Positions 1 through 64,000 of a stretch of 64,000 nt of DNA are shown here, piece by piece; positions within the stretch are counted from its first letter, which is position 1, and each line of letters begins with the position of its first letter. Position numbers and translations under genes: made by a program. Location: contig NW_019211459.1 in NCBI RefSeq assembly GCF_002443255.2, forward strand, positions 5,036,075 to 5,100,074, in the 5' to 3' direction. The stretch comes from Varroa destructor. Its lineage: Eukaryota > Arthropoda > Arachnida > Mesostigmata > Varroidae. Under the pieces are notes generated by a model. That model was not told where the DNA came from. It made no database searches and saw only the letters and a program-made list of their open reading frames with translations.

Positions 1-3000
1 TCTGTTTTGATACGTTTTGATGCGCTGATCTCGCTTCTGAAGAGAATGATTTTCTAGAGGAGCAGGCTGAATGAATCAGCCAATTAGAACTAGCTTCTTA
101 ATCGTAGCCCTTATATTTAATCAGAAAACTCTATCTAGCAAAGGGTTGCACGCAGCTAACAATTGTATTGACAGAATTATCTAGAAGATAGAGGTAAGGT
201 GGCAAGAGCACAACTTCCTATAGAGAAAAAAAGCTAAATTCACAACGAGACAGAGCACTAAGTAACAAAAATGCAACGAAGATACGTCCAGTAATAGGTG
301 GAACAGACTTGGATCAAAGTTGGGTCGCAGTAAGTCTCCTTAAAATCTAAATTAAGGCTTAACGCATTCAGATTCAATTTGCAGCTTGCCTTTCAGGTTT
401 CATAAACTGTTCAATGTCGAGAATATAGATAATTAAGCCACGTTACGACTTTATATCCAGATGGAAAGCCAATAATAAAGTGTTGCGGGTACGGATGTAG
501 TACCACAAACGCTTCGTGTCACGAAATTATTTCGACCATTCTTTCGCTCTCACATTGAGTTGGCTGTATGAAGTCAATATTTGTTACTTGTTTCTGATGT
601 TTACCGTTGATAATAGTAGCACTGATGTGATGAGTAGTTTTTTTCCTTTTCTCCGTTCTGTCACAGTCCGAAGTGCCGCAGTAGACACTCTAACAAACTG
701 GGCCTCATCGGATATCGGCTTTGGTCCAATCGCCTATAGCCCCGATTCGCGCTGTCCTCGGCCCTTCACTCTCTACTGACCGCCTTTGTTTCCACTCTCC
801 TCTCTTACTAACCTCGGCTTACTAACGGTCCTTCTCCGTCCGATTATTCTATTACCCTTAATTTCCTTTTTTGTTGCTTGATTGACTCCTAGGCTTCTAC
901 GATAGCCGGGTTAGTCCCGTCTGTCCTATAGCTCTAGCCCCCTTTTCTTATCCCAGTGACGTCAGAGCCGGGGTTCACAGATTCTGCGATGTTCAACAAG
1001 AGTGGAAGGACCGAGGGGTCTGGTAGGGTGAGGAAGCGGGTGGCAAGCTGAACAAGTTGGTAGCAGGACACCGAAACAAAAAGGACAAAGGCGATTTCTT
1101 GGGTTACTCGAATTCGATCTGAGTTGTCGACTCGCCTGTGATCATGGCCGACGATCTGCTATTACGGCTTTTATCATTCTTTTGTGTTTTGCCTTCGTGG
1201 TGCCATTGCCCGTTGAGAGTGCGCATCCGACAGAACTCTACACTGACGATTTCCGTATACAGTCGAGCGCCAGCGCCGAGAAGAATCCAATGACAACAAC
1301 ATAGGGCCGGGCATCGTCCGTCCACTGACCCCTATCTATCAATGGTCAAGCTCACAACACAAGTATCGAGACATAAGATTCAATGATATTCATCGGTTTG
1401 TCCCAGCGATAATATCCATCGTCGAGCCGATCCAGCTGAGTAGCGATCGAAAGGAATCCTTTAGCTGACCAGCGGACGGAGCATGCGCGAAGTAATCCTT
1501 ACTGAGGTGATACGATGCACTCAAGAAGACAATGCGAAATTGTATGAAGCAAGTGGTCTGCCATGTCCTTCGACGATGCTATGCTCACGTGCCTAAACCC
1601 CGATGAACTGGCAAATGGGAATCATTCAATAAGAAAAGTTCACCGTAGGAACGCTAGGTAGTCAAGCCGAATCGCCGCTCTCCGTCAGAAGGATAAAACA
1701 TGAAAACTATGTAGTGAAAGTTTCCGAACGAAGAAGAATCAGGTTTTAAAGAAACTTCACTGAAGTTAGCAGCCTTTATTAGCTGAAGGTTTATTTTATT
1801 TCGAGCCTTCTTGTCGATGAGGTTTTCAACGCGACTCGTTGAACAAAACGAGACTGCTTGTGTCCGCAATGTGCACAAGGCTCTATAGGAGAATCCTCGT
1901 TTTCAATCATACTAATTTTCAAAGCGTACAACACAAAATTCAGATTTACCCGAGTTCATGGTATTATATTTGGTGAACAAATGCAGATATCTATTGGCAA
2001 CGATCTTGTCGCTTATTTTGTTAACGGTTGTCCATGAACGATACTATAAAGGTCGGTATGGCTTCGTGGTACTGCTGCTATTCCGTAGACCCAGTTTAAA
2101 GGAGTACTCTACTCAGCGAAGGGAAAGATCGCCCGTTTGCTAATGGATGACCAATCGTTTTAAGATGCATCTTTTATCTTCTCTGGTTAATTTTTTTCTT
2201 GAATTACAATTGGCGGAAGAGAGTACGATTCGGTATGTCAGTAACCGTCTACTATATTAGAGCATTTGGGAAAAGTAACACAGAAAAAAACCTCGTGAGC
2301 AATATGTGAGGTTTGGCGATGATATATATTTCACAGACGTCCACCAGTAGAACACCTAGATGAAATCAAGCTCGTGCGGACCTTTATATTAGGGAACTGC
2401 AGCGGTAAATGAAGTTCAAGCGGATATAACCACATCGATGGATAAAGATGCGCATAAAACTGACCTTTCTATATAAATTTCATTCAGTTCTACGATTTGT
2501 TTTATAATTCATTATAGATTGCATAAAGAAGTTTTATACATCTCGGTTCATTTGCTTCTATTTGATCTAAATAATCAAATTGAGGCCTGAATCATGTGTT
2601 CCATAACGTATCTTTTCCCTACGGTGATGCAGAGCGCAAATGATTATAACCATTGAAAAGAATATTACGTATATAAATGCCACATTTGCGGAAATAATTT
2701 TCCTTAGTACTGGGTGTTCTTGAGATGAAAAGTGCCGGTGGACTTTTCTCTTTGCCATCATTCATTAGTGCATGATCTGCATTTTGCTGATACGTTCAAG
2801 GTAATTTCTATTGCAGAATTCATTTTTTTCTCAGTTTAGAGAAATAACTAATATTGCAAATGCAACAGCAGTTTTTTTGGAATCTGTGTGGGTGTATCGG
2901 TGCAAAAATTAAAAAACTTCCAATTTATTTCGCTGCGCCAGGAAGCTCAGCGAGGCCTTTGCGAAGCAATAGGTGGTCGAAATTGGCCAAGTGAGCAATA

Positions 3001-3184
3001 TCCACTATGACGTCACCTTTTGATTGACCCAAAGTATCTATATGACGCTGTGCTAGGAACAGACCAAATTTGAACTATCTTTCTACTCGTCTCAGAGAGA
3101 CTTCACGAGTCGCCCCTGGAGGGAGCAGTCGACCGTATTCAAAGGCCATCTTGGTATAGGTCGAGCGCGTGCTTAATGCGCGCC

Positions 3185-3232
3185 CCGATTTGAACGCTGA
3201 AATACGTGACGTCTTTTGACTGAGCGGCACTT
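3185..3232 (-). repeat. Possible tRNA-derived SINE head (degenerate)
   Basis: Read on the minus strand, a B-box-like GCGTTCAAATC (3187-3197) follows an A-box-like GTGCCGCTCAGTC (3218-3230) by about 20 nt. That spacing is shorter than in an intact tRNA. No cloverleaf can be drawn, so this is at best a decayed SINE promoter and may be chance. Confidence 0.2.
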
Positions 3233-3702
3233 GCTATGTGGTACTTGCGTCGTCGGATAAAGAGGCGCTTGACGAAGAGTGTCTCATGCACTGGACACGT
3301 CCTCCGTTAGTCCAGTGCATTAGGGAGCAGCTTTTTCCTAGTGTTACGCAACCCTTTTGTCCTGCGTACATTTTTTATTGTATCAATTGTTGTACTCTTA
3401 CTGAAAAGAATTTTTAAAAATTCTCTTGAAAAAACTAAATCTGACATTGTGCATAGCATACAAAGAAAATGGGGTCATACTGATCGAAATGTACATGTTC
3501 CGATGAGTGAAAATTACTGAAACAAGCAGTAGGAATCGTCAACTTTTCTATCAAAGTCAACGCTAGCTAAAGGTCGGCCGCCAGAGGGCTAAAACAGCGA
3601 AAGCTCTAGGAGCAATTTAGACGCTTACACGACTGTCGTGGCAGGCAGTGAAAAGTATTTCTGTTCGATTTAGTTGCCATAGTGGGCTCATGGTCAATTT
3701 CC

Positions 3703-3770
3703 TTAGCCGGCGATTAGCTCACTTGCCTATAGCCGTATTAGGCTCGAATACCGCAGTTCGTAACCCCGTT
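3703..3770 (+). repeat. Probable tRNA-derived SINE head (degenerate)
   Basis: An A-box-like TTAGCTCACTTG at 3714-3725 is followed about 30 nt later by a B-box-like AGTTCGTAACCCC at 3755-3767. An anticodon-loop-like GGCTCGAATACC lies between them. Order and spacing match a tRNA-type internal Pol III promoter, but the stems do not pair well enough for a working tRNA. A tRNA-derived SINE fragment is the simplest reading. Confidence 0.35.
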
Positions 3771-5139
3771 AATGCCTTAATGGCAGCACATCTGTCCTCA
3801 AGAAGTACTTCAACGGTCTCACGAAGAAGCTCAACTGATCGACCAGCGGTGGTGGCCGGGTTTGTATTTGGTAGCAGTCCGTTAAGCTAGTGACTGCGCT
3901 GATCTTAGTAAACCCACTCAGCCCACTCGAGTTTCCCAATGGAGCGTCACGGCGGTCGCATTCCACGAGTTTCTCTGTTAAATACAATAGCGAAACAGCT
4001 TCGCCTTAGACATCGATGATATCTGTGGACTTCTGTTTGGCGTGAAGTGACGAAGTTCGGATTTGCGTGAATTATGCAAATTGAAGGTGACGGGTCCAAT
4101 TTGTGGTTCATTATGAAGCTCATTGAAACCTAAAACGCTGTTACCCTTTCTGAATGATTGAACCTGCAGAAGAGCAAAGAATATTCGAAGGGCAATTACT
4201 AGGATGTTGACGAACGCGTTTCATTAACAGATTGTATCTTTCAAATAGCACAGTTGAATAGGAGGTGTCTTTTTTGCCAACCAGATAACATTATGTATAT
4301 ATTATGGCGTAATTAACTGAACATACCTTTTATTTGCACTACGCCACACTACAATGTCTGGATTGCTTCTTTCTTAATCAACCACATAGGCACCTGTATT
4401 AGACAGGTAGTAGTTTCCGTGAACAGTATCGTTCATCAGCGTCAACTAAATTTGGAACGCGCGATTGAGCTACACACTTCCGGTCGTTGGGCTCAAAGTC
4501 TACTATAAAGATTAAATCTAATTATATTCTATTGTAAAATTTTTAGAAGGTTATACCCCACTACACAAGTGGACATAGTCGAACTGGGGGCAGAAGTTTC
4601 ATCTGCCAGGCAACGAAGAAAGCAAACCGTTTGGGTAATACAACTCAACATACTATCGCTTCCTCGATGTTAGCTCCTGTCGTTTTAGGTAACCGCAAGG
4701 TATCGTTAGCTTGGCTTACGCATACTAATAATAATCGTACTAATGATGATGATGAATGGGAAAAAGAAATAACGTGGGCATCACCCAAATGAGCTTCATA
4801 AATATTCATCACTCTCTGCCCTGGTTCTCATTGTTCAACTTCACTGGAACGAAACTTAAACCCGTCGGCAAGTGACCATTGGTCAGTGGTCAGAGTGGCA
4901 CATTAGTCACGCAGGCATATAAGATCGGCCAAATAGCAGAAAGTAATAGCTCAGGCAGTGTTAGAAGACAAGGATGGATTTCTCTTAAACTTTAGGAACT
5001 TGAGGCCATGGCTTCTCTCTGTTGGTGCATACCCAGTCACCGTCTCAGTGCACTTACGAACGAACTAACTTAGAAACTTTGCAATGCAAAGAAAGCAAGT
5101 TGAGACAGAGAGAGGTGTTTTAGAAATGCCCTAGAGTCA

Positions 5140-5200
5140 GCAGCCCGATTCGAACGCGCGGAAGTGTTTTCAATGCGGACGAGACAACTCGCCCACAGGA
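5140..5200 (-). repeat. Probable tRNA-derived SINE head (degenerate)
   Basis: On the minus strand an A-box-like TGGGCGAGTTGTC (5183-5195) is followed by GCGTTCGAATCGGG (5144-5157), a near-consensus B box, at tRNA-like spacing. The intervening sequence resembles a decayed anticodon arm. T-stem pairing is poor, so this is not called as a functional tRNA. It resembles the tRNA-related 5' end of arthropod SINEs. Confidence 0.4.
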
Positions 5201-8200
5201 TAAGTCTGCTGCATTTCTTTGATCTAAAAAGGAACGAGCCGTTCATTATATTGGTGATATACGACTTTTAAAATTCTGCCAAATTCGTATAGTAGACAGT
5301 AGCTCTGCTCTCCAGCACCGCTCATTACCAAATAAATTTTATAATAAATAGACGTTTTAGATTTCACACCGGTCGTGTAGTTATACGTGTAGACAGATCC
5401 GTGTCTAGGATGGCCTATTACTTGCCTGCAAAATCGTCATTGGTCTCGAAGCACCGATTCTAGATGACACATAATATAATAGCATTCAAACGAAATAGCT
5501 ATAAATCGTTAACAATCGCGGTTCGAAACCCCTTCTAGTTATCTGGTCACAACAGCTACTACCGTTATCAGTTATATTGTGTCTTGTCAAAAACGTTACG
5601 TGAGAAAGTGCTCTCCGTGCGTATACGATAAACTGTACCCCAAAGTACAAGCAATTTACGTGTAGATGATAAGAAGAATCACAGATTTTCACGCGAACGG
5701 ATGTGCAGCGTACACCTGCTGTCGTCACACTCGAAACGTAATAAGGAACCTCTTTAACACTAGAAAATTCCCTCAGTTTATTTTTATTATATATTATACA
5801 CATCCCATATTTCTATGTACCACCTAAAAATAGCTTTCTATAGCCATTATTATCTTGTGCCAAGATATGAAAATTTAAAGAAGACAGCTTTAAGCAAAGC
5901 AACGGTTCGGTCCCTTTGCGCTGTGAGTGTTTTAGAGAAAACGCCTGAATAACAATAACGGTTAACTCTGCTGGCCTTAGAATTTATCTCGGTGCTTCTG
6001 AAACGTACGCTTCCGCTTAATAATAGTGCCTTCATTTTGATTCACTTAGGGGCAACACAAAGGATCGATATTTCAGTCAAGTCTGCTTGTTCCCGATTGG
6101 CCTCTGTCCAGGCTGCATTCAGTCATTTTCCACCCTATAGGACTCCTCGACCCTTTACGGCCCTATAAAGGTTTTGCGTTTCGCTCTACGAATAGATCGG
6201 TCTAGCAGGTTATATTTGCATATCCATCTATATACACGGACATGTTGGACGACATGTTGCCAGGTTTATGCTCCATGCTCTTCGACAGGGAGAACGGGCT
6301 GTTAAGGAAATATGGCTGGTAGTTACGAAAAAGCCAGCTGTGCAAGCATATGCTTGTGTTCCTGTTGATATTCAGTGAGCACCCCGAACCTGCACGAGCT
6401 ATTGGATCCAACCTAACTGGTTATTGAAGATCGGTCCTGGTTATACCATGTGCATATTAGTCTAAACTAGGTTTCGAAGCAACCTTTTTTTTTTATTTAC
6501 TTCGTTTAATTTTCCGTACTGAACTTCGCACCGATACCTTGCAATGGACAAAACAATGACCCATTTGGAATACAGGTAGGACGTGCGATAAAAATCAAGC
6601 GGCCAGATAATACTATACTATAAAAACGATGTATTTTAAGCCAATTGTATCTAGTTACCTTGGAAATATTAATTTTCAGGTAAACTGGATACAATTAAAG
6701 TAAGCATCCCACATCTGCGTTCCACCAAGAAATGTAGATTCGAGTGCTGGACGTGATGTCATCAAACTGCAGACGAGGCCACAGGTAGAAGGCCGTATTT
6801 TGTGTAGGTTCTCTCCTTCCAAGATTTGAAGTCAAATGTATACAGATTCGTATCGGGTGCCGGACGCCTAAGGCAATTTCGACAGAACCATAACGTGGTA
6901 CAATGACGATAGACAAACCTAATTTTTCCGCATATTTAACTAGCTATCAATAACTGAACAGAGTAGGGTATCCCATCCTTAAGCCATACAAAACGAGTCG
7001 CTACGGGATAACCAAAATCACTTTAACATATAGAACGCAATAATATTTTAGTTCCAGTTAGGCGATGCGTGAACATCTGGTCCTGTCGTTACTCGAGCGC
7101 CTCGTTCGTTCCTAGACTTCAACACACATTGACTGTTTGTCTAGCTATTACCGCTTGTCACTTGGTAATGTTCAGGTATTCAGTTCCAGCTTACCGATCG
7201 CTGACAACTAGTGAACTCATGCGCCCTTTCTAGTTCCTTCGTGTTCACTGCTTATTCGGTCCATTAACAAATGAGATACTACAAAAGCTTGCGAACGACC
7301 GACGGAGCAGTCGACGTTAATCGAGGTATGATAAGCAAACAAACAAACCTCTATGGCAGGTACGTTATAGCAATGTACATAGAAATATCGTATGGGACCT
7401 GACAGCTTTGCGTCGTGTCTCTGACGGCTCAGATAGCGCTAACTGAAACGTCAATAGCAAAAATTCAAACGATTCGATTCTTTGTAGGCTCTGTATGCAT
7501 TGCTCGCTCGTCTATGCTTGTGGTCTGCTGTGTTATGATCAATCATGGAGATATCTCTAGGAGAAGCTTGATTGCAGTTGCCGTTAGTTAATGTGTTGTC
7601 AGTGTGTTGAATTAATGAAAACCTTTTTAAACCTGTTAATGCAAAATAACAAAGGATTGTTAAGAAGAAGGATGGCAGGATACTATGGCAAAATCTGCTG
7701 TTTGTCGTTTTTAGTGTCCAATTTATAAATGTGTATGGCTTGTTTACGGTGTAAGCTTTAGCGGGAAAGAGAAAGCCATTGCGTCAAATTAATTCAATAG
7801 GATATCTGCTTTAGTTTTTTTTTTATTTCATCAGCAGTTTGTGGGCTAAAACTAGAGTCTCGGTCTCACATAATAATGTCATTAGACTGACAAACCGCTG
7901 TACCGGGCAGGATTTCTCTAAAGAGATTCATTTTTCCGACGCTTAAACGACCGTAGAGCCCCTGTCGAGGTTAAAGCCGTAAACACGCAAGCTTATTTCA
8001 ACACACAATCGAAGCATCTTAATATTTTCAGTAAGACAATACGCAGCTAAAGCTGTAAATGAAAATTGTTTAATGGAAGTTTTCTGTAGCGGGTTGCTTT
8101 GTCCACACAGAGATATTGCTTCGTTCTTGGCAGAACGATATCAATGTCGGTTGCTGGCAATAATGAGGCAAGGCTGCTCTATGAGGCCGGTGGAGCAGCA

Positions 8201-8316
8201 GATAAGTCAATATTGACAACGAAAATTGTGTGATAGTGAGTGCGGCTACAAACATGTGCATCAACCTTTCCTGAGGTAAGCTATACTATCGATAGCGCGC
8301 CCTACAGGTGAAAGGA

Positions 8317-10434
8317 ATGCCTCCGGATATTGCCCATAACAATCGAACAGCGTCCGATGTTGCAAACATACAAAGTTCGGTGGAGACAGCGTCCGAGGAG
8401 ACGACCTCGACCTTCGCAGCAACCCCATCAGTGCACCACCGGTTCGAGGATGACCGAACGCGCATCTCCGATGATGACGACATTGTAGTGCTTGCACACC
8501 GCAATCTGATCTACCGTGACGACAAGAAACTTAAATGGCCTGAGGAAGAAGTTGTTGATGACGAAGAGGAAGAGTATATCGTTGATGAAAAATATCGGAT
8601 GGACGATCGTAACTTTCGACATCACATATGCGAGGTCGGTGGCTGCTCAGATGCCCGCTGCGGAGAGAGGAGAGGAAAGAGTGTCGGCGAGTTGAAAGCT
8701 ACAAAAACCCCAAGATTGGATAAAATCTCTAGAGATATGGCTGAGATGAAATCTAACATTGCTGCGCCGAGCACTCCGGTTGTGGCTGGCGAAACCAAGC
8801 ATAAAGAAGTAGTTCCAGCTAAGGACGTCAAGGACATCCCTAAGCCTAAAGTTGACATTGCTGAGGACGATTCCAGACGAAAGAAGAAGCTAATGCCAGA
8901 AGAGATCCGGAAGAAGGTCACAAAGGGATTTATTTTAAGGCAAGGGTCGGAACATGAGTTGCCAGAGGAGGAAAAAAGTGCGAGCGGTGAGGACAAAAAG
9001 AAGGCGCCGCCAGAGGAAAGTAAAAAGGCGCCGCAAGAGGAAAAAAAGAAAAAAGTGTCGTCTGAAGAACCTCGTAAGGTAAAGGTGAAACTGGCTGATA
9101 AAGAAATGGCAGGCCCGGAAGAAAGTGAATCAGAGAGTGGCAGTAAGGAGGTAGATCAAAAACAAAAACCGCCCGTTACCGATAAACCGCAGATAGAAAG
9201 TCCAACAGCCATTGTGACTCCTGTAGATGACACTAAACGAAAGGCAGTTCGTGACACCGTAACTACGAAGCAGAAACCACCAGTAAGTGAAGAGCAAAAA
9301 CAGAAAAGTTCTGTTATACTGCCTAGTGAAAGTTCTGTAGTTTCCCGTAAAGTTGATATTTCTAAAGAGGAAACTGATGAAAAAAGCAAACCAACTCGTC
9401 AAAAATCTTCTGGAGAAAAAACGAAAGCATCTAGAGGGGCTACACTCCCTTCCGTCGAGCCAAAACGCAGAAGAAAGTCTCAGGACTCTAGAAAAAAGGA
9501 AACGAAAGGCATGAAAAGGGGCTCCGTTGCGCCGCTTTCACGACGATTCTCCAAGCCGCGTAAGGCGCTTACCCGAGGCCAAATCCGAAGGAAAGTGACG
9601 AAGGGTTTTTTTGTGCGACAGTCAACAGATAATATGGTATCAAATGCACAACGAAGTGACACCAGAAGTAAAGGCCCTCGAGAAAACAGATCTGAACCTG
9701 CAGAAAAAAAGCTTGCAAGACCTGAAGGAGGAAGAAGTCAACTTAATGAGGAAGACCAAAAAAGATCTACACAAAGAGAAAAAATGCAGCGTTCTAAAGA
9801 AGTTTTTCGGGGATCATCGTCTGTAAAAAAGGTGGAAAGAGTATCTCTTAAAGAAAATGCCCAAGAAGAAGGATCCGATATTATGAAGCAATCGTTTCCA
9901 GAAGTTAAACATGAAGGTCCCATTAAGCTTCAGTTAAGTGACGTCCGGCCAGCGAGGGGTAGCAAGGGTGAACAAATGGAACGTCGAGCTCGTTCAGGTT
10001 CCGAAACACCGCCTAATAAGGCAGAGAAGAAAAAAATACTTGATACACCATCGGATCTAGATGATATAGTCCAAAGGGCCACTTGGGCTGGTTCCCCTAC
10101 ACCAGTTCCTTACAATATCAATGGGCGTCGGAAAGGAAAAAAGGAAGCCGAAAAAGCGCAGAAAAAAGGGTCCTCCGGTTCTGATGAGGTACGAGGTGTT
10201 TACGGAGCAAAACTTAAGGTCGAGGACACTAAAAAAGGACCTAGTAAAGAGAAATCGGACGGAGATGAAAAATCATCCTCAAAACATGAAACCGCTAAAG
10301 ATTATGGATCACCTTTAGGTGAGACGTCGGTCGTAACAATACCAGGGAAGCCAGCAGAAGATGGTTGTAGCATTAGGCCCGAAGACCAATCGCAGGCTGC
10401 CCTTGAAACGCCTTCTAATTCAGACAAGCGGTAA
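8317..10434 (+). CDS. Large Lys/Glu/Ser-rich, probably disordered protein with a duplicated KVTKGF motif
   Basis: This is a 705-codon open frame, far longer than chance allows. I chose ATG 8317 (G at -3) because an in-frame TAG lies at 8293. CCTACAG at 8301-8307 could be a splice acceptor opening this exon, making it the coding exon of a longer transcript. From the N-terminus: acidic patches (DDDD at 52-55, a Glu/Asp run near 76-91); a small HHxC-x4-C-x4-C cluster at 102-115; then a long low-complexity Lys/Glu/Ser/Pro region. Residues 195-209 (EEIRKKVTKGFILRQ) recur at 421-435 (GQIRRKVTKGFFVRQ). Basic clusters near 185-200, 382-394 and the C-terminal third could be nuclear signals. No enzyme domain, signal peptide or membrane segment is visible. 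The TAA stop lies inside a weak donor (CG|GTAAAA); splicing from it to the CT-rich acceptor at 10944 would add only about one residue. Family and function are unknown. The long frame and internal duplication support it being real. Confidence 0.85.
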   Translation: MPPDIAHNNRTASDVANIQSSVETASEETTSTFAATPSVHHRFEDDRTRISDDDDIVVLAHRNLIYRDDKKLKWPEEEVVDDEEEEYIVDEKYRMDDRNFRHHICEVGGCSDARCGERRGKSVGELKATKTPRLDKISRDMAEMKSNIAAPSTPVVAGETKHKEVVPAKDVKDIPKPKVDIAEDDSRRKKKLMPEEIRKKVTKGFILRQGSEHELPEEEKSASGEDKKKAPPEESKKAPQEEKKKKVSSEEPRKVKVKLADKEMAGPEESESESGSKEVDQKQKPPVTDKPQIESPTAIVTPVDDTKRKAVRDTVTTKQKPPVSEEQKQKSSVILPSESSVVSRKVDISKEETDEKSKPTRQKSSGEKTKASRGATLPSVEPKRRRKSQDSRKKETKGMKRGSVAPLSRRFSKPRKALTRGQIRRKVTKGFFVRQSTDNMVSNAQRSDTRSKGPRENRSEPAEKKLARPEGGRSQLNEEDQKRSTQREKMQRSKEVFRGSSSVKKVERVSLKENAQEEGSDIMKQSFPEVKHEGPIKLQLSDVRPARGSKGEQMERRARSGSETPPNKAEKKKILDTPSDLDDIVQRATWAGSPTPVPYNINGRRKGKKEAEKAQKKGSSGSDEVRGVYGAKLKVEDTKKGPSKEKSDGDEKSSSKHETAKDYGSPLGETSVVTIPGKPAEDGCSIRPEDQSQAALETPSNSDKR

Positions 10435-10724
10435 AATTAGAGCTGTGCTCGTAAGGATTCTTCCTTCAAAAAGGAAAAGGAATAGGCTTGAAGGAATACT
10501 GCAGTGTTGCGACCGTCATCTCTACACGGAAATAAGCGCTCTAGCTTTGTGTATTGTGAGTATCTCTGGGAGTTCGAGCTTTGAGATCTTGCGTGGTTGC
10601 TTTGCAGACTCCTCTATAGCGACGACTCTAGATTTATTGTCCTTTGCCGCAAATGACAGGATGTACATTGTATATCGTTATGGTGCAGATGTCGGAAGAT
10701 GAACTCTTTGAAAACAACAGGATT

Positions 10725-10730
10725 ATTAAA
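10725..10730 (+). terminator. Possible variant poly(A) signal (ATTAAA)
   Basis: ATTAAA occurs about 290 nt past the stop of the 8.3-kb gene. It is the commonest variant poly(A) hexamer, but no GU-rich element was confirmed and an AT-rich region would contain it by chance. Confidence 0.2.
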
Positions 10731-13700
10731 AAGTTATTACTCTTAAGACTTAATACCTGTCAGTAAATAATGAAGGCGCGAAAGCTTCTATGACTAGAAA
10801 AGCCTCACGGTACTTAATAGAAAACTCTTCTCCTCTATATAATGTCAAAAACGTATCCATGAGGTTAAAGAATTACATGTTCTAGTACGTTGTACAGCTT
10901 GCGAATAGCATACCTCGCTTTGTGGTTTTCTCTCTCTCTCTCAGATGGTAATCTGTTATCGCAAGGACAATGTATGTTTCCGTTTTACCTTGCAAGAAGA
11001 ATGATTACGTCAAAATGATCACGTAATGGTCTATCGCGATTTCCGTTCACGACCGCAAGGGCAGTGGACAATTGTAACACATGTTTGAAAGCAGAATTTC
11101 ACCTCGAGAACAAATATACCAATGAGAGAGGTACCTTATGGTGTGATTATAGTTACCGACCCGCACTAGGCCTCGTTGTGGTTCTATCCATCAATAGCGC
11201 CGAATATCGATGCACTCATATGGAAAACAGGACCGCCGTGATTTGTGTCAAGTGTAAGAAATTGACCCAAGCGCTTTGCTGGTACTTCGCCACGGTGAAA
11301 TCGATGTAGTCTGTCTTTATCTGGTAAGGATTTCAGCCGCAGGAAGCAACTACAAGAACTAAACAAGAACGAGTTTTCTCCAAGGAGAACAAACCGTATC
11401 TCAAACCACCACAAAGTAGGAAAAAAATGTTTGCACTGATGAAAACATGCTTTGCCAAATAGACAGTAACCCATTAAAGTTTGAGATTCTAAACCGGATC
11501 GACTGTTAAAAAAGCTCTCAGAGTAATCGGGTTAGTTCTCCTTCACCTTCACAGAAAAAGTGCAAACGTTACCAAAATTGTAGCAAATATAAAGTTAAGC
11601 GTAATTTTCCGTAGTTTTCACTGTTCAATACGCCGGTCGTGGGTTGTAGCACTGAACCCAATGTACAGCTTAGTCAACTGATATTAAACGCAAGCAAACA
11701 GCGTCTCGAATGGCGGCTGTCAGCTACTTCGGGCTGAAGTGCCTGTACAGTATCTGGGTGGACTACCTGAACCACACGAACGAAAACTGATTTTTCTTTG
11801 CTCGAAGGCCTACATTTGCGTCCTTAAGCAAAGCTTAAGCAAACATCAGTCAATCAGTTAACTCAGTATTCCGTTGAAATTGCCTTACCTAAGCGGCGAT
11901 GCTTCAAAAATTAGTAACCTCTGCAAATGGTCGATATAATTTTTTACGATTTCGCTGCGAAAGCAAAGCTCCTCGTACGTAGACAACCGCCTATGAACTA
12001 CCCATTGCCTTTAATCACCGCTGATAGTCGTCCATGTCATACATGTGTTTGTTTCAATAAGACACTAAGACGTAGTGACTTCTCTCTAGCAAACATGTCC
12101 TATTCAAGCACCGTTATTTGTCCTGTAGTTTCTTTTTCGCGTTAACATAGCTTATTTGCAGTTACTTTGAGATTCCGTCAATTGCCCTTAGTTTCCTCGT
12201 CACAGAGACCCCACATCTCGTCCAAAGCGGCACAACTCCAGTTAAACATAGTTGACAAATTTTGTCTACTTGATCCATCTGTGTCCTATGGGAAAGGCAC
12301 AAACAAAGCTGGCAATTTCTCATGTACGACAATTTTTCGAAGGGCAAAATTAATCGGAGATGAGCGACTCTGTTAGCAAACTGTGTGAGAATGTGGGTGT
12401 GCCCGGGCCTGGGCGTCTAGAGACAACAAATGACGGCACACCACACAGTTCTGCCCTCTTTAGTCCCTTTTCCCTGCCGATGCGACCATATAACATTAAT
12501 AAAATGAGAGCCGACTTCAATGTTAGCTAACCCTTTCGATCATTTGCCTGGGGCAGTTAGTCTGGGGTCTGTGTTTCTATGAGCTGAGCCAAAATACTGC
12601 CACCTGTTCGTTTGCGCAGAAGCAAGAGTACGGGGTCTGTAGGAACTTTGGTGTCCAGAGTGGAAATATTGTACATCCAATAACTGGACAATTCAAATCG
12701 AACCGTAATAATGGAGTGTACGAAAAGAAGAATATCGTGCGAAGGGAATAACGCAATAATTTCAGCAGACATCTTATTAGTCTTCAATACTGGCATAGTC
12801 CACGAGTGGAACCACTTTATGTATAAAGTGGCTTTATGTATAAACCTGCCTACACGAGAGGTCGAATTGTGTTCAATGACATATTTGGCAGTACTGATGC
12901 GGCTGACTGCAGTTTAATATCCTTTTTACCATATATTTTTTTGACTTTTGCGCCATAACAACTTCCGGCCATTGCAATGACGAAGGCAAATTAGCTATTC
13001 AATGGAGTAGCTGCTACATTTCCAACAATGTTCGAAAATATCCTTACATCGAGGCAACAATTGTATATTATTTACCTAGTTCTTAAATCACTATCCTTAA
13101 CTGTCTTAGGTATTGCGTCGGCAGGTAAACACGGTGGATGCGCCATGAGTGAACACACGCTCTAGATACATGGCTATGACCGAGTTTTAAAATTTTTCCG
13201 CGTTTTCCAACGATGATAACGGTACACCCTATAGCAGTTATGCATAATTGCATTCGCTACGGATGCAGCCACAGTAAAATCCACACTCGTTGCTTCTTAC
13301 TCGTTCTGTTCTTTTATTCTTGCGTGTGTATACTACCCATCTGTATATGTATTACAAAGCCAGCGCTCGTCTAGCAAAGTGGGCAAGGGTGTTCCTCCAA
13401 AAGAGCTGACCGTGGAAGTCTAGCGTTTTTCCTACGATGGGGTATCCGAGGTAAGCCAAACCGTAAAGGGGGAAGGGGACAGCAGAGCACAGACCGATCG
13501 GAGAGAGGGAACGTACCGACAGGAGCCGCCGGACTGACCGAGTTGGACGGGGCGGGGAAGGCCATAAAATCGTTTTATATTTGTATAAATGTTAACGATG
13601 TGAGTTATTTATTTGTCGGCGATCGCGGGCCGCTGCCGCTTACCCTGCTCGTCTTTGCCGGCGTCCCTTGTGTTTGTTTGTTGTTCGCTAGTGGCTGTCA

Positions 13701-14615
13701 CTGTTGCTACCACTGCTTAGCTGTTACTGCAGCTGCTAGCGGCTGCAGTGATCGCAGGGCGCTGGTAGGCACTAGCAAAAATCTGCCGCCTCTGCTGAGG
13801 ACTATCATACGGACCCGGCCCGCGCTATCTAAGAGGCAACCCGGCGAGACTATGCAGCAGTCGTTTCGATCAGCGACGGCGTTCGGTTCTAGTGTTAACC
13901 TCTCTCCCAGAGCCTTCGTTTTCAGCTTCTATAGAGATCGTTCACGCTCGTCTGCTTTACATGTCCAGTTAATAGCCGAAGGGATTCAGACTTATTTGGT
14001 CCTAACTCTCACCAGTGGCAGCATAGAGGCAAGAAAACAGAGTGCAATGGCTGACTGTAGTGTCTAGCAACTTAACGTAGAACCGATCTATGACCAAACC
14101 GGGCAGGGTGCCATCCAGTCAGTTCGTGCGAGCTTGCTTTAGACTTGAAGTGGTTCTCTCGGATGTGGTGCAATTCAAATGAGAGAAAGTGCTAAGATCG
14201 TAGGTAAACTCTTCTAAGCCGATCCATCGGTGCCTGGAAAATCTCTATGCGTGTCTCATATTCTTGTATGCTAATCTTCGATCGTCTCTGCGCCATTGAA
14301 TAGTTCGAGTTATCACAAAAAAAGGTCTGCAATACTTTCCCCTCCTAGTTGAGACCCAAGAATCGAGCACTCAGATGCAAGAAACACGGTGGTCAGAGGT
14401 CCGTTAGATATGTACCATTACATTAAAAGATACGGTATGCAGATTCTGCTTATGATATCAGACAGCTATGTGTTCAAGTGCATGATTCAACGACAGTTAT
14501 AATGATGACATAAATTTTAATGACAAACGTGGCTTCTTTTTTACGCTAGACACAACAAAATCAAAGAAGTGGTTTACTTACGGCCCCTACGACGACAATG
14601 CTTACTGATAGCCCT

Positions 14616-15032
14616 CTAGCTAATTCTTGTCGAATAACCTTTCGTAATTTTTATATATAAAAAATAATTGTGAAGTTTGATGAATATCGTCGACTCGTGT
14701 TTATAAATATCAGCTGCAAGATAGAAAATACGTTCAGCGTCAAAGCGGCTTAATTCGTGGTTTATACGAACGTCAAGTACGGTGTCAAAGTAGTCTAGAA
14801 GATAGATACTGAAGTTAGCAACATCTGCAGGTCTTCTCAGGCCTTTGATGTAAGCAGTAAGCCAGTGCCAAATTGGCATCATGATAGACCGGAGGAAGGC
14901 CGCGCAGGCTAGGGGCAAGTTGCATGTGATTTCCAAATGTACCGTAGCATATATTGCGGTAACTTTTCTTTCATAGTTTCTCCACGTAGGCGTACGAGGC
15001 AAGGAGGCAAATATCCTCTGCTGGCCGCCGTA
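14616..15032 (-). CDS. Unassigned open frame, possible exon of a frameshifted gene
   Basis: This minus-strand frame is open from just after a TGA at 15033-15035 to a TAG at 14616. It reads like a real, fairly hydrophobic polypeptide (for example IYLLDYFDTVLDVR, then ERIFYLAADIYKHE). A weak acceptor (CCAGCAG) lies near 15018. After an A-run near 14650 a different frame stays open (LRKVIRQELARGLSVSIVVVGA) up to a perfect GTAAGT donor after 14582. A one-base slip would join the two into one exon. A seven-transmembrane chemoreceptor-like pattern is conceivable but not demonstrable. The length alone is within chance. Confidence 0.2.
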   Translation of the reverse strand, partial: YGGQQRIFASLPRTPTWRNYERKVTAIYATVHLEITCNLPLACAAFLRSIMMPIWHWLTAYIKGLRRPADVANFSIYLLDYFDTVLDVRINHELSRFDAERIFYLAADIYKHESTIFIKLHNYFLYIKITKGYSTRIS

Positions 15033-16874
15033 TCATCCGTGATATGAACCATTGCTGAATAACAATACCTCGCGTATCCTGCAAACATTTCGCGTCATTC
15101 CTCAACCTTGTCGTCGACTGAGCTGCCGATATGGGCTATTCTCCGATGATATATCTTTCTAACGGGCCATACGCGTCTAAGTATGTCCGTCTCCTTGCCT
15201 GTGTGAATGTATAGGTGGCTGACTTAGGTATTTCTATAGCCGTCTCTAACCGATCTAACCCTCAGGAAGAGCGAGAGGAAATGAGGGGAAGGCGAGGGGG
15301 TTAAAGAAATAGCGCTCTACGACAAGGCAGCTACGGGGTCTTCCTTCTATTCCTCTTCTTACGATTGTCGCCATTGTAATGGCTGTGTTAGTCTTCCTTA
15401 GTACTGCCTCTTGTGGGGCCAGTTTGGTCATGTGTACTGTTATGGTGGCTACGACAGCACAACGCTTGTCGGTTCTAGACGTACATGTGAGGAGGCGTCT
15501 GAGAGAGGTTAGACTCGCACGTTCGCGCGTGGGGGTCTGTCTTTTCCCTCCCGCCTTCTTATCGTAAGTGCGGATATTAAGTGTCGTTGCACGTGAGTGG
15601 AATCGATTGGCGGTCGCAAGGCAGCCAGACAAGTTGGCGCGAATGACGTCCGTCGGTGGAAGGCAGCTGCTTAAGTGAGAAAGCATCACCAACAAAGACA
15701 GTGTCCTGGCTGGACCAAGAGCTATACACCACAAGCAAAGCTACGGGGTACGATGCGCGTCTGCTAATCATGGCGTCCATCGCTTTTCTTTTGTTCTTTC
15801 AATGGAGCTAGGGCGATTCGTCGCCGAGTAGGATAAGCATACATACATACTAACCTAGACTAAATATCTGGACAATTTGTAAATTCTATTGTCTAACTAA
15901 ACAAAATCCCTATTCGTAGTTCCATTATCGTCCATCGGCTGACCTTAGCTGGCTCTGAGCATCATGTTAGTATAGTACGAATCGCTAAAACATTACGTTG
16001 TTACCACGGTATACCACTCACCTTTGATTTGTGTCGAAATAATCGATTAAGCAGAAGGCGGATCGTCAGCAAAAATAAGTTAAAAATGACACAGTAAAAC
16101 AATTAGAAAAAAAACATCGGAAAAAGCCATGACTCATTAACATGACGGTCTTAATAATAAAAACTATTTTTCTCAGCTGGCACGTTTTCTGAGACACGCA
16201 TGTAAAAGTGACCTGCCTGCTTAGACACAGACTATCTATGCTTAATCGTTTGTGTCCGGAAAGATTTTTAACAAAAGAAAAACAAGTAAACCCTTCAAAA
16301 AGGGTGCTTTTAGACCATATGGGTTTTTAGTGCAAATGGGATCGGCATAGCATTGACACACTTATTTCACCGTCGCTTTACCTATTGATAAGGACATGGA
16401 TTATGGAGATCGCATACAAATACGGATACAACGAGTAAGCAAATTAAATCCAGAGAAGACTCTGTAACCGACCAATGCATAAAGAGTGTATTCTAGTCCA
16501 CCACAGCTTTTTCTTTTTGCAAGAGGTTTGTCGCCAAATTGCTGAGAGTCTCTTTCTTCGAGAAACGGAAGGGGAACTAACGGGATCAAACAAGATGCTC
16601 TAAGCGATACGACAGCAGCGGAGTAGCGTCCCGATCGCGAATCATCAGATTGACCCTCCGCCTGAAATATGCCGAAATGTGATACAATATCCATTCGTGC
16701 AAAAGTGACAGGGACAAAGTAAGTAGACTATTGGTGCTTAGTAATGCAACATTTATTTCCATGTTTTTGGCGTAGAAGAGACACAGATATCTGTAGACTA
16801 CCCAGGTGACAACGCCAGTTAGCATAACAGGTCCCCTCGCTAGGATCAAGTTGAGGCTGCTGTCAGCGATATGA

Positions 16875-16972
16875 GGACGTGAGAAACCCCTACTCTCTTT
16901 CTCTCGCTCTCCCTCTCCCTCTGTCTCTCACACACATACAAGACATATATACGAAAAAGGTTTCTCACGTCC
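16875..16972. repeat. 14-bp inverted repeat flanking a CT-rich tract
   Basis: GGACGTGAGAAACC at 16875-16888 is repeated exactly in inverted orientation at 16959-16972. Between them lies a CT/CA-rich low-complexity tract. No flanking target-site duplication is seen. It may be a small foldback element or a chance pairing near a microsatellite. Confidence 0.6.
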
Positions 16973-19852
16973 CTGGGGATTGAAGTCCTAGCCAGGTCGG
17001 AGTCTGGGTGCTGTCATTTCAATGTCTTCCTCGTATCAAGATCCAGTGAATAAGGTGGTCTCAAATCCAACATCATTATTGTATAAGAAGAGCTTCCATC
17101 GTCATCAAAATTTGATAAACCCAAAGATCCACTGAATGGGTGGTTCCGACGCCGTATTGTAAACCAGCTAGACCTATACGCATGCCAGAAACGCAAACGT
17201 AATATAATAACGCATAGATATGTAGGTTAGCCATATCTCGGGTAGCATGTCTATCCGGTTAGCCGTAGACCATCTCATAACAATAACAATAGATGTTTTT
17301 AAAATTTAGAGAAAAGGAACGTTTTTATCCAGCTGTAGACGACATCCGCAAAAAATCCTTTATCATTACTATGCAACTCTCGTCCGTAATTCGCTATTGG
17401 CTCTTGGCTTTAGATAACTTTTGAATTAAGTGCAGTAAACAGGCTATAGCATTGTCAATCATTATCTTCAATTTCAAAACGGGTCTGTTGGCCCGTTCTT
17501 ATGAAAAGATGTTCTTCAACGCATTTGATACAGTATAAACACGCAGTTATTATTACTCACTTTATAATTATATGGCATAAATTAGTTTTATAATAATAAT
17601 ATAATAATAGTCAGATCATCTACCCGCCGCAGACCTGTCAGATGCTTGTTATTAAAGACGGAACTTCTTTGGCCTATTGTCGGTTATTAGTCGCAACGAA
17701 AACTTGTTAGTTAGGCCTACCGTCTACGTAGAATTATAGCTCTAAAAAAACGAATTACACATTGATTGTCATTTTTCAGGTACTGCATTTTTGTAGTAAA
17801 TGTCTGCGGATTGGCAGTCTAGCATTTGAAGTACTCAACAAGTGGCATCATATAATTACGTTTTAAGGGTCTCTCGACTTTTACGTATGTTTGCAGGCGT
17901 TCGTGCTTCTTGTGCAGCAATGATCATAGATTTTGTAAGTATAATTAGTTTAACTAGATGGTTTATAATATTAAAAATATCTTTGTTTGATTTGAAAGAC
18001 GTCAAGACCGATATCGCATAAGGAAGGGAAGGAGCGTTACCAATACAAAATGGCCAAAGAATTTTCCTTTTCCCAGAAGAAGTACTTACTGTTTTTTAAT
18101 CCGCTGGTGACCATGTGTTGTGTTAAATTCTTATTAATTAAAAATTATATAACAATAAATTACTTGCAAAAATGACTAGCTCATTTAACCTTTTAACCTT
18201 CATAGTAAACATTTTCGTTGTTAAAGGAACTAAAAATATTAAACTTGTTAGTTAACATTTTCAAGGCTGTTTTATATAAACTATACAAATACAGTTATTT
18301 AAAGTCAGTCGCTGTCTTTTCTTTTGTATGTTGTGTCGCCGTCTGCCATGATAGAGATTTCAAACTGCGAAGATGAATGCTTCAGTAGGAAACAAGATCC
18401 AATCGTGGCAATCGATAATTTGCACTTCGTGAAGGTCAAAGGCTGCTTAGACAATTGAGGGCGCGTGCGTCTTGTGCGATTATTCAGCTTAAAAAATTGC
18501 CTGATGGTAGCTGAAGTTGAAGAACGGCATTTTCGATTTGAAGGATGCAGTCCGTTTCATGCGCCTTCTAATTTAGCAAAGATTGCCTCAAGAATGTCTT
18601 TTAAGTGGCTCGATAATTGACGATTCCATATTAAAAATCCTACTAGTTGAAGATATTTGTTCCGCAAAGATGCGATCTGTCTTGAGACTATTATGTGATA
18701 TACTTTGCCGCGCTAAGGTCGAATACCGTATTTAAGCCGTCTTAAACTGTTGAAACAATCGCTCCAAAGGATTTCCCGCTGAAAAAAAATAACCAATTTT
18801 TTTTAAAAACTTATTTGCAAAAGTTTTTTTTTTATTTAAAAGTTTATTTCCGTTTCCAAATTCAAATTCGGCCTAAAAACTGTACCAGTCTTAGACTGAT
18901 AAAGATGTCGCATGTTCTAATGTCATATCTTTAAAATAATTGTTGAAAAAGTATAAAATCTACGCTCAGCACGTCTGGTGTAACGGTGACGACGGGTGCC
19001 TGTTTATTATCTCACTGTATAATTAATAATTATCTTGAATTTTTTATTTCATTCATTAGATCTGGTTATCAACAGATCAACTGATAACGTCGAGCCCTAC
19101 GATCAAGAAATACCAATTTCACTCACTTTATCGTAAACAAGCGAGTATTTTTAGCAAATGCTTCAAATTCGAATATGTAGGAAAATGTTTAAACTAGCAA
19201 AGTACCGTGTATCAGAGGATGTCCTATGGAACAATACGGAATTGGTTACTTAGAGCTGATTTTACCTTCAACGAATTGTGATTGAAGCATTAGAACGAAA
19301 AGGTCTGATTTTGCTCAAATCCTTGTTAGAAAGGCTGTACCGGCACAAAACTCCACTTTTTATTTTTAGCTATCATTCAGCGATGGAATAAACCCAGCAT
19401 TATCCTGCTTCGAGGTCAAATTAAAGTGATGACTTCTTCCATAGACCTCAGTTATTTATTTGAAAGTGCTACTTGTAAACACACTGCATTTAAGACGCTG
19501 TTGTATCGAAGAAGAAAGATTGTTTCTGCCCCAAAGACCAGAGAAAAATAAAAACTGTTAAGCAAAAAACACAATTTATTGCAAGCTAGCCACAGGAGTG
19601 GGCAAAACCCTTTTGTTTTTCTGGAAATGCAAGAACGGGACTTTATTATGGGGTGCTCTGTGAACCATTTTACTTAAGGAGGACAAGCACGAAGAAGTAC
19701 ATGGTAAGGTATTTCCAATAATAGTCTTCAATTAGTAACCGACGAGTGTTGACATACGTCTAGTATAATCTCATATTGATCTCAGCAGTAATTCCTACAT
19801 CGTTGTAACCTCTAAATATCTCATCGAAGTTACTACAGTGATATCATTATCC

Positions 19853-19853
<1 letters not shown>

Positions 19854-19883
<30 letters not shown>
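19854..19883. repeat. (TA)15 microsatellite
   Basis: An uninterrupted TA dinucleotide run of 30 nt. Confidence 0.95.
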
Positions 19884-19887
<4 letters not shown>

Positions 19888-19890
19888 TAG

Positions 19891-19936
19891 TATATAACTA
19901 TTTACAACTAATATATTAGTTATAAATAATTATATA
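19891..19936. repeat. AT-rich near-perfect hairpin beside the (TA)15 run
   Basis: Two 22-nt arms (19891-19912 and 19915-19936) are inverted copies with two mismatches around a 2-nt centre. Together with the adjacent TA run this could extrude as a cruciform. It may have grown from simple-sequence slippage. Confidence 0.8.
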
Positions 19937-20931
19937 TGTATAATAATGAGCATCCTTTTCACTAACAAGAACTGGTTACCGATGATTTTTCTGCTCGTCT
20001 TGCTGTTTTCCTTCAGGATACTTAATTGATCTAGCATTGCTTCCCGTTGACTTCGTTTCGCTGAGGTTGTCCAGCGTAGAGATCAAAATCGTAAGTTTAT
20101 TATGAACTACGTTTTTGATCGCCGCGCTAACGTTCGACAGAGATTATCGCTATTATATTTTATGAAAAGTGATTTGGATCATAATATATGTAAATTTTCG
20201 GCAAAATGGCAGCTTTATCCCACGGGGTCTGCCGGCTAATATCACATCACAGTATATATTCTGAGAAATTTTTCAATTCAGAGAGCACGATATAAATTAT
20301 TGCCATATATCCGAGGTATTGCTCATATGTACTATGTAGGCTTCGCTCTATGGGGATATATGATGAATTTACGTGCGGTCATCGTTACACCGTCGACTGC
20401 ATCAGTCATCTAAAATAGACACATCAACCAAAGGACAATAACAGCTAGTTGTTAGCACTCATACCGTACGTACAAAAAAAAATATGCTGGTAAAATATGT
20501 AGTATATAGATAAGGTTCACATGCTTCCGAGCTGCGTTTGATTTTAACACTTCTCGATGGGAAAGTTTATTTTCAAATAAATCAGGCACGCCGTATTAAA
20601 TCGAATACCTTCAATCAATTGAAATGATGCCTACTGGATTTGATCGACGTTTTTTTCTGAATAATTCTTGTTCCGTCGCTATCACCTCTCGCCATCTAGT
20701 GTATCATATGAAGCAGACTCTTACACATGTTTTATCTTCTAAAAAAATGTCCTTTTTTATTTGAATAGGGCCCGATTATATTAAAATGGAGAAACGAACA
20801 CGTGTCCGAATGTTATATATATGAAAGACGTTTCGGTATGAAAAGGCTCCATATCTTCAAGTGTATCGTATCGCATCACGTACGACCCGCACTTTTAATT
20901 ACTTTGTTATGAATTAGATCCAACTAACAAT

Positions 20932-20937
20932 TTTATT
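20932..20937 (-). terminator. Poly(A) signal AATAAA of the DLGAP-like gene
   Basis: AATAAA on the minus strand lies 56 nt past the stop codon of the DLGAP-like gene. That is a normal position for a short 3' UTR and supports the terminal-exon call. Confidence 0.6.
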
Positions 20938-20992
20938 AGTTAGAACAGCTGCCCCAATAAGTTTTATACAAGTTCTTTTTTAACACGCTGAC

Positions 20993-21079
20993 CTACTCGG
21001 ACCGTACAACATCCGTGTCGTCGTCGTCATTTTGCGAGGATATCTTATCACGGGCGGCCGCTTTTTCTTTCTTGTATTC
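20993..21079 (-). CDS. DLGAP-like gene, terminal coding exon
   Basis: A strong acceptor (pyrimidine-rich stretch ending TGTTGCAG) opens a phase-0 exon of 28 codons plus TAG. It starts EYKKEKAAARDK and ends DDDDTDVVRSE. It continues the charged helix of the preceding exon (EEARQRFL|EYKKEK), across a 346-nt intron. The protein ends in Arg-Ser-Glu, without the Thr-Arg-Leu PDZ ligand that closes DLGAP1-4. This favours the DLGAP5/HURP/Mars branch. Retaining the intron upstream would instead end the protein at 21384. Confidence 0.75.
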   Translation of the reverse strand, partial: EYKKEKAAARDKISSQNDDDDTDVVRSE

Positions 21080-21425
21080 CTGCAACAGGATGAGCAGAAA
21101 ACCAGGACAAATATCAGTTATAGCACCGTTCGCAGTGAAATACAGAGATGTTTGATTTCTCTTCAACACAGCTATGTTGCTAAAGCATTGATTGAACTGT
21201 ACACGTTGATGCACATAAAATGTTGCTATCTTTTTCGTACTGCCCATTAAGCTATGGCATTTTCTAAAAAATATATTTCAAAAATATAAAAATGGAATTT
21301 CGAAAAAAACGATCCTATTTTTGCTTGGATCATGATTAATAAGTCAGTTGTTTCACATTACCAGACGCTGGGTACAGATATTATTAACCACGCAACGATT
21401 TTCTCGCAGAAAGGAAACCGTTTAC

Positions 21426-21694
21426 CAGAAATCGTTGGCGGGCCTCTTCCTTCTGACGAGCAGCCTTCTCGCGTCGGTCAATATCAGCCTGGCTAGGGGT
21501 ATTATTGTTGTCGTTCTTTGAGGCCAAAGGCTTCTTCCGGAATCCCTGACACTTTGGCCCTACCGTGGATATCGTCTTCTTGACTTGCGGCTTCGTATCT
21601 TCATTCTCCTTCCAGCCGTTCTCCTTTAGCCTCTCGATTGAAGCAAAACCGTCGCGCACTTTTTGGATAGGCATTGAAATCATTTCCCAAAAGC
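21426..21694 (-). CDS. DLGAP-like gene, GKAP-domain core exon (FWEM motif)
   Basis: This exon opens at a good acceptor (CTTCTGCAG) and completes a phase-1 Gly codon. It then reads FWEMISMPIQKVRDGFASIE, LKENGW and a basic linker. This corresponds to the hallmark DL(D/E)GFWDM...LxxxxW block of GKAP/DLGAP proteins. The second half (QADIDRREKAARQKEEARQRFL) is a charged helix like the C-terminal helix of HURP. The donor CTG|GTAAAC at 21425 ends it in phase 0. GKAP-domain proteins are either postsynaptic scaffolds (DLGAP1-4) or, for DLGAP5/HURP/Mars, spindle microtubule proteins used in chromosome congression. The assignment rests on motif order and matched intron phases. Confidence 0.85.
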
Positions 21695-22964
21695 CTGCAG
21701 AAGCGAGTAGATAATAACACAGTGTTTAAGTTACATTGGAAACAACTACAAGAATTGTAGCAAAAAAGTGCCAATACGAAGCGCAGGTTAGGTCGAGGAA
21801 AAAAGGGTAGTCAGGTATAAATGGCTTACGTGAAGTCCAGCTGGATAACAGTAAGGGACCTCACATTGTTCTCATGTTGAACATTAGCCTTAGAAATATA
21901 TTCTTTTAGTTCGAACTGCAGGGACGCTCAGTTGCGTTGCTAGCTGAACTGAATATTACTGACTGCTTTCAGAAATTTACGTAAAACATAATTATTTATT
22001 ATAGAGGCAAAACCAGTCGATATTATAAACGAATATATACGCATCAGGCAGATTCACAAATGAAATTTCTGGCCGAAATAATTGGCGCAGTTGCTCGTTG
22101 GGATATATCTGCACAATTCGGTTTACTAAGAATATGCATCTGAAAATTCGGTGGATGTGGGGTGACCGTTAACGCGCGAGTGATACCTCGTTGCTATGTC
22201 CCCGACAGCCGAAGAGAAACCTCACGAACATCTCATTGATATGATAGCGATTTGATCTTTCAGGTCGAAGAACTTACTCGAAATCCAAGCTCGGCAAACG
22301 TCTATATTAGGAATATTTCAAAGGTCAAGGTTATGAGCATACGACGAACGACTATTACTAGCCATTCGCTCAATATACGCTTAGCCTATACCGTAGTTAA
22401 AGCAAACAAGCCTCGAGGATTCGATAATGGAGAGATGGAGGTTGCGTAAACATGTATGACGGTCTCATTTTGATCTGCTGAGAAATCAGCGGTAGACATC
22501 AAGGCAAAGCTATCGCCACGTCCGTAACTCCGTAACGGTTGCAGTGATAGATAAATTAGCCGGTAACAGGACTTCATTAACCAGCGTAACGTACAATTAT
22601 ACAATTAATTGACTGACACTGGCTAAAGGTGATGAAGAGAGAAGTTACATAGATATCAATGTATGCTACGTACCGCAACGGTGACCTCTGCCTCTCCATA
22701 AATCCATAGTATGCTTCAATTAATTCCTTACTTACTTATTCTAATGTAGGAATCTAGTTCCCGTTTCCGGATTCTAACTTAGCCCGTGTACGTATGATGA
22801 CAGTCACGCGTTACGACAACATCAAGTGGATACTGCTTTCTGTAACACAATCGAGCTCGATTCAAGTTCGACCTAACGCTTCGTGCCTAGACGCAATCGA
22901 TATTTCGCCTGATAGTCATTGTGGATCAGAAAATTGATGCATTAAACTTCGTTTCACTACTTAC

Positions 22965-23152
22965 CTTCGAGATCCTCTCGTCTGGTAGGAAACTCAGAGC
23001 TTCCGCTCTTCGTGCCATCGACGGACTCGGTCGGAATTCCGGAATTTTCGTTAATATTCTTCTGACACAGATCGCGGAACTGCTTACATTTGCCTGCCAG
23101 AATTAGATTTGCTGAGCCAATTGCCATGTCAATGCGGGACGAGATCTCCTCT
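22965..23152 (-). CDS. DLGAP-like gene, GKAP-domain exon (IGxAxLI...KQFRDLC)
   Basis: The exon is bounded by TTGCTTCAG and the perfect donor GAAG|GTAAGT. It enters in phase 2 and leaves in phase 1, matching its neighbours exactly. It encodes EEISSRIDMAIGSANLI, then GKCKQFRDLCQKNIN, a polar linker, and EDLE-G. The family pattern here is an Ile-x-x-Ala-x-Gly-x-x-x-Leu helix, then KFxQFxxLC, then the DL(D/E)GFW entry. All are present in order, which is the main reason for the family call. The intron on its 3' side is 1,270 nt. Confidence 0.88.
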
Positions 23153-24123
23153 CTGAAGCAACGCGAAACGAGCGATAAGCATAGCAAAACCAATTAAACA
23201 TACTATGATCATAATGATAGTAATAGGGAAGAAAGGAGCAGGGCCAGTCGAAATCGGTCGACAAGTGCACGAGAGAGCCACGGAAATCTAGAAAAAAATA
23301 ATCAATCGCCGGGGCGAAGCGTACTGGAAACCTCCAATTCGGGACATTCGTGACCAGCATCTAGCCTTCTTTATCCCGTAGCATAAAGTTGATTCGTACG
23401 CTTGCTGTTGTATATGCTAACTTATGTTGTTATCATCTCCTTTCAAGTTGTCCCTCATACCATAGCTACCTTTAAGTTTCAATCATGTAGCTAGTATCGT
23501 TGCCACATTGTAGTAAGCGGTAATCGACTGTTGCTATTGATGCGACTCGTCGCTACATTAACTGACATGCAGTAATATCTTGCCAACTCGACGTTCATTA
23601 TCATTAACGATTGTCGGCTGAAAGAATTAATACATCCATTTAGAAGATGCCCATGGCCGACCCTAACCTAAAACGGTATTGGTCAAGGGCTAGATCACAA
23701 GGCTATTATGCAGGCCGTACGAGTTTTAACGGAAACAACAAGCGGGAATCGTACAAGACATTGCGCAAACCCACTAATCGTAGACATAACGTACCTCAAG
23801 CAATCGATACCGCATCTGGGTTATGTTAAATTGCAGGACCGCAATAATAGTTTTTCGTAAATGCTCCGCCGGCCTAATATATGTTTGATCACTATTATCT
23901 GTATCTGTTTCCAGCGTTTACAATGCATTGTGGTACTTGTGACACGAACCGTGTGGTACATGACTAACAGGGTAACAAAAAACGTAAACTCGCCTGAAGA
24001 AAAACGATACTGGGGAAACAGAACGGAAACTAAATGATCTGTGTTTATTGCGCTTGCATGCCTTAACTGTGGGTTTTATAACAGCATTGAACTGTTTTGA
24101 TACTTTATTCAAATTCAACTGAC

Positions 24124-24233
24124 CTGTTTTCGTCTGGAAGCTTCTCCTGTATGGCGGCCATTCTGACGGATTCGACCTTGATCTCTGCTTCTACAGTTTC
24201 CAGCTTCTCAAGAAATTCGTGTCCTGCAGACAT
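24124..24233 (-). CDS. DLGAP-like gene, most upstream recognised exon
   Basis: An acceptor (TTTCCATAG) is followed directly by ATG. The exon runs 36 codons plus two bases to the donor AACAG|GTCAGT. It encodes MSAGHEFLEKLETVEAEI...AAIQEKLPDEN, the first amphipathic helix of the GKAP domain (F-x-x-L-x-x-E in HURP). The good acceptor implies at least one more 5' exon. The ATG could be internal, or could start a short 217-residue form if the upstream exon is untranslated. Family members usually have a long, poorly conserved N-terminal region, which I could not locate. Confidence 0.8.
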
Positions 24234-24699
24234 CTATGGAAACAAATGTCGTATGCTAGTTTCGTCGCGTTATCTGATTACGCTGCCGCGTGTCCATTTG
24301 GAAGTGATAACTTATTAAAGTTATTATCTAATTTATGTTTACCGCATGCGGCTGTGGCAAAGCATTCGCTTATTTGTAGTCCCGTGTTCTTAAATACGCT
24401 ATTGAATTATGGCACTGCATGATTATTAAGTTCATGTGGTCAACTTCATTTGGTCAACGATATAATATTCCGAATAATTCTAGACAATAATGTCGAAAAT
24501 GTAGGAAGCATCGATTGATTGTCTGATCGACTGATTGTTTGTTTCAGAAACTTTCAACAAAGATGTTCTCTACTGGTTTGCAATTTACAGATCCCAGCGG
24601 GGATGCATGATTTCATTCCATACACACAATTTGATTCCATACGGATCAAACACAAACTACAGGTATCCGGAGCGCTTCTGATATTGTACTGATACACAC

Positions 24700-24702
<3 letters not shown>

Positions 24703-24746
<44 letters not shown>
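24703..24746. repeat. (TA)22 microsatellite
   Basis: An uninterrupted 44-nt TA run. It lies between the last confident DLGAP exon and a candidate upstream microexon. Confidence 0.95.
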
Positions 24747-24749
<3 letters not shown>

Positions 24750-24969
24750 ACTGATATATTGGGCATGCAGAAAAGAAACTAATGACAAATACGGCATGCT
24801 GCTTAGATCTTTGTTGCAGAGGCAGCCTAAGATACATCTGAATCTTTAATGTCGTAGATGGCTTTACGGGTTATAGTTTGCTATTTCAACTGAAACATCC
24901 TTTCTTCTTGTTGGTGTCATATCTATAAAAAATAAGCCTATCCTTCTAGTACACTGGTGCTTCTCTTAC

Positions 24970-25002
24970 AGTTGTAGATATATTGCTACATGATATTTTT
25001 TC
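24970..25002 (-). CDS. Possible 11-codon microexon upstream of the DLGAP-like exons
   Basis: A 33-nt segment is bounded by an acceptor (CTGTTTTAG) and a good donor (ACT|GTAAGA). It is open in phase 0 (EKISCSNISTT), the phase needed to join the exon at 24233. Short segments with such bounds occur by chance, so this is only a candidate. Confidence 0.18.
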
Positions 25003-27558
25003 CTAAAACAGCGACATTTATACCAAAAATTTATATTTAAAAAATGTAATCTGAATACTTTCGACAGTGAGGACGCGACTTATAGTCTGAAACTATCACC
25101 GTTCTATTAAAGGTAATTAGCTTTTCACAGAAGTATCATTATTCCTGCGTCAACTGCATCTTGGCAAGCATATTAAAAAAACTTGTCCAGCAATAGCATT
25201 TCCGCAGCGCACTTGAAGACGGCACTAATTATAAACCCAGCATGATCGCGAGGTCAGACGTAATCAGCGCGGCGGAAAGACAAGTTTCATTTATTAGTTA
25301 GGTCCTATTTTGGCGTCCTTGTTTACAAGATTGCTTGCCCTAGTTGTGCTTATACATGTAAGCGAAGTTAAATTTTGGTGAATAGTAGGCTTACACTGAT
25401 TGCTCACATAACCATTTTCTTTTTTCTCGTCACTATTTATGTCTACCGCGAGTAAAACATCCACTTAATTTAAGGAATAGGAATATTTTTCTAGTCTGAA
25501 CGACAAAAAGGCCATCATTCCGCCAGCCTTCTAAACGGATATGCTATTTACAGCATAGAGTTCAAATGTTGACGTACGGCTTCAGCGTTGCCGTTAGTTG
25601 CACGTACGCTGATACGTTCTTTTTATCTGTACGGCACACGTTTGTACAATTTGCAATGTAACTTTAGTATTGGTAGGTCACTCTGCAAAGCCTATCTCTA
25701 TCGCTTTTTTCTAAAGAGTTGAATAAGTTATTCGTTCATACATATTGTGTAATATATATAGAATAATACCGCCTTCATTAGTTTCAAAAAAAGGACAAAA
25801 AAACGATAATAATAATAATAATAATAGTAAAAGCCTACAGAACAAGCCTATATGAATGAACTTATGGCTACCTATAGTGTTTCGGCCTATTTGATTTTCT
25901 ACTTTTAACTTATCGTTGCCATTCTTTTTGAAATTTTTCAAAACCATCACCACGACTCGACGCCTACCACCGCGTCACTGCCGGGGTAACCGAAATTTAA
26001 TCAGAACGCAAAAGATTGAATATAATGGTCATCATACTATAAATAACATGGCGCAAAACTTTAGTAGTATTCTATCGCTTTTAATCAGAGCATTATCACG
26101 ATATATGCATTTTTAACTGCTAGCTGGGTTAGAACAAACGTACCTACACACGTTGATTTTCGTTACTCCGATAGGATTCGCTCGTTAACATCTAGTTACG
26201 CATGAATTGGTCGGCGCGTTTTCCAACTCGGTTTCGGTCAATGAAAAAAAATCCTTTAGCGCCAGCACAAGGCCCCGATTCGCTGCTTGATTACAAGATG
26301 ACAAAGCCTTACCCACATCCCCTATAGCCGAAAAAAGAAGAGCTTTCGATATATATATATTTTCTTCTTGTTATTGGTCTCCGTTAGGCGATTCATCGTT
26401 ACCGTCATACCAAGTGATGGAGGATCGTCCTTTTTTTGTAAATCAGAAGACATTATTGCAATATCAAGTCAAATTAAAAACATGGAATGATGACTTGAGA
26501 GGCAGGAGAACATTATACACTGGTGTGGACGTGAATCGTAGCTCAATATGGTATAGCGGCACCAAAATTATGCCTCTCAACATGGCGCAGCGACACACAA
26601 CAAAAGCATTAAATTAAGAACGTCTGCATCAAAAATAACTTTATCACATTGATTTAAAACGTCGATACAATCATATCACTTCACAGAGGTAACTGTGAAA
26701 AATACTTTTTATCCTACAGCTGTAGCAAAGGTAGCTCAAAAAAGAGTTACTTCCTTAGAAAAAAAAAAACAATCTCTGTTCGTATAAAACTATTTCTGCC
26801 ATAACAGGCCATTATACTAACTTGATATCTAAACTATTACGACTCATTAATGACGTAGCAGGCTTATTGGGCGCGCATAAAGTTCATATTGAAATAGTGT
26901 AGAAAGAAGTTCACGGAAAAAAATACGAACTATGACTAAAAACCAAAAGAAGGCCTCGCCAGAAGGCCAGTTTTCCAAACTGACCTCGTCTTTCCGCGTC
27001 CTATCCGTAGCATTATTTATAGCTATTTATATGTTCACCCTTGGCTCTGTCTCTTTGAGACGGCTCTTATCTGCGGACTGTTCGCATTTTGCCTATTTTT
27101 TGCTTCTTAAATTACCTCTATCCCTGACCTCGTTCGTTGAGTTGGACATTAAAACCGAAAATTGGCAAAATGAGAAAAGATGCCCAACCAACGACAACAA
27201 GTTTTTTTGGTTTAAACAATTTACTTTTGTTTAGATGTAGAAAATGTGTTCGATGTTTTTTCTGTTTTCTTATTTTGTCTCGTCGTTTTCCACCTCGATC
27301 CGTTATTTTCATCAGCACTGTGAATCCGCTCAATACGCAGTTCTTACTCATCTCCAGCCGTTCAGTCCACTTTAAAAGACGTCTCAAGTTGAGTAGAACC
27401 AAAAGGCGAATCGAGGGATTTTTTCGCAAGCTACTTACTCTATCTATTTATTTATCTAGCAATGTTCGTTGCGCATCCATCAATTCTGGGTCATACGCCC
27501 ATAGACACGACGGCGGTGCCCGGGTTCACAGGGGGATAATAGCGGGATCTTCTGTTAG

Positions 27559-27750
27559 AAGGCTGGCCGGACAAAGAAGAAAGCACTTTTGTCAGTCGGG
27601 AAATTTTGCACCAAGTGGCGATGGCAAGCAGTTTTGGCTATTGCCATCTTTTGGGTCCACTTTGTACCGACCGGTATAGCTGTTTGGGCTGTGAACGCCA
27701 TTACTATTGGGCTACAGCTGTTTCGGCGGCGGCGGCGCTGGCGGCGCTGA
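27559..27750 (+). CDS. Possible terminal exon with a hydrophobic segment
   Basis: After an acceptor-like TCTTCTGTTAG the frame is open for 63 codons to TGA. It encodes a basic stretch (GRTKKKALL), then KWRWQ, then about 30 hydrophobic residues (AVLAIAIFWVHF...ITIGLQLF) and a closing RRRRRWRR. This is the layout of a membrane anchor with flanking positive charge. No upstream partner exon was found and no family was recognised. A GC-rich patch could give this by chance. Confidence 0.2.
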   Translation, partial: KAGRTKKKALLSVGKFCTKWRWQAVLAIAIFWVHFVPTGIAVWAVNAITIGLQLFRRRRRWRR

Positions 27751-28322
27751 CAACCGGAACTTGATATCATATTTGCCACCAAAGAAAATGGCTGGCTGGC
27801 TGGCGTCAGGATTGACACGAGCAGCAACTGTACTGCAGTCAGTCGGACTGAGACTAACAACTAACGGTTCTCGTTGTTATTGACAACCCGTTTTCAACGG
27901 GACTCCCCTGCCGCTGCCTAAATCTCACAGCAGACTGCATACATGAACAAGTGCTGCGTTCGTATCGCAAGACGAATTATCATCGTATGCTGCTGTTGGA
28001 GAAAATAGAAAAACGAACCAAGTCTAGGCAGTTTCTGTCGCTACAACTGCTGCTCTTGCAGAGCAAAAAAGTGACGCGTCGGTAAACAAATGAGTCGACT
28101 TCAGCCGTGGCCTGGTAAGGTTCGAACTGTCCCATAGAAAAAGAACCTTTGCGTTCAGCTTCGGCAGTGAACAATAATGGGATAATATAGCAGATTGCTT
28201 CGGGAATAAGCAGTGCTCGCAATCGGGAGAGTTCTGCTTATGCTGTTATAGCTAGAGCTGTCGACACACTGCTGATGGCTGGCCAGCTCACACGGTGGCA
28301 CGGTGGGCGACAATTGGCTTAC

Positions 28323-28546
28323 AAAGCGTGACCATTCATAATTGAAAGTTCGATGACGCGCCGAGACACGACTTTGTCAATGATCGTCAGAAGAGCTCCT
28401 TTGCCGTTGGTGATGAAAAAGGTGACGTTGCACTCAGGCCCAACAAACTGATCGACGCTAGCAAAAGAGAAACAGGTTTTTTTCCTGTCGATGCCGCCAT
28501 CGTTGGCACCTAGGAAGACGATTGCTGGCCGAATAGTTTCTGACAA
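28323..28546 (-). CDS. Possible internal exon, unknown family
   Basis: A frame of about 74 codons (RPAIVFLGANDGG...VGPECNVTFFITNGKG...) has mostly C/G-ended codons and ends at a good donor-like TT|GTAAGC. An acceptor-like AG (CTTGTCAG) lies just inside its start. The next open stretch downstream on this strand (27980-28222, with LLCKSSSCSDRNC) is not in a matching phase. The link is therefore unproven and function unknown. Confidence 0.2.
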
Positions 28547-28716
28547 GATCTATACAAATTGACGTTTTAGAGTTGATACTGTGCTACTATTGGAAAGCAG
28601 CTAAGCGTAAACCATAAGGGATCACACAAGGGATCATTGGCATTGTAATAATTCTTGGGACAAATTGACAATAGTTTAACACCATTTGGGACAAAAACAC
28701 GCATCGCAGGTGTACA

Positions 28717-28721
<5 letters not shown>

Positions 28722-28749
<28 letters not shown>
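28722..28749. repeat. (TA)14 microsatellite
   Basis: An uninterrupted 28-nt TA run. Confidence 0.95.
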
Positions 28750-28753
<4 letters not shown>

Positions 28754-31700
28754 CAAATACACAAAATCGTCGTAGTTGACATGGTAATAGTGATTGTGTG
28801 GAACACATCTATGATCGTGTTCAAAAAAAGCTCAAGGGGACTGACTTAAATGGCCACTGGCAGTGTCATCACTATTACCGAGATATCGGCGGAAAGGTAA
28901 ACAAGGAAAAACAGGTTATTCGTCGATAACCACACGGGTTTAAGCAGATTTAAGGTAGAGAACTTCCTTAGATAATTTATTGATGAGTATCTATCTATAG
29001 TCCTACTGCTAGATATCGGAAACAATCTGAGAGCTTGGCCGACTTGAAGACTTTTCCTACAGATGAATTCGCAGATAGTTCCGCCTTTACGGAACGGTGT
29101 TCGTCTAGGGTAGCGTCATTCTTATCTCTGAAGCAATTTCCGAATACGAACGAGATGCGAGATTAAGACCGAACGCAACATTCCAATGGTCATAAGGGAT
29201 CCATAGAGAAAATACTAGTCTATAGGGTAGTTAAGCAAATATATTGATAGAACAGTCTTGGCATAGGTGAAAAGTATGTAAATTCATTCTAACGCGAAAA
29301 TGACAATGTACGTTTGTAAGGAAAATGACACACTACCAAACAAAGGCGATCAATTTTGATAGGTCCTTGAAGATAAAGCTATATAGTAACGTCAAAATAG
29401 CACAAAATAGACAAAATACAGATACATTAAATATGATATCAATTGAAACAATATCTGCAACAAGCTATTCCGTCAATAGGCTATTTGTATTGTTGAAGAT
29501 TTTTGAGCGATTTCAACTGCAAAGCGTCGTTGTGACCGAGAAAAAAACCATCGGGCCTGACTTTATCTATTTCGAATCGCTTCTGCAGGAACAAAAGCTG
29601 CCTGGAAACATGTTTAGGTCATTGAGGTAATGCCTTATGGCCGTCTATCTTTGGACGCCAATAATTTTTATATTCCTCTGTACAAACACTATTTGCTAAC
29701 TGGCAAAAAAGAACTACAAGTTCTTCGTTGTTTGGTTTAAACACGTGACTCTAATTCGGCTGACTAAATCGAAATTTTTTTGCCCAAGTGTACAACAGAA
29801 GAACTTTCTACTATGACATCATTGTTAGCTGTATATGATTCGCCCTAAGCAATAAGCAAGACACACACCTAGCAATCGTTTTCTTTCTAACCAATATCAA
29901 TGAAAAATACACAGTATGTTTATGTTATGACTTTTTTTTTTTTTTTTTAGGAGTATAGAAATATCCAATTCTAGCACTTCGAGGTAAATTACTATAACAA
30001 CACTGACGCAGCAGACGGAAAATCTATCGGATCTGATTCATAGCGTGCAAAAACAATCTGAGAACTCCCAGCTACTAGGTGATACAAGCAGCAATGATGG
30101 CAATCGATCATGTGTAGAGGTGGTCTGAATCTTCACTACCAGGCCACTCGACTGAGTTGCAGTTAATGTATGTAGAAATATCATCTTCGGATGCCGAACG
30201 TATGTGTATTTTGTTGCATTGTCAACAACTATACGTTTTTTTTGAGTACATCAATAGGTAGTATTCCGCATGCGAGCTGACATCCACTGATTGTGGCCCG
30301 GCACAATCTTCTATGTATGTAGGTTAACAGAACGAGACCTGGAAGTCTGTAGGCGGATGACTGTGATAAAATGGTGCCATAGCCAAGCAATTAATCAACA
30401 ACATTGGCGGCCTATAATGGTATCTTCATTTCAATTCAAATAATGTCCTAAGTACCGCTTCTTCGTCAATCGTGACGAACGTCATCACAAAGATCTTCAC
30501 ATAAAACACAAACTACAATACACACACGTACGTATATATATAGAGAGCACGTATAAATAACGGTATGCTGTGAGTGATTAGATTTCGGTTAGAATGAAAA
30601 AAAAAATGACTGTAGAAGTAATGTTATCGAGTAAGATCACGAAACAACGTATAATGTCACGATAATATCATATAGGAATAACATTAATCAGTTGTTTTTG
30701 GTTGCGGCATCTGAATCGTACTATAATCGTTAATCTTCACGTCAGGCTTAAAGCGTGTTATCGTTGTTGCCCACGAAACTTGCGACGGTATTATCGGTCC
30801 CTTTAGAAATCTGATTCTGCGCTGTGATCGGACATATTTTCAAATAAGACAACGTTCGGTGTATTCTTTATGTATGCCTTAGCATCCTAGCCATGTGCAT
30901 GCTCTGATATTGAAATAATCGTTAAAGTTGATCGGTCTTCATGGCTGCAGCGCGAACGTGAACATAAACTTTTTGATTTTCTATATGTATACACATACGT
31001 GTATATACGCTCGCACGGTAGACGTATCATGCTTATTGTTAGCCGCTATAGCCATCAGTGACTCGTCATTCTCCAAAGAACTGCTAAGACAGTTTTAAAG
31101 GAATAAGCGTCTCGATACCTCACAGTATATAGTACAATTAATGATTAAGGCGTTGCAAATGAATTTACCTTTGCTTCGAAACGTGTTATCTCGTTAACTA
31201 TCACTTTAGTGCTACTGCGAGTGCGGACTACATGCGTGTATTACGGGGACGCGAAGGTGCGAGGTAATGTAGGGCAGGTAATGCCACCCCGAACAATGCG
31301 CGACGGCCAATATTTGAGCTTAATCGATCACTTGTTCTCTGGTCTTGCTACTGCGACCCTTCCAGACCTGCTGCGGGCGCCTTCTACCTTCGCTCCAGCC
31401 GACCGACGCTTGACTGAGATAGATCATAACAGCCGCAGCAGAGATCCGAAAAAGAGGGTTCTTGTCAGGGCCTTTCGTCGTGCCGACTAACTACACCAAA
31501 CCCCAACGGCAATAAAAAGATTATCGATGAATGGCGACGCGACGATCTCTTCTACTGGCTCCGCGTTCGAAACCAAAGCTCAGATGGAGTTGTGCAATAG
31601 TGCGTGATAGCAGCGTGGAAAAATTTTAGTGTACCATTGATCTAGTGTAGCCATTTCGCAGCAGACTCTAGCAAAAAGCCAGTTTAGCTCATACGACTAC

Positions 31701-33479
31701 TCGATAGCGCCAACTGCTCCTACTGCGTTTCTTACTTCTTAAGTGTTTCTATGTTGTGCGTTCTCCCATTGTTTTGTTGCTGATCACTGCTCTCGCTTTT
31801 GTTTCCCTTCGTTTTCCCCCGTTCGATCTTTACGATTAGAGTAAGTACCTTTCTCGAAAGTTGTTCCCCGGCACTACTCGCGCTTCCAGTCGTCTCCGAG
31901 ATGGCAACGCTCTCACGACTTAAGCACCACAGTAGCATCGTTTTAGTCGAGAATGATGTCAACGATGCCTTGGGGTCCCAAATGTGTCTTCTAGGCCATT
32001 CGTTGCTGGCCCGACGTTTCGGGCCGGCCAGGATGTGAGCGTCCCGAAGGAGCGAGATAGATAAAGCTGCATAAGAACGACACATGTAATATCACAACTC
32101 GTTGATTAGGCGAGCTGAATTTGCTCAGTTGCGTTTTTTTTCCCTTTCGCTGACCTACCACAATCACGACCCAGCGCCGGCGTGAAGCGTAGTCAAAAAA
32201 GAAGCGCAGATAAATCAAACAAATTGACTAACTGTACACGTTTCAGCTGTTATAACAACGGCACGTAAACAATTCAAAAACGTTACTAAAAATACGAAAG
32301 GCTAAGTGGTAAACGATGTAGCAGGAGTTCGTACCGCGGTGAAAACGTCGGTGGACAAGACAACCATTGTCGACGAAATGACAAAAATGTCTTTTTTTTT
32401 TATTGGTCTCAATGACCCCTTCTGCATTCGTACAACAGCAGCATCGCTAAACTATGACAACATGAAATCAACCAAGTGAAAATGTCTCGGGGCAGGTAAC
32501 TTGCTACCTCTAGCCACCACCTCGCAGAAGTTCTCTGCTATTCCTGTATTTAATATATATTTTATAGCCGCTCTTTGAGGCTTGTCGATTATGCTTGTCC
32601 TAATCGAGTTATTATGAATCTGAACTTACTTGACACCTTTTGCATTGGCTATCTACGCCAGACATGCGGTGCTTATATTTAGTAGTGTACATAAAGTCGC
32701 TCTAATTACTAGTATCTACCATTAGTGTTGATTAACGACGCTTTACTTTCAAGCACCACATGTTTGTTACGGACACTCTTCTTACACACTGTGAAAACCC
32801 TGTGTGTTCTACCAGCTCTTTGCGGAAAGCACTACGTGTCCTCTTAATAATAGTAATAACATTGTAATAATAACAGTGCTAGTAATAAGATTGATTATTC
32901 TAGTCCATACAAATCTGCATATTTAAGTAAAACTTATATTAGTTATATAGGATTTAGTTTAACACTCAACTGTATGTCGCTATAGCGCGGCAACGGTACA
33001 ACGAGAGAGAACTGTCAAATTAACTATAAATCTCGTCTTCGAACACGTATGAACTGAATACGGTTCGTTTCCACGCTCTAGTCTGAATGAAGATGCTGAC
33101 TAACGACAAAAACACCGCACTCGGAGACACTTGCAGAAATAAATTCGTAATGTTGATTTCATTTGATAACGATTCAAAGTTCACAGAGTTCCCGCGCGCA
33201 AAATTTGCTCTGTCAACTGGCACAGGACACTACACCAACTTTAAGATAAACATGGGCAACTGTCTTATGACGGAACCTTCTGCCAACTATTGATACGCAC
33301 TCGAAAAAGTAACTTACAGCCAATCAACAACTACTAGCCACTACCAGCACATTTCTGCTCTGCGGACAGCTGGCTATCACCGTTTTTAGAAGCCGCAAAC
33401 GCCTGTTGTGGCAGCACTAGTCATCCAACGATATTGAGCTGCTTGCTGTATAGAGCCGATTTAAATAGTTGGCGCCTGA

Positions 33480-33870
33480 CACACGACCCCGTCAATTCTA
33501 CAACAGCGGCACAGATCGAAGACTAACCAACTGCCTGCTCGCCCCTGTTTGCTGGCCCTAGCGGTAAGTTCACCGTGATGATCTTAGCCAATAGCTACCC
33601 CGGTCGAGCCCCGTCCCTACTCTGCCGCCAACGGTGAGTCTTTTGCGAACGTCTCACAGAGGGCGCCACAGCTAGATGACGTAGACGGACCGCGCGCCAT
33701 GATTTGAACCAAGAGGTAGAATGGCAAGGGATGGTTCTTGAACGAGCAACGCCCCCTGCTACCAGTCAACAGCCGGGTTTAAACTTCTGCGCACAAGATT
33801 GTGCTACAGGGTTGTATATAAACGTTGCGTTTTTGCGCTCCGGGTCCAAAGTCTTGATTTATCGGTGAGA
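33480..33870 (+). promoter_or_regulatory. Promoter-like, GC-richer patch with a TATA box and consensus splice donors
   Basis: A stretch richer in G+C than its surroundings contains TATATAAA at 33815-33822. It also has three strong plus-strand donors, each after CG: GTAAGT at 33564, GTGAGT at 33634 and GTGAGA at 33865. Two G-rich motifs resemble CTCF-type sites (33658-33671 and 33750-33765). A cluster of good donors without an open frame is what untranslated first exons look like. No downstream gene could be matched. A short ATG frame (MKEGDDTDALAVQEPASG, from 33912) follows. Confidence 0.3.
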
Positions 33871-36800
33871 ATAGCTTTGGGCGATTGTAAGGGAACGCCG
33901 TATTCGCAGAAATGAAGGAAGGAGACGACACTGATGCGCTGGCTGTTCAAGAACCTGCGTCAGGTGTAATGCCGTTTTGAACATAGGCGGGCATAGAGAC
34001 ATTAGAAGAAGACGGAAGTATCCAGGTACGTGACGAATTTCAGAAAAAGGGGAAGGGAGTGACCAGGTCCTACCATAGTCAAAGTGGGATATTGTTGAAT
34101 AAAGCGAAGTTCGAGGAACTCTGCTGTGTCACGCGAGCGTACCCACCTAACGCATTACTATAGCTTACCTATATTCCCATATAGGCTTACACAAGCAGAG
34201 CCGTGGAAGCTGTCGTCACATTCGTAATTTCCCTGAAGTATAGAAACCGATATGCAAATGTTGAACTTTATTTGTATTTATTTGTAATGAATAATGCCGA
34301 ACCTTTGAAATACAGCTTCCACAACAGCAAGTATCTTGAATGATTTCTTTGGATCTTATACTAACATTGCCAGTACGATTGACGGCAATCGTGTAAGTGT
34401 ACTTTACATATCCGTGTGACTTTCATATCGTGAACTAATAACATGAATATATTTCGATTTATTTGATTAGCCAAAAAATTTTAACGTATATTTCGTCAAG
34501 CAGCCATCAAAATGACAAAACGCAAACAAAAAAATCAACAAAACAAAAAAGACAAAGGGGTATATGATAGTCCTTGCTGAATGCGATACCATAGGATTGC
34601 ACAGTTAAAAAAACGTGATAAACGTTGGATCAACGGTGACAAGCATATATCAGGGAAGGTACGCGTACTATGTTGTAAGACGGCTAAAAGGTCTATTAAA
34701 TACGTGCTGGCACAGGGTCCGTAGCACATAGACTCAACGGTAAACCACAGAGCATGTCATATTGGCAACCGTCTCTCTATTTGGTAAAGTTTTTATAAAC
34801 GTTAAAACTGTTCCAACCACAGTGGCCACGTTGAATATATTGTAGTGTACCAATGAAATAAATTCGAGAAACTTTCCCCAAATTTTATGGAAACACTTAC
34901 ATGAAGCCCAAAATTATGCCGCTGAAACGTCCCGTGACGATCGACTTCCTTGCGTATGAAAATAAACTGTATGCTTGAATATGTGATAAGTATAGTGACT
35001 ATATCCCATTTAAATCAGCTATGTGTTTTAATCGTAGAACTTCGTGAAATCCGGTAACTTTATGCGAACTTATTTAACAAATCGTCAAATTTAGGTTTCC
35101 GTAAATGTTTTGTGGATTTTTTTTCAAATAAACATTGTCAGGTATAGTAATTGAGCATGAGCTTGTGACACAACGACTCTGATACACTTTTCTGTTACGT
35201 ACCTGCAGTAGTACCGGCTTCTGCCACTAGCAATATTGTATTTGATGAATATTCGTAAAGCTAAACGAGTGTTTCGTAGACGTCCTTCCCTTAAAAATGA
35301 GCTGATACAAAAGAACTTAAGCCCAAAAACGTTGGTTTGCAAATATTAGATTTTGGTACTCTTAGACATAAACCGGGTGTCGTAATGCCCAGTTTGAGGA
35401 GCTGAAATGGTCCGTTCGGGGAGGGTACGTGTTGATATTTCGCTCAATCGTTGGGAACCTTTTCTTCAAGAGACGGGAACGGTAATATAATAGAAAGGTG
35501 CTTGAAGCATATAAAATTAAAGCTCTACAGAATGGTCAGAATGTGCGATATGGAGCCGTTCGACGGTAACAAACAGGTATTGGGGACATGGCCGTAAATG
35601 ATGATCTTCCGCTTGAAAGGTCACTGAAATTTCATCCATTATCTGTCTCAGTTGAGCACCAATAAACTACACAAAATTAAAATGTCAGTGATGAGTTTGG
35701 TAGTTTAGCATTACAGCGTATTCTAGATACGCTTAACGAAAAAAGCTAGGTGAGATCGATTCTCGAAACCTATTTATTTGTCACAGCCTGTAAAATGCTT
35801 ATAAACTATATAACAAAAAGCCGGCAATGTTTTCAGAGTACTTGATTTGATACTGTTCCCTTCCGGATCCCTTAGTTCGACACAAATAGCCTATATCGAA
35901 TTGTACTATATCAGTTAAGATATTAAACGTTAAGGCTGTCCAAAGTATAAAGTATGGCTACCGTAGACGAACTCTACTTCGATCAAATTCGCGCCGTGAT
36001 CTCGGTTTATATCGAAAATAACCAGACAACTTATCCATAAGAGAAAGCACGCATAATTTGTATATCATAACTATCTATATCCTTTATTTAGGTGTAAATG
36101 TACCACTCTATGGCACAGTTTACTTGATGGCATTGTAAGCGGACCTAAAATTCGACTCATCTTAATGGAAATGCATAATAGTTCATCATCGTTAATAACG
36201 CCTTTGCAACCTTTCCACAAGCTATAGGAAGCAATGTGTTCATCTGCCAGTAATCTCCCATCTTTTCTGTACGTAATAGGACTCAACGGCGTGAAGGAAA
36301 CGTGATGTAAAAAATGGGCATGCTCGAGAAGAGCTCGCTCCATAGTTTGTCGGCAAATTGTCAAAATTACCATAAAGCGTCTTTTTAGTTGCAAAAATTT
36401 GATCCTTCTTTGCGAAAATATCAGCCGCCCTTATGTGAGAACCTCATATATACAATGATTGGCTCAGTGCCGACAATCATGCGAAGAGACACAGTATCGA
36501 TTAGAGTTCATTGAAAAATTGCTTAGCAAGACGCAAGTATCGCGAACGATGCCTATACTCCATCTGAATTGTACAAATCATGTTAAATAGTACATTTAAC
36601 ATTATTTGTACATCATATTTTTTTATTTTTCAGTTATAAAAAAATACGGGTTTTCTGTGTTCGAAATTTGACCGTGGTACAAGGTGTCAAAAGGGTCTGA
36701 TTCGTTAATAAAAAAAAAAATTCTAAAAAGCTCCCATGCTGATGGCACGCTCAGTGCTGTCACGTTTAGAAATGACGATAGTAATAGTAAGTGTGTAGTA

Positions 36801-37814
36801 GACTTACAATGAAGGAAAATTACTTTCGATCAATGTGGCGTGTGTGAATAGCCTGAAAAAATGTCTTCTTCGCCCAGTATGCGGGTAAAGCTGGGCGAAA
36901 CGGTGACTTACTAGATGTATCGTGTACGTATAAAATATCCGTATAGAAACTCCCATTTCTGAGCGGCTAGCTTTACGTCTACGTATACGAAACGTTAGCC
37001 ATCTATATAGGTTATTGCTCCAGTGTCTTTTTTTCGCTTGATATACTATCGTATTTCTGCTCTTTGATTTTTTTCGATATTTAATTAGAGACATCTTTTG
37101 CGTTTTAGGATATTGGTCAAGTTGGTCACGTTATGTCGTTAAAATCCTTCCGTTTAAGCCTTTCGGTCAGCATAAAACTACCGTTCTTTTGGAGGAAAAG
37201 CTTTGCAGCATTTAAGGTTAATTTTGTCAAAGCGGATTTGTTTTTTGGTTGTGCACGTGCGTTTGTGTGTATCTGTGTGTGTTTGTGAAGCTGTGGCCCA
37301 CATGGAGCAGCATTTCCATAATTCTACCACTGGCAGTAACTCTGTACGGCGCGATATGACATCAATGTAGAAATCTGACATTTCGAGATCTTATCTATTA
37401 TTGATATACTCGACCGGCTATTAAAGGAAAAACACATCAGCGCTACTATGGTCGGTACCATCATGGCCGTCGTCGTCGTCATCTGAATCAGCTAAATATA
37501 GACTAATATAAGAAGTGATCGTTTCCTATCGATAAAACGTGTCATGCAACGTTGTGGCTCGACTAGTCTAGCTCGTATGTTCAGCTTATTATATAAGTGT
37601 CATTTAACATATAAAGACGGTACGCTATTCAGCCGCAGACTCTGAAATACTGTTGTCATAATCATTATTATCAGTATACTTTGTAGCATTCTTACATTCC
37701 GTCACTAAGAACCTTAATGACATAGTTTTTGTTGGTCGCGTGGGGAACCAATAATCGTTAGTACAAACTTGGGAGATATATGAACTCGATGATTACGTTC
37801 ACCCTCATCTACGA

Positions 37815-37820
37815 TTTATT
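37815..37820 (-). terminator. Poly(A) signal AATAAA of the Pro/Ala/Glu repeat gene
   Basis: AATAAA on the minus strand lies about 98 nt past the stop of the terminal exon, a normal position for a short 3' UTR. Confidence 0.6.
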
Positions 37821-37917
37821 ATAATATAGATCAGATTACTACGATTAGTTACTATGACTCAGTGCCCGGCTGGGCAGCTTAGGCCCGATCTGCAACGAAC
37901 CCGTGCACGAGCAGAAG

Positions 37918-38445
37918 TTACAAATCAGTAGGAACCACCTGTTGCTCAAGCTGAGGGGACGGCAGTTGTTTGACGTCTTCATTGCTTCGATGGTCGGGAA
38001 CCGGCGACTCAACGGGTGAATCGGATGCAGGAGTCGAATCCGCCGGCGTTGGAGGCAGATGGTCGGGATTGACTCCATCGAGGCACGTCTTAGCTAGTTT
38101 AGTTGTTGGCTTGACCGGTTGTTCAGCTGTAGGTACAGTGGGCACCGCCCGGGAGTGTATACTATACTCAGTTGATCCTCCATCTTTCTTTTGCGTGTTG
38201 TCTTGCGTGTCACCACCGCTCTCGTTTTCTACGTGGCTATTTTCGGTAGCGTCGACAAGCTCCGGCGGAGGTTCCTTACAAACGCTTTTTTCCTCAGTGA
38301 TCTCTTCAACTGAGGTGACTTCAACCTCGATACAAGGTTCTGGGGCGTCACATGGTGGTGGCGGAGGAAATGAATTCACGTCACACGTTGGGATGGGGAC
38401 GGATTCACACGGCCGGATCTCGTCAACACAAAGGTCGGTCGACGC
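37918..38445 (-). CDS. Pro/Ala/Glu repeat gene, terminal coding exon
   Basis: The exon opens after CTGCAG at 38446 and runs 175 codons to a stop at 37918. A possible branch site (CCTAAC) lies just upstream of the acceptor. It encodes a non-repetitive tail with five prolines (SFPPPPPCDAPEPC), acidic stretches (VEVTSVEEITEEKS), several Cys, and Ser/Pro-rich motifs near the end (PPTPADSTPASDSPVESP). It enters in phase 0, matching the donor of the repeat exon across a 421-nt intron. No folded domain is recognised, and it is likely disordered. Confidence 0.75.
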   Translation of the reverse strand, partial: ASTDLCVDEIRPCESVPIPTCDVNSFPPPPPCDAPEPCIEVEVTSVEEITEEKSVCKEPPPELVDATENSHVENESGGDTQDNTQKKDGGSTEYSIHSRAVPTVPTAEQPVKPTTKLAKTCLDGVNPDHLPPTPADSTPASDSPVESPVPDHRSNEDVKQLPSPQLEQQVVPTDL

Positions 38446-38866
38446 CTGCAGGACGTTAGGTTTTAGGTTAGGACAAGCTGAAGCTCACGCTTGAGGTTGG
38501 TTAACAGAATGGATAGACAGGACTGTGTCATTGAGGCAGGGTTGTAGGTAACCATACAGAACACGTAATCTGTCAGCTCTGTACGTTACATCGCATCGCA
38601 CAGCACAGCACAGCCGGCAGGAAATTCAACGAAGGCAAAGTTTTTAGGGGGAAAGGACTGAGGCACAATAAACTAATTAGAAGCTACTCACTCCCCACTG
38701 AAAATACGATGTAAAAACGATGTAAATATGCCTTGATTTTATTGTTTCAGAATTATTATCAGGTGAAATTAAATTGACAATAGATACAAGTTGACTGGCT
38801 ATAACATCCATAATATATTTTTATGATTTTATCATTGTTCTCATTATGATTATTCTACGTGCTTAC

Positions 38867-40488
38867 CGGAGCAGGGACCGTGGGTGCTTCGACTGGTGTG
38901 ATCGGGGTCTCCGCAGGCGGTGCAAGAATAGCGGAAGCCTCGTTTGAAGCAACCGGACTAGCGGCCGGAGCTTCATTAGAGGCGTTGTTAACCTGCACAG
39001 GCGCCGCAGGTCCTTCTGCGGGCGTCTCGACCGGCGCTGCTAGGGCTGCTTCTACCAATGGAGGGGCCACTGGTATGATAGGTAGTGCCTCTACAGGAGT
39101 AGCAGAGCCTTCTTCCTGGGCAGCGATAGTCCCTGGAAGAGTCTGAGAGGGTATAGCCGGCAGGGCGGAAGCCTCTGTAGAGGTAGCACGGGTTTCGGCT
39201 AGAGTGGATGCAGCTGAGGGAGCTACAAGAGCGGCTGGAATCTCCGTTGGGGTAGCGAGCGTTTCCATAGGTGCAGCCGGGGTCTCTACTAAAGCAGCGC
39301 TAGGTGGCACTTCGGTTGGAGCAGGCGTAGGTGGCACTTCGGTTGGAGCAGGCGCAGTTGGAGCTTCGGCTGGAGCAGGCGCAGTTGGAGCTTCGGCTGG
39401 AGCGGGCGCAGTTGGAGCTTCGGCTGGAGCGGGCGCAGTTGGAGCTTCGGCTGGAGCGGGCGCAGTTGGAGCTTCGGCTGGAGCGGGCGCAGTTGGAGCT
39501 TCGGCTGGAGCGGGCGCAGTTGGAGCTTCGGCTGGAGCGGGCGCAGTTGGAGCTTCGGCTGGAGCGGGCGCAGTTGGAGCTTCGGCTGGAGCGGGCGCAG
39601 TTGGAGCTTCGGCTGGAGCGGGCGCAGTTGGAGCTTCGGCTGGAGCGGGCGCAGTTGGAGCTTCGGCTGGAGCGGGCGCAGTTGGAGCTTCGGCTGGAGC
39701 GGGCGCAGTTGGAGCTTCGGCTGGAGCGGGCGCAGTTGGAGCTTCGGCTGGAGCGGGCGCAGTTGGAGCTTCGGCTGGAGCGGGCGCAGTTGGGGCTTCG
39801 GCTGGAGCGGGCGCAGTTGGGGCTTCGGCTGGAGCTGGCGCAGTTGGGGCTTCGGCTGGAGCTGGCGCAGTTGGGGCTTCGGCTGGAGCTGGCGCAGTTG
39901 GGGCTTCGGCTGGAGCTGGCACAGCTGGGGCTTCGGCTGGAGCTGGCACAGCTGGGACTTCGGCTGGAGCAGCACAGCTGGGACTTCGGCTGGAGCAGCC
40001 ACAGCTGGGACTTCGGCTGGAGCAGCCACAGCTGGGACTTCGGCTGGAGCAGCCACAGCTGGGACTTCGGCTGGAGCAGCCACAGCTGGGACTTCGGCTG
40101 GAGCAGCCACAGCTGGGACTTCGGCTGGAGCAGCCACAGCTGGGACTTCGGCTGGAGCAGCCACAGCTGGGACTTCGGCTGGAGCAGCCACAGCTGGGAC
40201 TTCGGCTGGAGCAGCCACAGCTGGGACTTCGGCTGGAGCAGCCACAGCTGGGACTTCGGCTGGAGCAGCCACAGCTGGGACTTCGGCTGGAGCAGCCACA
40301 GCTGGGACTTCGGCTGGAGCAGCCACAGCTGGGACTTCGGCTGGAGCAGCCACAGCTGGGACTTCGGCTGGAGCAGCCACAGCTGGGACTTCGGCTGGAG
40401 CAGCCACAGCTGGGGCTACTGCTGGTGCAGGCGCAACCGTAGCAGGTGTAGCTGGAGGAGCCTCGACATCCGCAGTAGGTGCCTCGAC
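38867..40488 (-). CDS. Pro/Ala/Glu tandem-repeat exon, frame broken by a 1-nt deficit
   Basis: A clear acceptor (TTTGTTACAG) opens at GTC GAG GCA CCT. A clear donor (CCG|GTAAGC) closes it, and both introns are phase 0. The first part encodes VEAPTADVEAPPATP, then 16 nonapeptides VPAVAAPAE. The second part encodes about 24 nonapeptides APTAPAPAE. A non-repetitive Ala/Pro/Thr/Glu tail follows (EALPIIPVAPP..., EAPTVPAP). At 39963-39988 one unit has 26 rather than 27 bases, a single C missing, which shifts the frame between the two halves. The exon is 1,622 nt; 1,623 would keep phase. As written, translation would run into a Gln-Pro-Lys-Leu-rich frame and stop at 39289. The intended protein is an extended, acidic Pro/Ala polypeptide. 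Assembly error in the repeat is the likeliest cause. Confidence 0.75.
39303..40435. repeat. 27-bp coding minisatellite, about 41 units in two sub-arrays
   Basis: Units of 27 bp are nearly identical within each block. A proximal block (40435-39990) has 16 copies carrying CAGCCACAGCT on the plus strand. A distal block of about 24 copies includes some 15 exact copies carrying GCGGGCGCAGTTGG. The 26-bp unit sits at the boundary. Because 27 is divisible by three and the unit lacks stops, several frames on both strands stay open for about 390-410 codons. Such homogeneous arrays are usually length-polymorphic. Confidence 0.95.
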
Positions 40489-40579
40489 CTGTAACAAACA
40501 AAGTTGAATTAAGCATGAAGGTCATAGCTATCGTGCTCAGTCATTCACTATGGAAGGGTATGTTGAGATCTCGCCTTAC

Positions 40580-40690
40580 CGGTCTCGGTTCAGCGGTGGG
40601 AGGCTCTGACATTGGCAGGGGAGGCAGAGGGTCCGTTTTAGCAGCCGGTTCCTTCGATGTTTCAGCTGCAAGTGTAGCACCTAATTCAGC
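40580..40690 (-). CDS. Pro/Ala/Glu repeat gene, 37-codon internal exon
   Basis: The acceptor TTGGTGTAG and the donor CCG|GTAAGG bound exactly 37 codons, phase 0 at both ends. They read AELGATLAAETSKEPAAK, then DPLPPLPMSEPPTAEPRP. Composition (Ala, Glu, Pro) matches the repeat exon. Introns on either side are 210 and 91 nt. It could be skipped without changing frame. Confidence 0.85.
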
Positions 40691-40900
40691 CTACACCAAA
40701 AACATTATAAGTTAGTTAGATTTTAATATGACCGTGAGATGCATCGGTGGAAATGTTTATTTTCACCTCATTACAACGTTATCAATTCCTCCGTCAAATT
40801 ACTTCACCACGCAACAATTTCGTATTTACGTGGAGGGGGGGGGAGGGGTAGGTAAGGTCTATCGAGAAATCTGTTCATTCATTACGCATACTGTTGTTAC

Positions 40901-41002
40901 CTCAGGCTTGGCTGCGTGAGGCACCGATGTTAATACGGGCCGTGGCACCGAATTCGTCCTAGCAACTGTTTCCTTTGCTACTCCAGTTGCGGCTGGTTCT
41001 GT
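40901..41002 (-). CDS. Pro/Ala/Glu repeat gene, 34-codon internal exon
   Basis: The acceptor CGTCTTTTAG and the donor GAG|GTAACA bound 34 codons in phase 0. The start is TEPAATGVAKETVART, the end VPHAAKPE. Size, phase and composition match its neighbours, and it could act as a cassette exon. Confidence 0.83.
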
Positions 41003-41196
41003 CTAAAAGACGGCACCGAACGAAACACTTAGCTCGTCGTACGTTTATTAACAAAGTAATCGGAAAAACTTCGTACACGCTTCTTACTTTTCGTGAAGTC
41101 AAAAGACACATGACACAATTCATAATGCATAGCATTCAACACAGCAACAGCAACGATTATTTTAATCATTCTCACATTAAACTTCTATCCTCTCAC

Positions 41197-41475
41197 CAGA
41201 GGGCCTACGCAGTGGGCCACCGTCGAGGAACCCATTAACGCAGCTGAAGCTACTGCTGATGGTTTCGGCGCAGTCGGCGTTAAAAGTGTCGCCGGGGCAG
41301 CTGGCGAAGCATCAGCAACAGCAGCAGCTGAGGCCGGAATATCCGTAATGGATGGAGCAACCCGGATCGGCCGAGACGCCTCCGGCGCAGGAGAAGGAGG
41401 CTCCCCGGGAAGGAGAGCTGGGTGCGCATTGGGATGACCAACGTAATGTGCAACCATTGAAATCTGGTCCGCCAT
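41197..41475 (-). CDS. Pro/Ala/Glu repeat gene, alternative first coding exon (MADQ...)
   Basis: ATG at 41475 (context GATATGGCG) starts 93 codons ending at the donor CTG|GTGAGA in phase 0. It begins MADQISMVAHYVGHPNAHPA, then becomes Ala/Pro-rich (EPPSPAPEASRP; PASAAAVADASPAAPATLL). An in-frame TGA lies 30 nt upstream. All frames from the nearest good acceptor-like site upstream (CGCTCAG) also meet stops. This therefore looks like a true translation start from its own promoter rather than a continuation of the 48.5-kb exons. A weak in-frame acceptor (ACGAG|CAA) would be needed for the other view. This form lacks the myristoylation signal. Confidence 0.75.
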
Positions 41476-44400
41476 ATCTATTTGGCTAGTGGCTTGCTCG
41501 TATCAGGAGTGCGACGAACCAATCTGAGCGAAAGGCGCGATTACAACTCTTAGTTAGGTCGAATCATTGCGCTTCACTGGGCCGAGTTAAAGAAATCTCA
41601 GTCACTAAATCTGCTAACGACCGCCACCGTTCGGAGCAACCAGCTAAAAGTATCTGAAAGACTGTACTACCCGGCGGTCCTCTTAACCAGACTCAAAACG
41701 AATCACCAGTAAGGGTGGGAGCCAGCCGAAAGTGAGTGAAACAAGCTTCGTTTGACGAGAACAACGGCGATCGTGCTATGGTATACAATCTACGCATACA
41801 TTTAGAACCAGCCAGGAACACGGGCGTAAAGCTAGGTGTTTCACTTTTACACCGCTGCCCTCGTGTGTATATTTTACGTTCGGCGCAGTCCGGATAAACG
41901 AAGAGAAACCTCTCTCAGATGGCCTTTCTATCGCTCGGCGAATAAACGAGGCCTAACTTACGGTGAATAACATACAATGACTAACGGTTATCATAAGACA
42001 GCAATACAATTTAGCAAAGACTATTAGATTAGGAGGTCTTCAAATGCCCTCAAGCGAGGTTGTCCATATGAAGAACAAAACCTCGCACAAGAATTATCTA
42101 AATTTATTATAATATAATAATAAATTATCATACATATAATATAACGTCTAGGGTACGCGTACTGCCAGTATTTGCTAGCCAGATCGAAAGGTTTTATATT
42201 CGATTACCATGTACAAATATGTATTTGTATGTATTTTCGCTTAACGGGACTTAACGGCAAAAAGTAACTGTCTTCAGATTAGAAAACGGAGCAAACTTAC
42301 TCCACTTAATAGCAAAAGGTGGAATAATTGTCATGGCCTGTTCAAGTACAGATCCAGGAGCTGCCAGATCGAATCAATATTTCAATCTGCATAGGAGCCT
42401 CTCCTCTTACAAAGAGTTAAAAGCTCAAGTGCAAGTATTTAGACTGTTTTTAGTACAATCTTAAGAGTAATAACATTAATTTTTATTAAAAAGCAACGTA
42501 TCAAAAAAGAACTTTATTATATTAACGTCTAGCATCAACATAATAAAGTGCGTTTAATAATAACATAAAGGATCTAAGTGTTAAAAAAAAGGGCGAAGCA
42601 AGAAGGTAAGTTTGCGAGGTTCCGATAAAACAAGGCTCACATTCTTTTTCTTTACTATTTAAACGAACTAGAAAATTCTGCAGTAAATTACGTCGATGAC
42701 CAGTACATAAACGTATAGCAAACGATGAATATGTTCAGTGTTACGTTCTATTTGGTATTTAGTACCCCACGTCCAATTCGGAAGTCATTATCGATAACGA
42801 CTTCAACTTTGACGTCCTCTATGCTAAACGCAGCCGGCCGCTAAAAGGCTTGCCTTAATCCGTTGAGGGGAAACGCGTACGAAACAAGCGTTCGCTCTTG
42901 AGCGCATCGGCTAAGGTGGAATGCAGCGACCATTGATCAAACATTTCCTTTTACCATACGATTAATAACCCGATCTGGCTAGCGATCTGAAGAACCAGCA
43001 GTTTGTTTGGCCGTCCTGATGAAGCGCACACAATCTAAACTAGTGCCAGTAAACAAGTGATAGTGTCAACCTAGTTTTAGGTCCGCGCAGACTGAAAAGC
43101 GACGCAGAACGAATACGGAGAAAGCCAAGAAGATTCAGGTAGTGAAATTCTCCTCCTACGACATGCGGGCTGAGGCTCTCGATGCGTCCAGAAAGAGCTT
43201 CTAAAAGTTTGACAAGAGACAGCATTTCCGTGAGCTCTGATAACTATATTTACACATGATTAAATTCCTTATTGTTGAAAAGATGTTGCATATCAATTTG
43301 TAGTGATTACCAACCATTATAAAACTCTAGCGGCGCTTCTAATACTAATCTACCCTGGTGTTACCATTAATTCTACATGTCACTACATTGGCTCATATCA
43401 GATAGGGCAATTCTATTTGCTTATGCTCGTATGCCTTTGAAGCCAATGGCGTCCAAAATTACCTCGTTGCAACAGCTATCTGTGTAGCGAGGAGGTCAGT
43501 GCCGCTTTGTTCTACTTTTTGCGACTCAACTGTTCCTACGGTTATCGCGTGTGGCTGCCGAAGCAGCTTGTAGCCTGATTGATCAGCGTGTTGCTGCCCT
43601 GATTGGTACGGGGAGTTATACCGGGCTCAGTACGGATACCGTCCTGAATTTCTTTGTGTTTGCTAGTAGCAAGCAACCCTGTGCCCGACATTAGCACATC
43701 ACCGAAATTCGCGATGACTCTATGGGGTCCGTGGCTCGACTATCGGCTTTCCGCTAGTTGCAAAGCTCTAATCACGATCGCATATAGCTTGCGTTATGCG
43801 TGTGAAATAATGAGAAGTCTTTCTGCCGAAAGCCCGAATCCCGAGCTGTCTATCGCGGGTTGTACAGCATAGTATATGTACAGCAGCGTGACTCATACGT
43901 GAGTCGTTGCGTGCCTGCGTTCTTTCGTGTACACGGCCCAAATATCACAATACGAATTTACATATTCGACGAAAACCAACACGAAGAGCATCTATTTCGG
44001 GCAGGCCATGGAGAAATCGACGAGTACAAATCTTGTAAGGTAAACATATGAAATGCTTTTTTGTCGCCGCTATTGGCCTGAACAAGTGGGATGAATGATC
44101 GGCTATTAGACAGATTACTGGATAGTTGAAGTGAGCTTACAGCTGTTCTTGCAATGTAACATTCAGTATAATCTTGACTTTCTAGCTAGTTTAGGAGCCG
44201 GACGACCCAGGAAACGGTGTAGAGGACCACGAAGACGAGTGATCGTTGTGTTGTTGCCCACCCGAAGCTAAGCGCGTCGGTGAGATTCCCCATTGCTATC
44301 AGTGTCGCTGCGTCTGCACGAATAACCGCACTACAGCCTTCATCTTAGTCACCTAGAAAATGACAATTTAATCTACAATTGTGACCCCGCATTAGCTCAT

Positions 44401-47400
44401 GCGCGCGCGTCGAAGACCTTCGCGTTACTTCAAATCTGCATTGGGGCACAGCCAGATCGAGACAGACGCTCACCGTAGGTGACTTTACGTTTGATGGGTA
44501 ACCAATGCGGAATGCTAAACTCCGTCTTGCATCCCGTTGCCACTGTTGCAACCATCGTTCATGTTAACTGATAGCGGAGGAAGCCAGAGTAGAAAGGCCA
44601 GATACACGACAAAATCCGACAGGGTGCTCACTCAACGAGAAGATGCCGTTTTACAGCCAGCCCAATAAAGCTATGCATAGGCCAGTACGATATGACACAC
44701 TGATGCATACACATTGTATAGATGCAATACAACACTGGTGCCTGTTAGGCAGCACCTGTGTGCAGGACCAGCCTGTTAGAACGGGAAATGTCTGCTTTTA
44801 GACTAGGTACGCCTGTTACGTTTGATGAAGAGGTTTGCATACATTTCTGATCAACGATTTAGCGTGAAAGCCAAGATTCATAGTTACAATATGTCTATGT
44901 GCGTATCTATTTTCAAAGGGCTGTAATAACGACAGCGATATATGCCATTAAGGGCTGTTCCCATTCCTAAAATGATTTCCAGCACTTTCCTAACCTTGAG
45001 ACACACGAGCAACGTCTAAGGGTGTGCGAGACTGTGCCAGTGACCAAAGGCAAAGGTCAACTGCCTTAAATAAAGGGGTCGCAGTCATGATACTGACCTA
45101 GGTCTCTCCAAGATTTAGACATCGACTGACACTGAATACGGCAGCAGTATTGGGTACTTAATGCTACATTGTAGGACTGGCATGATGGCTGTACGTTACG
45201 TTTACTGCAATTGAAATATATTCATCATCCACGGAAAGTGCGCCTCTACTGATATTGTAATAATTACTTTTTGGGACCTGCAGAATCCTCTGCAGGCCAG
45301 TCAAAATATGGGTTTCTTATGAAACACACTAAATGGAAATGTGCTGTCAAAATAAATCTAAATGGATCTCCAGCTTATTTCCAATAACGTCGAGTTCAAG
45401 CAACTTGAAAATCGCGATACGCCGGTGACTTCCGATCACACAAACAAATAAAGCGATTGTATTTCCCTTCAGATTTTTCCGGCAGAAGTGGCACATGCAA
45501 CGTCATTCAGACACAATACACAAGGCCGATTGGCCAAGAAGTTCTAGGTGAAGAATGAAAGGTTCCGGCAGCAATCTTTAGGGCGACCCAGGACAACGAG
45601 GACCACGACGGCATGGCAATTAAAGAGATGATGTATGCAATCACTCGTTCCGTGTCAACGTTTTTCCAAAGTGTCGTGATCTACATACTCATGCGCTTCA
45701 AAAGTACAAGCTCTTCAACTCTGCCTGGTTATTCGGCATCAGATGTTCAAAGTAAGCCAATACGAAACACTGATTGAATACGACCGTTTACAGAAGCGAG
45801 CTATCGCAAACAGCTGTCATGTTATAGTGGTGTTCGGTCTTCACTGAGGAACGATATTGAGGAAGATTTCGTTGTTAATTGATTCGTTGTTGGTCGCCGC
45901 CAGCAGCATTTATCGTTAATCAGACATAGCTCGGCTATATTTCAATGTATTCACTATGGCCGTGCGTGTAATATAGAATTACGTTCGGCTGCTTACCGGC
46001 AGCGACGTCTGATAACATCGCAGCGTCTGTATAAAATAATTGAAACGCGAAGCAATGATGTGAGCTGGAGATAGCGTTTCGCACTTGACGCACTGCTCTT
46101 GCGCCGTTCTGAGTAAACATCAGATCTGGTTTGTAACTGGTTGGTCATTATGTAGCTGTATAGGGAGAAGCTAGGAATATGCGTGCTAGCGTTAGCTCAG
46201 ATGTGAAGGCGGCAGTCTCACAGCCAAGAACAGCGCCCAAAGGCTATTTTCAGAGTGTAGCAACGATACTAAAACTATTTTCAAACGCGATGAAGTATCA
46301 GACTTCACCACACAAGAATTCTTCATGTTAATGCTTTCTATCCGCCGCACGGAAAGGTGCCATGGAGATTTCTGCATAAAGATAACTGCTACTCGATTCA
46401 GGTAATTTCTATCTAGAAATTAAATTTATATATATATAGAAATGGTAGCCTATCGAAACTATTGTTGACGTAGATGAGTTGTTTGAAACCCAACAGTTGG
46501 CAGGTGAACGAACTGGAGAATGGTAGGCTTGATAGTCGTAGTTCAACACGTGCCACGCCAGCTTATGCACCAAACAGCACAAATGTTACTACCGTAAAAT
46601 AAACAAGAGACGCAGTGAGAAGCAATGTTTAAGAACGTAATCTGATGTATTCTGACAACGTTGCGGTCATTTATGCGAAACATTTGTGTATAGGGTTCGG
46701 TGACAGGACTAAAATTGGGCTCATGCGTACAAGATCTGTACTGGGCTAAAAAGTTCGCCTAAGTAAGCGGAATAACGAAAGCAAGAAGCATACCTCTATT
46801 CCAGCAAGTCATTGCTGCTGTCTATTAGCCTTACCCATTTCATTCAAGCAACTTGGACGTATTTGTCGTCAGCCGAGAAAAACGTAAATATGAACCTCCA
46901 TTAAGAATCAATGAAGACTAAACAATAGACAACACGTATTTACAAGAACTGCAGCTTCCGTGAAGCATCCGCTTGTTGCTGGAAGTTCTCTCTAACTTTC
47001 TGCGACGTGGACATTTCGGGCGAAAGATCTATACGGTGTTCTTATTTCGACGGTGCATGTGCTTATATTAATCTTGTTACTAATCGAAGCGATCCTCTAA
47101 AGCTTATTAGTAGCCTAATAGGACCACGATGCTGAACGACAAACGAAGTATTGTTATCCCAGAAATCACAGAAAGCAATGATTACGCTATCTGATCACGT
47201 CTACGAGGATCTGACAGCGCATTATGTAGCCACATGAGCTTATGGTACATCCCAGAATTAGAAGAACGCCTAAGGCTAGTGAATTTCCTTTTGCATAGAA
47301 GGCCAGTTGTATTGCTTGCTTGGACAACTACAGATAATGAATGATTGATAAAAATTGGAAAGCTGACAGCAGTCCTTCACGATTAGCGCGATTACTATCA

Positions 47401-47929
47401 ACTTGTGTATAAAGTTGGCAACTTGTCGGCCAAAGCTAAATTTTTCCTTTAGTTCCAGATTAACCTTCACTTCGCAATATTCGACCCGGCTTATTCCAAA
47501 GTGTTCCCTATCAAAACTGCTTTTGTATGTATCGCTTACGAGAGATAGCTGGCGGCACTTTTTCTGGAAAACTATTATATCAATTTGTGACCTTCAAGCT
47601 TCATCGTTAGTCTGACTGTTCAGTAACAGAGTGTAATTGTTCTCTGTAACTACTTATTTCTTAGCCTATCCAGCACAGAACTGATTTTATGCTATTGGCG
47701 CGTGAAAACCACCTTCCATAGGAATATTTACTTCTAATCTAAACAGCTAAATGCTTAGATAGCCTTATTTTTGGCACGCTGTTTTTGGGCTTTTTTTTAG
47801 CCAGACTAGCTTACGCAGAACGCAATGTCCCTTAATTTCTCAGTTACTTATAAACATTGACTGCCAAGAAAGAAATTATTTTACCACTTCAATAACAATG
47901 ATTAGCGTAGAGTGTAAATTAGTACGTAC
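41476..47929 (-). other. Long intron of the repeat gene (about 6.5 kb)
   Basis: This is the interval between the MADQ exon and the 25-codon exon. It is mostly AT-rich with no confident gene on either strand. A 30-nt candidate cassette exon at 45997-46026 is listed separately. The 5' part (41.5-41.9 kb) is somewhat richer in G+C and would be the promoter area for the MADQ form, but no TATA box was found. Confidence 0.5.
45997..46026 (-). CDS. Candidate 30-nt cassette exon of the repeat gene
   Basis: A long pyrimidine tract ending TTATACAG and a donor CCG|GTAAGC bound 30 nt. The donor context equals that of the repeat exon. In phase 0, like every other exon here, it would add TLRCYQTSLP. In another frame it reads AAMLSDVAA, closer in composition to the gene, but that does not fit the phases. 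The splice signals are good; coding use is uncertain. Confidence 0.3.
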
Positions 47930-48004
47930 TTCTACAGCGGCTGCTCCAATAGCGACTGTTGTGACTCCAGTGATGTCACCTCCAGCGATCTCACCTTCTG
48001 CAGC
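47930..48004 (-). CDS. Pro/Ala/Glu repeat gene, 25-codon exon of the myristoylated form
   Basis: The acceptor TTGACCGCAG and the donor GAA|GTACGT bound 25 codons in phase 0: AAEGEIAGGDITGVTTVAIG, then AAAVE. It follows the MGQIRSK exon across a 429-nt intron. The composition (Ala, Gly, Glu, Thr) suits the downstream exons. The partner exon downstream is not fixed: 41002 is the first one in matching phase with a good acceptor. Confidence 0.72.
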
Positions 48005-48433
48005 CTGCGGTCAAAACAAACACCAACACACGTTTAGCTTGGATAGTTGTAGTAGACATTGAGTCCGTCCGCAAAACCCATTTGACTTGGATTTTATGAT
48101 ACTACAGATTTTATATAGGCATTATTTCGTAGCGGTAAGCAAAATAGTGTGATTACATTTCTACGGTATTTTTTTTTGTTACGTTTTACTGTAATCACAA
48201 AGCAACTACGCAAAATAAAAGGAAGTTACCTTTGCAAGACAGAAGTATTATACTACGATTTGACAGCATTTTCCTTGTGTAGTAATTTATGACACTAGCG
48301 TATGTATCATATAAGTAAAATTTGTTGTTTAGTAACTTGAATAAACCAGTAGCCCATATTTACTAGGTTAATTTAGACAGCTTATGTTAAGATGTCGAAA
48401 ATTTACCGACGGGACGCGCTGAAAGTAATTTAC

Positions 48434-48520
48434 CTTTTGGTTTTTGTTCTTGTTTGCATTTCCTGGACCCTTTGAGGACTCCGTCACAGTGGCCTTCTGC
48501 TTCGATCTAATTTGACCCAT
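48434..48520 (-). CDS. Pro/Ala/Glu repeat gene, first exon with N-myristoylation signal
   Basis: ATG 48520 (A at -3, G at +4) starts 29 codons ending in the donor AAG|GTAAAT, phase 0. The N-terminus MGQIRSKQK has Gly2, Ser6 and Lys7, the classic N-myristoyltransferase pattern, followed by basic residues that would aid membrane binding. The rest is Lys/Asn-rich (GPGNANKNKNQK). With Ala/Pro/Glu-rich exons downstream, the predicted protein resembles the layout of BASP1 and MARCKS: a myristoylated basic N-terminus and a long acidic Ala/Pro-rich disordered body. This is a likeness of design, not shown homology. Linkage to the exons below 41.1 kb is inferred from phase and composition. Confidence 0.65.
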
Positions 48521-50064
48521 CCTGATGCTATACAGCGGCGATGTACTTTTGCTTGACTACTGTTTAGATGACTATTTCTAATAGAAATTCAGTAGAGCAC
48601 AAATCAAATCAAAAATGACACATGGTTAATATTGGGGGTGTAAATTGTGTTTATCATGAAGGCTAGGTCTATAAAAGTAGAGAGAAAAAAACCGCATGAG
48701 TATATTTTTATAATTGAAACCTTCAAAAGGCTTTACAGCGCCTGCAGATTACACTCATTTATAGAACTACTCACGAGTAAACTGACGAGCGAATTGTCAA
48801 TTAGCGCTCGGCGGATATTGTGTGCGTTTTTCTAAATTACATTTTTATAATGCTCCCTATCAATAACAATTGGAGCGGAATGTTTCTCCCGAAACGTTTT
48901 GATAAGCTTTATTACGGTGCTCCATGGGTACGTGAGAGCCTTTTATTTGACAGAATCGTTCGTTTGAAGGCAATGGCCGACAGAGCAGCGTAGCTCGCCA
49001 ATAAATTGTGCATTATCTTATTGTGGCTTGAACAGCGCTATAACAGTTACTATTTTCTTAAACTTCATTATAGCATGTCTACAATAAAGACTACTAACTC
49101 CGTGTGACTAACAGCGTACGACTCAGTCATTTGTTTAGACACAGACAACATTGAGCATGTAGCGTTCGCACAACTCAAACATTTCTACCGGAAAAATGAA
49201 ATAAATTAGACAAAAAAAAATACTGCGTAAGCAAAGCAAGTGATACTAGTGGCTCGTATGGTTATGACTTTTATATATATATGGGCCAGCCGACCACTGG
49301 CTTGATACAAATACTTTTGGCTGAGACATTTTCCCATAGACGAATCATACTGTTCGATGGCTAAAATTTTAAGTTTGCTAAAGGATCAATAATACAGCTC
49401 ATTAGACGCACGTAACAGGGATTAGAAAACAGTCAACTAATAATAGTAATGGTGAATATAGATCAAATCACCGATTGAGAAACACCAGTGAAGGGGCACG
49501 TTATTTCTCCATTTTGTTGACCAGGTGTTCTAGGACAGCGTTATCTAATAGCAACGCCTGGCTTGATGCGCTTCAATGAATCAGAGATGTACGCTGCAGT
49601 AGTTCGAAGAATTAGCGTTCGCAGACAACGAATCAAACTATCGGCAATAGCCTACTAATCAATACTAAAACAACGAACGAATGGCGTGTCACAAAATAAA
49701 TTCAAACATAACTTCATCGTTGTGACCGCCGGAGATTGATGGATGGTTATTATATGACGAAGCAACCCAATTGAAATAGTGTCGCTCAATTGTCGGAAAT
49801 CTCTATTGGTTGTAAAGTTCAGGTCGACAAGGCGACCAATGGCTGCTATTGTTAATCAGCTGTTGATCTTAATGATTACCCATGGGACGATAGCAACAAC
49901 CAAGATAACACCGTTAAGTGAAAAAAATCCTAGGAAAATCTACCGGGCTTATTTCCTGTCCCCTATACCTTATTCTCAGTGCTTTTTATACATTCTACCC
50001 ACATGTATTTTTGCTTTTTACTAATTGCTACTAAAAGAATAAGAAGGCTGTTCCAAAGCGGCGT

Positions 50065-50080
50065 GGGGGGGGGGGGGGGG
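50065..50080 (+). repeat. Homopolymer G16
   Basis: Sixteen consecutive G. Long G runs are uncommon in AT-rich genomes and are prone to sequencing and replication slippage. Confidence 0.95.
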
Positions 50081-51998
50081 CAATACCTAAATGTGCACGC
50101 CGACAACCAGATCACATCGTATGATGCATATCGTTCGCATTTTCAAGAATCGTTATAATAGTCAATATTGAGGAGGACGAGCGAGCGGCCAGACGACAGC
50201 GGAGTTGTATGTATGTTGTGTCGGAAGGGTTCGTGGATTAGCGATCTACGTGCCAGAACAATTTCGAAATTTTAGCAAACCCGTAGCGTGGCAAGTTCGG
50301 TGTGACGCTACGAAGTTCTGGAAAGTTCGAATAGACGCATATCTGAACGACTACAGCGTTGAATATGATATTTGATAGGTGAACGTGTTGCGAACGGATA
50401 TATTCAGTGAAAACCATACTGCCTATTCGAATGGCTACATAATAATAATAATAATAATAATGCTATTTTACGTTACCGCTGAAGACGCGGAATGAACGGG
50501 ACATAGTAACCTAGACCAGTTGCTAATTTTAACGACAGGTACATGGTCCCTGAACATGTCCTTGCTTTTTATCACTCCAGCCTTGTCTCATAATTTAGAA
50601 TTAGCCATCATGACCGGAATCATTGACAATAAACATAGTAGAAAAGGATATATTGGGACGGTGTGGGCGATGATAACCAAAGCCGCTACTTAATCATCAA
50701 GATAATACTTTATAGCCTATTTCAGTGCATCAAATAGAACGAGCGTAAATGACCAGTACTTATCTCTCAAAAAATGGCCTCGAAATGCCGCATGAGATCA
50801 GAGTGAAAAGGCGTTTAAGATAATTAATCATCACCGTCATATTAGTATTTTCTCCTTCAGAGCAAAAAATAAACCCTCTGCGCCAGCATCTTTTCGACAT
50901 TTGGGTGTAAGACGTTCAAAAAACGAAAAACAAGTGCAACGGTTTCGACGACATTCGATCTTTCGCCGAATACCTAATTTCCATCACATTATTCCTATAT
51001 GGATCATTTAGGACAGCCTTATTGCAGCATAGGCCTATCATATAATATATAGTATGGGAAGCAGCACTACACGGTCTCTTTCAGGTGCGTGGCGTCTGTA
51101 ACTGTGTGTCAGGCACAATAATGCTGATACGAGACCTGGATACGTCCATTGACTGCAGTGCCTTTTCTCGCATTACTTCGCTCCCAGCAGTCCAATACAA
51201 ATACTAGTTAGGAGAGGTCCGTAACGATGTTACTTCTAGACAAGGCATGTATTAGGCATTAACTATGAGCTCGAAATTTATGGTGAATCCAATGACGAGT
51301 TTCAAGTATGCCATTTGGCTAGCGCCAGTGAAGGCACAGGAAAAACGTTTTTTGGTAAAGCAATATCGACATTCGCCAACCACATTACGATTCCATTACG
51401 GGTTGCTGGGTTTCATACACACATATATCGGCACATTATTTAGGGCTTTTCATGGACGCTAAAGTGTAGACTGGACTTTTGCACAGGGAATGTTTATGAC
51501 AACTTGTTCCAGTATGTTTACGATATATGCCAGCGTAGATATAAGCCGTCGGCGTCGCCTAGAAACGAAAAGCAGGCCAACACTATTTCCACACCTGGCT
51601 CGTAACCCATTCGCTTGCTAACCTGACGCTAATATATCGAACATTCACAGTAACTTTAGCAAATGTTTCTACGGCACGATTCAGCAATGATACTATTGAA
51701 TTATTATCATGATTTCGTGTTGCTTCCAGCGTAGCGACAGACTGAAAGCTAACTTTGAAAGTGGGTTGTTTCTATGTCCCGTGCCTGAGTTCGGGTTAGT
51801 GACAAAAAATCGTCGCGCTCCAATCCATCATGGGCTTGAACCGATCAGTTCGTGACGCATCAAAAATAACAGTAGTAAAAATCGTAATATGATAAACGCG
51901 TCGGATCTAGATCATTTGCGGCCTTCAACAGTTCCGTAGACGAAGATCTGAGCAGACGAAGCGAAAGCTGATATATTCATTAGCTGAGTACAGGCTTG

Positions 51999-52163
51999 CC
52001 AGTAATTAAATGACGTGTTCTACTCGAGAACAGTCCTCAATCTTTATTATGCACTGATTGACTTCGGAAAAGGGATATCGGGACAGGCTTTTCCGAAGTC
52101 AATCAGTCCATAATGAAGACTACGGACTTGTTTGTTGAATAGAACATGTCATTTATCTTCTGG
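51999..52163. repeat. Long imperfect hairpin (about 75-nt arms, 15-nt loop)
   Basis: Arms at 51999-52072 and 52088-52163 are inverted copies at roughly 80% identity with one 2-nt bulge. The 20 bp next to the loop (ACTGATTGACTTCGGAAAAG and its complement) match perfectly. Similarity stops sharply beyond CCAG...CTGG at the ends. Possible readings are a small-RNA precursor, a foldback/MITE-like element, or a hairpin from inverted duplication. Either strand would fold. Confidence 0.85.
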
Positions 52164-52898
52164 TTTTTAATTCGATCTTCGATTTTAAGAGTCGATATTA
52201 TTGGAAACATCTATCCTTATGTCAGTTTCGATGATATACGAGTGAGTGGAGCTGACAAACGGCACGCTCACCCACGATGCTTGCTCAGTCTTTAACGACA
52301 AAATTATGCGTGTGTTAACACCGATGCGGTCGCTTTTGCTTTTTCCATCTCTGCAGAGTACGACGCTGCTGTCATGTATCCATCCCTATGCAGGGTAATT
52401 TTGATTTTATTGAATAATCGAAACCGGAACATTCTTCAACAAATTCAACATGAAAACTTTTTGAGAAATCAATCAGGAATGATTCAACCGGATGTCTTCT
52501 TTCGAACGGGGTGGAAACGCAAATCATATAGCCACGACGATGCTTCAGTCGGCGAAAACATTTTGCTGTTTATGTAACGATGGCTCAGTTTGAGTTCGAG
52601 GTACTACCAAAAATACAAGCCATATATTGACAGGCCAGATCCAGCAAACGATGTCTCTTCAGGCAAAACGCTTCACCAAACGGCTAGCGAGGCCCATTAC
52701 TTTGTTAGCTACACTGGTCTAACGTGTGTGCATTCTCTTCCGCTTAATTAACTCCATACTTCCGTTTCAATTCCCAGCTTCTTGCATCGAACCCGCTCAG
52801 CGTCCGAATGCCGCTTACGCGCTGTACCAAACAATCACGTATAATGTCATTCTGAAACATTTTGTATGCTGCTAAATAAAGTTGCCAACGCTAGCAGA

Positions 52899-52944
52899 CG
52901 ACGCATTGGTAAGCGCTCCCGCCTATCGGTGCTGGGATCAAAAT
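52899..52944 (+). repeat. Probable tRNA-derived SINE head (degenerate)
   Basis: ACGCATTGGTAAGCGCTCCC at 52901-52920 looks like the D-arm and A box of many tRNA-derived SINEs. A weakened B box (GGGATCAAAAT) follows at 52934-52944. The spacing is shorter than in a tRNA, so it is a decayed fragment at best. Confidence 0.3.
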
Positions 52945-55900
52945 GTCTTAAAAATTTGACACTTGATCTAGATAGGGTAGAATATGTTGCTTTGCGTCGA
53001 TTTTCCAATGTTGTCGTTGCCTTAAGAAAAAAATACTTTTTTTTTTTTGGATGGTTATGATTTCATAGCGACGCTAAAACCACCCCAGTCTAGTTTCTGG
53101 GTTTTACTGCGCTTTGCGGTTACTCGACGCTGCTTCAACGTTGAAGCACCCGCAAGCGACCCGATTTTAAGTGATCAGCGAAAATTTTCGCTGCATTATA
53201 CGTGGCAGTCAGGCCCCCGAAGCATAGATTCAAGCAAAAGTACAGGCTTCGTAAGATTGTCCACCAGCGATCTTACATTCAAAAATACTATTCAGTCATA
53301 CGCTTTAGACCTTTAATACTATCTGTTTACACAAGTAAGAGGTTCAATGAATTTGCGGGGACATATAGCAAAGACTGTTGAGCTTTTTTCCGTTGTTAGT
53401 TACGGAAACGAATTGCGTAACTTGCCAATGCAAAAACAAAAAAAAAGAACCTTTATATAAAATAAGGATATACACTCGCTATTTAATTGCAATGCCATAT
53501 ACTTCAAAATGTATTTTTTCTAAAGAAAAAATATTTTTAAATCTTAGTGACACTCATCAATAGACCTAATTGCTTTGCGATCCTGTCATCAACTACAACA
53601 TAGCTACTCGCAGTAATCATGCGTGCTCTGTGCTCTGTTCGTGCCTTCATAGCTAGCATAATCGTAGATCCTAGACGTTGTCAAAATCTGCCTACTTTTC
53701 CAGAAAATCTCTAGTAGACAAAGCGCTGCCAGTCTCGAGGCGTACTGCTCAACTAATGAAGTATATTATGTGTATTGCTTCTCAAACAGGTCGCGACCTT
53801 CTGTTACTCGCCGTAAACCTATATATATGTACGATCGTACCGCCGAACTTGACAGCCTTCTCGGCCTGGCTATCAGTACATTTTTTCGGCTATCGCGACT
53901 TCCTTTACCGCGCAGAGTGTGCACTCCTGGTAGGAGGCGGAGGGAAAAGGTAAAGCTTTTTCGCCAACGGCGAACTCGTGACTTGCAACTTCGCCACCCA
54001 TTGCTGCGTTTCGAATAGCAACAACTTGAACGACAGTAGCTATCGTTTTGTACTTCAGGCTTACGGGCAGAGGTAGCTATATTATTGCGCCGCAATTATG
54101 CTACGGCACTTCACTGCTCTGGACACACAGGCAGGCGTTTTTTTCTTCAATTGTGTTTTGCAGACTCGCTCGTCCAGTGCTTGATGCAGTTTGCTCAGTC
54201 GCACTGTTTGAGAGGTCGGTTCAATGCACCGAGACAACTGTCATCGTTTTTGACTAGCCACCCAGTTAGAGAGGCTGAGGGGTTGAACGGGCCGTAGCAA
54301 TGAGTACGCCTATTTTGCTGAACCGACCTGAACGGCTAGACTAGTCTTTCAGTGTACTCATTAGTGGTACCCGATCGGCTGTTGGAGGTTAGCCGACGAG
54401 CGTCAACATCTCGGAGAGGATGACATCGACAGGACTTGCGCTAGATCATTGCCAAGGACCGACCATCGCTTGTGCTTAGGTCGCGTTCGTTGCTCCTGCT
54501 GCCGAAACATAAATCGCAGGTCAGGCAGACGCGCCGTCAATGCAGCAAATTTCACAAACAGACGAACTGATGTACCATATTTTCTCATTCGATGCTTTCG
54601 TAGGGGTGCGCACACTTCACCTCGATAGGTAAAACCGTGCACGCATCTAGCTAGAACGCTAACACCCTCATGACGTACTTCTACGTAGTGGCGTTTGTGG
54701 AGGCAAACCTGTACAGAACAGTCATTTTCACGTCGTCTCATTTTGGACAGAATACCAAATCTGGACCATATACATATTCTAGATAGATTCAAAGATTTCC
54801 ATACATAGATCCTATTTATTACATTAGGCACATACACATTATTAGAGTCATCACGTCACTTTCAGTAGGACAAGCTCAAGCAGCTTTCAACACAAACATT
54901 TCTACACGTCATGTCCGTCAAGCCTTAGCAGAAATGACAATGTGCCAATGTATTGAGTAAATTGAATTTTCATCTGTCGTTTCGTTAGGATGAAAGCAAT
55001 CAGCTATCACTGGCGATCATTACGCAGTTCACTGTAAATAGTTCCGGCAGAACTCGTAATGGCAGTTAAAAGCTGTACATACACCGATTCTAGATTAAAT
55101 TTTACCTTTTTAGCTAATGGCAATGCTGTAGGGGCAGTCACCAAGCGTCTGTCTCTTTTCGTCAGTCGATCACAGCACTCGCCCCGTGCACGACTACGAA
55201 ACAATCAGCACAAATTACAGCCAGCCCTTTCCATTGTGAAACTCTTCCGGGTTAATCCGTACTGTGTGATACGGGCGTCTATTTTAGGATGCAGTCGTCG
55301 CCAAGATGACTCGCTGCCGCATTACGTTGATAACAACAATCGGTGACAATGATTATTTCTCGAAATTTAAATTTTTTTGATATTCTATAACGAAACAGTA
55401 GACTGGAAATGATACGACGTAGTAATCAAAGCCGATAGTGAGCCGTGCCTGTCCTAAATGTAGCAGCAGCTAATACTATATCAGATTCTAACGCTATACG
55501 TTACGGAAACGTCAAGCGTATTGTCAAGTGTTAAGATAGATGCATCAAGTTAGCGTTGACAACCTCTATTCATATATAGTCATGGTGTCAGGTGGGGTCC
55601 GTTAGAGTTGTGAAGTTACTTTTGCTTGCCAAGGTTAAATCTGTTTGTTTTTCAATTAGCAAACTCGTTTGCCGTTGTGTTCTACCATCAGTTGCCCGAA
55701 GATGGCAGATTCATATGGACGAAATGCAATCTACGATAGGTTTCATAGTTCACGGAGTGGGTCACAGCTTTTTGGCCTCGCTAGATTAGATAAATACAGG
55801 CCTATAGTTTTATTAGCTAATACTACTAATCCAGACGACGACGTAGTCTCGACACAGCACAGCGTCGCTAACTGGCAGAAAAATAACGGCGCCAGTAACA

Positions 55901-57588
55901 AAATCAGGTTAAATGCCTCACGGATGCCGCTCTGTTCATTTTTTGAAAAATAGATATTATATCGTGGCTAAAAGAATTCACTAGGAGCTACTGTTACATA
56001 TGCGCATATATACATATATAGGCATTGATCTTTTGCGAATTGACAGTCAGTAGCTTCGCTTGCGTACTGCCGCTTGAGTGCACGAAAAGCCGATTCGGTC
56101 TTATAGTCTTCAAATTGGCCGTCTCTTAGTTATGATACTGATTACAAAAGAGGGCGCCACACTGATAGAAGCAGAACACCTTTTCAGTAAACCTTCGGCA
56201 AAACCTTACGCTGTAGATGGATTGAATACGTCTAACTTAGCTACATTAGTTGTCAATCCTGCAGGCATGACAGCGTGGTCGGATTGCTAGTTTCTATAAT
56301 TTGCTTAGCATAAAGCTTGAGTGCGATATACATGTCCTGTACAGTCCCGTAAAGCAAAATCATGCGAATCGCAGCTGGATTGGTTGGGTGCCCGTAGAAC
56401 TGTTTGATTCTCATTTCCGAAAAGCTGATACTATTGCTTCTGCTAGCCCTGAACAATGACGGTCTACGGTTTGTCAGGCCACCTACAAGTAAAAACACGC
56501 ACTTGACAGTGATGGAAAGGAGCCTCACATTCAAACATGAAGCAATTAGTTAAACCAACGGCAACAAAAGTAACGATAACAATACCACCTGTTGTAGTAT
56601 AGAATAGAGTTACGTGCGGAAACGTGTTAGGACAAGTCATTTGCTACGAACTGTGACTAAACTCCGTTTCTGTTAATTTGATCGTAGTTGCTTTTGGTCG
56701 GTTTTACTCGTAGCCTTACCATTGTCATCAAAAAATAGAAATGTGACCGTAATAGCGTCAGAAAACCGAGAAGCGTCGCCCCTAATCGAGTACGAACGAA
56801 ACGAAGCCTCTCTTCTCTGTCCGCCGAATGGAGCACCGCCACAGGGAATGGGGTGTTGTTTCTTTTTTGATCTATTTTGCCCTACTCCCTGATATCGGTG
56901 TTTTTAGAACAGATCAATGGCTAAAATCCTGTGTTTTCGGTGCCCGTTTATCAGGGTGTTGTCGCCAGCCGTGACTGACATTGCACCAAAACTCAAGCAC
57001 AGATAACGTCACTGCCAGTCACGTCAAAAGCTGGTGGCTTTGCTGTCACCAATAACGGCAGTAAACTATCTCTGACGGCTTAACGGTACTCCTCTAATGA
57101 ACTCTTCTTCATCATTTTTGTCGTTCTGGTTTGTGTTCTCTCTGCTTACTGCATAAGCATTTGTGTATGGGCTGGATAGTAGATGCCCATATACTCGGGT
57201 GGCACCACCCATCCACATCCGACGGCAGGAACTTCGGCAAACGAGAGCTGCGAGGTCGTTGAAGTCTAAGTTCTTCTGCGAACCAACTACCCCAGCCCAG
57301 TTCCCTGTTAGCACTGCTGCACTGATGTAGCTGGCGCTGTTGTCCTTGTTGTTGTTCTGACTGTTGATCTTGCTACGGGGTACGTTTAGAATGTTTGCCC
57401 TAGCGTCGCCTAACGTATAGGCCTAGCAAACAGCGACAACGGAATTATGAGGGTGTGGCCTGATCAGCATGGTAGTAAACTGTACGCTAGATACGCGTAC
57501 GCTATCGATGCAGGCACATCGAATAATGGATAATAGGAACCCCTATTCCATCACCATAAAGAAAAGTTTAGGTGCCACACTACGTTCA

Positions 57589-57642
57589 CTGTCTGCGCAT
57601 TATTGGAACTTGATTATAGAAGTTCCAATAATGCGCAGACAG
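57589..57642. repeat. Perfect 23-bp inverted repeat with an 8-nt loop
   Basis: The arm at 57589-57611 (starting CTGTCTGCGCATTATTGG) is exactly complementary to 57620-57642, with GATTATAG between. Pairing ends abruptly on the outer side. A perfect stem of this mixed composition is not expected by chance. It may be a foldback footprint, a small hairpin RNA or a replication-slippage product. Confidence 0.92.
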
Positions 57643-60600
57643 AAGAAACGATTTGTTTTAATTCGAAAAAGCAAGATGATGCGACTTGTGGGCGCGTGTA
57701 TAACAGTGAAACTTTTACGCCAACGCCTTGATTGGAACCAGCGTTACTTCTTTAATGTATAACGGTCTTCAATGATATTCTTGATAAATTTGGCAAGATC
57801 TCTGAGAACTTAGTCTATTCCTTTAACAATTATTTTTTCATAGAACGTGTCTCAGTTTTTCTTTGGTAACAAATAGCGACAGACACGTCAGACAGCTGCA
57901 GCAAACGTGCACCTATAAATGAAGCCCAAGTTGAAAGATATCTTCTGATTCCGGGACGTAAGTAGAATGAGAGTATAATTTACCAACGAAACGAATCTAA
58001 AAACGAAGAAATTATTAATAAATATTCCCATTAGGGGCATATTATTACTATTTTTGAAGCATCGCGTATTTGCGAAGAACCTGTTACCTCTCAAAGAACT
58101 GCGCATCAGCATGTTCGAAATTCGAGGGCAAATACAAAACCTGTATAGATGCTCTAAGAATACTGAGACAGCTGTTACCTGAATGTAAAATTCGTTAAAT
58201 AATTTCTACGTGTCGCTGGTGGTAAGATGGTAAGAGACGAATTTCTTATTTCGCTAGGTAGGTTTATTTCCTATATAATCTCATAATTTTATTATACTAA
58301 TTTTATTATACCTTATTATACTGTATATCGAATTCCAAACAGATTACCCAATCGGAAGGTTGATGCCAGGATACCACGCCTACGTTTTCATAGATTGCAT
58401 GTACGGTATCCGGGTGCGAATTAGCGACTAGTTTACGACATGCTGAGGATAGATTCACTTCATGTTACGGAAACACGTGGCGTATTGCCATACCATCAGG
58501 GTAAAAACAATAACAAATAAAACACCGAGATTTCATTGAGCATAAGAACAGTGTGTACACTTCGATGTGACTTGCATCCTACCATATAAAGATATAGCAA
58601 CGAAGAGAATTACCATACCAATCATATCGCTAGTATAATATATTATTTCATATAATCATTATAATAAGTGAGGCATGTATACTACCTAACAGCCGGTTCA
58701 CGGTTGTCGGTCGAAAACAATACATTAGGTATGCGTCTTTTCAGGTCGGTATAGTCTGATCGGTATAGTGTTTAGCGAGCTCCAGCTTTGGTTCTGGAAA
58801 AGACCTTAATAGCCAGCCTACTTAATGCCCTGATCGATAAAAGGAGTACTTAACCTTCTTCCTACCATTTCTCAAGTTAGTTAACACGTATTGATCGCAT
58901 CTCTATTGAGGTTTGCGGCTTATCGATAAGTTCATCATTTGTTAGCAAAAATCGACAGGGTTCGAAATGGTAAACCCATGCTGTACCTTTACGGCAAACA
59001 GCATCTAGCTCTGTGAGACTGGCTCCATTTATTGACACTAATTGTTCGATTTATCTATTGTTTATTGGAATGATTGAACATCTAATATGGCTACAGTAAA
59101 CAGACGACGTATGGTGGCCTCAAAGCTAAACGTCTATATCAGCCTGTTTGGTACAAAACATGTCTACACGGCTCAGTGCTATCTGTACCCCTCGTTGACA
59201 CAGCAGTTTCATAATGTGTTTCATAAGTATTCATAGGTATAAGGGGTCATCGCCGATAAACAGACATGCAGATATTAGCGTTACGGACAAATTCCAGCTA
59301 TGAGAGACCAGGTAGGGTTTATCATTGCTGCGACAACGCCTATTATTCCCAGAAGAAGTTACAATTTGACGGGTATATTCGAGGCGTTATATTTGTACCA
59401 GCGCTGCTGCAAGGAAGATCTATACTACTATAAATGTGAAGAGTACGAAATCATTAGCTTAGTATTGGACGGTGTTCATATCAAGAGGAAGTACTCTCTT
59501 CTTAATCTAGCTTTCAGATTCAAGCCAACTTCGGAAGCGCTTGCGGTAATACCTTTATAAACTGAAGATCCGGCAATTTTGCTCTACATATGCTCAGATC
59601 GGTTGGTTAACGAAGCAATCAAGAGCTAATCCCTTCGAGGCTGTCCTTAAAGCAATCAAATATAACGATTTTCTATTAGCTTGTATATTCATTCACGAAT
59701 ACACCTAATAGCATTGTACTAATCGTCTGATCTCCGGCGATTTCAGCCGATCAGACCTGCCTGACAGTGACAAACAGTGAAAAGACTATTGTTACATTCT
59801 TGGTAAATGTGGATGGCCAGCAATCTTGGCACCTGCAATTTCGCTTGGCAAAAAGGTGTATGAATATCCTACGCAAACCTGTTCTCCCAGAGCGTACAGA
59901 ACGAAACTACCCTATTTGAGGAGGTGTTCCCGTAAAACTACGACTACCTGATGCGTCGAAATAATTAGCAAATATAATAGCGACTTCAGTTACTATTACA
60001 ATGACATGCACAATTATAAGCAGTACATTTAATGCATTTTTTATGCAATATTGATTTATAATATATTTTCTATTATCGTAGAATTCTCCCTATGCGCTTG
60101 ATTAAAAAGATTTTCGGATAGCTCATTTTGTGTATGCTTCCATAAAGTGCTCTGTCGACGTTGTCAGATTTTCCATCTTATGTAGGGAACTACATATATG
60201 CACCCGCCAGAACCCGCTGAACTGTTGGGTAAATAACCCCTCCTGCATTGCTGTGAATCCATTCACTTTATTCGAACCAAATTGGATTTGCTATGCTACG
60301 ATAGAGCTGTTACTTTTCTGATCGCTTACAATCGACAAGGCTTCACTAGTATACGTGTATACAACGTATGGTACAAAAAACGTAATAGGTGTGTAGTGCC
60401 CTTTGGACAATGCCGGCCAAACGCAAGTGGGGTATTTTTACACAAAATCAGCAGAAACGGAATCAAATGCTGTCCACAAAGGTAGAAGTGGCTGAACACG
60501 CCGGCCTAGATAGTTAAGATTTTCGAAAATACTCTATGCAACAGCAAACCCACAGAGTACATCGACCATTCAAGCCTCCTGCTTTTCCCGCCATTTTTAA

Positions 60601-61420
60601 ATGGTACACATACGCGCATGTAACATACCATTGGCTAATTAATAGTTAACTAGTAACTTAACGTACAGTTTTCATCAGCAAAAAACCTCGCAGTTCTTTA
60701 TCAGATACTGCTGCTGGATACGTACAGACGAGACGTAACATTTGGTTCTAGGACCGTTGTGGACAGAGACCTTGGACCTGTTACTCCTCGTGCTAGGTTT
60801 GTATTTGTGTTTGTCGGCTTACAAGTCACTGAGAACTAACTTCTAGTATTGGCTCTTTAAGTATTAGACATGTTATTGTTAGGAGGTCGAAAGGCATCCC
60901 ATAACGCCATTCCTTCATTGAAAACAAATTGCATGATCTGTCATTTCCTAGCTAGACTGAGCGGACTGGACGGCGTGGATGACGGCAAATCCCCTACTCC
61001 CACCGTGAACTACGACAATTGAAATATATACATATATAATTTCATAATTATAAAATTATATATACAAAAACACCTCTCTAGTCGATTTCGGTAGTGTTTT
61101 TGCATCAGGTTTACAGGTAAACAAGGACGCTGGGATTACTGATAAACGAGCCTTCGGAAATAAGTGATAATTGCAGGCGGGGAAAAAAGGTCAAGGACAG
61201 AAAGGACTAGAGAGCATGATTAATGAAGCCATTACGACAGACGGAATGATAATGCATTCTGGTTATAACCTTCCATGACCTGTGGCAAGAAATTCGAGAT
61301 GTTAAGGTTGTAAGACTAGTCATTATACCGTCAACAACAAAGGTACCCGTGCCGACATCTGTGTTGCACTGTTGCCTGGTTTTTTTTTAAATCTCCTTTT
61401 ATCTGAGACACAGAATAACA

Positions 61421-61627
61421 TCAAAATGGCGTTGTCGCAAGCATTGCAGAGCCATCTGGCTGCCGATAACACGATCCAGAGCTTGTAGCACTATGAGACA
61501 AACACAGCGGTCCAGTGGCATGGTAAGACGGATGAATAAAGCTATTATAAGATTCGGAAAATATTGAACAAACGCCGATAATAGAAAACAACACGAAAGT
61601 AACGACAATCGAAAAAATACGAGCCAT
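61421..61627 (-). CDS. Candidate small secreted peptide
   Basis: A 68-codon frame begins MARIFSIVVTFVLFSIIGVCS, a convincing signal-peptide layout with Arg3 before a hydrophobic core. A short Ser/Thr/Cys-containing tail follows (SESYNSFIHPSYHATGPLC...). ATG 61627 has G at -3 and +4. The length is well within chance, no splice sites or poly(A) signal were placed, and no family is recognised. Confidence 0.25.
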   Translation of the reverse strand: MARIFSIVVTFVLFSIIGVCSIFSESYNSFIHPSYHATGPLCLSHSATSSGSCYRQPDGSAMLATTPF

Positions 61628-62881
61628 ATCCAGCAGCGTGTCTGTGTTTAACACCAAATAAAAATCCGATTTTTAACAGTTGAAAAGCCGCTGTCCCTGT
61701 GTATTTGATTCACCTGTTCCGCTTTAAGGATTTCCAATAGAGCTTTACAGATGCAGTGCCATACATGCATTTATTCATTGAAGTGATTTGTAGTTGCTAG
61801 TTCAATGTCACACGCGCGAAGTCCTCTTGATGTTGCCTATATGAGACACCTCGGTCAGGTTTTGTCAGCACAAATGTCCTTCAAGGCTCCCAGCACAAAG
61901 GTCCCCGGACCTTTAATGTGTAACTGTTGTTGCTACAACTCTGTCTCTAGAGATAACCATAGAATGTTAAGTAACTGAATTTCCCTAGAAAAGTTTTAAC
62001 TAGAAGCAATTTCTATACTCATCGAAGTACTTACAGTGGACGCGCTCGCATTTATCGATTACCTACCCCTACTGAAGTATCGCAGTTGGGCACTCAGACG
62101 ACGCCGACGACCATAGCATACCAAAGCAGTACTTCGGCGCTCTCTCCCTTTCTGTGTAACTAACGTTATTCCACCCTCTCGGCGGGCATCTACAATTATC
62201 CTAGCACATATTTTGCGTATTCGTCTTTGTAGATTGCTTGCTTTTATTTTTCTGTCGTTGCTTCCGGAGTTAATTACTGTTGTCGATTACTCGACAGCTT
62301 CGTTGACCACGCCGTCCATTTCACGTGATCAGTGAGCGGTGAATGGGTCATAACCGGTTTGACTGGGCTCGTTCTGGGGCAGTTGAGTCTAAAGATAACT
62401 TCTACCACTACTGCTCTGCTGTCTCCGCCGTTGTCGTTCGACCATCAGATCATCAGGCAACAAGCGGCTCAAAAAGGCGGAGGGTAGCCACCACCTACAA
62501 GAGCACCAGCATGGAGTATTCAGTTGCTCGGACTAGTGGCCGTCCCAGTATCTAAGGGCAAAACGCGTCCGCTAACCAAACGCGCCTCTCCGTTACACAA
62601 CGCTCTACAGGCTTAAAACGCCTGCGGCTACGTAGATTTGGCTTGATTCGGAATCTCCTAGCCACCAGAAAGAAACAGCATCATCAACGTCGATGATGGG
62701 ATCAGCCGTTTCAGTAAGAACAAGATAAACCTAACAAGATGCTAGGTTCCCATCTTTCAATAGATAGAAAGGGGATTCGCTATCGAAGCATGAAAGTGAT
62801 AACTAGTAGCGCCAAGGAAGCGCCAAAGTCAGACGAATCAAGACTGACCATTTAAGTTGTTACTATTGCTGTGACTTTCGT

Positions 62882-62934
62882 GGGGTAGGGTGGGGGTGGT
62901 GGTGGGGTAGGGTGGGGGTGGTGGTGGGGGGGTA
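62882..62934 (+). repeat. G-rich tandem repeat (two 22-bp units plus a G7 tail)
   Basis: GGGGTAGGGTGGGGGTGG begins each of two exact 22-bp units (62882-62903 and 62904-62925), followed by GGGGGGG. At least six runs of three or more G lie close together, enough to form a G-quadruplex on the plus strand. Confidence 0.9.
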
Positions 62935-63517
62935 GACGCATACCCTACGATTTTGGACTTCGGATATAATGGCGTCGAACTTTTTAATTGTCATATGGAT
63001 ACTTTATGCGTAGGAGGCACGGCTAGTGTTTGCATCTTTTGTGTAATTATTTTTTTTTGTAGAATTTTTACAAAAATCACTACAATCAAATCTTTACATG
63101 AAAAATTCGTAAGTTTTTCTCTTAATAACGCAGGTTGAGGAATTATAAAAAAAATCAATAGGCAAAAGACACGAGTTAGTTTTTTTTTTTAAATCAGAGA
63201 TAAATCTCTTTGCGCATAGTGAAGATCGATGCCGAAATGATTTTAAAATATTAACCGTCTGCTAAAGCTAGACGCTCAAAAAGAGTTCCCAATCGAACCT
63301 AGTTCGACGCGCGACAAACCTTACTGGCAAGCAATTAGAAACATTTTTTTCCAAATCAATTTTATATGTTCAAAACAGTTATTGCACCCGTATCAAACAC
63401 TAGAGCGAATTTCTAATGATTTTTCACAGTCACCGAATTATATTAGCCTAGCTTCGACGCTACCACGATGAGAACGCGTAAGACACTCACAGATTGTCAT
63501 TAATTTTATAAATAGAC

Positions 63518-63538
63518 ATATATATATATATATATATA
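63518..63538. repeat. AT dinucleotide microsatellite
   Basis: About ten AT units in a row, followed by an imperfect TAGA tract. Confidence 0.9.
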
Positions 63539-64000
63539 CTATAGATAGATAGATAATAGGATACAGCAGTTCATCTAAGGGTCTTTTTTCACTGTGACAA
63601 CATAACACCACCACACACACAATGATCTTTTAAGGAAGAGTATTTCGTAACACATTGCTTTTGGAAACGTCTTTGCAGTAACTTTGCAGTACAGGGATGT
63701 TACCTTAAGTTTGGAGGTCGCTGTTAACGAATACCGCGCCGTGCGTTGGGTTCACGTCACGACAAAATGTCGAGTGTATGGGTAAAACTGACAATAGCGG
63801 TCAAGATACGAGCATCGATGATAATTGTTTCATTCAATAAGAACTAAGATCACTATGGCAAATAGCAAATCCATAGGCTGTCTACTAGGTCCCGTATACT
63901 TACTCTGGCGTTTACGTTTATTGGCAGTCGGTCAGTCGGCTAGCAACGCGTTCAAGCATCCCGTGTCACACTGTGTAGCTAGACTTGCACTAATGCTAAA

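What the first reader, a model, noticed from the sequence alone, without database searches (positions are those of the whole stretch)
39963..39988. One missing base at a repeat junction splits the reading frame of the Pro/Ala/Glu gene
The unit between the two sub-arrays is 26 bp (one C fewer than its 16 neighbours). Both flanking introns are phase 0, yet the exon is 1,622 nt, one short of a multiple of three. Upstream of the junction the sensible frame is VPAVAAPAE; downstream APTAPAPAE is in another frame. Restoring frame needs exactly one base at this unit. This is either an assembly artefact in a minisatellite or a natural truncating allele. Any automatic annotation will mis-predict this gene.
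Basis: seen in the sequence. Interest (0 to 1): 0.75.

Follow-up and report, generated by a model that had tools for sequence, protein, structure and literature searches.

The report
Likely assembly slip in repeat gene
In a bee-mite gene that codes for a long run of nine-residue repeats, one repeat unit is a base short and breaks the reading frame; this is most probably a sequencing or assembly error, but a real broken copy of the gene is not excluded.

Summary
A hand-modelled five-exon minus-strand gene has only phase-0 introns; exons 1, 2, 3 and 5 are multiples of three, exon 4 (40488-38867, 1,622 nt) is not. Exon 4 holds a 27-bp coding minisatellite: 15 identical units, one 26-bp unit, then 24 units of 27 bp. 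Sequence before the 26-bp unit makes sense in one frame, sequence after it in another. As assembled, the product is 563 aa with a basic 233-aa shifted tail.

A 309-aa Varroa jacobsoni 'calphotin-like' protein matches the post-array part and exon 5 in the downstream frame, 308 of 309 residues. The window is therefore Varroa, probably V. destructor (inference). That species' published assembly used Illumina contigs of one haploid male, gap-filled with PacBio RSII reads of pooled mites. The array's two longest perfect runs (416 and 442 bp) are about as long as its merged short reads (409 +/- 61 bp). An assembly error is likeliest (0.7); a natural frameshift allele with MUC1-like anatomy remains possible (0.2). 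I saw no reads and could not confirm which assembly this is.

The parts
41197..41475 (-). Coding exon 1, 279 nt, from ATG, P/A-rich
   Evidence: open in frame 0 only, GT donor, length a multiple of three
40901..41002 (-). Coding exon 2, 102 nt
   Evidence: open in frame 0 only, AG/GT ends
40580..40690 (-). Coding exon 3, 111 nt
   Evidence: open in frame 0 only, AG/GT ends
38867..40488 (-). Coding exon 4, 1,622 nt, holds the minisatellite; length is 2 modulo 3
39991..40395 (-). Upstream sub-array: 15 identical 27-bp units, AEVPAVAAP
39965..39990 (-). The 26-bp unit at the boundary between the two sub-arrays
39317..39964 (-). Downstream sub-array: 24 units of 27 bp, from AEVPAVPAP through AEAPTAPAP to TEVPPTPAP
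37918..38445 (-). Coding exon 5, 528 nt with stop; its splice to exon 4 in the downstream frame is the one in the V. jacobsoni protein model

Best explanation
The gene is a real Varroa gene for a Pro/Ala/Glu/Val-rich, probably disordered protein with a nonapeptide coding minisatellite. The 26-bp unit is most probably a one-base consensus error, made where short reads could not span or correct the array and long single-molecule reads supplied the sequence. In the animal the exon would then be read in one frame throughout. Shown: the unit, the open exons and splice-site ends, the two sensible frames, the match to Varroa jacobsoni. Inferred: that exons 1-3 join the array in the mRNA, that the window is the V. 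destructor reference assembly, that this array was a filled gap, and that the base loss is not in the animals.
For: Only exon 4 of five breaks the phase-0 pattern, and only one of the 40 units listed has an odd length. The sensible frames on the two sides are the same unit-phase of homologous repeats. The V. jacobsoni protein P0001 confirms the downstream frame and the exon 4-exon 5 splice, 308 of 309 residues. Its model starts right after the array, as expected if the array was not assembled in that short-read genome (333 +/- 56 bp merged reads); that step is inference. PacBio RSII reads of 1,207 pooled females filled 84.4% of the gaps of the V. destructor scaffolds by PBJelly, and 'polish', 'Pilon', 'Quiver' and 'error correct' occur 0 times in the main text. 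The array's two longest perfect runs, 416 and 442 bp, are about as long as the merged short reads. Among exon 4 pieces the longest exact match at a one-base offset is 5 bp, so misregistered overlap or unequal exchange is a poor source; a plain one-base loss is simpler.
Against: No reads were seen. No other unit of the array has an odd length, which is clean for a fill with long reads of that kind. The lost base lies in a run of two, not in a long homopolymer. The long reads went through proovread, which by the title of its reference corrects PacBio reads with short reads, so the fill need not have been raw. Merged reads at the long end of 409 +/- 61 bp could span either run, so the array need not have been a gap. 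The window was not compared with the V. destructor assembly itself: the own-genome search did not complete.
Confidence: 0.7

Rival explanations
1. A natural frameshift allele, hemizygous in haploid males and perhaps fixed in a clonal lineage. It replaces the C-terminal part of the protein by a basic tail of about 25 repeats of LQPKLQLRP type and removes exon 5 from translation.
For: The base is missing in an otherwise regular array. From 39331 to 40415 the array is open in all six frames, so a shift inside it gives a long new tail, here 233 aa with calculated charge about +46 at pH 7, where the proper 366-residue reading of that side of exon 4 has about -39. The same anatomy is documented for human MUC1: a shift in one unit and a stop shortly beyond the array (PMC5843638, passages).
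Against: The published assembly method makes an error more likely beforehand. No population data were available. The open exon 5 and post-array frame do not decide, since a recent allele would show no decay; the two Varroa species differ by only 0.38%.
Confidence: 0.2
2. The true protein is the 309-aa model of V. jacobsoni that starts after the array; the array lies in untranslated sequence and the unit length does not matter.
For: NCBI's model P0001 starts at the Met whose codon is at 39268, just past the array. No protein with exons 1-3 was found at the lengths searched.
Against: Exons 1-3 are open in one frame (39 of 5,000 Markov sequences are), have GT-AG phase-0 splice sites and P/A-rich composition; the pre-array stretch scores +1.34 bits per residue in that frame and negative in the others. 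39 of 40 units keep 27 bp.
Confidence: 0.05
3. The 26-bp unit is real and expression copes with it: -1 ribosomal frameshifting, a cryptic intron in the array, or an alternative start that reads the downstream frame throughout.
For: The downstream frame is open across all of exon 4 and beyond (40540-38855), and the frames need a shift in the -1 direction.
Against: The only XXXYYYZ heptamer in exon 4 is at 39195, past the array. The GTs inside the array score -0.97 or lower on a crude donor matrix that I wrote from general knowledge, against 6.44 to 8.70 for the four modelled donors; the best other GT in exon 4 scores 3.51 and is single. The downstream frame reads Cys/Ser/Arg-rich in the upstream array (-0.06 bits per residue) and in the pre-array stretch (-0.45), unlike the rest of the protein.
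Confidence: 0.05

Closest known systems
Human MUC1 VNTR frameshift (neoprotein of kidney disease ADTKD-MUC1)
   Same: One odd-length unit in a coding minisatellite shifts the frame; the stop comes shortly beyond the array and the C-terminal domains are lost (PMC5843638, passages; here)
   Different: MUC1 units are 60 bp and the described mutation is a C insertion in a 7-C run, followed in families; here units are 27 bp, one base is lost in a run of two, and nothing confirms it outside one assembly. No relation of sequence is claimed.
Calphotin (Drosophila Cpn) and arthropod 'calphotin-like' models
   Same: The sister-species protein bears this name in NCBI; both are Pro/Ala/Val-rich (the Drosophila composition is recalled, not tested)
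   Different: No leucine-zipper heptad pattern in the reading with the junction masked; no Pfam match at E 0.01 for the three pieces of the gene given. Varroa lacks eyes (recalled), so a photoreceptor role is doubtful. The name looks compositional.
Indel errors in gap-filled hybrid assemblies
   Same: A repeat about as long as or longer than the short reads, in a species whose gaps were filled from long reads by PBJelly
   Different: Only one odd-length unit in the array; not shown from reads, and not shown that this stretch was a gap

Membership tests
Coding-VNTR frameshift allele (MUC1 type) | one unit of a coding array changes the length by a number not divisible by three | tested here: met
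   26 bp against 27 bp
Coding-VNTR frameshift allele (MUC1 type) | array open in the shifted frame, stop just beyond it | tested here: met
   563-aa product with 233-aa shifted tail
Coding-VNTR frameshift allele (MUC1 type) | present in reads of individuals | not testable with these tools
   no reads held; own-genome search did not complete
Calphotin | leucine zipper near the C-terminus (recalled) | tested here: not met
   no L-x6-L-x6-L-x6-L in the reading with the junction masked
Calphotin | Pro/Ala/Val-rich composition (recalled) | tested here: met
   A 245, P 197, E 86, V 81 of 871 unmasked residues; composition alone is weak
Calphotin | sequence homology to Drosophila calphotin | not tested
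   no direct comparison made; the only protein hit was V. jacobsoni, within their length limits

The most novel reading that the evidence does not exclude
V. destructor carries, perhaps fixed in its clonal invading lineage, a frameshift in a coding minisatellite that swaps an acidic Pro/Ala/Glu repeat tail and a Cys-bearing C-terminus for a strongly basic repeat tail, an invertebrate counterpart of the MUC1 frameshift protein.
Probability: 0.15. Interest if true: 0.5.

Novelty: not a real feature. Interest (0 to 1): 0.22.

Why it matters
If it is an error, it is a concrete and checkable fault in a gene of an economically important mite, and a warning that coding minisatellites in hybrid assemblies can break gene models. 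If it is real, it would be a natural MUC1-like frameshift in an arthropod.

Tried and rejected
Programmed -1 frameshifting: the only slippery heptamer in exon 4 is past the array, at 39195. Cryptic intron in the array: in-array GTs score -0.97 or lower. Unequal exchange or misregistered read overlap as the source: the longest exact match among exon 4 pieces at a one-base offset is 5 bp. Selection test on unit-to-unit changes: 4 synonymous and 7 non-synonymous along all 24 downstream units in the proper frame, 3 and 8 in each other frame; not informative. Over units 2 to 22 alone, a subset chosen after seeing the result, the 3 changes are all synonymous. Old pseudogene: exons 1-3, the post-array part and exon 5 are open (39, 6 and 6 of 5,000 Markov sequences are); the short pre-array piece proves nothing by this test (1,745 of 5,000).

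Papers: search for four repeat peptides, 0 papers. 'Calphotin' with 'Varroa', 0 papers. 'Calphotin' alone, 32 papers, 20 seen as a listing; passages of one (PMC8256857) only mention calphotin-like in a honey bee. A search for calphotin's structure words gave nothing that I used (listing of 5 of 202). Search for a HiFi V. destructor assembly: 2 papers, neither on Varroa by title. Searches were seen as listings (10 of 46 and 10 of 22); one paper of each was then read in passages. tRNA and Rfam scans of the window: 0 matches each. That the two perfect runs are cut to read length and the true copy number is larger is suggested and not tested.

Full report
What is there. The window has no N. A 27-bp tandem array, 41.7 copies, lies at 39310-40435. 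It is inside exon 4 of a minus-strand gene that I modelled by hand from open frames and GT-AG sites: exons 41475-41197, 41002-40901, 40690-40580, 40488-38867 and 38445-37918 (stop), with introns of 194, 210, 91 and 421 bp. Exons 1, 2, 3 and 5 are 279, 102, 111 and 528 nt, all multiples of three. Exon 4 is 1,622 nt. No RNA evidence was available; only the exon 4-5 splice is backed by a protein model.

The odd unit. Of the 40 units listed are 27 bp and one, 39990-39965, is 26 bp. It lies exactly between the 15 identical upstream units (AEVPAVAAP) and the downstream units, which grade from AEVPAVPAP through AEAPAVPAP to AEAPTAPAP. It differs from its upstream neighbours by one base in a run of two.

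Frames. Upstream of the unit the P/A-rich reading is frame 0 of the exon; downstream it is frame 2. Measured against the composition of exons 1-3 and the C-terminal part, the pre-array stretch scores +1.34 bits per residue in frame 0 and negative in the others; the upstream unit scores +1.38 in frame 0 and -0.46 and -0.06 in the others. The score of the post-array stretch is partly its own reference, but P0001 supports that frame independently. As assembled, the spliced reading gives 563 aa, the last 233 shifted (calculated pI 12, charge about +46), ending just past the array.

Whose gene. The only protein found in three searches is P0001, 309 aa, NCBI name calphotin-like, Varroa jacobsoni, E 2.4e-62. 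It equals the window's reading from the Met codon at 39268 through the exon 4-5 splice to the stop, 308 of 309 residues. So the window is Varroa. Because it differs by a residue from the V. jacobsoni model it is probably V. destructor; this is inference.

Why an error is likeliest. The paper on both genomes (PMC6773775; passages) reports merged Illumina reads of 409 +/- 61 bp for V. destructor and 333 +/- 56 bp for V. jacobsoni, Newbler contigs from a single haploid male of each, and for V. destructor gap filling by PBJelly with RSII reads of 1,207 pooled females, trimmed by proovread. 'Polish', 'Pilon', 'Quiver' and 'error correct' occur 0 times in the main text; other words for polishing were not searched. 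The array's two longest perfect 27-bp runs are 416 and 442 bp, within one standard deviation of the V. destructor read length and above the V. jacobsoni mean, so the array is the kind of place where short reads fail and long-read sequence may be used. A paper on gap closing says that PBJelly needs sufficient coverage and that the accuracy of such tools depends on read quality (PMC7476103; passages). I did not see a gap table or any read, and did not confirm that the window is Vdes_3.0.

Why a real allele is not excluded. The array is otherwise regular, and MUC1 shows that such shifts occur and give the same anatomy (PMC5843638; passages). Lack of decay after the shift does not help, since the species are 0.38% apart.

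Function. The protein is probably disordered and acidic in its repeat part, with a Pro/Glu/Cys-bearing C-terminal exon (7 Cys in 175 residues). The function implied by the name calphotin is not supported: no zipper pattern, and the animal is eyeless (recalled). I take it as a structural or binding repeat protein; this is inference with low confidence.

The statement on open frames is now limited to 39331-40415, the wording on uncorrected long reads is withdrawn because proovread was used, the point that longer merged reads could span the runs is added as evidence against, and the annotation claim is softened.

Noticed in passing
39378-39793 and 39973-40414: The two longest perfect 27-bp runs, 416 and 442 bp, are close to the merged Illumina read length of the published V. 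destructor assembly, so the copy number may be collapsed.
   Followed up: partly
21387-21725, minus: Open frame with a GKAP domain (Pfam PF03359, E 1.3e-09): a DLGAP/HURP-type gene neighbour (family name recalled).
   Followed up: no
8296-10431, plus: A 712-residue open frame with no Pfam match, K/E-rich as far as I saw, over a 24-bp repeat at 8989-9050.
   Followed up: no
62880-62929: G-rich 22-bp repeat, 2.3 copies, 100% matches.
   Followed up: no
39331-40415: The array is open in all six frames here (the two main unit types checked), so a frameshift inside yields a long new tail and gene finders see long false ORFs on both strands.
   Followed up: yes
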